A stretch of 40,107 nt of DNA from an uncultured Verrucomicrobiota bacterium (GTDB lineage: Bacteria; Verrucomicrobiota; Verrucomicrobiia; Opitutales; Opitutaceae), in the NCBI GenBank assembly GCA_903876795.1, contig CAIRBK010000096.1, positions 1 to 40,107 of the forward strand. The letters run 5' to 3'. Position numbers and translations under genes: made by a program. The notes beneath the pieces are model-generated. The model was not told the origin of the DNA. It saw only the letters and a program-made list of their open reading frames with translations, and did not search any database. This document shows, piece by piece, positions 1 to 40,107 of this stretch. How positions within the stretch are numbered: position 1 is the first letter of the stretch; each line of letters opens with the position of its first letter.

Positions 1-333
1 GGCCAGCACGGACAGCACGTTCTTGCGGCGCACCAGGCCGCCGTAGAAGAGCGCCAGGCCGGGCAGGGTCATAAACAGCACCAAGGCGGCGCTGGTCATC
101 ATCCAGGCATTGTGGCCCGGGCCGGGACCGCCAACCTTCGATGCCACGTCCGCCGTGCGCGCTCCGTTGTTGATGTAGGCCTCGACGTCGGCCAAGCGCT
201 GCTCGACCGTCGGCTCTGCCGGTGCGGCCGCAGGAGCCGCCTCCTGGGCACTGAGGCCGGTAACAAAGGTCAGACCAGCCAATAAGACCGCTCCGAGGAC
301 AAGGAACTTCAGACGATGTAGGGAGTTTAACAT
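1..333 (-). CDS. amt: Ammonium transporter (Amt family), N-terminal part, cut by window edge
   Basis: Moves ammonium/ammonia across the inner membrane. The visible 111 residues start at an ATG (331-333). A hydrophobic signal-like segment (about residues 10-30, ending near LSAQEA) is followed by an Ala/Pro-rich linker and a short acidic stretch. The first family transmembrane segment then reads MMTSAALVLFMTLPGLALFY and runs into GGLVRRKNV, the hallmark Amt N-terminal signature. An N-terminal signal peptide is usual for Amt proteins. The rest of the gene lies left of the window. A nitrogen-regulated promoter and a neighbouring glnK would be expected from family knowledge, but neither is visible here. 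Confidence 0.92.
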   Translation of the reverse strand, partial: MLNSLHRLKFLVLGAVLLAGLTFVTGLSAQEAAPAAAPAEPTVEQRLADVEAYINNGARTADVASKVGGPGPGHNAWMMTSAALVLFMTLPGLALFYGGLVRRKNVLSVLA

Positions 334-571
334 ATTGTTGTATATATACTTAATCCGGCATCCATCCTCACCAGCCTGGGAAATGCTGAAAAGATGGATG
401 CGAAAAATTCACCAGATTGACTCATATAGCCTAGCAGCCTTGGTGCCATGATTTATTTTCATTCTTTTTTGATCAAACTTTTTATGCAATTTATTGTTAA
501 TAAATTTTTTGGGTCAACCGAGTGGAGAACGTCCGCACCCGAGGCATGGTGCGAGTTGTCCCACCACACCC
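334..571. promoter_or_regulatory. AT-rich divergent intergenic region with a candidate promoter
   Basis: The 238 bp between the divergent amt and DUF456 genes are much more AT-rich than their surroundings, especially 440-515. On the plus strand TTGATC (469-474) is followed after 17 bp by TATTGT (492-497), a plausible -35/-10 pair for the DUF456 gene. On the minus strand a TATATATAC stretch lies just upstream of the amt start. No convincing sigma-54 element was found. Confidence 0.35.
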
Positions 572-1087
572 ATGGAAATCTATTTTATCTGGGCACTCAC
601 CCTCACACTAATCCTGATCGGGCTGGCCGGAGTCGTGGTCCCGCTGCTGCCGGGCACCTCGATGATCATGGTCGCCATATTCCTGCATAAACTCCTCCTG
701 CCAGCCGACGTGTCTTGGACGGTACTGGCCTGGATCGGCGGGTTCTGGGTTCTTTCGGTGGTGGTGGATTTCGCCGGCGTCATGGTGGGCACGCGGCTCT
801 TCGGTGGGGGCAAATGGGGTATGCTCGGCGCGGGCGGCGGCGCGGTGCTCGGCATGTTTTTCTCCCTGCCCATGTTGCTGCTCGGCACGGTGCTGGGCGC
901 GGTGGCCGCGGAAAAACTAATCGCTCAAAAATCCAACCGCTCCTCGCTTTTGGCCGGGGCCGGAGCGGCGTTCGGTTTCCTCATCTCGACCGCCGGCCGC
1001 CTGGCCTGCGCGGTCGTGATGATTGGATTGTTCCTGGTGGCCGCCTGGAATACCTGGGAGACGAGCCGGCCCGAACCGGTGTTTTGA
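572..1087 (+). CDS. DUF456 family membrane protein
   Basis: A 171-residue, very hydrophobic protein. It has four to five predicted membrane segments and the small-residue-rich pattern of DUF456: an N-terminal helix containing GLAGVVVPLLPGT, then two Gly/Ala-rich hairpins (GGGKWGMLGAGGGAVLG and LLAGAGAAFGFLIS). The family is widespread in bacteria and has no established function. The ATG at 572 was chosen because it begins the conserved region; a longer reading from 494 adds 26 non-hydrophobic residues and overlaps the AT-rich promoter patch. The gene is convergent with hemN, with two bases between the stops and no hairpin terminator visible. Confidence 0.85.
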   Translation: MEIYFIWALTLTLILIGLAGVVVPLLPGTSMIMVAIFLHKLLLPADVSWTVLAWIGGFWVLSVVVDFAGVMVGTRLFGGGKWGMLGAGGGAVLGMFFSLPMLLLGTVLGAVAAEKLIAQKSNRSSLLAGAGAAFGFLISTAGRLACAVVMIGLFLVAAWNTWETSRPEPVF

Positions 1088-1089
1088 CG

Positions 1090-2499
1090 TCAAACCGCAG
1101 CGGCATGGCCGGTGGCACCCGGCCTCAGAAAAGCATCGAAGCGACTGGCCACCACCCGCACAAAAGGCAGTCCCGCCTCGGTGACCACGAGGCCGCGCGG
1201 CGTGCGCTCCACGATGCCGTCCGCCACCAAATCGGCCAGCGAGGCCAACTCATCGGCGTAGGCGCTCGCCACGTCGATCCCGAGTTCGCCGGAGAGGGTG
1301 TCGAAATCGAGCCCGCGTGCACACATCAGGCTCATGATGAGCTTGTGGCGGCGACGGTCCTCCTCGGAGAGCCGCCACCCCCGGGCGACGGGCAACTCCC
1401 CGCGAGCCAGCGCCTGCCGATAGACGGCGAGGCTCTTGTGGTTTTGGCGGTGGCCGTCGGCGGTGGTCGAGATCGCGGAGATGCCGAAGCCATAAACCGA
1501 AGCACCCGCCCGCGTGCTGTAACCCTGGAAATTCCGGTGCAAACCGCGCCGGCGGACGGCTACAGCCAGTTCATCGTCGGGGCGCGCGTAGTGATCCATG
1601 CCCACATCGACGTAGCCGGCGGACAACAACCGTTCGCGCGCGAGGAGCTGCATGCGCAATTTTTCATCCACGCCGGGCAACAGCCCCTGCCGGTCGAAAA
1701 TTCGCTGGGACGGCTTGATGCCCGGAACATGGGCGTAGGCGAAGACCGAGAGGCGGTCGGGCGCGAGGCCGAGCACGTCGTCGATCGTGCGGGCGAAGGT
1801 GGAGACCGTCTGCCTGGGCAGGCCGTGGATCAGATCGACGTTGATGGATTTAAATCCGGCGTTGCGCAGGAGGGTGAACGCCCGCTCGTTGAGCGCGGGA
1901 GGCTGCACGCGATGAATGGCCAGCTGCACCGCCGGATCGGTATCCTGCACGCCGAGCGAGGCGCGGCGCGCCCCCATCTCGCGCAACGCCTCGACCTGCG
2001 CGGGCTCAAGGTGGCGGGGATCAATCTCGACGGCGATCTCGGCGTCGGGCTCGAAGCGGAAGGCCGCGTGCAGGATTTCCCCGAGCCGGCGCAGTTGCAC
2101 CGCCGATAAAAACGTGGGGGTGCCGCCGCCGAGATGGAGCTGGGTGACGGTCCGCGCCGGATCGAGCGAGCGCGCGGTCAGCCCGATCTCGCGCTGCAAA
2201 TCGTCGAGATAGGCGTCGGCCAATTCTACGTGCTGGGTGACGAGATTGGTGCAGCCGCAAAACCAGCAACGGCTCCGGCAAAACGGCAGGTGGACATAAA
2301 CGGACAGCGGCCCGGCACCGGGCCGGTTGTCGCTGTCGATCAACGCTCCGGGAGCCAGGACGCTGAGATCATCGGTGAAGTGATTGGCCGTCGGATACGA
2401 CGTGTAGCGGGGAACGGGTCCCGCGTATTTCCGCAGCAAGCCGAGCCCGGCGGGCGGACGAGGAACATACTGGGGCGACGGCAGCAGGGAGGAGACCAT
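1090..2499 (-). CDS. hemN: Oxygen-independent coproporphyrinogen III oxidase (radical SAM)
   Basis: Converts coproporphyrinogen III to protoporphyrinogen IX without O2, in cytosolic heme synthesis. The 469-residue protein carries the true HemN cluster motif CRSRCWFCGC (CxxxCxxCxC) near residue 68, preceded by YVHLPF. The glycine-rich SAM motif HLGGGTPTFL follows, and later DLIHGLPRQT and the C-terminal HemN domain. The usual HemN N-terminal signature RYTSYPTANHF is present; HemW-type paralogues lack it and the fourth cysteine. The start at 2497-2499 was preferred over one 40 codons upstream because the extra residues are low-complexity and not HemN-like. It suggests heme synthesis under low oxygen. 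Confidence 0.95.
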   Translation of the reverse strand: MVSSLLPSPQYVPRPPAGLGLLRKYAGPVPRYTSYPTANHFTDDLSVLAPGALIDSDNRPGAGPLSVYVHLPFCRSRCWFCGCTNLVTQHVELADAYLDDLQREIGLTARSLDPARTVTQLHLGGGTPTFLSAVQLRRLGEILHAAFRFEPDAEIAVEIDPRHLEPAQVEALREMGARRASLGVQDTDPAVQLAIHRVQPPALNERAFTLLRNAGFKSINVDLIHGLPRQTVSTFARTIDDVLGLAPDRLSVFAYAHVPGIKPSQRIFDRQGLLPGVDEKLRMQLLARERLLSAGYVDVGMDHYARPDDELAVAVRRRGLHRNFQGYSTRAGASVYGFGISAISTTADGHRQNHKSLAVYRQALARGELPVARGWRLSEEDRRRHKLIMSLMCARGLDFDTLSGELGIDVASAYADELASLADLVADGIVERTPRGLVVTEAGLPFVRVVASRFDAFLRPGATGHAAAV

Positions 2500-2882
2500 G
2501 GCGGGAGGACCGTCAGCGTGCCCGAAAGGGCGTCCGGCCGCTCCGCAGGACTTGGCGGTCGCTGCGCGGTTTTTGTCCCCGGAATAGGCCGGGGAACCCC
2601 CACCGGCAGGCCGCGCCAAACAAGTCGTGTCCGTAAGGCGAGGTGCGGCGCTTCAAAAGCAGGGCCAGCCAAAGCGCGGACACCCAGTTGCCGAACATGG
2701 AATACGTTCAGGCGAACCAAGCGAAAACAGACAAAGCGCCGCCATAAGCAGCAACAGGCCCGGCCTCTCCCTGGATTTGCTTGAGGCATTGCTCCTGGGT
2801 GAAGCCACCATGTTTATCCAACGGATAGTCGCGCGCGTGAGGCAGCAGGCATACCCCGAAGGGGGCGCACCCCGCACTCGGC
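2500..2882. other. Intergenic region between pckG and hemN, no confident gene
   Basis: 383 bp between the pckG stop and the hemN start, both on the minus strand. No tRNA or clear terminator was found. Just after pckG there is a GC hairpin (about 2852-2872) without a T-run. On the minus strand a 61-codon reading (2513-2698) has a hydrophobic N-terminus; an adjacent frame upstream (about 2700-2760) encodes another hydrophobic run, LLLLMAALCLFSL. This could be a small membrane protein broken by a frameshift, but neither piece is recognisable. The hemN promoter must lie here. Confidence 0.4.
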
Positions 2883-4709
2883 TCAAAGCCGGCAGATCAA
2901 AAGCTCGCGCTCGTAGATCATCTCCTTCGGCAGATGGGCGTGCAAATCGATGAATAGCTCCTCGTGGCCGATGATCTCCGCTCGCCAGGCCGACCGGTCG
3001 ATCGCCTCCAACGCCGCAAATTGCCCGGGCGTGAAATCGGCGCCGGTCCAATCGATGTCCTCGTAACGCGGCTGCCAGCCGACGGGGGTTTCCCGGGCCG
3101 GCACCCGGCCGCGCGCGCGGTCAACGATCCACTTGAGGATGCGCATATTCTCTCTGAACCCCGGCCAAAGGAACCGGCCGTCGGCATCCTTGCGGAACCA
3201 GTTTACGCAGAAAATGGACGGAGTTTCGCTCAACTTGCGCTGCATCGATATCCAGTGGCGGAAGTAATCGCCCATGTGGTAGCCGCAAAAGGGCAGCATG
3301 GCAAAGGGGTCGCGCCGGACCTTGCCGATCGTGCCGGCGGCGGCGGCCGTCATCTCGGAACCCATGGTGGCGCCGACATAGACGCCGGCGCTCCAGTTGA
3401 AGGCCTGGTAAACAAGCGGCACGGTGCCGGCACGGCGTCCGCCGAAGATGAGCGCGCTGATCGGCACGCCCTCGGGCGCCTCCCAAGCGGGGTCGATGGT
3501 GGGGCATTGCGAGGCCGGCGCGGTGAAGCGGGCGTTGGGGTGGGCGGCCTTGGCGCCGGTTTCCTTGGCGATCGCGGGCGTCCATCGCTTGCCCTGCCAA
3601 TCGGTCAGCTCGGGCGGCGGCGTATCGGTCATGCCCTCCCACCAGACGCCGCCCTCGGGGGTCAGCGCGACGTTGGTGAAGATGGTGTTCTTCGCGAGCG
3701 CGGCCATGGCGTTGGGATTGGTTTTCACCGAGGTGCCGGGGGCGACGCCGAAGAAGCCGGCCTCGGGATTGATGGCGTGCAGGCGCCCCCGGGCGTCGGG
3801 CTTGAGCCACGCGATGTCGTCGCCGACGGTCCATACTTTCCAGCCCTTGTCCCGCAGGGCCGGCGGCGGGATGAGCATGGCGAAGTTGGTCTTGCCGCAG
3901 GCCGAGGGGAAGGCGGCGGCCACATAGGTCTTGTCGCCCTGCGGGTCCTCGACGCCGAGGATGAGCATGTGCTCGGCCATCCAGCCCTCGTCGCGCGCCA
4001 TGTTGGAGGCGATGCGCAGGGCGAAACACTTTTTCCCCAGCAGGGCGTTGCCGCCGTATCCGGAACCATAGGACCAGATTTCGCGCGTCTCCGGGAAGTG
4101 GACGATGTATTTCTCCCGGTTGCACGGCCAGGGCACGTCGGCCTGGCCCGGCGCGAGCGGCGCTCCCACCGAGTGCATGCAGGGCACCACGCGTTTGCCG
4201 TTTTTGTCGATCTCCTGAAAAACCGGCAGGCCGATGCGGGCCATGATGCGCATGTTGACCACCACGTAGGGCGAGTCGGTGAGCTGCACGCCGATCTGCG
4301 AGAGCGGAGACCCCACCGGCCCCATGCTGAAGGGCAGCACATACATCGTGCGGCCGGCCATGCAGCCCGTGAAGAGGCCCTTCAGTGTTTTGCGCATGGC
4401 GAAGGGATCGACCCAGTTGTTGGTGGGCCCGGCGTTGTCCCTGGAGAGAGAGCAGATGAACGTGCGGTCCTCGACACGGGCGACGTCGCCCGCGTCGGAT
4501 CGCGCATAGTGGCAGCCGGGCCAGAGTTGGTCATTGAGCTTGGTCAGCGTGCCTGCGGCGACCATCTGCGCGCAGAGCGTGTCGTATTCCTCCTGGGAAC
4601 CATCCACCCAGTGGATGGCGGCGGGCGTGGTGAGCTCGGCCATCTTGGCCACCCACTTGAGCAAGTGCGGATTTTTGGTGAGCGGCTTTTCGGGGTTCCT
4701 GGCTTTCAT
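2883..4709 (-). CDS. pckG: Phosphoenolpyruvate carboxykinase (GTP)
   Basis: Interconverts oxaloacetate and PEP using GTP/GDP in the cytosol, linking the C4 acids to gluconeogenesis. The 608-residue length is typical of the GTP class. [13 protein letters not shown] near residue 270 combines the P-loop with the reactive active-site cysteine specific to the GTP enzyme. [35 protein letters not shown] and the downstream [10 protein letters not shown] and metal/GTP-site blocks are all present. The ATG at 4707-4709 has AAGG four bases upstream. It is followed 383 bp later by hemN on the same strand. With mdh and the CoA-transferase nearby it fits a C4-acid-centred metabolism. Confidence 0.97.
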
Positions 4710-4762
4710 GCCTTGAGGCTAGGCCCTGCGGCCGATGCGCGGCAAACGCCAAACGCTACGGT

Positions 4763-5683
4763 TCAGCCCCCATTGGCTTCGGCGGAGGGCTCGATGTGCA
4801 CCGATACATCGGTGATTCGCAGCGGTGAATACAGCAGCGCGTCCTTCACCGCATGGGCGATCCCGTGTCCTTCGTAAACGGTGATGTGCGGATCGACCAC
4901 GACGTGGATATCCACGAGATGGCTCAGACCGCTCTTGCGCACGCGGCATTTGTCCAGCCCGCGCACCCCGGCCACGTTGCCCGCGACGGACCTCACTTCG
5001 TTCTCAAAGGCCGGGGGCACCGCCGTGTCCATGATGTCACCCAGGGACTGGCGGAAAACCGTCACGCCGTTGAACAAGATGACGAAGCACGCCAGCAACG
5101 CCGCCCAGTCGTCGGCGGCCTCGTAGCCGTGACCGCAGATCACCGCGATGGCGATGCCCACGAAGGCCGCCGCCGAGGTGAGCGCGTCCGCGTAATGGTG
5201 CCAGGCCTCGACGCCCAGGCCCGTGCTGCCCTGCTCCTTGCCGGCATGGGACATGCGGCGCGAAAACCACACCTTAACCGCCACGACCCCGGCCAGCAGG
5301 GGCAACGTCGCCCAATGCGGCGGGGGATGCGGCGTCATGATCGCCTGCACGGCATGGATGCCGATCCACGTCGCCGCGGCAAAGATCACCAAGCCCACCG
5401 CCATCGCCGCCAACGGCTCGGCCTTGCCGTGGCCATAGGGGTGATTCGCGTCCGGCGGTCGCGCCGCCACCCGGAAACCCGCCCAGACCAGCGCCGAGGA
5501 AAACACGTCGAGCAGCGACTCGGTGCCGTCGGCGATCAGCGCGTAGGTGCCGCCGAGGATGCCGCCGGCAAACTTGACCGCCGCCAGCACCAGATTCAGC
5601 GCGATGCCGCGCAACACCAGGGCCGCGCTCGACTCGGCTCGCCGCCGGTTCTCGGCATGATGGTTGGCGGCGGAGGGTTTCAC
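4763..5683 (-). CDS. Cation diffusion facilitator family transporter
   Basis: Inner-membrane divalent metal/proton antiporter of the CDF family; family members export Zn2+, Fe2+, Co2+ or Mn2+, and the metal is not decidable here. The 306 residues carry six predicted membrane segments. TM2 has DGTESLLDVF with the ExxxD metal site, then HPYGHGKAEPLA, the conserved loop, and TM5 has HHYADALTS with the HxxxD half of the site. The C-terminal 80 residues form the usual cytoplasmic metal-binding domain (VRKSGLSHLVDIHVVVDP). It starts with GTG at 5681-5683; no in-frame ATG lies near. It is divergent from the ACT protein and 53 bp upstream of pckG on the same strand. Confidence 0.92.
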   Translation of the reverse strand: MKPSAANHHAENRRRAESSAALVLRGIALNLVLAAVKFAGGILGGTYALIADGTESLLDVFSSALVWAGFRVAARPPDANHPYGHGKAEPLAAMAVGLVIFAAATWIGIHAVQAIMTPHPPPHWATLPLLAGVVAVKVWFSRRMSHAGKEQGSTGLGVEAWHHYADALTSAAAFVGIAIAVICGHGYEAADDWAALLACFVILFNGVTVFRQSLGDIMDTAVPPAFENEVRSVAGNVAGVRGLDKCRVRKSGLSHLVDIHVVVDPHITVYEGHGIAHAVKDALLYSPLRITDVSVHIEPSAEANGG

Positions 5684-5834
5684 GGGTTGCGCGCAAGTCA
5701 GGCCTCGTCCGTTTGCGAGGCAAGTTGTTTAGCCGCGCCTAAAAATGCTGGCCCGACCGGTCCCTGCCCGGAGACGCTCGCCCCGCGATTGACCCGCGTC
5801 AAACGGCGCGCATCTTGCCTCAACCAGCCCCTCT

Positions 5835-6290
5835 ATGGCTTCCACCAATATCTCCATCGGCACCGATCCCGTGAAGCAGTTCTCCGTGTTTGCGGAAAAC
5901 CGTGTCGGCCGGCTCTTCGACCTCACCGCGCTGCTCAAGGACAACAACGTCCACGTCATGGCGCTCACCGTGCTCGACACCACCGACAGCTCGATCCTGC
6001 GCGTGATCGTGGACGACCCGGACAAGGCCCGCGAGCTGATGATCAACAACGATTTTCCCTACACCGAGGTGGACGTGCTGGCCGTCGAGATCAACGACGA
6101 GGCCGATCTCAAGGGCGTGCTCTCGGCCCTGCTCGAGGCCGAGATCAACATCCACTACGTTTACAGCTTCATCAAACGTCCGGACGGCAAATCCGGCCTC
6201 GCGCTGAACATCGAGGACATGGACGTGGCCGCGCAGTCGCTCAACACCCACGGCTTCAAGGTTCTCACCCAGCGCGACATCTCGCGCTGA
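5835..6290 (+). CDS. Tandem ACT-domain protein
   Basis: A 151-residue stand-alone regulatory protein with two ACT domains. The first (about residues 13-70) begins KQFSVFAENRVGRLFDLTALLKD with the NRVGRL glycine turn. The second (about 80-148) covers VLAVEINDEADLKGVLSALLEAEINIHYVYSF. ACT domains bind amino acids and normally control metabolic enzymes. In other bacteria, tandem-ACT proteins of this size resemble acetolactate synthase-type regulators, but the target here is unknown. ATG at 5835. It is followed by a candidate terminator and then mdh. The ligand cannot be read from sequence. Confidence 0.85.
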   Translation: MASTNISIGTDPVKQFSVFAENRVGRLFDLTALLKDNNVHVMALTVLDTTDSSILRVIVDDPDKARELMINNDFPYTEVDVLAVEINDEADLKGVLSALLEAEINIHYVYSFIKRPDGKSGLALNIEDMDVAAQSLNTHGFKVLTQRDISR

Positions 6291-6312
6291 CGCTGCGGCC
6301 CCGAATCGTCCT

Positions 6313-6334
6313 GGCGGGGCGCCCGCCGATTTTT
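6313..6334 (+). terminator. Probable intrinsic terminator after the ACT gene
   Basis: A 6-bp GC stem (GGCGGG 6313-6318 with CCCGCC 6322-6327, loop GCG) is followed by GA and five T. It lies 23 bp after the ACT stop and 63 bp before mdh, so it would separate the two transcripts. Confidence 0.6.
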
Positions 6335-6396
6335 GCGCATAGAAACGCAATCGGTGCGTGTCATCCTCCCCGGCTTTGCGCTAGGATTTGTCCGCC

Positions 6397-7386
6397 ATGA
6401 GCAAATCCCCCATTCGCGTCGCCGTGACCGGAGCCGCCGGTCAAATCTCCTATTCGCTGTTGTTCCGCATCGCCTCAGGCGCGATGTTCGGTCCCGACCA
6501 GCCGGTCATCCTCCAACTCATCGAGGTCCCCGTCGAAAAGGCCATGAAGGCGCTCGAGGGCGTCGCCATGGAACTCGACGACTGTGCCTTCCCGTTGCTC
6601 AAGGGCATGGTCCTTACCGACGACCCGCGCGCTGGTTTCAAGGACGCCAACTGGTCCCTGCTCGTCGGCGCCAAGCCCCGCGGCCCCGGCATGGAGCGCG
6701 CCGATCTGCTCAAGGACAACGGCCGTATCTTCATCTCCCAGGGCAAGATCATCGACGAGGTCGCCGCAGCCGACGCCCGCGTAGCCGTGGTCGGCAATCC
6801 CGCCAACACCAACTGCATGATCGCCGCTTCCCAGGCCAGGCGTCTCACCCCCGACCGCTTCACCGCGATGGTGCGTCTCGACCAAAACCGCGCCCAGGCC
6901 CAGCTCGCCAAGAAGGCCGGCGTCGATCTCACGGCGGTGAAGGACATCTTCATCTACGGCAACCATAGCCCGACCATGTTCCCGGCGTTCAAGCACGCCA
7001 CCATCAACGGCAAGCCCGCCAAGGAAGTCATCAACGACGACGCCTGGCTGAAAGGACCGTTCCTCGAAACCGTCGGCAAGCGCGGCGCCGCCATCATCGC
7101 CGCCCGCGGCCTCTCCTCGGCCGCCTCCGCCGCCAACGCCCTCGTCGACCACGTGCGCTCGCTGGTCACGCCCGGCGCGGTTCACTCCGTCGCCGTGAAG
7201 AGCAACGGCCTCTACGGCTTCGACCCCGAGGTCTGGGCCGGCATGCCCGTGCGCACCACCACTCCCGGCAGCTACGAGGTCGTCACCGGCTACGAGTTCT
7301 GCGACTTCTGCAAAGAAAAGATCGCCGTCACCAACAAGGAACTCGTCGAGGAGCGCGCCGCCGTCATCGACATGCTCAAGGGCTGA
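6397..7386 (+). CDS. mdh: Malate dehydrogenase
   Basis: NAD-dependent oxidation of malate to oxaloacetate in the TCA cycle or its reductive branch. The 329 residues match the cytosolic-type (type 2) MDH: N-terminal Rossmann motif [32 protein letters not shown], substrate-binding arginine in [14 protein letters not shown], and catalytic His near residue 190 in [10 protein letters not shown]. The ATG at 6397 has AGGA ten bases upstream; a TTG nine bases earlier is in frame but less likely. A strong terminator follows directly. It pairs functionally with pckG in oxaloacetate turnover. Confidence 0.97.
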
Positions 7387-7418
7387 TTTTCCAGCCCGAG
7401 AAAACCGCTTCCGCTCCC

Positions 7419-7449
7419 AACGGCGACCCGCAACGGGCGCCGTTTTTTT
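7419..7449 (+). terminator. Intrinsic terminator of mdh
   Basis: Stem AACGGCG (7419-7425) with CGCCGTT (7438-7444), continued inside by CCCG/CGGG around a CAA loop with one bulged A. Seven T follow (7443-7449). It ends immediately before the stop of the convergent gene at 7452. Confidence 0.9.
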
Positions 7450-7451
7450 GT

Positions 7452-8168
7452 TCACAACAACCCCGCCAGCGCCCGGTCCTTGCTGAGCGCAAAGGCCTTC
7501 CGCACCGCCGCGAACGCCTCGATCAATTCCCGCGGAGACCCCGCTTTCTCGAAACGCATCTCCAGCGTGGCCCCGTCGCACACCACCGCCGCCGCCACCC
7601 CGGGCACCGTCAGCGTACACTCACTGCAATCCGACGGGTAATCCACCCGCAACGCCGCCGCAGCCTCCCCGTCCTCCAAACCCTCGACCGCGTCGATGAC
7701 GGCCTCCACGCGCACGCCCTTGCGCAGCGCGAAGGCGATCGCGGAAAACCGGCCGGCAAACAATTCGTCAAACTCCGCCACGCGCGGCAAATCCCCGCTC
7801 CTGATCGAGTGAAGCGTGCGGGTGACGGCGTAGCGCGCCGGATCGGCCGCCTCCAGCGCGTAGGCGATTTCCAGGGTAAAGTCCTTCGCACTCAGGACCG
7901 CCAGGGGCGGCGTCACGTCGAGACCGATGTCCTTGCGCTTGTAGTTCATCGCGGCCCGGGCCCGTTGGAAAAACTCCTCGGCCTCGGCGCTCAGCTCGGG
8001 CGCGCACAGCCTGGCGAGAAACCCGCTCGTGGCACCGTTGACCGCGTCGGGCACGGTGTGCCGCGACTTGTCGAAACCCGGCAGCGACTTGAACGCGCCG
8101 CCGCCCCGCCCCACCAGGCTCACCTGGGCGATAAACGAGCGGGGATCATCGGCTGCCGACTTGGCCAT
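7452..8168 (-). CDS. Hypothetical protein, possibly lineage-restricted
   Basis: 238 residues, soluble, no signal peptide or membrane segment, and no family that I recognise. The middle (about residues 68-110) is charged and helical (AEEFFQRARAAMNYKRKDIGLD). A later block, DYPSDCSECTLTVPG, has a CxxC pair that could bind metal. The C-terminus is a plain amphipathic helix. The ATG at 8166-8168 was chosen because residues further upstream overlap the promoter space of the divergent NUDIX gene. Reading-frame length and codon bias match the neighbours, so it is a real gene. Function unknown. Confidence 0.7.
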   Translation of the reverse strand: MAKSAADDPRSFIAQVSLVGRGGGAFKSLPGFDKSRHTVPDAVNGATSGFLARLCAPELSAEAEEFFQRARAAMNYKRKDIGLDVTPPLAVLSAKDFTLEIAYALEAADPARYAVTRTLHSIRSGDLPRVAEFDELFAGRFSAIAFALRKGVRVEAVIDAVEGLEDGEAAAALRVDYPSDCSECTLTVPGVAAAVVCDGATLEMRFEKAGSPRELIEAFAAVRKAFALSKDRALAGLL

Positions 8169-8253
8169 ACTGCCCCGAGTGAGCGCGGGATCAGCCCCGA
8201 CCGGAAGTCTAAACACAGTGGACGCGCCCGCCCTGCCCGTTCACGGTCCGCTC

Positions 8254-8682
8254 ATGTCCAACTCCCCGCTTCCCCTCCTCGTCGTCTGCGCCCTGATCGA
8301 GCGCGACGGCGACGTGCTCATGGCGCGGCGTCCCGCCCACAAGCACCTCGGCGGCAAATGGGAGTTCCCCGGCGGGAAAATCGAGTCCGGAGAAACCGCC
8401 GAGGCCGCCCTTCATCGCGAACTGCTCGAGGAACTCGGCTGCACCGTAGAAATCCTCCGTCCGCTCGCCCCCCACACCCACGCCTACGCCGCCGTCACGG
8501 TGCAGTTGATCCCGTTCGTCGTGTGCCTGGCCGCCGACAGCGAACCTCCCCGGGCCCGCGAACACGACGGCCTGCGCTGGGTGCCCGCCGAAGAACTCGG
8601 CCGCCTCGACGTCCCCGAGGCCGACTTTCCCATCATCGCCGGTTACCTCGACTCCAGAAACCGCCCCCCGCCGAGGCACTGA
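8254..8682 (+). CDS. NUDIX hydrolase, MutT-like (deoxy)nucleoside triphosphate pyrophosphohydrolase
   Basis: 142 residues with a complete Nudix box: G at about residue 35, then E, then RELLEEL (GKIESGETAEAALHRELLEE), matching Gx5Ex7REUxEExG. The flanking pattern LVVCALIERDGDVLMARRP and GGKWEFPGGK is that of MutT/8-oxo-dGTP diphosphatases, which remove oxidised nucleotides; substrate specificity cannot be proven from sequence. The ATG at 8254 directly precedes the conserved strand. It is divergent from the hypothetical gene and 112 bp upstream of panD on the same strand. Confidence 0.9.
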   Translation: MSNSPLPLLVVCALIERDGDVLMARRPAHKHLGGKWEFPGGKIESGETAEAALHRELLEELGCTVEILRPLAPHTHAYAAVTVQLIPFVVCLAADSEPPRAREHDGLRWVPAEELGRLDVPEADFPIIAGYLDSRNRPPPRH

Positions 8683-8794
8683 GTTTTGCCCAAAACCATC
8701 GAATGCGATGGCAACCACGTTTGTTCCTTGGCGTCGGGGGCCAACCTGCGCTTGCTCCCGGGGTCCGCGCGCCTTTACGTTTTTCTTCCCGCCC

Positions 8795-9166
8795 GTGTAT
8801 CGCACTTTTCTCAAGACCAAGCTTCACCGCGCCACCATCACCGCCGCCGATCCCGACTACGAGGGCTCGGTGACCGTTGATCGCAACCTGTGCAAAGCCG
8901 CCGGCCTGCTGGAATTTGAGCAGGTGGACGTCCTTGATATCAACAATGGCGCCCGCTTCACCACCTATGTGATCTACGGCGCCGAGGGTGAGATCCAGGT
9001 CAACGGCGCGGCCGCCCGGCTCGTCAACCCGGGCGATCTGGCTATCATCATCGCCTACTGCCGCCTGCCCGAGGACAAGATCGACGGACACCGCCCGCGC
9101 GTGGTCCTGCTGGGGCCGGGCAACCAGATCACCGGCACGCAGGACCACCACATGCGCGCGCCGTGA
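8795..9166 (+). CDS. panD: Aspartate 1-decarboxylase precursor
   Basis: Makes beta-alanine from aspartate for pantothenate and CoA. 123 residues, the family's normal length. The self-cleavage site YEGS puts Gly24-Ser25 exactly at the usual position, so the proenzyme should process to a pyruvoyl alpha chain. Conserved KTKLHRATIT at the N-terminus (K9) and the NNGARFTTYVI and later strands are intact. It starts with GTG (8795); an ATG 87 bases upstream would add a non-homologous Arg/Pro/Phe tail. It is convergent with parC (21 bp). panE lies 16 kb away. Confidence 0.95.
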   Translation: MYRTFLKTKLHRATITAADPDYEGSVTVDRNLCKAAGLLEFEQVDVLDINNGARFTTYVIYGAEGEIQVNGAAARLVNPGDLAIIIAYCRLPEDKIDGHRPRVVLLGPGNQITGTQDHHMRAP

Positions 9167-9187
9167 TTCCAATCAAGCGCCCGCCGG

Positions 9188-11278
9188 TTACGCCCGCGTC
9201 ACTTCCTTGATCGGATATTGCGTCACCGTGATGCCCTTGGCGCCGCGGTTGCCGACGGTGAGTTCCCGCAGGTCGAATTCGAAGTCCTTCACGCGGGCCG
9301 AGCAGCGGCCGCTGAGCTGGATGCGGACTTTCGTCGGCATCGACTCCGGGTTCTTCGTCTCGTCAAAGAAGACCAGCTTCGAACCCTCGCTGGCGGCCAG
9401 GTTGTAAACCTTCTCGCGCGTGGTGCCTCCGAGTTGGAAGCGCTTGGCGAAGGCCTTGCCGCTTTCCTTGTCCTGGTAAATCACCGTGTAGAAACGGTCG
9501 TCGCCGTCCTTCGGGACGATGTGCAGGTGCTGGATTTCTTTTCCGACAAAGACCTTGTCGGCGACCTTCACGACCTTGCAGGTGGCGTCGCCCATGAAGC
9601 ACACGACCTCGTCGAGGATGGTGCACTCGATCACGAACTCGTGCTGGCGCCAGTTCAGGCCGATGAAGCCTTCCTCGCGGTTGACGTAGAGGCGCTGGTT
9701 GGCCGAGACGACGGCGGCGGCGCTGATCTGCTCAACCTCGTCGCAGGTGGTGCGGCGCTTGCGGCCCTTGCCGTATTTTTCCTGGAGCGTCTCGAACCAC
9801 TTGATCGCAAACTCGACCAGGTGGGCGAGGTCGTGCCTGGTCTGCTTGATCTCCTCCTCGATGGCCTTGATGGCCTCGTCGGCCTTGAAGCGGTTGTAGG
9901 CGGAGATGCGCTTGATGCGTATCTCGGTGAGACGGGTGACGTCCTCGTCGGTGATCGCCCGGCGGAGTTTTTTGGCGAAAGGCTTCAGGCCCTCGTGGAT
10001 CTCGGCGAGCACGCTTTCCCAGGTCCTGGACTGCTCGATGCGGCGGTAGATGCGCTCCTCGATGAAGATGCGCTCCAGGCTGTCCCAGTGCCACTGCTGC
10101 TCCAGTTCGGCGAGCTTGATGTCGAGCTCCTGCCTGAGGAGCTGGACGGTCTTGTCCACCGAGCGTCGAAGGATTTCGGATACGCCGAGGAAGATCGGCC
10201 GGTCCCGGCCCTCGACGGTGTCGATGACGCAGGCGGCGGGCGAGAGGGACACCTGGCAGTCGGTGAACACGTAGAGCTGGTTCATGACCTGCTCGGCGTC
10301 GGCGCCCTGCGGGAGGTGGACGATGATCTCGACGGACTCCGACGTGTTGTCGTCGACGTGCTTGATCTTGATCTTGCCCTTGGCGTTGGCGGCGAGGATC
10401 GACTCGATCAGCGAGGTGGTGGTGGTGCCGTAGGGCAGCTCGGTGATGGCGATCTGGTATTTGCCGCGCGGCTCCATCTTGGCGCGCACCTTCACCTTGG
10501 CGCCGCGTTCGCCGTCGTTGTAGTCGGCGAAGTCGGCGATGCCGCCCGAGGGGAAGTCGGGGACGAGCTTGAAGCGTTTGCCCTGGAGGTGGTTGATCGC
10601 GCAGCGGCAGATGTCGTTGAAATTGTGCGGGAGAATCCTGGTCGAGAGGCCGACCGCGATGCCCTCGGCGCCGTCGAGGAGCACGACGGGGAACTTGGCG
10701 GGGAGCGTGACGGGCTCCTTGGCGCGACCGTCGTAGCTGGCCTGCCAGACCGTGGTCTTGGGATTAAAAAGGATCTCGCGGGCGAAGGGCGTGAGACGCG
10801 CCTCGATGTAACGGGGCGCGGCCGCGTCGTCGCCGGTGAGCAGGTTGCCGAAGTTGCCCTGCGGCTCGACGAGGTACCCGCGCTGGCCCATGCCGACGAG
10901 GGCCGCGCCGATGGACGCGTCGCCGTGCGGGTGGTATCTCATGCAGGCGCCGACGATGTTGGCGACCTTGTGGAAACGGCCGTCGTCCTGCTCCCAGAAG
11001 GTGTGGAGGATGCGGCGCTGGACGGGCTTCAGGCCGTCGTCGATGTGCGGGACGGCACGGTCGAGGATAACGTAGCTGGCGTAGTCGAGGAACCAGGTCT
11101 TGTAAGAATGCGCGAGCGGGGCGTGGTCGTTGGACTTGGGCGCCTCGGACTGGGCGGCGGAGACCAGCCCGGCGGACTCGGCGGGCGACGACGTGGCGGC
11201 GGATTCGGATGCGGCGGGCTTCTCGGCGTTCAAGGGAAGCTCGGGCTGGTCGTCGGGGGAAGGAGTGCGTTTGGGCAT
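9188..11278 (-). CDS. parC: Type IIA DNA topoisomerase subunit A (topoisomerase IV-like ParC)
   Basis: DNA-cleaving subunit of a type IIA topoisomerase. An approximately 50-residue Ser/Ala/Pro-rich extension precedes the core. The core has VILDRAVPHIDDGLKPVQRRIL, then MRYHPHGDASIG, then the catalytic tyrosine Y157 preceded by Arg (APRYIEARLT). At 696 residues it is shorter than GyrA. The C-terminal domain is only about 170 residues and ends with GNRGAKGITVTQYPI, a degenerate form of the gyrase box (QRRGGKG). Decatenation/relaxation rather than supercoiling is therefore the likelier activity. Its partner is parE, 1.7 kb upstream on the same strand, with a HipA-like gene between. Confidence 0.93.
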   Translation of the reverse strand: MPKRTPSPDDQPELPLNAEKPAASESAATSSPAESAGLVSAAQSEAPKSNDHAPLAHSYKTWFLDYASYVILDRAVPHIDDGLKPVQRRILHTFWEQDDGRFHKVANIVGACMRYHPHGDASIGAALVGMGQRGYLVEPQGNFGNLLTGDDAAAPRYIEARLTPFAREILFNPKTTVWQASYDGRAKEPVTLPAKFPVVLLDGAEGIAVGLSTRILPHNFNDICRCAINHLQGKRFKLVPDFPSGGIADFADYNDGERGAKVKVRAKMEPRGKYQIAITELPYGTTTTSLIESILAANAKGKIKIKHVDDNTSESVEIIVHLPQGADAEQVMNQLYVFTDCQVSLSPAACVIDTVEGRDRPIFLGVSEILRRSVDKTVQLLRQELDIKLAELEQQWHWDSLERIFIEERIYRRIEQSRTWESVLAEIHEGLKPFAKKLRRAITDEDVTRLTEIRIKRISAYNRFKADEAIKAIEEEIKQTRHDLAHLVEFAIKWFETLQEKYGKGRKRRTTCDEVEQISAAAVVSANQRLYVNREEGFIGLNWRQHEFVIECTILDEVVCFMGDATCKVVKVADKVFVGKEIQHLHIVPKDGDDRFYTVIYQDKESGKAFAKRFQLGGTTREKVYNLAASEGSKLVFFDETKNPESMPTKVRIQLSGRCSARVKDFEFDLRELTVGNRGAKGITVTQYPIKEVTRA

Positions 11279-11381
11279 CTACGGAAAGGCAGCTTGAATT
11301 CTTTAAAGGGCCAACAGAGTCACGGATTGCGCGGATTGAAAGCGGGAAATCATTTTGCCGAGATTCCGCCCCAAATCGGCC

Positions 11382-11399
11382 TGTCACCCAAAAGTGACA
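11382..11399. promoter_or_regulatory. Short inverted repeat upstream of parC
   Basis: TGTCAC (11382-11387) and GTGACA (11394-11399) are perfect inverted arms around a 6-base spacer. It sits in the 156-bp gap between the HipA-like stop and the parC start. It could be a protein-binding operator or a small RNA hairpin. No T-run follows, so it is not a standard terminator. Confidence 0.35.
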
Positions 11400-11434
11400 A
11401 AGCGGGTCGGGACGGCACGGTCAACAAGGTGCCT

Positions 11435-12835
11435 TCAAGGGCTGAAATGCCCGCGCAACCGGGCCACGGTCGCGCCGGCTTCGCGGGCGATGGTCGCGAA
11501 CTCCGGCGACACGCGGGAGTCGGCGGCGACGCGTTGCCAGAACACCTCCGCCCACCCCGCCGCCACGCTCCAATCCGCCGCCTGCGCGGGTGTCGGCGGA
11601 AGCGGCGCAAAGACCGGATTGGGCGTGGCCGCACCCGCCACGGGAGCCCACAACATCGGCAACATGTCATAAGCCGGTGCCACCCGGAAGGGCAGCGTGT
11701 CGTCGAGCCAGAACGAGAGGTTGCCGAAATGCATGTCGGTGTTGCCGATCAGCGTTCCGAACGCGTGGCGCAGGCGGATCGAACGCAGCGCCGTCGCATC
11801 CAGCAATCCCTGCGCACGGAGATTCTCGGCGGCCGTGACCCAGTCGTTGGAGTCAGGCCCGTCGAAAGCATCATGGAGTGATCTCAACGAGACCACGCCT
11901 CTCCGTCCGTGCGGACCGACCCGGTCGTAGCGCGGCGTTTCCAAAAACCGGCGATCCGCCGCGTCCAGCAAGCGGGGCGTTGCGTGGGCTTCGCCCTGCT
12001 CATGCAGGATGGCGAGCGCGTGCGCTTCGGCCGCGAGCAAATCGGCCCAGCGGCGACCCGTGGGTGTTGCCATGACATCCGTGAACTTCACCAAAACCGG
12101 CGTGACGCTTTCTCCGTCGGCCAGCGTGACCAGGAACTTCGGCTGTTCGCCCTCGACGGAAGAACCCGGCGTGCCGGACACGGCGGAAGCGGCGGCCAGA
12201 ACCGGATAATGCGCGGCACGCCCGGCGTCCGGCAACGGAATCGGCGGGTTGAGCAACCGGTCCTGGGCTCGGCGCAACGGAATATCGCCCACCACAAGAT
12301 CGCCCGGCAGGTCATCGCCCTCGGCCTGAAGATAAACCAACGTGTCGTCGTCGCTCCAACCACGCGGATCGGGCGGCAGGTTAAGCGCCAGACTCAGCGA
12401 GCGACCGATCGCCCGGCCCAAGTAACCCTGCGGACGCGCCTCACCGAGGAAAAACGGAAAGCCCTCGGCATACCCGCCCACGCCCAAAATATGGCCGGCC
12501 CACGCGGGCGCGTTGCGGGGATCGGCCCAGATAAACTGCCACCCCCCGTGCAGCGCGACGAGTTGCGCCCAGTCATGGATGCGTCCTTCGGCGTTGATGC
12601 GGCGAATCGGAAACGTGCTCCCCGCGCCGCGAACCGCCCGCCGCCACGCATATGTGGTGCCCCGCGTCGTGCCGAGGCGCACCAACTGCGTCGCCAGTTC
12701 GGGCAGTGCCAAGGCCCGCGTGATATTTGATCGGTCCACCCGAAACGTCGCCGCCAAAAGCTGCGCAGGCTGCGGCCCTCCGGACTGGAGGCGCAGGGCG
12801 ATGGCCGAGGGCTCAACTATGCGTGGACGGGGCAT
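11435..12835 (-). CDS. HipA-family serine/threonine kinase, YjjJ type
   Basis: 466 residues resembling YjjJ, the HipA-like protein that works without a separate HipB. An N-terminal helix-turn-helix-like segment (LLAATFRVDRSNITRAL, about residues 25-41) could bind DNA in place of HipB. The kinase part shows the ATP-binding loop GEQPKFLV near residue 230, the catalytic loop IGNTDMHFGNLSF near 366 and the metal-binding YDMLPM near 389. HipA kinases inactivate targets such as glutamyl-tRNA synthetase and cause growth arrest; YjjJ is a reported HipA-family toxin. GAGG lies six bases before the ATG. It sits between parE and parC, with three operator-like repeats upstream. Confidence 0.88.
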   Translation of the reverse strand: MPRPRIVEPSAIALRLQSGGPQPAQLLAATFRVDRSNITRALALPELATQLVRLGTTRGTTYAWRRAVRGAGSTFPIRRINAEGRIHDWAQLVALHGGWQFIWADPRNAPAWAGHILGVGGYAEGFPFFLGEARPQGYLGRAIGRSLSLALNLPPDPRGWSDDDTLVYLQAEGDDLPGDLVVGDIPLRRAQDRLLNPPIPLPDAGRAAHYPVLAAASAVSGTPGSSVEGEQPKFLVTLADGESVTPVLVKFTDVMATPTGRRWADLLAAEAHALAILHEQGEAHATPRLLDAADRRFLETPRYDRVGPHGRRGVVSLRSLHDAFDGPDSNDWVTAAENLRAQGLLDATALRSIRLRHAFGTLIGNTDMHFGNLSFWLDDTLPFRVAPAYDMLPMLWAPVAGAATPNPVFAPLPPTPAQAADWSVAAGWAEVFWQRVAADSRVSPEFATIAREAGATVARLRGHFSP

Positions 12836-12845
12836 TAAGACCTCG

Positions 12846-12944
12846 ATTACGCACAGTTATTAACTCACATCAACTTCATATTTTTAAACGATAAACGAAT
12901 TTTTTTGCCTCTTAAAAAACGCAATTTCGCACCTTATTTCGCAC
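12846..12944. promoter_or_regulatory. Three operator-like repeats upstream of the HipA-like gene
   Basis: In this AT-rich 118-bp gap the minus-strand motif GTGCGWAAT occurs three times: 12936-12944 and 12924-12932 (both GTGCGAAAT, 12 bp apart, about one helical turn) and 12846-12854 (GTGCGTAAT). The outer two copies extend to TAACTGTGCG. A GTTATTAAC palindrome lies by the start-proximal copy. HipB-type operators are multiple short sites upstream of hipBA, so autoregulation by the kinase's own HTH is a reasonable guess. Confidence 0.5.
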
Positions 12945-12953
12945 AGTTAAAAA

Positions 12954-14795
12954 TCAAGCATCCACCAAATCCTTTTCCACCCGCAGATTCCCGATGATGA
13001 AGTCCTGGCGGTCGGGGGTGTTTTTGCCCATGTAGAAGCCGAGCAGGCCGTCCACGTCGTGGAGGCGGTCGAGGGTGACTTTTTCGGCGCGCATGTTTTC
13101 GCCGATAAAGTCCTTGAACTCGGCGGGGCTGACTTCGCCGAGGCCTTTGAAGCGGGTGATCTCGGCGGCTTGGCCGAGCTTCATGAGGGCGGCCTGTTTC
13201 TCGGCTTCGCTGTAGCAGTAGCGGGTTTCCTTCTTGTTGCGCACGCGGAAGAGCGGCGTCTCCAGGATGAAGAGGTGCCCCTGGGTGATGAGCTCGGGGA
13301 AAAACTGGAGGATAAACGAGAGCAACAGGAGGCGGATGTGCATGCCGTCCACGTCGGCGTCGGTCGCGATGATGACCTTGTTGTAGCGCAGGCCGTCCAT
13401 GCCGTCCTCGATGTTGAGCGCGCTTTGAAGGAGGTGAAACTCCTCGTTTTCGTAGATGACTTTTTTGGTGAGGCCGTAGGTGTTGAGCGGCTTGCCCTTC
13501 AGGGCGAAGACGGCCTGCGTCTGCACGTCGCGGCACGAGGTGAGCGAGCCGGCGGCGGAGTCGCCCTCGACGATGAACAGGGCGCTGTCCTCGGCGCGTT
13601 TGTCCTTGGAGTCGAGGTGCACACGGCAGTCGCGGAGCTTGCGGTTGTGGAGCGAGGCTTTTTTGGCGCGTTCGCGGGCGAGGTTGCGGATGCCGGAGAG
13701 TTCTTTGCGCTCGCGCTCACTTTCCTCGATCTTGCGCTTGAGGGCGTCGGCGGCCTCGGGGTTGCGGTGGAGCCAGTTGTCGAGGTGCTGCTGGAGGAAG
13801 CCGCCGATGAACTGGCGGATGGTCGGGCCCTTCGGGCCGAGGTCGGTGGAGCCGAGCTTGGTCTTGGTCTGCGACTCGAAGACGGGTTCCTGCACGCGCA
13901 CGGAGACGGCGGCGATGATCGACTGGCGGATGTCGGCGGCGTCGTATTCCTTTTTGAAAAAGTTGCGGATGGTCGCGACGAAGCCTTCGCGGAAGGCGGC
14001 GAGGTGGGTGCCGCCCATCGTGGTATGCTGGCCGTTGACGAACGAGTAGTATTCCTCGCCGTAGTGGGCGCCGTGGGTGATCGCGACCTCGATGTCCTCG
14101 GCCTCGAGGTGGGCCATCGCATAAAGCGGCTCGCCGGTGAGTTTCTTGGTGAGGAGGTCCTTGAGGCCGTTGTCGGATTTGTAGGCCTTGCCGTTGAACG
14201 TGAGGGTGAGGCCTCGGTTCAGGTAGGCGTAGTTCCAAAGCATCTCCTCGATGAACTCGGTGCGGAACTTGAAGTCCCTGCCGAAGAGCGCCTCGTCGGG
14301 CGTGAAGGCGATGATGGTGCCGTTCCTCTCGGCGGTCTTGTGGGTCTTGTGGTCCTTGCGGAGCTTGCCCTGCTCGAACTCGACGATGCGCGTCTCGCCG
14401 TCGCGGACGGCCTGGGCGGAGAAATAAACCGAGAGCGCGTTGACGGCCTTCTGGCCGACGCCGTTGAGGCCCACGGATTTTTGGAACGTCTCGCTGTCGT
14501 ATTTGGCCCCGGTGTTGATGATCGAGACGCAGTCGATGAGTTTGCCAAGCGGGATGCCGCGCCCGTAGTCGCGCACGCGGATGGTGCGGTCGGTGAGTTC
14601 GATCTCGATCTTTTTGCCGTGGCCCATCGTGAACTCGTCGATGGAGTTGTCGATGGTCTCCTTGAGGAGGACGTAGATGCCGTCCTCGGCGTTGGAGCCG
14701 TTGCCGAGGCGCCCGATGTACATGCCGGGGCGCAGGCGGATGTGCTCGAGCGGCGAGAGGGTCTTGATGGAATCTTCGGTGTAGGCGTTGGCCAT
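12954..14795 (-). CDS. parE: Type IIA DNA topoisomerase subunit B (topoisomerase IV-like ParE)
   Basis: ATPase subunit that drives strand passage with ParC. GHKL motifs: E46 and N50 in [20 protein letters not shown] near 76, and [12 protein letters not shown] near 111. The Toprim domain follows with [11 protein letters not shown] and the metal-binding DADVDGMHI. At 613 residues it lacks the extra domain of proteobacterial GyrB and is ParE-sized. The ATG at 14793-14795 begins the conserved [10 protein letters not shown]; upstream in-frame codons are Arg/Pro-rich and not family-like. The stop abuts the operator region of the HipA-like gene, so parE, the kinase and parC could be partly co-transcribed. 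Confidence 0.93.
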
Positions 14796-15152
14796 GGGGT
14801 GCGCGGTTGAGTGAAGGGCCAAGGCAGGACGGCGGGCGCGTGCTGACAAGGTAAAACGAAGCACCCGAGGCGGTGCGCAGCGGCTTTGACGGCCATAAGC
14901 CTCGGTGCGCTCGGCACCGAGGGTGCTGCCCGTTGGCGTCGTCGGTGGGCTGGTCGCATAAACCGGAGCCCTGGGTGTATGACTTGAGGGCGTTGGTCGT
15001 GTGGCAGTCGCCGCCGTGCCCCACGCCCAAGGTGCGGGCGGTGCTCGCGCGAAAGGCAAATCGGCGAGGTTTCATCACTTTGTAACCAAGTGGCAACCCT
15101 ACGCCTTCTGGCTCCCCTCACCGGACTATCCAACCAACGGGGTCCACCTCAA
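14796..15152. other. Intergenic region upstream of parE with inverted repeats
   Basis: No coding sequence is supportable. A perfect 9-bp inverted repeat, CCTCGGTGC with GCACCGAGG, lies at about 14899-14921. About 35 bp nearer parE a second small hairpin (GCACC/GGTGC) shares its bases. These would fold in the parE 5' leader. Further out, CACTTTGTAACCAAGTG (about 15076-15092) is a dyad that could be an operator or part of the parE promoter. Confidence 0.4.
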
Positions 15153-15251
15153 CCCAGCGGGTCCTGCCGTCGCGGGCAACGCCGTCCCAGCCTGCTTATC
15201 CTCTTACTCGCAGAGTTCGACGACCTGAGTGGTTTCAGAAACAGACCCTAA
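15153..15251. repeat. Dispersed repeat, copy 1
   Basis: 99 bp that align without gaps to 18185-18283 with 19 mismatches (81% identity by eye). The best-conserved parts are the core around CCCAGCCTG-TTATCCTCT and the end TTTCAGAAAC. This copy ends 42 bp before the PEP-CTERM gene start. A partial third occurrence of the TTTATCCTCTCA core lies at 18103-18114. Both full copies are in the same orientation. Confidence 0.8.
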
Positions 15252-15293
15252 GTAAATATTAGTCTTATACAGAACTTTGCGTGGACAAATCAG

Positions 15294-16250
15294 ATGAAAG
15301 TCATATTCCTTGCTCGAAATTCAGCCAGAAATTTTCAAAATAATTTGAATACGCTCCGCTTATCCATTGGCTTTACAGGGTTTATTTCGTTGCTGACGCC
15401 AAGCACTTACGCGGCGGGCACAACGCTGACTGCTGGCGATCTGGCCTTTACGATGATCGCCTCGGATCCGGCTGCGGCAGTTAACCCCAATACCGTCTCC
15501 AAGTTTTCCTTCGTCACATTTGTGGACTTAGTGGTCGGCACTGTGATCAATTTCACGGACGTCGGAGCAGATTCGGCCGGTGTCTTTAGGTCCAATACCA
15601 GCCCAAACGAGGCGTACTTTACTTACACCACCACAAGTGCGGTGGCGGCTGGCAAGCAGGTTACGATTACTACCACGGGCACGACAGCTGTGGCCACAGC
15701 TACATTCGGCACGATATCGGTTTCTAACCCGTGGAGTGGAACTGAAGGCAGCATCACCAATAACAACGGCTTTTATCTTGATGGATTCGGCTCCAGTACT
15801 TCTGCCGGTGATCAGGTTTTCGCATTTCAGGGAACCGCAACATCCCCCACCTTTATTGCCGGGATTACAACAGACGTAGATAATGGTGGAACCTATTCTT
15901 CTACAACTGGCTGGGGAAGTAACAATACATCGATCTTAGGTTCCGCATTACCCTCCGCTCTGACGGCTGGGACCAATGCACTATCGCTCAGCTCCACGAA
16001 ATCGGGCGGCGTTTATACAGCGGGCACGGAGCGGTATTCGGCCTATGTAGCCAACCTGTCAGGAACCAAGACCAAGGAGGCTTGGCTGGATTACCTCAAC
16101 GACTCCGCCAACTGGACGAGCGGTGCAGGTGGCAATGCCTCGACGCTCCTCTTGATCTCGGCGATCCCTGAGCCCGGCAGCTATGCGTTACTCGCGGGTT
16201 TTGGTGCCTTGGGCGGAGTGCTGGTCCGTCGTCGTCGGTCCCGTGGATAA
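15294..16250 (+). CDS. PEP-CTERM sorting-domain protein (secreted)
   Basis: 318 residues. A signal peptide (about residues 1-40, ending STYAAG) is followed by a beta-rich Thr/Ser/Gly domain. Its opening, LTAGDLAFTMI...FSFVTFVDLVVGTVINFTDVG, resembles a domain found at the front of many secreted bacterial proteins. The C-terminus reads IPEPGSYALLAGFGALGGVLV then RRRRSRG: a PEP-CTERM motif, transmembrane helix and basic tail for processing by an exosortase. The exosortase itself is not in the window. Function is probably surface or extracellular. It starts just after repeat copy 1, and the GNAT gene begins six bases after its stop, so the two may be co-transcribed. Confidence 0.88.
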   Translation: MKVIFLARNSARNFQNNLNTLRLSIGFTGFISLLTPSTYAAGTTLTAGDLAFTMIASDPAAAVNPNTVSKFSFVTFVDLVVGTVINFTDVGADSAGVFRSNTSPNEAYFTYTTTSAVAAGKQVTITTTGTTAVATATFGTISVSNPWSGTEGSITNNNGFYLDGFGSSTSAGDQVFAFQGTATSPTFIAGITTDVDNGGTYSSTTGWGSNNTSILGSALPSALTAGTNALSLSSTKSGGVYTAGTERYSAYVANLSGTKTKEAWLDYLNDSANWTSGAGGNASTLLLISAIPEPGSYALLAGFGALGGVLVRRRRSRG

Positions 16251-16256
16251 GCGGCC

Positions 16257-16778
16257 GTGAGCACGACCGCACTTTTGGAGCTTCGGCGGGTGCGGCCGGA
16301 GGATGAGCCCTTTCTCGCTCAGCTCTTTGCTTTTACCGAGCAGGAGCGTCTGGCGCATTGCGGCGCTGACCCCGTTTTGCTCCAGACGATTATTAAACAC
16401 GAACTGGCGGGGCAAAACCGCCACTATCGCCAGCTCGATCAAGAGGCCACTCACTCGATCATTCTGGCCCAGGGGCAGCCCGCCGGGCGTTTGGTTTTTT
16501 GGGAAAACCGCTCCGAAATCCGCTTGGCCGAACTCGCGGTGGCACCGGCCTTTCGCGGATTGGGCGTGGGCTCCGCAGTGATTGATACGCTCAAGGCGCA
16601 GGCCCGACAATCGCGGCGTCCTTTGCGCCTGCATGTGGAAAAGTATAATCTCCGCCAGCCGCGCCGGTTTTATCAGAGGCTAGGTTTTCGTGTTCTGGAG
16701 GACCGCCAGACCCACTGGTTCATGGAGTGGGATGCGGAGCCGGGGCCAGCGGGGGTTCAATTAAAGATCACTTCGTAA
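16257..16778 (+). CDS. GNAT family N-acetyltransferase
   Basis: 173 residues; transfers acetyl from acetyl-CoA to an unknown amine. The acetyl-CoA loop is AVAPAFRGLGVGSAVID (R100-GLGVG), and the C-terminal strand pattern LRLHVEKYNLRQPRRFYQRLGFRVLED is typical of the fold. It starts with GTG six bases after the PEP-CTERM stop. Its 3' end overlaps the convergent DUF6916 gene by 22 bp. GNAT genes of this kind recur beside tail-collar/DUF6916 pairs in other bacteria (from general knowledge), so it probably belongs to that module rather than to the PEP-CTERM protein. Confidence 0.88.
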   Translation: MSTTALLELRRVRPEDEPFLAQLFAFTEQERLAHCGADPVLLQTIIKHELAGQNRHYRQLDQEATHSIILAQGQPAGRLVFWENRSEIRLAELAVAPAFRGLGVGSAVIDTLKAQARQSRRPLRLHVEKYNLRQPRRFYQRLGFRVLEDRQTHWFMEWDAEPGPAGVQLKITS

Positions 16779-17056
16779 CGCGCTCCGTGGGGGCCGCTTC
16801 CGATAACAATTTGTATAAAAAGGGTCTCGCGCTGCGAACCGTCGGGCCAGGCGAGTTCATAGCAGCCAGGCCGCAAGGCACGCGTGGAGGGCCCCGTAAA
16901 GAGTAGGGTGAAAGGGCGCTGCCGGAGCCAAGTCTGAGTGCGCTCGGGATGAAGTTGGAGCGATTGCAAGTGCAAGGGCACCGGTTCGCCGCCTTCGGGC
17001 AGGTGGGCGAGAAACACCCTGCCGAGGTGGGGCTGAAACGCTTCGGGCTGAAGCAT
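16757..17056 (-). CDS. DUF6916-like small protein
   Basis: 99 residues, soluble, beta-rich. It begins MLQPEAFQPHLGRVF and closes with FIQIVIGSGPHGARYEVIFN, the pattern of the small DUF6916 proteins found next to phage-tail-collar proteins. Function unknown. The ATG at 17054-17056 was chosen because it starts the conserved block; a reading from 17173 adds 39 residues that overlap the collar gene's end. The gene lies 74 bp downstream of the collar gene on the same strand and overlaps the GNAT gene tail to tail. Confidence 0.7.
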   Translation of the reverse strand: MLQPEAFQPHLGRVFLAHLPEGGEPVPLHLQSLQLHPERTQTWLRQRPFTLLFTGPSTRALRPGCYELAWPDGSQRETLFIQIVIGSGPHGARYEVIFN

Positions 17057-17130
17057 AAGTGAGTGAAAAAGTTTCTGGCCTCCCTGATCAGGGGTAGGCC
17101 AGAAACGGAGGTCGTTATCCGCGAAGAAGT

Positions 17131-17817
17131 TTATGGACGCGTCGGGAATAGACCCTGCATGACCACGAGCCAATTGATGGCGACGTAGGGGTTGAGGATG
17201 GGCACGGGTAAACTGCCGCCCGCTGCACCGACCGTGACCGTGCCGCTCACACCGGCAGTGCCGCTGAGCGAGGCGGTACCGGTGATCGAAGCCGAGCCGC
17301 CGAGCTGGATGGAGCTTGCGGCCATTGGGACCGTGGCGGTGCCGCCATCGACAAAGCCATTGGGAAACTGTCCAAGGGGGCTGCCTGCGGGATCTTGACT
17401 ATCGCCGCTCGAGCCAGCTGCTTTTAAAGTGGCGGTCAGGCCACTGGTGTTTACACCGAGGCCGCTGGTATTAACCGATAGACCACTAGTGTTAACCGCA
17501 AGCCCGCTGGTGGCGGCAGGGTGATTATGGATGGGCATCTGGGCGGCCGTGAGGGTGACGTTCGACACGCCGGCGCTTGCACCGATGTTGATGGTGCTTC
17601 CCACGCTGGGCGAAGTGCCAAAGCCGACAGGCACGCGACAACGTAAATCAGGAAGACCAAAGGTGTTGCGACCATCGCCACCGTAGTTAATGCCGACTAC
17701 TGCAAAGAGTGCCGAATTCTGCTGGATAGGCACCAAATCGCCATTGGCGGCGGCGGTGCCTGATATAACGTAGTTGCCAGCGAAGGGCAGGAGTTGCCCG
17801 AGATACATTTCAGCCAT
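17131..17817 (-). CDS. Phage tail collar domain protein (microcystin-dependent-protein-like)
   Basis: 228 residues. The N-terminal collar domain (about 3-65) has YLGQLLPFAGNYVISGT and ends YGGDGRNTFGLPDLRCRVPVGFG, matching PF07484-type proteins where the usual PDLRGRVP has Cys for Gly. QMPIHNHPA is followed by three tandem VNTSGL units, then a Gly/Ser/Thr-rich stretch and C-terminal PVPILNPYVAINWLVVMQG, the conserved end of this family. Such proteins resemble tail-fibre tips but often occur outside prophages, with unknown roles. No other phage gene is present. The ATG at 17815-17817 begins the conserved domain. Confidence 0.88.
   Translation of the reverse strand: MAEMYLGQLLPFAGNYVISGTAAANGDLVPIQQNSALFAVVGINYGGDGRNTFGLPDLRCRVPVGFGTSPSVGSTINIGASAGVSNVTLTAAQMPIHNHPAATSGLAVNTSGLSVNTSGLGVNTSGLTATLKAAGSSGDSQDPAGSPLGQFPNGFVDGGTATVPMAASSIQLGGSASITGTASLSGTAGVSGTVTVGAAGGSLPVPILNPYVAINWLVVMQGLFPTRP
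17439..17501. repeat. Three tandem 21-bp units inside the collar gene
   Basis: 17439-17459, 17460-17480 and 17481-17501 are degenerate copies of one 21-bp unit, each encoding a seven-residue block around VNTSGL. The copies differ mostly at synonymous positions, so the protein repeat is conserved more than the DNA. A fourth, partial unit (TSGLAVN) lies at the edge. Confidence 0.8.
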
Positions 17818-18184
17818 GTTAGTTTTTCTAAGTTTCTGTGTTTCCCTGCTTAAGCAGTGCGGTTGGTCATAAAAGCCTGCGTCGATGGAATCGACCAAGC
17901 GAAAGATGCGCGTCGTAGCGTAAATGAACGCGCGGGATGTGGCTTTTTTGGCCCGGAAGACAGTCCTGAGTTACGCAAAGCAGATAATTAACGGCATAGG
18001 CCACGAGCTAAAGCCAAACGATTAAAGAAATAAAAACGAGTCTAATTTGAGTTAGCAGTTTACATTCCGGTAACGCTGGCGTGCCAATTGGCCCTCAACC
18101 CATTTATCCTCTCATGCATCTGGAAAAATGGGGTAGGCGTGAGAGGAGAAGCGGGCTCGGCCAAAGCGACCGAAACATAAGCGA
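17818..18184. other. AT-richer intergenic region before repeat copy 2
   Basis: No gene is visible. It contains the collar gene's promoter region (minus strand), an AT-rich stretch 17975-18060, and a partial match to the dispersed repeat (TTTATCCTCTCA, 18103-18114). An inverted copy of that core lies at 18140-18150 (TGAGAGGAGAA), so 18103-18150 can form a hairpin. The base composition is lower in GC than the flanking CoA-transferase gene. Confidence 0.5.
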
Positions 18185-18283
18185 TCCAGCGGGTCGGGCC
18201 GTCGAGGTCAACGCCGGCCCAGCCTGTTTATCCTCTCACTTGCAGAGCTCAACGCCCCAAATGATTTCAGAAACACATCCTAG
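18185..18283. repeat. Dispersed repeat, copy 2
   Basis: Same-orientation partner of 15153-15251 (81% identity over 99 bp). Its last bases overlap the stop codon of the CoA-transferase gene, so this copy forms the 3' untranslated part of that transcript. The two copies bracket the PEP-CTERM/GNAT/DUF6916/collar islet. Confidence 0.8.
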
Positions 18284-19770
18284 CCGAGCGGGGTCTGGCG
18301 CATGTCGCCGGTGCGCAGGAACTGCTCGTGGAAGGCGAAGGCGCGGCTGAGGGTCTGCGGGGTCTGGCCCTGTTTGGACATCTCGTAGTAATGCATGAGC
18401 AGTTGGTGGAACTGCGGATGGGCGCACTTTTCGATGATGAGGCGGGCGCGCTCGTTGGGAGTCTTGCCTCGCAGGTCGGCCACGCCTTTTTCGGTGACGA
18501 CCACTTGGACGGAGTGCTCGCTGTGGTCCATGTGGGAGACGAGCGGAACGATGGTGCTGATCTTGCCGCCCTTGGCGGAGGAGGGGCAGGTGAAGATGGA
18601 GATGTGGGCGTTGCGCGTGAAGTCGCCGGAGCCGCCGATGCCGTTCATGAGGTTGGAGCCCATGATGTGCGTCGAGTTGATGTTGCCGAAGATATCGACC
18701 TCGATGGCGGTGTTGATGGTGATGATGCCGAGGCGGCGGACGATCTCGGGGTTGTTGGTGATTTCCTGGGGGCGCAAGAGGACCCGGGAGCGGAAAAATT
18801 CGAGGTCTTCGTAAAACTTGAGGAGGACGTCTTTGGCGATGGTGAGGGAGGTGCCGGTGGCGAACTTGAGTTTGCCGGAGCGGATGAGTTTGATGACGGA
18901 GTCCTGGATGACCTCGGAATACATCTCAAAGGGAGGGATTCCGGGGTGGGAGCCGAGGCTGCCAAGGACGGCGTTGGCGATGTTGCCGACGCCGGATTGG
19001 ATGGGGAGAAACTCCTTGGGGATGCGGCCGGCTTGGAGTTCGCCGGCGATGAATTCGGCGACGTTGTTGCCGATGCGCTCGGTGGTCTCGTCGGCGGGTT
19101 CGAAGCCGGCGTTTTCATCGGGCTGGTTGCCCTCGACGATGCCGACGATTTTGCTGGGATCGACTTTTACGGTCGGGGTGCCGATGCGGTCGGAGGGGCG
19201 CAGGATCGGGATGGGCTGGCGGTAGGGAGGATCCTGCGGTTCGTAAATGTCGTGGAAGCCGCGCAGGTTGGGAGAATGGAAGCGGTTAAGCTCGATGATG
19301 ATTTTTTTCGCGCAACGCAGGAAGGTGGGGGAGGCGCCGACGGAGGTGGTGAGGGTGATCTCGCCCGAGGGAGACACGTCGCAGGCTTCGACGATGGTCC
19401 AGTCGATGTCGCCAAGGAAACCGCTGCGCACCTGCTGGGGAAGGTGCGAGAGGTGCATGTCGAAGAAGCGGGTGCGGCCGGCGTTGATGCTCTCGCGCAG
19501 GGACTTGTTGCTCTGGTAGGGCGTGCGCCACGAAATCGCGTCGGCTCGCGCCAGTTCGCCGTCGAGCGAGTCACCGGTCGAGGCGCCGGAGACGATGGCG
19601 ACCTTGAAAGGGCGGCCGGCCTCGTGTTCGGCGCGGGCGCGCACGGCGAGGGCCTTCGGAACGACCTTGGCGGCGCCGGCGGGGGTGAATCCGCTCACGC
19701 CGAGGGTCTGTCCATTTTGAATGAGGGCGGCCGCTTCGTCGGCCGTGAGGGTAACAAATGGTGAACTCAT
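18280..19770 (-). CDS. Acetyl-CoA hydrolase/transferase family (succinyl-CoA:acetate CoA-transferase-like)
   Basis: 496 residues of the Cat1/AarC/ScpC family, class I CoA-transferases that move CoA between succinyl-CoA or propionyl-CoA and acetate or succinate. The C-terminal half has the family landmarks: IQSGVGNIANAVLG, then FEMYSEVIQDS near residue 280, holding the catalytic glutamate that carries the CoA thioester, then FGNINSTHIMGSNLMNGIGGSGDFTRNA and VTEKGVADLRG. The ATG at 19768-19770 begins MSSPFVTLTADEA. Exact substrate is not decidable. With pckG and mdh it fits a route making succinate, propionate or acetate. It is divergent from the AsmA-like gene. Confidence 0.92.
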   Translation of the reverse strand: MSSPFVTLTADEAAALIQNGQTLGVSGFTPAGAAKVVPKALAVRARAEHEAGRPFKVAIVSGASTGDSLDGELARADAISWRTPYQSNKSLRESINAGRTRFFDMHLSHLPQQVRSGFLGDIDWTIVEACDVSPSGEITLTTSVGASPTFLRCAKKIIIELNRFHSPNLRGFHDIYEPQDPPYRQPIPILRPSDRIGTPTVKVDPSKIVGIVEGNQPDENAGFEPADETTERIGNNVAEFIAGELQAGRIPKEFLPIQSGVGNIANAVLGSLGSHPGIPPFEMYSEVIQDSVIKLIRSGKLKFATGTSLTIAKDVLLKFYEDLEFFRSRVLLRPQEITNNPEIVRRLGIITINTAIEVDIFGNINSTHIMGSNLMNGIGGSGDFTRNAHISIFTCPSSAKGGKISTIVPLVSHMDHSEHSVQVVVTEKGVADLRGKTPNERARLIIEKCAHPQFHQLLMHYYEMSKQGQTPQTLSRAFAFHEQFLRTGDMRQTPLG

Positions 19771-19919
19771 GGGTCTTAAACGAATATGCACCCAAGGGGC
19801 AAATTATACCAACCGCGTTTTGCCAATGCTTGCGCATTCTTTGCGGCGTCCGTAACAAAAACCCGTGACGTCTGCGGGCCCGCCTGCCGGCTCTGCGGCG
19901 ATTTACGACAACTCGTATC

Positions 19920-20672
19920 ATGAAAAAACTTCTCATCATCCTCGGCGGCCTGTTCGCGTTAGCGCTCATAGGAGGGATTCTGGCCACCGTCTTCCTCGGC
20001 TCGGCCATCACCAGGGGCGTCAACACCTTCGCTCCCAAAATCACCGGCACCGCGGTCACGCTGGAGAGCACGTCGGTTTCGCCGTTCACCGGTTCCGGGA
20101 CGCTCAAGGGGCTCGTCGTCGGCAACCCCGTCGGCTGGAAGAGCGAGAAGGCGTTTTCCTTCGCCACCGTCCACGCCAGCGTCGAGCCGCTTTCGATACT
20201 CGGCGACCACGTCGTGGTGAAAGACGTACTCATCGACGGCCCCGAGTTCGTCTACGAGACCAAGATCATCAGCAGCAACATCAAGGACCTCCTCAACAAC
20301 ATCGAAAAAAACCTCGGCGGCGTACAACCCGCCGAACAACCGGCCGCCAAGGACCAAAAGCCCGCCAAGCCCCTCAAATTTGAGGTGAAAAACTTCCGGC
20401 TCCAAAACGCCAAAGTCACGCTCGGCGTGGGCGGTGCGGCGGTGACTTTGCCGATGCCTCCCATCGTGCTCACCGACCTGGGCACCGCCGAGGGCGGCAT
20501 CACCCCCGACCAGCTCGCCGCCAAGGTCATGAGCAACATCCTCGGCAACATCACCAAGGCCGTCGCCGACTCCGCCGTGCAAATCGGCTCAGCCGGCGGG
20601 GCCGCCGCCAGCGACGCCGTTTCGGGCGCCGCCAAGAAGGCCACCGAAGGTCTCAAGAAGCTCTTCAAGTAA
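19920..20672 (+). CDS. AsmA-like membrane-anchored envelope protein
   Basis: 250 residues. One N-terminal membrane anchor (KKLLIILGGLFALALIGGILATVF) puts the rest in the periplasm. Residues about 35-130 (ITGTAVTLESTSVSPFTGSGTLKGLVVGNP...SFATVHASVEPLSILGDHVVVKDVLIDGPEFVYE) follow the beta-strand pattern at the start of AsmA/DUF748-type proteins, which help move or organise envelope lipids. The C-terminal 60 residues are an Ala-rich helix. The domain is far shorter than AsmA itself. ATG at 19920. It is followed 22 bp later by the DsbA-like gene, so they may form an operon. Confidence 0.65.
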   Translation: MKKLLIILGGLFALALIGGILATVFLGSAITRGVNTFAPKITGTAVTLESTSVSPFTGSGTLKGLVVGNPVGWKSEKAFSFATVHASVEPLSILGDHVVVKDVLIDGPEFVYETKIISSNIKDLLNNIEKNLGGVQPAEQPAAKDQKPAKPLKFEVKNFRLQNAKVTLGVGGAAVTLPMPPIVLTDLGTAEGGITPDQLAAKVMSNILGNITKAVADSAVQIGSAGGAAASDAVSGAAKKATEGLKKLFK

Positions 20673-20693
20673 CTCCCCGATCCGCCCGCCGCC

Positions 20694-21377
20694 ATGCCCG
20701 CCGACGCCCCGGTCACCGTCACCTACTACCTCGAAGTGCTCTCTTCCTGGTGCCACTGGGCGGAACCGGCCTGGGCCGACTTGAAGGAACGCTACGCGGG
20801 CCGGGCCTGTTTCCGCTGGCGCATCGCCGCGATGAACCCCGGCGATTTCCCCGGCTCCCGCGAGCAGTGCGAATGGTTTTACCGGCGCAGCGGCACCGTC
20901 GTGAACTCGCCCCGCGCTCTGAGCGCCGGTTGGATCGATCCGGCGGGCCCGGGCGACTACGCCGTGCCCAACCTCGTCGCCGAAGCCGCCCGCGGCCTGC
21001 TCGCCGATCCCGAGGACGACCGGGTGCGGATCGCGCTCGCCTCAGCCGCCCTGCACGCGGGCCGGAAGATCGGCCACGACCTCGACCTCGCCGCCGCCAT
21101 CGCCGCCAAGGCAGCCAAAATCGACGTGAAAAAACTCCGCAAAACCGCCGCCTCGCCCGCCGTCCGCGAGCGCGTGGCCGCGTCCACCGCCGAGTTCGTT
21201 GCCCATCGGATCAACCGGCGCCCCGCGTTCGTGTTGACCAGCGTGATCGGCGACAAGGCCGTGTTCTCCGGCCTAGTCCGCGCCGAGCCGCTCGCCGCGA
21301 CGCTGGACGCGATGCTCGCCGACGCCGCCCGCTACGCCTCGTTCGCGGCCCACTTTGGCTCGCCGCCCAAGGGCTGA
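20694..21377 (+). CDS. DsbA-family thioredoxin-fold protein with a single active-site cysteine
   Basis: 227 residues. The N-terminal strand TVTYYLEVLSSWCHWAEPAW places a lone Cys at the thioredoxin-fold active site (SWCHWA); the second Cys of CxxC is replaced by Ala. An all-helical insert follows (about 85-165). The C-terminal NRRPAFVLTSVIGDKAVFSGLV has the cis-proline strand. This matches the DsbA/FrnE/HCCA-isomerase superfamily. With one cysteine it is more likely a glutathione-transferase- or isomerase-like enzyme than a disulfide oxidase. No signal peptide, so probably cytosolic. It lies 22 bp after the AsmA-like gene. Confidence 0.7.
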   Translation: MPADAPVTVTYYLEVLSSWCHWAEPAWADLKERYAGRACFRWRIAAMNPGDFPGSREQCEWFYRRSGTVVNSPRALSAGWIDPAGPGDYAVPNLVAEAARGLLADPEDDRVRIALASAALHAGRKIGHDLDLAAAIAAKAAKIDVKKLRKTAASPAVRERVAASTAEFVAHRINRRPAFVLTSVIGDKAVFSGLVRAEPLAATLDAMLADAARYASFAAHFGSPPKG

Positions 21378-21393
21378 GCACCGTCAAACAACG

Positions 21394-22908
21394 TCACGAC
21401 CGCCGCGGCTTGGGCGCGGCCGGCTCAGGCGGCGGCTCCATTCGCCAGTAAAGGCTCGCGATGGTCGCCCGGCCCAGCGGAAGCACCCCGACGAGAAAAG
21501 GCACCGTGCCGGGCTTCGCCCCGTCGGCGGAGGCAAAGTCGATCGTATCTACCCTCGGATACAATACACGCAGGGCCTCCAGGCCGTGGCGCGCCCAGTG
21601 GTCGCGCTCCTCGCCCGCGCCGACCGCCAGCGCCGCGACCCACAAAAGGCCCGCGATGTCCGGCGTCAGGCCGGACTCTTCGCGCAACGCCCGCCGGTGC
21701 AGGGCGGCGAAGGCCTCCCGGTCCGGCTGCATGACCAGCGTCGCAACCAGCTTGTCCCACTCCCCCGCCCCGGCCGCCCTGTCGACCAGCGCGGCAAACT
21801 CCATCGTGGCCAGCGAACGGTAGCCCTGCCCCGCGTCGATCCAGGACCGTGTCAGCAAGCGGTCGAAGTCGGGCAAGCCTTGCGCGTTCATTGTCCAGGC
21901 CATCTCCGCGTCCACCCGGGCGCCAATCAGCAACAGCAGTTGGATTTGATGAATAATCAGGCTGCCGGCCGCGCCGGGGGCGAACCGGTGGCGCAGGGCG
22001 GCCAGGGCTGCGTCCGCGTCGCCCGCAGACACCGCGGCGACGGCCTGCACCAGCCGTCCGGCGTCTGGACCGAAGCCGGCGAGGACTTCCTGATGTTCGC
22101 GCGTAAACTCAGGTCCGATCCGCCCCAGCCGCATGGCCAGGAGCAACGAGCCGAGCCACAACGGACGCTCCTGCTCCCGCACCCGGGCCCGGAGCAGGCA
22201 GAACCGCGCGAGTTCGTCGAAACGCCCCGCCGCCAACAACGTGTCGTGCCGGGTGACCGTCGTGCGAAAAAGTTGCCCGGGAAACTCCGCCTCCAGGCCA
22301 TCAAACAGGCGATCCGAGACCACCGTGGCGCCGGCGTAGGAGGCGTATTGGGCCATGAGCAGACGGGCATCGTAGTTGCGCGGATCCTGCGCGACCGCCG
22401 CGACCATCGAGCGATAGGCCGTGGCGTAGTCGCGCCGGGCGCAGGCGATCATCGCCCGCCGGAGAATATACCGCGAACGCTCCTGCTTGATTTCGCCCCA
22501 GGCCCCCGGCCAGGCGACTTGCCTCCAGGACAATGACTCCAACCCGGTCGCACGCAGCCCGACGAAGGCCGCCGTCGCCACGGCTAGATAAAGTGCCGCC
22601 GCGCCGCCGCCGAACACCGCCAAGGCACGCCCCCAAAACGGGCGAACCCGGGCCGCCTTCACGCCGCAGTAGGCGCCGCGTCCGGCGGGCCCAGGCACCA
22701 CCAGCGGGCACACCCGCCTGAATCGGAGCGGCTGATCGAAGTCGCGCGCGGCATCGCAGCGCACGCCGCCCGAGGAACCGACGTCGCTGGGGTTTTGACA
22801 GGGACATCGTCCGCGCCGCCCCCCAAGCATGTAGCGGGACTTGCGGACGTTCCAATAAATCAGGCCCCAGGCACAACGACAGGCGTCCGCCAGCCAGCCG
22901 ATCATCAT
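21394..22908 (-). CDS. Cys-rich N-terminus plus membrane helix plus helical-repeat protein
   Basis: 504 residues, no named family. Residues about 30-90 carry CPCQNPSD, a further Cys in GVRCDA, RVCPL and YCGV, a spacing that suggests a small zinc-ribbon-like fold. A single membrane helix follows (LAVFGGGAAALYLAVATAAFVGL, about 100-122). The remainder is a long Ala/Leu/Arg-rich helical region with TPR-like periodicity (RRDYATAYRSMVAAVAQDPRNYDARLLMAQYASYAG). It is probably a membrane-anchored scaffold. The start at 22906-22908 (second Met of an ATG-ATG pair) lies five bases after the PEP-CTERM stop, so the two genes are a transcription unit. An upstream GTG overlapping that stop is also possible. 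Confidence 0.65.
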   Translation of the reverse strand: MMIGWLADACRCAWGLIYWNVRKSRYMLGGRRGRCPCQNPSDVGSSGGVRCDAARDFDQPLRFRRVCPLVVPGPAGRGAYCGVKAARVRPFWGRALAVFGGGAAALYLAVATAAFVGLRATGLESLSWRQVAWPGAWGEIKQERSRYILRRAMIACARRDYATAYRSMVAAVAQDPRNYDARLLMAQYASYAGATVVSDRLFDGLEAEFPGQLFRTTVTRHDTLLAAGRFDELARFCLLRARVREQERPLWLGSLLLAMRLGRIGPEFTREHQEVLAGFGPDAGRLVQAVAAVSAGDADAALAALRHRFAPGAAGSLIIHQIQLLLLIGARVDAEMAWTMNAQGLPDFDRLLTRSWIDAGQGYRSLATMEFAALVDRAAGAGEWDKLVATLVMQPDREAFAALHRRALREESGLTPDIAGLLWVAALAVGAGEERDHWARHGLEALRVLYPRVDTIDFASADGAKPGTVPFLVGVLPLGRATIASLYWRMEPPPEPAAPKPRRS

Positions 22909-22913
22909 GGAGA

Positions 22914-23957
22914 TCACAGCGCCGCCTGCACCGCATCCCGCCGCACACCGCGGCGACGCTTGAAAAAAACGCCCGCAAACCCGACCCCGAGCATGCCCGC
23001 CATCTGGAAAAACGCCGCCGGCTCCGGCACGGGACTGCCGCCCGGGCGAAGGAATGTCGAGCCCGCCCCCAGCGAAGCGAAGGTCGTGCTGGAGTTGGTG
23101 TTGCCCGAAGTGCCGAGCAAGTCCTGGTTGATGGCGTTGCTTTGCGTGCTTGTGAACGCGACGAACGACATCCCGGAGTAGTCATTCACCGAGTAGTTGG
23201 AAAAGTAGCCCGCCGTCTCCGTGTAGGTCGCGCCATTCAGGACATAATACGCCGCGTAGGAACGAATGGCCGACTCCAGATTGGCATAGCTGATGGCGAA
23301 CGTGATCCAGGCGTTTGCAGAGTAGATCGGATTGCCATTGTTTCTAACCGGGCCGATGTTGATACCGTCGGTGACGGCGGTGTAGCTGTAGGTGTTGCTG
23401 TTCAGCGTGCCCAGCCCGCCCGGCGTGTTAAAGCTACCCCAGGAGGTCGTGCTGGGGGCGTCGTTGGCCCCCGTGCCCGGCTTGGCAAAATCAATGGATG
23501 TATTGGCACCCGTGGTGCCCTTGTAGTTCAACCGCATCACCAGGTTGACCTTGCCTTCTCCGGTGAGATCGATGCCCAGACTGAAATTACCACCGTTACC
23601 GCTTGGGTTGTATTCGCCGAAACGGGCGCGAAACGCGATGTATTGATTGGTCGGATCACTGTCCAGGAAACCAGCCTTTTGCTGGAAAGCCGCCGTCGTG
23701 GTCGTGCCAACAAAGTCGTCCGCAGGCTGTCCGGTTTGCTGGTCGGAGAACGGATCGGTGATGAGTGTGCCCTGCTGGTTATACCATGCGTTCCAGCCCG
23801 TCGTGTCGGTCACGGAAATGGCACGCAAGAACGGCGCGCCCATCGTCAAACCCAGCACCGCGACCGCCATCCCGGCAAGAAATCGAGCCGCAGGTTCGAG
23901 CGACATCCGACCGACGAAGGATGACCGACATAAAACAGGATGCATAAGGGGTATCAT
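22914..23957 (-). CDS. PEP-CTERM sorting-domain protein (secreted)
   Basis: 347 residues. A hydrophobic signal segment (FLAGMAVAVLGLTMGAPFLRA, about 23-43) is followed by a beta-rich, Asn/Thr/Gly-rich exported domain. The C-terminus has VPEPAAFFQMAGMLGVGFAGVFF, then a basic KRRRGVRRD tail: an exosortase-type PEP-CTERM signal. No enzyme motif was recognised. The start is uncertain: ATG 23955-23957, an ATG four codons later and one at residue 18 (MSLEPA) are all in frame, with no Shine-Dalgarno near any of them. It precedes the Cys-rich membrane protein on the same strand. Confidence 0.82.
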   Translation of the reverse strand: MIPLMHPVLCRSSFVGRMSLEPAARFLAGMAVAVLGLTMGAPFLRAISVTDTTGWNAWYNQQGTLITDPFSDQQTGQPADDFVGTTTTAAFQQKAGFLDSDPTNQYIAFRARFGEYNPSGNGGNFSLGIDLTGEGKVNLVMRLNYKGTTGANTSIDFAKPGTGANDAPSTTSWGSFNTPGGLGTLNSNTYSYTAVTDGINIGPVRNNGNPIYSANAWITFAISYANLESAIRSYAAYYVLNGATYTETAGYFSNYSVNDYSGMSFVAFTSTQSNAINQDLLGTSGNTNSSTTFASLGAGSTFLRPGGSPVPEPAAFFQMAGMLGVGFAGVFFKRRRGVRRDAVQAAL

Positions 23958-24172
23958 CGAACCGTGGAGGAAAAAAACCCCGTAGCGACTCGGAATAAGG
24001 ACATGTCCATTCAGGCCTATCGGACGACAACCCGACCAAAACCGACCAAGTCACGCATGAGGACGCACAAAGACTGCAAACGTAGCCCAAGAATGCGCTA
24101 GGCCCGGCGCACTTTTGCTGATGCAATGATCACCCCAAGTTTCACGCCAGATTCTCGCCCACACCATTCATC

Positions 24173-25057
24173 ATGTCCGAACATTCCAGCGGAGGTAAGC
24201 ACGAGGAGAAATTTTCCCCCGGGCTCTTCATTGTCACGATCATCCTCACGCTCGCCGGGCTCTTCACCGTGCTGGCCTTTGTCGCGCCTGGAGTCTGGCG
24301 CGCTCAGCTCGCCGCCGGCTGGCTGCCCTTCGCCGCCGTCTTTGTGGGCATCCACGCGGTCGCCGGGATTTTTGAATACTTTTTCCACCGCTACATCCTG
24401 CACGCGCCGCTGGTGCCGTGGCTGAGTTATTTTTACCGGCAACACACGCTCCACCACGCGCTCACGCACATCGGCTACCACCGCTCCAAGTTCACCGGCG
24501 CCGAGGTTCCCGGCCTGGTGGACAACGAGCACGTCGCCCGCAACCACTTCCCCATCGAGGAGGAAAAGCAGCATGAGGCATCCTACTTCCCGTGGTACTC
24601 TCTGCTGGTGTTCTCGCTCGTGGTCACGCCGCTGCTCGTGCTCGGCCAGTGGCTATTCCCGGCGGCGCCCTTTTTCCTCGCCGGCTACCTCGCCGTCGCC
24701 TGGTCGCTCGCGCTCTACGAACTCATCCACGCCGTCGAACACTGGCCGCAGGACACCTGGGACCGCCTGATCGGGCACCCGCGCCACGGCCGCTTCTGGC
24801 GCAAAGCCTACGCGTTCCACCTCCGCCACCACGCCGACATCCGTTGCAACGAGGGCATCTCCGGCATCTTCGGCCTGCCTTTGGTCGATTTCATCCTGGG
24901 CACCTACGTCGATCCCGAGACGCTCTACACCCACGGCACCCGCGTGGACGCGGCTCAATTCAACAGCCCGCGCCCCCGTTTCGGCTTCATCCGCTGGCTC
25001 GACCGCAAGGCCGACGAAGCTGTGAAAAACCGCCGCGCCGCCGCCCGGGCCGGTTAA
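24173..25057 (+). CDS. Fatty acid hydroxylase/sterol desaturase-like membrane protein
   Basis: 294 residues with four predicted membrane segments and clustered histidines of the di-iron hydroxylase superfamily: HRYILH (72-77), HTLHH (91-95) plus H99 and H103, HAVEHW in the third helix hairpin, and HLRHHADIR near residue 221. The arrangement resembles PF04116 members, which hydroxylate or desaturate membrane lipids. The spacing differs somewhat from canonical sterol desaturases, so the substrate is unknown. ATG at 24173. The stop is 50 bp before the valine-rich leader. Confidence 0.75.
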   Translation: MSEHSSGGKHEEKFSPGLFIVTIILTLAGLFTVLAFVAPGVWRAQLAAGWLPFAAVFVGIHAVAGIFEYFFHRYILHAPLVPWLSYFYRQHTLHHALTHIGYHRSKFTGAEVPGLVDNEHVARNHFPIEEEKQHEASYFPWYSLLVFSLVVTPLLVLGQWLFPAAPFFLAGYLAVAWSLALYELIHAVEHWPQDTWDRLIGHPRHGRFWRKAYAFHLRHHADIRCNEGISGIFGLPLVDFILGTYVDPETLYTHGTRVDAAQFNSPRPRFGFIRWLDRKADEAVKNRRAAARAG

Positions 25058-25107
25058 ACGCAGGCTTGACCAGCGCCCGTCCCGTCACCTTGGTTTCCCG
25101 AGTCTCC

Positions 25108-25206
25108 ATGAACCTCCGCAACACGACGCTCGCCGCCATCGCTTCCGCCCACTACTCCGTGGTCGCAGTCGTCGTGTCCGTTATGCACGCGCCGCGAGGG
25201 GCTTGA
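25108..25206 (+). CDS. Valine-rich leader peptide (branched-chain amino acid attenuator type)
   Basis: A 32-codon reading frame, ATG at 25108. Six of the eight codons 18-25 are valine (VVAVVVSV); it ends MHAPRGA. It is followed 16 bp later by a textbook terminator. A GAGGGG in its last codons (25196-25201) can pair with CCCCTC (25224-25229) in the terminator's 5' arm. That is the geometry of ilv-type attenuation: a ribosome stalled at scarce Val-tRNA would expose GAGGGG and block the terminator. The downstream gene is not ilv, which is odd. The peptide itself probably has no function. Confidence 0.7.
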   Translation: MNLRNTTLAAIASAHYSVVAVVVSVMHAPRGA

Positions 25207-25222
25207 GCGAACCAGATTTTCG

Positions 25223-25255
25223 CCCCCTCCGGTGCCTTGCCGGAGGGGGTTTTTT
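25223..25255 (+). terminator. Intrinsic terminator/attenuator after the leader peptide
   Basis: A perfect 10-bp stem, CCCCCTCCGG (25223-25232) with CCGGAGGGGG (25240-25249), with a 7-base loop and six T (25250-25255). The alternative pairing with the end of the leader frame is given under that entry. Confidence 0.93.
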
Positions 25256-25307
25256 GTGCCCCGGCCGGTCGGAACCGAGGGGGTGGTCAACCCAAACCAC
25301 ACCCGCC

Positions 25308-25523
25308 ATGAACAGCAACCGACTCAAGGACGCGCCGCGCTTCACACGGCCGCTCAACCTGCACCGGGAACTCCGCCGGGACATCACCCGTCCCTTTCAG
25401 GAAACACCGCGCCGGCCAGCCGCGCACGACATGCTCCTGCTCAATCTTCACGCGGATCTGCTCGCCGCCGTCGAACCGGTCGCGGCCCGCGACCTCGCGT
25501 TTTTCAACTGCGACTTCCCGTAA
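25308..25523 (+). CDS. Small hypothetical ORF downstream of the attenuator
   Basis: 71 residues starting MNSNRLKDAPRF; Arg/Leu-rich, no signal, no membrane segment and no recognised family. It is the only plus-strand reading between the attenuator and the convergent panE, which it overlaps by 20 bp at its 3' end. It could be a real small gene under the attenuator or the remnant of a replaced one. Evidence is limited to position and an uninterrupted frame. Confidence 0.35.
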   Translation: MNSNRLKDAPRFTRPLNLHRELRRDITRPFQETPRRPAAHDMLLLNLHADLLAAVEPVAARDLAFFNCDFP

Positions 25524-26481
25524 TCCCGACCTCCCCCTCCCCCCGCGCATGGACATCGTTTCCCCGTGACCGGATCGTCCGCAGCTCTTCATGCAGAGCC
25601 GCCAACTGCGGCGCCGGCACCCCGTGCGCCCGGGCGCGCCTCAACGGCTCCCCCCAGATGGGCTCCAACTCCAGCGGCCGGCCGGCGAGGTAATCAAGCA
25701 TCGTGGACGGCTTGTAGGGCATCGTCCGCGTCCGCTCGACGTTGTGCTCCAAAAACGCGTCCTCGATCTCCACGCCCTCGCATCCCGCGATGGCCTGGAT
25801 CTCGCGCATGAGCGCCCGCACGCGCGCCTCGCGCCGGGGCTCGCGCAGGATCTCGTCGCTCATCATCCCGCCCTCGACGACCGCGAGTCCGTTGAACGGC
25901 ACGTTCCACACCAGCTTGCGCCAACGCGCGGCCGGCAGGCTTGCCGACACATCGACCACGACGCCCGAGGAGCGCAGCAGAGCGGCCACCGATTCGGTCC
26001 GCGCGGTCGGCGCCCCGGAGAGCTCCCCCAGCACGACGTAACCGGCGTGCGCGCACACCGCCCGGCCCGGGGCCACGCGATTCACGCCCACGAAACATAG
26101 CCCGCCCAGCGTGCGGCCGGGGCCCGCGACTGCGGCCACCGCCTCGTCCACACCGAGACCGTTTTGAAAATTAACGACCGTGGTTTCCGCATGCAGCAAC
26201 GGCGGCAGCAACCGCCCGAGCCGGTCGTTGGCCGTGGCCTTCAGCGCGATCACCACCAGATCGACCGGACCGATCTCCTCGGGCGCGGCCGCCACTTTCA
26301 CCCTCGGCACCGTGAAGTCGTCCCCGGGCGACTGGACCTCGATGCCGCCCACACGCAACGCCTCCACGTCACCGCGCGCCAGAAACGTCACGTCGCCACC
26401 CGCGCGCGCCAGGCGACCGCCGTAGTAGAGGCCGAGCGCGCCCGTGCCGACGATGGCGATGGTTTTAAATTGCGGTGACAT
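25504..26481 (-). CDS. panE: 2-dehydropantoate 2-reductase (ketopantoate reductase)
   Basis: NADPH-dependent reduction of ketopantoate to pantoate in pantothenate synthesis; cytosolic. 325 residues. N-terminal Rossmann motif IAIVGTGALGLYYGGRLARAG, then VDLVVIALKATANDRLG and VVNFQNGLGVDEAV, with the ApbA/PanE lysine in RKLVWNVPFNGLAVVEGG near residue 188. The C-terminal domain has TMPYKPSTMLDYLAGRPLELEPIWG. The ATG is at 26479-26481. The last residues after about 305 are Arg/Gly-rich and variable. panD lies 16 kb away. The preferred substrate derives from ketoisovalerate, a valine intermediate, which makes the neighbouring valine leader notable, although panE is on the opposite strand. Confidence 0.93.
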   Translation of the reverse strand: MSPQFKTIAIVGTGALGLYYGGRLARAGGDVTFLARGDVEALRVGGIEVQSPGDDFTVPRVKVAAAPEEIGPVDLVVIALKATANDRLGRLLPPLLHAETTVVNFQNGLGVDEAVAAVAGPGRTLGGLCFVGVNRVAPGRAVCAHAGYVVLGELSGAPTARTESVAALLRSSGVVVDVSASLPAARWRKLVWNVPFNGLAVVEGGMMSDEILREPRREARVRALMREIQAIAGCEGVEIEDAFLEHNVERTRTMPYKPSTMLDYLAGRPLELEPIWGEPLRRARAHGVPAPQLAALHEELRTIRSRGNDVHARGEGEVGITGSRS

Positions 26482-26645
26482 ATCCCCGGATTACGAGGGT
26501 GGTCGCCCGCCGGCGGAAGCCTTTTTTGCATCGGTGGGCAGCAGGGGCACGGCGATACCAGCATCTTGCCGGCCGCGAGTTCAAACCTTCCGTCAACCCG
26601 GGCTTGAGCCATAAGTTGACCGCCTGGGCTCCCGTAACTGGACAT

Positions 26646-26690
26646 AAAAAAACCGCCCGGAAGCCAAGGGCTCCCGGGCGGCGTTGTTTT
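26646..26690. terminator. Bidirectional intrinsic terminator
   Basis: Stem CCGCCCGG (26653-26660) with CCGGGCGG (26674-26681), continued by AGCC/GGCT around a 3-base loop after one mismatch. A run of seven A precedes it (T-run on the minus strand) and GTTGTTTT follows. In the minus direction it lies just after the small ORF at 26697-26912, so it most likely ends that transcript. Confidence 0.85.
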
Positions 26691-26696
26691 CTGGTT

Positions 26697-26912
26697 TTAA
26701 CCGCGGGTCCGTGAGAACCGCGGGGGCGACGACATCCCGCGACCGCATATCCCGTGGAGACGGGCGGTCTGGGCCGGCGTCGCGGCTTCATACTGGTTAC
26801 GATCAACGTCCGCTGCAGGCTTGGCCGCCCTCGTTTTGTGCTTCCTAAAGAAGCCTGAGGGGGCAAACGCGCCGAGGACGTCCACCGTAAACGCGTTATT
26901 GGTCTTGTTCAT
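26697..26912 (-). CDS. Small hypothetical protein
   Basis: 71 residues, basic (Lys/Arg-rich, e.g. FFRKHKTRAAKPAADVDRNQYE), no signal peptide and no recognised family. The ATG (26910-26912) abuts a long hairpin, and a strong terminator follows the stop, so there is a short transcript of about the right size here. It could equally be a small RNA with a chance reading frame. Confidence 0.4.
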   Translation of the reverse strand: MNKTNNAFTVDVLGAFAPSGFFRKHKTRAAKPAADVDRNQYEAATPAQTARLHGICGRGMSSPPRFSRTRG

Positions 26913-26960
26913 GGTCAGATGGAGACGCCGGGCACAGGTGCCGACATCTCCTGGCTGACC
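26913..26960 (-). other. Long imperfect hairpin between the SNF2 gene and the small ORF
   Basis: Three nested perfect arms: GGTCAG/CTGACC (26913-26918, 26955-26960), GGAGA/TCTCC (26921-26925, 26947-26951) and GGCA/TGCC (26931-26934, 26939-26942). It ends exactly at the small ORF's start codon. It could be a 5' leader structure that hides that start, or a 3' structure of the helicase transcript. No T-run. Confidence 0.5.
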
Positions 26961-27040
26961 ACGGACCGATCAAAGAACCAGGCCATCCAATCCGTGTCGG
27001 GCAAAACGTCAACTCAGCAGCCCGGCTGCGTTTCCACGCC

Positions 27041-30000
27041 TCAGGCCAGGATGCGCTTGAGGCTTTCGAGGTCCATGACCGTGGACAGGCTCTCCTCTTG
27101 CACGACGGCGGCGGCCAGGGACGCCTTTTCGCGTTGGAGCAGGCGGATCTTTTCCTCGACCGTGCCTTCGGCCAGCAGGCGATACGCGATCACCGGCCGG
27201 GTCTGCCCGATGCGGTGGATGCGGTCGATCGCCTGCGCCTCGGCCGCCGGGTTCCACCACGGATCGTAAAGAATCGCGTAGCTCGCCGCCGTGAGATTCA
27301 GGCCGAAACCGGCGGCTTTCAACGAGAGCAGGAAAACGGTCCTGGTCTTGTCCGTCTGGAAGGTCTCGACCAACCCGGAGCGGTTCTCGGTCGCGCCTGT
27401 CAACATGAGGTGACCGATGCCCGCTGCGACCAGGCGGTCGCGAATGATCTCCAACATGCCGACGAATTGGCTGAAGACCAGGACTTGGTGCCCCTCCTCG
27501 GCGAGCTCCTCGACGCGTTCGAGCAGCGCCTCGAGCTTGGCGCTGGGCAGGTCGGCGTGCGCGGGATCGACCAGCGCGGGATGACAACATATCTGGCGCA
27601 GGCGGAGCAGGCTGGCGAGGACGTGGAAGCGCACGGCGTCGAGCGCGCTCTTGGTCTCGACTCCGAGGAGCTGGGCGCGGGCGCGTTTGAGCTCGGCGTC
27701 GTAGAGGAGACGCTGCCCGCCTTCCAGCCCGACGATGATCTCGTCCTCGGTGCGCGGCGGCAGGTCGGGCGCGGCCTGGGCCTTGGTACGGCGCAGCAGA
27801 AAGTGGCGCACCCGGCGGTGCAGGCGGGCCAGCGCGGCCGGGTCGGCTTCGTGGTACTGGCGGCGGAAACCGGCCTGGTCGCCCAGCAGGCCGGGCTGCG
27901 TGAAGGCGAACAGGCTCCAGAGGTCCGAGAGGCGGTTTTCGATCGGCGTGCCGGTGAGCACGACCCGGTGCCGCGCGCGCAAGGACCGGGCCGAAACGGC
28001 GACCTGGCTGCCGGGATTCTTGATGAACTGGCCCTCGTCGAGCACGACGGCGTCCCACGCGACGGTGCGGAAGGCGGCGGCGTGGAGGCGGAGCTGGGTG
28101 TAGTTGGCGACGAGGACCTGCGGGGCGCGCGCGACGGCGGCCGCGGCGGAGCACATGTCGGTGTTGAACGGGGCGATCTCCAGGCCGGGAGCGAAACGGG
28201 CGGTCTCGGCCAGCCAGCCGTGGGTCACGCTCTTCGGGCAGACGACCAGGGCGCGGAAGGGCGCGCCTTCCGGCGCGTCATCGCGGCGTAAAGCCGCTCC
28301 GGCATGGTCGGTCGCGACATGGAGGAGCCAGGCGAGGGTTTGCACGGTTTTGCCGAGACCCATGTCGTCGGCGAGGATGCCGCCGAAACCCTGGGCGGAG
28401 AGGTGGGCGAGAAACTGGAAACCTTCCCGCTGGTAAGGGCGGAGCGTGGCGCGGAGGCCGGCAGGCACGACGGCGGGAGGGAGCGCGGCGATGCGGGCGG
28501 CGCGGTCCTGCAGGACGTGCGCCAGCAGGGCGTCGCGTTGGGCGAGGGCCTCGGCATCGAGCGCGAGTTGCAGCACGTGCAGACGGTGTTTCGCCGGGCG
28601 GCCGCCGGCAAACACATCCTCGGCGGTGAGGCCGAGCCGGTCGAGCGTCGCGGCGGTGGCGGGATCGATTTTCGTGGCGGTATCGACGCGGCGCCAGCCG
28701 TGGCGCGGGAGGTTCACCCATTTGCCGCGGGCTTTGAGCAGGAGGGCGATTTCTTCGGGGCTGAGCGAGGTGTCGGCAACGCGCAGGCCCACCGTGAGAT
28801 CGAACCAGTCCTGGTCTGAACCGGGGGCGGCGGCGAACGAGAGATAGATGTCGGCCTCCAGGGGCGCGCCGAGCAGGTCGGCGAGTTCGGGAGAGAGCTC
28901 GATCTCCAGCCCGGGCGGGAGCGCGGCATGCCAGTCGAGAAACTCCTCGGGGAAGGAGCCGGTCACGGGGCGCGTCCAGGCGTCGGCCCAGCCGTCCCAC
29001 ACCAGACGGAAGCCACTCGTGAAGGCGGCGCTGGCGGCACGCGCCTCGCTCAGGTCAAACTCCAGCACGGGATCACCGGCAAGGCGCGACGGGGGCGTGG
29101 CCCCCTTGCTCCAATGCCACGCGGCGGGGGCCCCGGCCCACTGTTGCTCGCAAGGCGGCTGGTCGGAACGCGCGGTAAGTTGCACCTGGAAGTCGCGTTC
29201 GCTTCCCTCGAAGGCCGGCGAGAGCCAGCAGCGGAGACGCGGCCGGAGCGCGACCGTGCGCACCTCGGCGGCGAGCCCCGGGGGCAGGCGCAGGCCGGCG
29301 GCCCGCAGGCGCGGGAGCAGGCGGACGTCGTTGAGCGCGGCAACCGGGAGCTGGGCCGATGGCGGCCGGGGCGGACCTCGCCAAATGCGCCGGTCAAACA
29401 GGTAGAGCGGCTCGGGCGGCTGCGTGATGAGCATGGCGGCGTCGGCCACCCGGCCGTCGGGCGCGACCAAGCGCACGTCGAGTTGACCAGGCTTCGCCAC
29501 AGACGCGACGGCCTCGGGGACGAGCGGCTCGGACTCGATCGTGAACGGACTGCCATCCTCCAAGGCGAGCGCGGGACGGGCCGCCTGGGTGCGGATGAGA
29601 CCGGCCACGGCGGCGGCGGGCAGGTTTTTGGGAGCAAAACGCACGGTGGCGAGGCGGTATTCGGCGGCGAGCGCGGCGGCGAGCGCGGCCTCGGCGGGCG
29701 GCAGCGTTTGAAAATCGGCCGGACGCAACGCGGCGAGATCGGCCAACCATTTCAGAGGCGGGATTTTCCAGGGCTTGTCGGCCGAGGAGCGCGTCTCGAC
29801 CTGCCAACCGCCGGACGCGTCGAGGCGCACGCGCAGCCCGGCGATGCCCGCCAGCGGTCCGGGACGCGCGGCGAGCGCGGGCTCGTCGACCGAGGGGAAC
29901 GCCTGCAGCCAGCCGGCCAGGGCCGATTCCAGGGCGCGATCCACGGTGGGTGCGCCGGCCGTGACAAAGGGAGTCGCGGGCGCGGACGGGATGTCGTCGG

Positions 30001-30340
30001 GATTGCGCCCGTCGCGCGCGCCGGACTCGACGGCGCGGAGCCAGGCGAGACCGGCGGCGTAGGCGTGTTTGCAGTCGCTGACGACGGGGCAGGAGCAGCG
30101 CGACGACCACGTCCCGCGCGTGAGAAACAGCGTGAGCTCGTAGTCTTCGGTTGCGCTCACCGCGGCTTTGACGAGATGGTCGGCGGCGGACCAGACGGCG
30201 GAAACCGAGCCGGACTTGAAGTAGGCTTCGCCGCGCAGACGCGTGCCCGAGTCGAAGGAATCGAGCCAGAGTCGCAGCGCCTCCAAGGCCTCGGGCGTGC
30301 GGACGCTGCGCACTTGGGGCTGGCGAGGACGGGCAGGCAT
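27041..30340 (-). CDS. SWIM-SNF2 family helicase/ATPase (paralogue A)
   Basis: 1099 residues. A SWIM zinc finger near the N-terminus (C82-x-C84, C90-x-H92 in RCSCPVVSDCKHAYA) is followed by about 500 residues of poorly conserved, Arg/Ala-rich sequence. The SNF2 ATPase core comes next: Walker A DDMGLGKT near 657, DEGQ (instead of DEAH) near 767, and the C-terminal helicase lobe with LVFSQF and HRIGQ near 1042. The protein ends VVQEESLSTVMDLESLKRILA. Such proteins translocate on duplex DNA and displace bound protein, for example stalled RNA polymerase; the exact role is unknown. The ATG is at 30338-30340. It is a paralogue of the 34246-37932 gene. Confidence 0.93.
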   Translation of the reverse strand: MPARPRQPQVRSVRTPEALEALRLWLDSFDSGTRLRGEAYFKSGSVSAVWSAADHLVKAAVSATEDYELTLFLTRGTWSSRCSCPVVSDCKHAYAAGLAWLRAVESGARDGRNPDDIPSAPATPFVTAGAPTVDRALESALAGWLQAFPSVDEPALAARPGPLAGIAGLRVRLDASGGWQVETRSSADKPWKIPPLKWLADLAALRPADFQTLPPAEAALAAALAAEYRLATVRFAPKNLPAAAVAGLIRTQAARPALALEDGSPFTIESEPLVPEAVASVAKPGQLDVRLVAPDGRVADAAMLITQPPEPLYLFDRRIWRGPPRPPSAQLPVAALNDVRLLPRLRAAGLRLPPGLAAEVRTVALRPRLRCWLSPAFEGSERDFQVQLTARSDQPPCEQQWAGAPAAWHWSKGATPPSRLAGDPVLEFDLSEARAASAAFTSGFRLVWDGWADAWTRPVTGSFPEEFLDWHAALPPGLEIELSPELADLLGAPLEADIYLSFAAAPGSDQDWFDLTVGLRVADTSLSPEEIALLLKARGKWVNLPRHGWRRVDTATKIDPATAATLDRLGLTAEDVFAGGRPAKHRLHVLQLALDAEALAQRDALLAHVLQDRAARIAALPPAVVPAGLRATLRPYQREGFQFLAHLSAQGFGGILADDMGLGKTVQTLAWLLHVATDHAGAALRRDDAPEGAPFRALVVCPKSVTHGWLAETARFAPGLEIAPFNTDMCSAAAAVARAPQVLVANYTQLRLHAAAFRTVAWDAVVLDEGQFIKNPGSQVAVSARSLRARHRVVLTGTPIENRLSDLWSLFAFTQPGLLGDQAGFRRQYHEADPAALARLHRRVRHFLLRRTKAQAAPDLPPRTEDEIIVGLEGGQRLLYDAELKRARAQLLGVETKSALDAVRFHVLASLLRLRQICCHPALVDPAHADLPSAKLEALLERVEELAEEGHQVLVFSQFVGMLEIIRDRLVAAGIGHLMLTGATENRSGLVETFQTDKTRTVFLLSLKAAGFGLNLTAASYAILYDPWWNPAAEAQAIDRIHRIGQTRPVIAYRLLAEGTVEEKIRLLQREKASLAAAVVQEESLSTVMDLESLKRILA

Positions 30341-30429
30341 GGAATCCAGGAAGGTGTGGTGAAAGACGCGAAGGCGCAGGGGCCGTCAAAAAGGCCGTGA
30401 GGATGGCCCGATGCTGCGACAAAAATCGT

Positions 30430-31155
30430 TTATTTTATGGCCGCGTTGCGCAGGACTTCTTTGACGAAGCCGGGGGCATCCATGCCGGCATTTTTGGCGT
30501 CGGCCTTCAGCCGTTCGTAGTGCGGGGTTTCTTCGCCCTGCCAGAGCAGGTCAACGCGGCGAAGTGGCTTGAGGGCGATGTGCGTGTGAGTTTCAGGGTA
30601 AGCCCGATAACAGCTCAGGCATAGCTCGCGCTTTTTAAGGTTCTTCCAGTTTTCGCAGTGTTCGCAGGACCAGCTTTTGGCGCGATTGGCAGAGCCTGAA
30701 AGCAACATGAACTCATCGGGAGACATGCTGACAGATTCGCCACTTACTTCATACGGAACACGGTGATCGATCTGAAGGTCAGCTTCCGGCATCCCTTCGA
30801 GGTAGATGAAACAGCGGCACCCGTATTTGGAGACGAGGGCATCTTTGTTATGTTTGGACAGGCCGGTGCGTCCGACGAATTTGCGCACTGGGGCAGTCTT
30901 CGGATCGGCGAAGCGGCAGGCAGCGATCTTGCGTCCGTCGGCCCCCACAGCGCTCACGCGCTCAATCGGGATGCCCTGTTCTTTGACGTCACGCACGGCG
31001 CGGGGCAGGTGATTATAGCCGTAGCGGTTTTTCAAATCCTCGGTGGTGATCTGGCCGTGCTTGAGCAGGTGGTCTATCACGGTTTTCGGACGCTTGGCGG
31101 TGACCGCGCGGCAGAACTCGACAAACTTCTTGGGCAGGTTCTCTTCCGTGAGCAT
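30430..31155 (-). CDS. HNH-family type II restriction endonuclease, unknown specificity
   Basis: 241 residues. The N-terminus (about 25-65) is a winged-helix-like DNA-binding segment (TVIDHLLKHGQITTEDLKNRYGYNHLPRAVRDV). The nuclease core has LQIDHRVPYEV (D130, H131) and N157 in GSANRAKS, the D/H and N of an HNH/beta-beta-alpha-metal site. It is interleaved with two CxxC pairs (CEHC at 164-167, CLSC at 179-182) that would bind a structural zinc. The methylase gene lies 6 bp upstream on the same strand, the standard R-M pairing. The recognition site cannot be predicted. Confidence 0.8.
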   Translation of the reverse strand: MLTEENLPKKFVEFCRAVTAKRPKTVIDHLLKHGQITTEDLKNRYGYNHLPRAVRDVKEQGIPIERVSAVGADGRKIAACRFADPKTAPVRKFVGRTGLSKHNKDALVSKYGCRCFIYLEGMPEADLQIDHRVPYEVSGESVSMSPDEFMLLSGSANRAKSWSCEHCENWKNLKKRELCLSCYRAYPETHTHIALKPLRRVDLLWQGEETPHYERLKADAKNAGMDAPGFVKEVLRNAAIK

Positions 31156-31161
31156 GGGAAA

Positions 31162-32061
31162 TCAGAACAGGACCGACTGCTCAAGATGACGCTTCATCGT
31201 TTTGGGGACTGGCGGGAGCTCTGCGGAGAGCGCGGGTGATAGGTAGAGGGACTCCACGGTTTTTTCTTCTCGGCCCAGCAAAGTCGCCTGGGAGGAGCGG
31301 CCGGCATCAAGTTCGACGAGCGACAGGTTCAGGTAGGCGGGGAGCGGTTCGCCGTAGGATTTGTCGCCGGTGCGACCGTCGTAGCTGATGACGTAGCGCA
31401 GGCCACGCGAGTTGAGTCCGTCCAGCGCGGCGACGAAATGATCGAAGGAGATGCCTGCGAGATAACGAGAATCGCGGTCGCCCGACGTGCCTTGGTAGGG
31501 CGGGTCCATGTAAACGACGTCGTTTTCATCGGCAGCGGCGAGCACGTCACGGAAGTCGTGCGAAGTGACGATGGACTTGCCGCGAAGCAGCCCCGAGGCG
31601 GCCATGATGTTCTGTCGCATCGTTTCGGGGCGTGTGCCCAAACGACGTTTGTCGGGGCTTTGATTAAAAAGGCCTTCGGCGTTGTAGCGGACGGCTCCTT
31701 TGATGCAGCGGGCGAGAAGGTAGAGAAAGAGTTTCGGCTCTTGGGTGCGGTTAAACGTTTCGCGCACCGTGTAGTAGTGCTCAAGCGCGTCTTCGTCGTC
31801 GGCTTTCCAGAGATTCGTGTAGTGGTCTGCCACCTCTTCGGGGCGGTTGATGATGAGGTTGACCAACTCGGCGAGCGGTTTGTTGAGGTCGTTGATCCAA
31901 TAGCGCGAGGCGCGGTTGCGGGCGGCGCAGGCAATGGACATGGCCGCAGAACCCGCGAATGGCTCGACGAGGCGATGGAACTTAGACGGTAGAAAGTCCA
32001 AGATAAGGGGAGCGAGCGCGCGCTTGCTGCCTTGATACTGGAAGGGCTGCGGGACGTTCAT
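31162..32061 (-). CDS. DNA adenine N6-methyltransferase (Dam-like, alpha class) of the HNH R-M unit
   Basis: 299 residues. Motif X is FQYQGSKRAL, motif I (SAM binding) is VEPFAGSAAMSI near residue 33, and motif IV (catalytic) is DPPYQGTSGDRDSRYL near 185. The order X-I-IV is the alpha class, which methylates adenine N6. It should protect the host from the HNH nuclease encoded 6 bp downstream. ATG at 32059-32061. The site specificity is not readable from sequence. Confidence 0.88.
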   Translation of the reverse strand: MNVPQPFQYQGSKRALAPLILDFLPSKFHRLVEPFAGSAAMSIACAARNRASRYWINDLNKPLAELVNLIINRPEEVADHYTNLWKADDEDALEHYYTVRETFNRTQEPKLFLYLLARCIKGAVRYNAEGLFNQSPDKRRLGTRPETMRQNIMAASGLLRGKSIVTSHDFRDVLAAADENDVVYMDPPYQGTSGDRDSRYLAGISFDHFVAALDGLNSRGLRYVISYDGRTGDKSYGEPLPAYLNLSLVELDAGRSSQATLLGREEKTVESLYLSPALSAELPPVPKTMKRHLEQSVLF

Positions 32062-32111
32062 GCGCGCACTGTGGACGGGGCCGCAGGTTTGGCAATAAGG
32101 GATGAGGTCGG

Positions 32112-32316
32112 CGACGGGATCAGCCGAGGATGCGGCGGAGGCTTTCGAGGTCCATCACCGTGGCCAGGCTTTCTTCTTGCACGACGGCGGCGGCGAGGGC
32201 GGCTTTTTCGCGTTGGAGAGCGCGGATTTTTTCCTCGACCGTGTCCTTCGTGATCAGGCGGTAGGCCATCACCTGGTTTTTCTGGCCGATGCGGTGGGTG
32301 CGGTCGATCGCCTGCG
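32112..32316. repeat. 205-bp direct repeat, left copy (within helicase remnant)
   Basis: Matches 34238-34442 over 205 bp with 3 mismatches and no gaps. It covers the last approximately 65 codons, stop and 8 bp beyond the stop of the SNF2-B gene. The two copies bracket the EcoRV-like R-M genes in the same orientation. Confidence 0.95.
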
Positions 32317-32383
32317 GGCGACCTGGCCCTTGGTGCGGCGAAGCATGAACGGGCGCTCGCGGGCGGCGGGGACGGGCAGGCAT
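32120..32383 (-). pseudogene. Scrambled remnant of a SWIM-SNF2 helicase gene
   Basis: From 3' to 5' (gene sense reversed): the 205-bp C-terminal piece of SNF2-B; a jump at a shared GCG to an approximately 50-bp piece that matches 35056-35110 (helicase motif region FMLRRTKGQ in SNF2-B, but here out of frame); then a 21-bp piece with one mismatch to the SNF2-A start (30322-30342), giving MPARPR. The frame stays open for 87 codons by chance. About 615 bp of the SNF2-B sequence between the first two pieces is missing. No helicase activity is possible. Confidence 0.85.
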
Positions 32384-32419
32384 GGATGTGGACACTTGCT
32401 TACGCTCGTGGCTACGCGA

Positions 32420-33337
32420 TCAGGCGGTGATGTCGCCTAAATCGAAGAACTCGGATTGAGTCGTTTTTCGAATCGGCTCGACCTCTTCCGACATCGGAAA
32501 GTTGGAGATGAGCGCCTCAATCATGGGGTGCCTCAAGTCTTCCGACGATCCCACATGATAATAGTGTTCGCGCTTTAAAATATGAAAACCGGATCGGGCC
32601 CAAGCAGTGTTAATTGCGCTGTTGCTGCGGAATTCGTTGCTGTGCCACGTCGAGAGTAAAAAGTCGCAAGGCAATGCAGCCAGCCGGTCGGCCAAGGCGG
32701 TTTCATCTTCATCAGACCAAGAGTTGAAATAATCCACATGTCGCCCGGCGTAGGGAGGATCCGCATACACGAAGTCGCCGGGATTGGCCAAGGCGAGTGT
32801 CTCGCGGAAGTCTCGAACCTCAAAAGTCCAATTTACAGTTCTGAGCACGTCGCTTATTTGTCTTACCTGGTTGGTAATTTTGGTGACGTAGGCTTGGGCG
32901 AAACGCTCTGGTTTATGGCAATATGGAACATTAAACTTACCCTTGCGATTGAAGCGAATGACGCCGTTGAAGCAGGAACGGTTTAAAAATAGAAAATCCA
33001 GAGGTGTCGGAGCCTCATTGAAGCGCGTGCGCACTTCATAGTAGTAGGGTTCCCCTTGGGCTTTAAGGCGTTCGCCTTCAGTTGTCAGAAATTCCTTCAC
33101 GGTTGATGCCGTAATTTTTCCGCTCTGAATATCCTGATAGAGACTTATGATATGGCGGTTGGTGTCGCACAGCAGCGCTTTCCTCGGTTGGACGTTGAGT
33201 GCCACCACCCCGGAGCCGCAAAATGGTTCAATCCATCGCGTGTATTCGCGGGTTTCCGCGACTTTCCTAATCGCGGAGACTAGCTTCGTTTTGATCCCCT
33301 GACATTTTAAGGGAGGAACTAGGGGGGGGCGGCTCAT
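32420..33337 (-). CDS. EcoRV-type adenine N6 methyltransferase
   Basis: 305 residues, close in length to M.EcoRV (about 298). Motif I WIEPFCGSGVVALNV (E37), the family stretch ALLCDTNRHIISLYQ, DFLFLNRSCFNGVIRFNRKGKFNVPYC, and catalytic DPPYAGRHVDYFNSW near residue 193 all parallel M.EcoRV closely, including the HYYHVGSSE segment. It is predicted to methylate adenine in GATATC. The ATG shares one base with the REase stop (TAATG), so translation is probably coupled. The base composition is lower in GC than the neighbours. Confidence 0.92.
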   Translation of the reverse strand: MSRPPLVPPLKCQGIKTKLVSAIRKVAETREYTRWIEPFCGSGVVALNVQPRKALLCDTNRHIISLYQDIQSGKITASTVKEFLTTEGERLKAQGEPYYYEVRTRFNEAPTPLDFLFLNRSCFNGVIRFNRKGKFNVPYCHKPERFAQAYVTKITNQVRQISDVLRTVNWTFEVRDFRETLALANPGDFVYADPPYAGRHVDYFNSWSDEDETALADRLAALPCDFLLSTWHSNEFRSNSAINTAWARSGFHILKREHYYHVGSSEDLRHPMIEALISNFPMSEEVEPIRKTTQSEFFDLGDITA

Positions 33338-34185
33338 TATTCAGATTCCTCGGTTTCGTCCTCGGCCAATCGAGCGATTTTTTTGGCATGGGCCTTAAGG
33401 CTGACGCTTCCGCGCTGCTTGTAGTCCAGATAGGTCTTCAGGTTAATATAGGGACGTTGAATGCCTGCGGCCTCTGCCATGTCCCTCGTGAGATAAAACA
33501 TCCAATAGTCGTCGTAAACTTCCTCGCCGAGCGAAGCGAAAGGACCGGCTCCGCCGATCAGCGCGTCGATCTTATCGACCGAGCCGATGTTTTTCGTGTT
33601 TCCGCTGCCGGGACGTGCGGTTGCAATTCTGTATTTGGGTTGGGCGAAGAACTCGAAGTTTTTAATGACGGATGGTATCGCGGCCAGATCGGCGAGCGCG
33701 AATTGTTTTCGTTCATCGGCGACCTCGTCGCATTTAGAATATACTACGCCCAAAACAAAGTGCGCAGTATATTGATTATAAGGATATAGCGTATTTTTAT
33801 TGCTATCCCGATTTCTAAAATAACCGGTGAACGCGCCGAGTGTCATTCCGTTCACCTTGGTTTCGCTTTCGCGATAGGTGCTCTTGATGTCCACGGCGAA
33901 CTTATTGCCCGAGGCTTTGTGCGTGAAAGTCAGATCCGGGTAAAAATTTTGGTGCTGGCAAAGCTCGATCTCCAGGCGATGTTTCTTTGCGAACTCCACA
34001 AACATCGGAAAAAGAAGAAGTTCCAGGACTTTAGATACGATTTTTGTATCAACTGAGATGGAATACACACGCTGGTAAACGTCGATGAACCCCTTGATAA
34101 TCCATTCACCCTCATTGGTGGCGACGGCTTTCGCAAAGGAAGCGGCGTGCGTCTGGAGGAGTTTCAAGAACTTGTCCGATGTCAT
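33337..34185 (-). CDS. EcoRV-type type II restriction endonuclease
   Basis: 282 residues, a clear R.EcoRV homologue. The catalytic set is intact: E55 in DTKIVSKVLELL, D84 in QNFYPDLTF, and D99/K101 in AVDIKSTY (EcoRV E45, D74, D90, K92). The recognition loop PGSGNTKNIGS matches the EcoRV GSGNTTNIGS that reads GATATC, and the TLGAFTGYFRN...YPYNQYTAHF block also matches. It is predicted to cut GATATC. The nuclease precedes the methylase with one overlapping base. No controller (C) gene is visible upstream, where only 60 bp separate it from SNF2-B. Lower GC suggests transfer. Confidence 0.95.
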   Translation of the reverse strand: MTSDKFLKLLQTHAASFAKAVATNEGEWIIKGFIDVYQRVYSISVDTKIVSKVLELLLFPMFVEFAKKHRLEIELCQHQNFYPDLTFTHKASGNKFAVDIKSTYRESETKVNGMTLGAFTGYFRNRDSNKNTLYPYNQYTAHFVLGVVYSKCDEVADERKQFALADLAAIPSVIKNFEFFAQPKYRIATARPGSGNTKNIGSVDKIDALIGGAGPFASLGEEVYDDYWMFYLTRDMAEAAGIQRPYINLKTYLDYKQRGSVSLKAHAKKIARLAEDETEESE

Positions 34186-34237
34186 CGATGCGAGGGTGTG
34201 AGTGGGCGCGGAGAAAGTAAAGCGAACGACCCTGTTC

Positions 34238-34442
34238 CGACGGGATCAGCCGAGGATGCGGCGGAGGCTTTCGAGGTCCATCACCGTGGCCAGGCTTTCT
34301 TCTTGCACGACGGCGGCGGCGAGGGCGGCTTTTTCGCGTTGGAGGGCGCGGATTTTTTCCTCGACCGTTTCCTTCGCGATCAGGCGGTAGGCCATCACCT
34401 GGTTTTTCTGGCCGATGCGGTGGGTGCGGTCGATCGCCTGCG
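34238..34442. repeat. 205-bp direct repeat, right copy (3' end of SNF2-B)
   Basis: Partner of 32112-32316. Differences are one A/G in the GTTGGAGRGCG part and two in GACCGTKTCCTTCGYGAT. The copy is in its natural place within the intact SNF2-B gene. Confidence 0.95.
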
Positions 34443-37400
34443 CCTCCACGGCGGGATTCCACCACGGATCGTAGAGGACAACGTAGCTGGCGGCGGTGAG
34501 GTTGAGGCCCGAACCGGCGGCCTTGAGCGAAAGCAGAAACACGGGCGGGCCGTCGGAGGCCTGGAACCGGTTGACAAGGGTTTGGCGATCTTCGGTCTGG
34601 CCGGTGAGCAGGAGGTGGCCGATGTCGCGCGCAACCAACTCGGCGCGGATGAGTTCGAGCATGGTCACGAACTGCGAGAAAACCAGGACGCGGTGCCCCT
34701 CGGCCACAAGAGGCTCGAGGGTGTCAAGGAGGGCTTCGAGCTTGGCGCTGTCGGGGGCCGGAGACGGTGCCGGGGCGCCCACGCTCCCGGCAGCGGCGGC
34801 TTTGGCGGGGCGGCCGCGTTTTTTGGGGGCGGGGGATTTTTCGGAGGAGTCGAGTCCGACGAGGCGGGGGTCGCAGCAGATCTGGCGGAGGCGGAGGAGG
34901 GATTGGAGGATGTTGAAGCGCTGGGCGTCGAACTGGCGGGCATCTTTGACCTGAAGGAGGAGCTGGCGGGCGCGCTTGAGCTCGGCCTCGTAGAGGGCGC
35001 GCTGGGGGCCTTCGAGTTCGCAGGCGATTTCCTCCTCGATTCGGGCAGGCAGGTCGCGGGCGACCTGGCCCTTGGTGCGGCGAAGCATGAACGGGCGCAC
35101 GCGGGCGGCGAGGCGGGCGCGGGCACCGGCGGGATCGTCTTTGTCGTTGTAGAGTCGCTGGAAGGCGGCCTGCGGGCCGAGGAGGCCGGGTTGCGCGAAG
35201 GCGAAGAGGCTCCAGAGGTCGAGGAGGCGGTTTTCGACGGGTGTGCCGGTGAGGACGAGGCGGTGGCGGGCGGGCAGATCGCGGGCGGCCCGGGCGGTGG
35301 CGCTGGCGGGATTTTTGATGTTCTGGCCTTCGTCGAGGACGACCGCGTCCCAGGGGATGGCGACGAGTTCGGCGGCGCGGAGGCGGAGCTGGGTGTAGTT
35401 GATGACGAGCAGCGAGGCGTCGGAGGGCGGGGGCTGGCCGGTCGAAAGACGAGCTGCGGTGAGGGCGGGGGTGAAGCGGGCGGCTTCAACGGACCAGTTG
35501 GGGACGACGGATTTGGGGGCGACGATGAGGGCGCGGAAAGCGGGGGCGGGGGCATCCGCTCGTTGGCGCTCGCAGCCGCCACGGCCGGCCAGGTGGAGGA
35601 TCCAGGCGAGGGTCTGGAGGGTTTTGCCAAGGCCCATGTCGTCGGCGAGCACGCCGCCGAGACCTTGGGCGGAGAGGTGGGCGAGGAAGTGGTAACCTTC
35701 GAGTTGATACGGGCGCAGGTCGGCGGCGAGTCCCCCGGGAAGCGGCGGAGGCGGCAAGGCGCGGAGCTCGGCAGAGCGGGCGCGCAGGCGGGCGGCGAGC
35801 GAGGCGTCGGCCACGGGGGCCTCGGCCAGCTGGAGGGCGTGGTAACGGTGGGTGACGGGGCGGCCGGAAAGGGCCTCGGAGTCGGCGGCGAGGCCGAGGC
35901 GGTCGAGCGCGGCGCGTTCCTCTGGAGTCAAGGCGGCGTCGAGGGAGAGGCGTTGCCAGCCGCGCTTGGGCAGGCGAACCCATTGGCCGCAGGCTTTGAC
36001 AAGGATCTGGATTTCGTCGGGCGTGAGGGTGAGGTCTTCGGGTTGGAGTTGGAGGGTGAGGTCGAACCAATCCTGGCCGGAGGCTTCGGCGGGCGCGGCG
36101 CTGACGGCGAGGCGGGCGCGCAGCGGGGCACCGAGGAGGCTCTGAAGGTTGGGCGAAACCTCGATGGCGAGGTCGGAGGGGAGCGCGGCGCGCCAGGCGA
36201 GAAAATCGTCGGGAAAGCTTTTCCCGGCGGTGCGCATCCAGGAACCGGCCCAATCGGAGTAATGGAGACCAAAGGCGCCGAAGGTGGCGCCGACGGCATT
36301 GGCGGCGGTGAGGTCGTAGGTATAGTGGGGATCGTCGGCACCGGCGGGCGCGGGGCGACCGTCTTCGGTCCATTGCCAGCCGCCGACGCCGGGCCAGTGC
36401 TGGAGGCAGCGCGGGTGGTCACTGGTGGCGAAGAGCCGGACGTGCAGGGCGGGCGACTGGCCGGGGGAGTCCTCGGGTTCCTGCAGGCAGCAGCGCAGGA
36501 GCGGGCGGAGGGGGACGGTTTTGAATTTGGCCTCGACGGAAGCTGGCAGGGCCACGCCGAAGGTGCGCAGGGCGGAGGCGATGCCGGGGTCGGCCAACGC
36601 GGCGACAGGCAGGCGCGTGGGGAGCGGAAAGGGGCCGCGCCAGACGCGGTCGTCGAGGAGATAGAGCGGGGCTTTGCCGGTGACAATCGGGATCAGCCCC
36701 TCGGGGGCAGGCGTGAGATCGGGGCGGACGAGCGTGAGGGTGAGCCGGGCGGGGTCGGCAGGGTCCGGGCGGGTGATGTGGCGGAGCGGCTCGGGCTCAA
36801 TGCGGAACGGGCTGCCGTCAGGAAGCACGATGGCGGGTGCGGCGGGCTCGTGGGCGAGGAGGCGGGAGAGCAGGTCGCCGGAGAGCCCGGCAATCTGGTA
36901 ACGCAGGTCGTAGCCGGCACCGAGGCGCAGGAACAGGGCGAGCGCCTGGGCGGCGGCCGGAAGGGAGGCGAGATCGTCGAGGCCGGCGACGGCGAGTTCG
37001 CCGAGCCATTTTTGGGTGGGGGCTTTCCACGGCTTGTTTACGAGGAAGCGGACTTCGAGCCGGGCTCTGCCGTCGGGCAGAAGGGCGAGCCGGAGGTCGG
37101 CTGGGGCGACGAAATCGCGGGGAGGGGAAAAGGATTCCATCCTGACGTGCGCCGAGAGGGTGCGGCGCCAGTGGTCGAGTTCTTTTTGGACGAGGCGGGA
37201 TTCGACGGCGGCGCGCACGGCGGCGGTGTCGGTCATGGGACGGAACACCTCGGGAATGGGGCGGCCGGCGCGTTCGGCGTCGTAGGCGAGGTATTGCCAA
37301 AGGGCCCAAGGGTCGGCGGGCGGTTTTTCACGGGGCCACCAGTCGGCGAAGACGGGCTCCCATTCACCGGAAAACGCTTCGGGACTGACGGTGAAGCCGT

Positions 37401-37932
37401 GATTGCGGAGATGCCGGGGAATGAGACGGTGTTGGTGGGAGCGGAATTCGTTGAAAAGGGCGGAGAGTTGGCCGAGGCGGTGCCCTTCGTCGGTGGTGAG
37501 GGAACGGCCGAGCTTTTCGGCGAGCTTGGGGGTCCACTCCTGGCGGAAAGTAAGTTTGGGGCTGGCCGAAGGCGCGGGCGTGGCGGCGGGCAGTTTGCTC
37601 GCGGAGGTGACTCCGGGAAAGGCTCGGGCGGCCTGGCGGTTAAGCCAGGTGCGGGCGAGCGCGTAGGCGTGTTTGCAGCCGCGTTCCACCGGACAACTGC
37701 ACTCGGAGTGCCAGGCGGTGCCGTCCCAGTGCAGGGTCGTGGTGTAGGGATCGGATTCGGAGCCTTGGACCGAGGCGGTCAGCACGTCGCCGTCTTCCCA
37801 TACCTCGGTCACGCAGCGGGCGCGGGCGTAGGCTTCGCCGCGTTTGACGGTGTTGTGATCGTAGCTAGCGAGCCCACGGTCCAGCGCTTGCAGCGCCAGA
37901 GAACTGGTCAGAGGTGAAACCGGGTCTGGCAT
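34246..37932 (-). CDS. SWIM-SNF2 family helicase/ATPase (paralogue B)
   Basis: 1228 residues. SWIM zinc finger C78-x-C80, C86-x-H88 (ECSCPVERGCKHAYA), long Ala/Arg/Pro-rich middle, then SNF2 core: DDMGLGKT near 764, DEGQ near 866, HRIGQ near 1171, and C-terminus VVQEESLATVMDLESLRRILG. It shares domain order with paralogue A but is 129 residues longer. One extra piece between the helicase lobes (about residue 1040) carries KKRGRPAK, an AT-hook-like motif absent from A. The ATG at 37930-37932 begins MPDPVSPL; an upstream ATG adds 11 residues. Its last 60 codons are repeated in the remnant. The R-M genes lie immediately downstream, so read-through is possible. Confidence 0.93.
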   Translation of the reverse strand: MPDPVSPLTSSLALQALDRGLASYDHNTVKRGEAYARARCVTEVWEDGDVLTASVQGSESDPYTTTLHWDGTAWHSECSCPVERGCKHAYALARTWLNRQAARAFPGVTSASKLPAATPAPSASPKLTFRQEWTPKLAEKLGRSLTTDEGHRLGQLSALFNEFRSHQHRLIPRHLRNHGFTVSPEAFSGEWEPVFADWWPREKPPADPWALWQYLAYDAERAGRPIPEVFRPMTDTAAVRAAVESRLVQKELDHWRRTLSAHVRMESFSPPRDFVAPADLRLALLPDGRARLEVRFLVNKPWKAPTQKWLGELAVAGLDDLASLPAAAQALALFLRLGAGYDLRYQIAGLSGDLLSRLLAHEPAAPAIVLPDGSPFRIEPEPLRHITRPDPADPARLTLTLVRPDLTPAPEGLIPIVTGKAPLYLLDDRVWRGPFPLPTRLPVAALADPGIASALRTFGVALPASVEAKFKTVPLRPLLRCCLQEPEDSPGQSPALHVRLFATSDHPRCLQHWPGVGGWQWTEDGRPAPAGADDPHYTYDLTAANAVGATFGAFGLHYSDWAGSWMRTAGKSFPDDFLAWRAALPSDLAIEVSPNLQSLLGAPLRARLAVSAAPAEASGQDWFDLTLQLQPEDLTLTPDEIQILVKACGQWVRLPKRGWQRLSLDAALTPEERAALDRLGLAADSEALSGRPVTHRYHALQLAEAPVADASLAARLRARSAELRALPPPPLPGGLAADLRPYQLEGYHFLAHLSAQGLGGVLADDMGLGKTLQTLAWILHLAGRGGCERQRADAPAPAFRALIVAPKSVVPNWSVEAARFTPALTAARLSTGQPPPSDASLLVINYTQLRLRAAELVAIPWDAVVLDEGQNIKNPASATARAARDLPARHRLVLTGTPVENRLLDLWSLFAFAQPGLLGPQAAFQRLYNDKDDPAGARARLAARVRPFMLRRTKGQVARDLPARIEEEIACELEGPQRALYEAELKRARQLLLQVKDARQFDAQRFNILQSLLRLRQICCDPRLVGLDSSEKSPAPKKRGRPAKAAAAGSVGAPAPSPAPDSAKLEALLDTLEPLVAEGHRVLVFSQFVTMLELIRAELVARDIGHLLLTGQTEDRQTLVNRFQASDGPPVFLLSLKAAGSGLNLTAASYVVLYDPWWNPAVEAQAIDRTHRIGQKNQVMAYRLIAKETVEEKIRALQREKAALAAAVVQEESLATVMDLESLRRILG

Positions 37933-37952
37933 GGACGGTTGCTTTGCACGAA

Positions 37953-37992
37953 CCACTCCCCGCAACTTGCGGCCGGGGGTTGCGGGGAGTGG
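37953..37992 (-). terminator. Strong hairpin after glyS
   Basis: A perfect 14-bp stem, CCACTCCCCGCAAC (37953-37966) with GTTGCGGGGAGTGG (37979-37992), with a 12-base loop. It lies 20 bp after the glycyl-tRNA synthetase stop and 21 bp before the SNF2-B start. There is no T-run, so a terminator role rests on stem strength alone; a DNA-level role is possible. Confidence 0.6.
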
Positions 37993-38011
37993 CCGGAATC
38001 CCGGGAGATTT

Positions 38012-39622
38012 TCAGTAAACCTGCTCTTCCAGGAGGGCGAAGAGCTCGGCCTCGGTGATGCGCTTCTGGGCCATCGAGTCGCGCTCGCGGAGGGTGAAGG
38101 TGTCGCCCTCTTTCTCGATCGTGTCGAAGTCGATGGTCACGCACCACGGTGTGCCTATCTCGTCCTGGCGGCGGTAGCGGCGGCCGACGGCGCCGGCTTC
38201 ATCGTAGAAACACGGGTACTTGCGCTTGAGCTTCTGGTAGAGCTTCTGGGCGCGGGCGACGAGCGCCTCCTTGTTCTTGAGGAGCGGAAGCACGGCGACC
38301 TTGACCGGCGCGATGCGCGGGCTGAGGCGGAGCACGGTGCGGGTCTCAGTGTTGCCCTTCTCGTCGGTGACCTGCTCCTCGGCGTAGCCGGAGGCGAGGA
38401 CGGCGAGGAAAATGCGGTCGAGGCCCACGGCGGGCTCGATCACATGGGGGACAAACTTCTTCTTGGTGGCCTCGTCGAAGATTTCCTGCGGCTTGCCGGA
38501 GGCGTTGGCGTGCTGCGTAAGGTCGTAGTTGCCGCGCGCGGCGATACCCCAGAGCTCCTGAACGCCGAAGGGGAACCGGAACATGATGTCGGTCGTGCCC
38601 TTGGAGTAGAACGCCAGCTTTTCCCTGAGGTGGTCGTATTCGGAAATGTGCGACGCGGGAAGGCCGATGGAGAGGAGCCAGTCCTTGCACCAGTTGATCC
38701 AGTAGCGGTGCCACCTGGCCCAGTCGTCGTCCTCGTGGATGAAGAACTCCATCTCCATCTGCTCGAACTCGCGGGAGCGGAAGATGAAGTTGCGCGGCGT
38801 GATCTCGTTGCGGAACGACTTGCCGGTCTGGGCGATGCCGAAGGGCAGTTTCACGCGGCCGGTGTCCACGACGTTTTTGAAATCGACGAACATGCCCTGC
38901 GCGGTCTCGGGGCGCAGGTAGGCGACGGACGAGGCGTCGGTCATGGCGCCGACGTTCGTCTGGAACATCATGTTGAAGGCGCGCGGCGGCGTGAGGTCGG
39001 GGTTGCCGGTGGCGGGCGACGGGATCTGCGTGATCTCCTCGGGGCGAGCCTCCGTCATGTCTTTGATAACCAGAGGCAGGATTTGCCCGCGAATCGCCTT
39101 CTTTCGCTTCAGTTGCTCTGCCTTCTCCTGAAGTTCCTCTCGGGTTCGTTCACTTTCTAAGGCAGAAACATATCCAATGATTTCCACGTCGAGAGTTTTA
39201 TCTTCGAACGAAGAGATATTGATACCCGACGACGTTGTGGTTTTTGTCTCGCCGGTCGTCTCAATGAGCTTAGCACCCACGTTTACAGGGGCGAAGAAGA
39301 GCTGGTCCGCACGATAGCGCTGCTTGCTAACTTTGCAGTCCACGAGCGGGTCGGAGAAGCCGGCGACGTGGCCGGAGGCCTCCCAGACCTTCGGGTGCAT
39401 GATGATCGACGTCTCGATGCCGACGATGTCGTCGCGGCGGCGGACCATGTCGTTCCACCAGCAGTCGCGGATGTTCTTTTTGAGCTCCACGCCGAGGGGT
39501 CCGTAGTCGAAGAAACCGTTGAGGCCTCCGTAGATTTCGGACGACGGGAAAACAAAACCGCGGCGTTTCGCGAGGGAAACGACGGCTTCCATGAGGTTGG
39601 CGGGCTCGGTCTGCGTGGACAT
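38012..39622 (-). CDS. glyS: Glycyl-tRNA synthetase (class II, single-chain type)
   Basis: Charges tRNA-Gly. 536 residues, alpha2 type. N-terminal [26 protein letters not shown], motif 2 region [37 protein letters not shown], and motif 3 [10 protein letters not shown] are all present, and the anticodon-binding domain is complete. Residues roughly 115-185 ([16 protein letters not shown]...[18 protein letters not shown]) fill a variable region and are encoded by noticeably AT-richer DNA (about 39080-39290) than the rest of the gene. Start ATG 39620-39622; an ATG 15 bases upstream is also in frame. A strong hairpin follows the stop. Confidence 0.95.
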
Positions 39623-39714
39623 AAGTGGGCCTGACATAGCCGGGTCGCCGTGCCCGGGTCAACGCCGGGTTGCGGGGTCAACCCGGCGCAACGGCCCCGC
39701 CGTTCCGCCACGGA

Positions 39715-39909
39715 TCACGGAGCGGCCGGCGCAGGGGGATCGCAGAACGAAACCGTGGGTACCAGGACCGGGCGATGGGGGCCGCGACCCGTCAGCGCGC
39801 GGACGATTTCCCGGCCCATGCCATAGAGTACGGAGGCGCCTTGAATGCGAATCGTGCGTTCTTCGTTGGCGGGCGTAACGCTGGGTTCGGCGCGGAAAAA
39901 GCCCACCAA
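39715..39909 (-). CDS. Possible truncated SecB-like protein
   Basis: 64 residues read from a TTG (or the GTG next to it). The pattern is VLVGFFRAEPSVTP, then RIQGASVLYGMGREIVRALTGRGPHRPVLVPTVSF. It recalls the C-terminal half of SecB-fold chaperones, where the LY..RE+...LTGRGP...PTVSF helix-and-strand end is typical. The N-terminal half of a SecB domain is absent. The frame stays open upstream as far as the stop of the neighbouring gene, but offers no ATG. It could be a fragment, a misjudged start or an unrelated small protein. Confidence 0.35.
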   Translation of the reverse strand: MVGFFRAEPSVTPANEERTIRIQGASVLYGMGREIVRALTGRGPHRPVLVPTVSFCDPPAPAAP

Positions 39910-39993
39910 GACGACGCGGTCGCTTGCAGGAGAAATTAGCGGCGGCCTTGGTGGGGGTGCATTTATCCTAAAATGCGCAGTTGAAGGAAGGTT

Positions 39994-40107
39994 TTAAGTT
40001 GAGGAGGCGGGGATTGGGACGGGAAGAGGCGGTGAGATTTTCAACTGCGGCGCAGTTGAGGCGAGCCACTCGGCTACGCGGGTGTAGCCGGCTTTGAGTT
40101 GTTCCCA
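39994..40107 (-). CDS. C-terminal tail of an unidentified gene, cut by window edge
   Basis: The last 37 codons, beginning WEQLKAGYTRVAEWLASTAP and ending in a Pro-rich tail before TAA (39994-39996). The stop is in the same frame as the SecB-like reading further down, with 84 bp between. Too short to identify. Confidence 0.5.
   Translation of the reverse strand, partial: WEQLKAGYTRVAEWLASTAPQLKISPPLPVPIPASST

Follow-up and report, generated by a model that had tools for sequence, protein, structure and literature searches.

A valine-type attenuator conserved in Opitutaceae stands before a small gene that probably derives from an acetolactate synthase operon

Amino acid attenuators normally stand before the pathway they serve. 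In Escherichia coli, the ivbL-ilvBN attenuator places a Val-rich leader peptide, a terminator and an antiterminator before ilvB-ilvN. A leader of the same build, Val-rich and with both a terminator and an antiterminator, occurs in the window analyzed here, a 40,107-nt stretch of DNA from an uncultured Verrucomicrobiota bacterium of the family Opitutaceae, but it precedes a 71-codon ORF (plus strand, 25308-25523; core AHDMLLLNLHADLL) instead of ilvBN. Which gene does this switch serve, and how did it come to stand there? A sequence-only reading of the window had proposed that either the regulated gene is novel and senses valine, or an ilv operon has moved away and left its switch behind.

By its anatomy, the locus contains the complete Val-type attenuator that had been described. 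The 32-residue leader ORF (plus strand, 25108-25206; MNLRNTTLAAIASAHYSVVAVVVSVMHAPRGA followed by a stop codon) carries the putative regulatory codons GTG GTC GCA GTC GTC GTG TCC GTT at 25159-25182, with Val codons starting at 25159, 25162, 25168, 25171, 25174 and 25180, which bears out the reported six Val in eight codons. The intrinsic terminator and its T run (plus strand, 25223-25255) likewise showed the expected perfect stem of 10 pairs, 25223-25232 with 25240-25249, followed by T6 (hairpin, -25.8 kcal/mol). The antiterminator had been given as 25196-25201 (GAGGGG) paired with 25224-25229 (CCCCTC); this pairing is present and extends further, in that 25189-25201 and 25224-25235 can form a helix of 12 bp (-20.3 kcal/mol) from which a single base is bulged out. 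Its 5′ arm (plus strand, 25189-25201) overlaps the conserved peptide end APRG, and its 3′ arm (25224-25235) is shared with the terminator. The leader stop codon at 25204 is located just 3′ of the 5′ arm, where a ribosome would mask that arm in the usual geometry of attenuation. Folding of 25109-25257 was better than that of its dinucleotide shuffles, of which 2 of 200 did equally well (z = -2.46). Attenuators of the ilv/ivbL type combine a leader ORF with regulatory codons, an intrinsic terminator and a maskable antiterminator, all of which are found here. They also control a biosynthetic gene for the same amino acid, which is not the case in the window, where the leader is followed by the small ORF and then by antisense panE. 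We could assign the leader to no known RNA family: Rfam 15 gave 0 matches in the window at the gathering score, and at a relaxed threshold 25000-25600 gave four weak matches, the top one at 20 bits compared to a gathering score of 49.5.

Judging from this anatomy and from the conservation described below, the device would be a ribosome-mediated transcription attenuator sensing charged Val-tRNA. With enough valine, the ribosome would reach the stop codon at 25204 and cover 25189-25201, and the terminator would form. When valine is short, the ribosome would stall on 25159-25182, the 12-bp antiterminator would form, and transcription would enter the 71-codon ORF.

The switch is conserved across Opitutaceae. 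DNA matches in five sister genomes extended over leader, terminator and ORF at 73-76% identity; in three further genomes of the same genus and in other genera, the best DNA match covered mainly leader and terminator. In an alignment of 23 leaders, bases were paired in 98.7% of 230 terminator cells and in 93.8% of 276 antiterminator cells. Because sliding the 3′ arms lowered these figures to at most 70% and 60%, respectively, the leaders pair more than expected by chance. Two-sided base changes occurred at two pairs in each helix. Covariation of the antiterminator was modest (8 of 500 shuffles reached its score), because its 5′ arm codes for the conserved APRG and is nearly invariant. A covariance model of the leader matched 163 of 250 genomes of the family at E ≤ 1e-3, the weakest of these matches probably reaching down to chance, and gave exactly one match in the genome of the window. 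Of 12 genomes of the same genus, three had no leader match, and in one (G003) the strongest match was the leader of an MFS gene. Eight loci from an order-wide search were examined: four looked real and were outside the family, one was in the family, and three, with E values of 3e-6 to 7e-5, were ordinary terminators. The last 20 residues of 131 leader peptides were 32% Val, and 124 of the 131 had at least four Val in some 8-codon window; both figures lean upward, because for each terminator a script took the preceding frame richest in Val (mis-picking some of the 131, e.g. L183) and the covariance model had been trained on Val-rich leaders.

We then looked at the genes behind the related leaders, as the sequence-only reading had suggested. 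The survey took in 139 loci, 130 of them better-scoring covariance-model matches and nine DNA matches, with weaker or unlisted matches left out, and genes were called with a simple script, not a gene finder. Terminators were placed by the script's pattern or by a manual string; L018, an MFS gene by eye, was missed by the pattern and left out of the leader alignment and of the count, which then comprised 138 loci in 135 genomes. At 28 of these, the leader stood before ilvB2, the gene for a second acetolactate synthase large subunit. Behind 16 of the 28, ilvN2, encoding an AHAS-type ACT small subunit, was matched as well, and 8 of the other 12 had short flanks. Far more often, at 100 of the 138 loci, the window's included, the leader was followed by a small ORF. 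It is 60-99 codons long, shows the pattern [HN]D[FLM]L within a motif like HDFLVLNxRPDL and starts 40-87 nt 3′ of the terminator. Three more loci had variants of the motif (YTDFLALAFYPG in G201 and G263 and, by eye, THGLLVPVNHLELL in G066). The other leaders preceded ilvN2 alone (G016) or an MFS transporter (G003), or ran off the contig (five). An intact small ORF, variants included, was thus present at 103 of the 103 loci that neither ran off the contig nor had an ilv enzyme or MFS gene, compared to 0 of 346 shifted downstream windows and 8 of 414 reverse-strand windows with a motif ORF. The one IlvN2 tested, from G016, had its best NCBIfam score with PRK08178, AHAS small subunit (78 bits, below the cut-off of 128). 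Outside the family, the leader in G270 and G316, two genomes of another family, is followed by an ilvB2 frame that stays open, over at least 480 aa, up to the end of the locus; in G301, it precedes a small ORF with HDFLVVNPRPDL.

The window's small ORF had been described as unknown, and this is borne out. No known protein family could be assigned to six small ORFs, the window's included: searches of Pfam/NCBIfam gave no match up to E = 1, and an ACT domain match over cut-off, which would mark an IlvN/IlvH protein, was absent from all six. An HMM of the motif built from 91 ORFs outside the window's genus recovered the window ORF at E = 1.1e-5 (Z = 10) and nine of nine genus members below 1e-3, compared to two of 1800 shuffles (best 5.2e-4). 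Among the 100 ORFs, the motif columns held H in 90, D in 99, F in 74 and L in 100, these four places being the pattern by which the ORFs were selected, then V in 60 and, at the tenth place, P in 86. The sequences are variable and Pro-rich; two of the ORFs (L138, L181) were moved to an inner start. dN/dS was 0.10-0.60 in 74 of 74 pairs (Nei-Gojobori, own script), drawn from nine hand-chosen groups with 39 of the 100 ORFs and with many pairs near saturation at silent sites. The conservation that we had been advised to check extends to the window ORF itself, with dN/dS of 0.24-0.60 against five sister species, and the small ORF is under purifying selection. Valine content of the small proteins is low, 2.5%, as a product made in valine shortage might have.

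The core of the small ORFs resembles the C-terminal tail of IlvN2, and in this the family is like the AHAS regulatory subunit IlvN (ACT; PF22629, TIGR00119), but it is without the rest of the ACT domain. In ilvB2 operons, IlvN2 ends in ..LHDVLAVRQRPDLPPDYF.. or similar; an example from a small ORF is HDFLVLTQRPDLTPEMF. An HMM of the IlvN2 C-terminus, built without a garbled small-subunit row (L116), matched 25 of 100 small ORFs at E ≤ 0.1 (best 3.6e-8), compared to 7 of 2000 plain shuffles (best 0.0095), and 0 of 100 reversed sequences matched at E ≤ 1. The choice of ORFs favors these matches, since the selecting pattern has HD.L in common with IlvN2, and plain shuffles favored the mini-gene reading given below. 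When the four motif residues were held in place, 19 of 2000 shuffles matched at E ≤ 0.1 (best 0.0088); the excess, though smaller, persists and thus goes beyond the selection pattern. Profile against profile (hhalign), small ORFs and IlvN2 aligned in register with a probability of 76% and P = 2.4e-5. A whole-ACT HMM separated less (27 of 100 at E ≤ 1 compared to 131 of 2000 shuffles). A tail like the LHDVLxVRxRPDLxPxFF of IlvN was found in the small-ORF family as a group; 61 of the 100 ORFs had no match to the IlvN2 tail at E ≤ 1. The window ORF, which is one of these, aligned in register but not significantly (E = 0.59 at Z = 10, 5.9 at Z = 100), and in the sister genome G010 the match aligned to another stretch, PRPDITRPFFE. 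By eye, the small-ORF motif also resembles KHSYLVLNAADLP in the main IlvB.

At the other end, a minority of the small ORFs resemble the start of IlvB2 (for example, MKTTGARLLRTLLERQGIHTIAGIPGGAILPFYDAL). An HMM of the IlvB2 N-terminus matched 13 of 100 at E ≤ 1, compared to 25 of 2000 plain and 28 of 2000 motif-keeping shuffles; individually these matches are weak (best E 0.0018), and the window ORF gave none. The matches were collinear with the start codon in 11 of 13 cases, compared to 1 of 25 in shuffles. Of 100 ORFs, 9 had both ends in the right order at E ≤ 1, compared to 0 of 2000 plain and 1 of 2000 motif-keeping shuffles; at E ≤ 3 the count was 10 of 100, compared to 5 and 10 of 2000, respectively. 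The nine two-ended ORFs come from several genera and are not independent, and because related genomes are not independent, the shuffle counts overstate significance. The window ORF has diverged too far for either end to be significant singly, and it is tied to IlvB2 and IlvN2 only through the family motif.

Our reading of these results is that, most likely, ilvBN lost its middle part and the regulated gene is the mini-gene that remained. The leader would originally have controlled a second operon for acetolactate synthase, ilvB2-ilvN2. A copy of leader-ilvB2-ilvN2 would then have lost everything between the ilvB2 start and the ilvN2 end, from which the two ends of the mini-gene would descend, and the fused gene would have been kept as the source of a small protein produced when valine runs short. 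We consider it probable that a Val-tRNA attenuator once belonging to ilvB2-ilvN2 now stands before such a mini-ilvBN gene; descent of the window's own ORF is suggested through the family motif. Each half of the original either/or therefore stands in part. The switch does serve an ilv operon in relatives, ilvB2-ilvN2, but the operon has not simply moved away; the regulated gene does belong to a conserved small-ORF family, but one with likeness to both ends of that operon.

The loss would not have been a plain deletion of ilvBN in place, because the flanks are not shared and two genomes (three if the G066 variant counts) have both a small ORF and ilvB2. When the flanks of 11 small-ORF loci were compared with those of 5 ilvB2 loci, a common neighborhood could be rejected, only a weak ABC-ATPase similarity to one locus being found; four of the five ilvB2 loci shared flanking genes with another ilvB2 locus. 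Such a difference in flanking genes would also fit a duplicated Val leader that captured a small protein family of separate origin, with convergence as the source of the likeness to IlvB2 and IlvN2. The N-termini, 87 of 100 of which had no IlvB2 match at E ≤ 1, the many ORFs lacking an IlvN2-tail match and the window ORF, which lacks both, would sit well with that. Convergence is nevertheless argued against by the two ends found in order, by the collinearity of the IlvB2 matches with the start codon, by the excess of IlvN2-tail matches over motif-keeping shuffles and by the hhalign P value, and we regard capture as unlikely.

The small ORF might alternatively matter for what follows it. Homologues of four proteins (ilvB2, ilvN2, an aminotransferase and the MFS transporter) were sought as a conserved gene behind the small ORF, and such a gene was rejected, the aminotransferase being found at 17 of 100 loci. 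Eight sister genomes have the small ORF behind the leader, and in seven of them, all but G010, the ORF is followed by a class I/II PLP aminotransferase (PF00155, one tested). At 14 of the 17 loci, the called start of the aminotransferase overlaps the ORF stop by 4 bp, and in some sister species the small ORF may also serve as a translational lead-in to this gene. The small ORF could thus be a coupling ORF for the aminotransferase, yet no aminotransferase was matched at 83 of 100 small-ORF loci, and at 74 of these the sequence examined extends at least 1200 nt downstream. The leader-linked aminotransferase was not found in the window genome, where the best match was 33% identical.

From this arises a second alternative, in which the ORF has no protein function: the switch would have been inherited together with an ORF that served the aminotransferase as spacer or for coupling and that has lost this partner in the window lineage. 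The overlapping starts and the missing partner beside the window ORF would be expected under it, but the ORF and its motif are intact at the many loci without the aminotransferase, and dN/dS is below 1, also for the window against its sisters. In G010, too, the aminotransferase is missing beside an intact small ORF. Because the ORF is intact without an adjoining aminotransferase in both the window and G010, it arguably matters by itself, and we find a function-free ORF rather improbable. This alternative and capture of an independent family are not mutually exclusive.

The next gene after the small ORF in the window is panE, which had been reported as antisense, and is. This panE-like 2-dehydropantoate 2-reductase gene (minus strand, 25504-26481; TIGR00745, 216 bits, over cut-off) is convergent with the device and not part of it. 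It overlaps the 3′ end of the small ORF by 20 nt (25504-25523), tail to tail on the other strand, and its stop codon is inside the small ORF. A link of the switch to pantoate synthesis, raised in the sequence-only reading, was rejected: panE is antisense and, by eye, absent from the genes around the leader in sister species.

On the 5′ side, the leader has what may be its own promoter, a -35-like TTGACC (plus strand, 25066-25071) and, after a 17-nt spacer, a -10-like CTTGGT (plus strand, 25089-25094), both in line with the family consensus. TTGACA with at least 5 of 6 matches was present at 123 of 131 leaders, compared to 112 of 655 control windows, and in 118 of the 123 it begins 36-49 nt 5′ of the leader start codon. 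The 106 leaders with TTGAC show a -10 consensus of C(79) T(82) T(63) n n T(77) in the columns 17 nt past the -35 box. A strict sigma-70 scan of 20001-32000 found no promoter, and an upstream gene, described earlier as hydroxylase-like (plus strand, 24173-25057; no Pfam match over cut-off), ends 50 nt 5′ of the leader, with the same neighbor in the sister species examined. These two observations would suit a mere terminator of this co-directional gene with a chance Val-rich frame, but that is hardly credible and was rejected, since the Val run is conserved together with the terminator, not lost beside it, and promoter-like boxes, antiterminator and peptide end are conserved along with it in genera with other upstream genes.

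If the small protein is expressed, what would it do? Over cut-off, the window genome contains a single ilvB and a single ilvN/H; ilvN2 was absent at E ≤ 1e-3, and no leader or terminator was visible by eye upstream of the main ilvB. Most likely, the small protein would act on this remaining acetolactate synthase through its ACT-strand-like motif. Induced by valine starvation and still bearing the tail of a regulatory ACT subunit, such a fragment could attach to the acetolactate synthase complex and alter the feedback that valine exerts on it. A more specific proposal, which we put forward only tentatively, is a valine-starvation microprotein made from fused operon ends that mimics the C-terminal strand of IlvN and tunes the remaining enzyme, for instance by relieving valine feedback on it. 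Were this true, the family would have exchanged a switched isozyme for a switched regulator.

The open-access literature, among the matches listed, held no attenuator or Val leader from Verrucomicrobia or Opitutaceae and no acetolactate synthase microprotein of this system. Nearest to it is a discussion of ilvB-associated uORF motifs, in the parts of which that concern us uORF-mediated attenuation before ilvB is proposed or tested for the ilvB-OMG, ilvB and Corynebacterium ilvB-II motifs, and a Leptospira motif is described with at least three consecutive Val codons (PMC10272879). The ilvB-OMG, ilvB and ilvB-II motifs in those parts precede ilvB, while the window leader precedes a small ORF (PMC10272879). 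At most of the places surveyed here, the switch stands before a small gene that is seemingly a remnant of the enzyme pair formerly under its control. Confirmation would make this a clear natural case of a large operon shrunk to a selected microprotein with its regulation kept. It would also give a handle on how branched-chain amino acid synthesis is tuned in these bacteria, because in the window genome no leader is seen before the main ilvB.

The motif codons of the small ORFs have a peculiarity of their own. They favor CAC GAY TTY CTC GTG, which forms the inverted repeat CACGA-N5-TCGTG (e.g. L165, L140, L160). Inverted-repeat stems of at least 5 were found in 60 of 100 small ORFs, compared to 22% expected from synonymous codons, and Leu-Val was written CTCGTG in 45 of 60 cases in the motif, compared to 20% of 557 elsewhere. 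Is this a second, RNA-level constraint? The CACGA-N5-TCGTG repeat is absent from the window ORF, and we therefore keep the motif-codon hairpin outside the explanation. A hairpin between terminator and start codon was weak (mean z -0.96; 100 loci, 30 mononucleotide shuffles each).

Several loci deserve separate mention. In G010 (L079, G010:C73:9000-15676, and L004), the small ORF is soon followed by a stretch that resembles the gene (MKLSALLASR..) located behind the aminotransferase in sister species. An MFS transporter gene comes directly after a Val-type leader and terminator at L066 (G007:C115:13000-30000), L068 (G006:C47), L211 (G003:C85) and, by eye, L018 (G017:C1). The leader-linked MFS gene is possibly a valine-linked transporter; no homologue of this kind was found in the window genome at E ≤ 1e-40. 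Beside the Val-attenuated ilvB2 operon at L075, L076 and L080 is a conserved neighbor, 81-86% identical between loci, which by eye we take to be an ABC-F ATPase. At L229 (G280:C1:156651-156810), in another family, a Val leader is followed by an acetolactate synthase gene with, by eye, a large internal in-frame deletion. This shrunken ilvB, its N-terminus fused to its C-terminal part, is a parallel case behind the same kind of switch.
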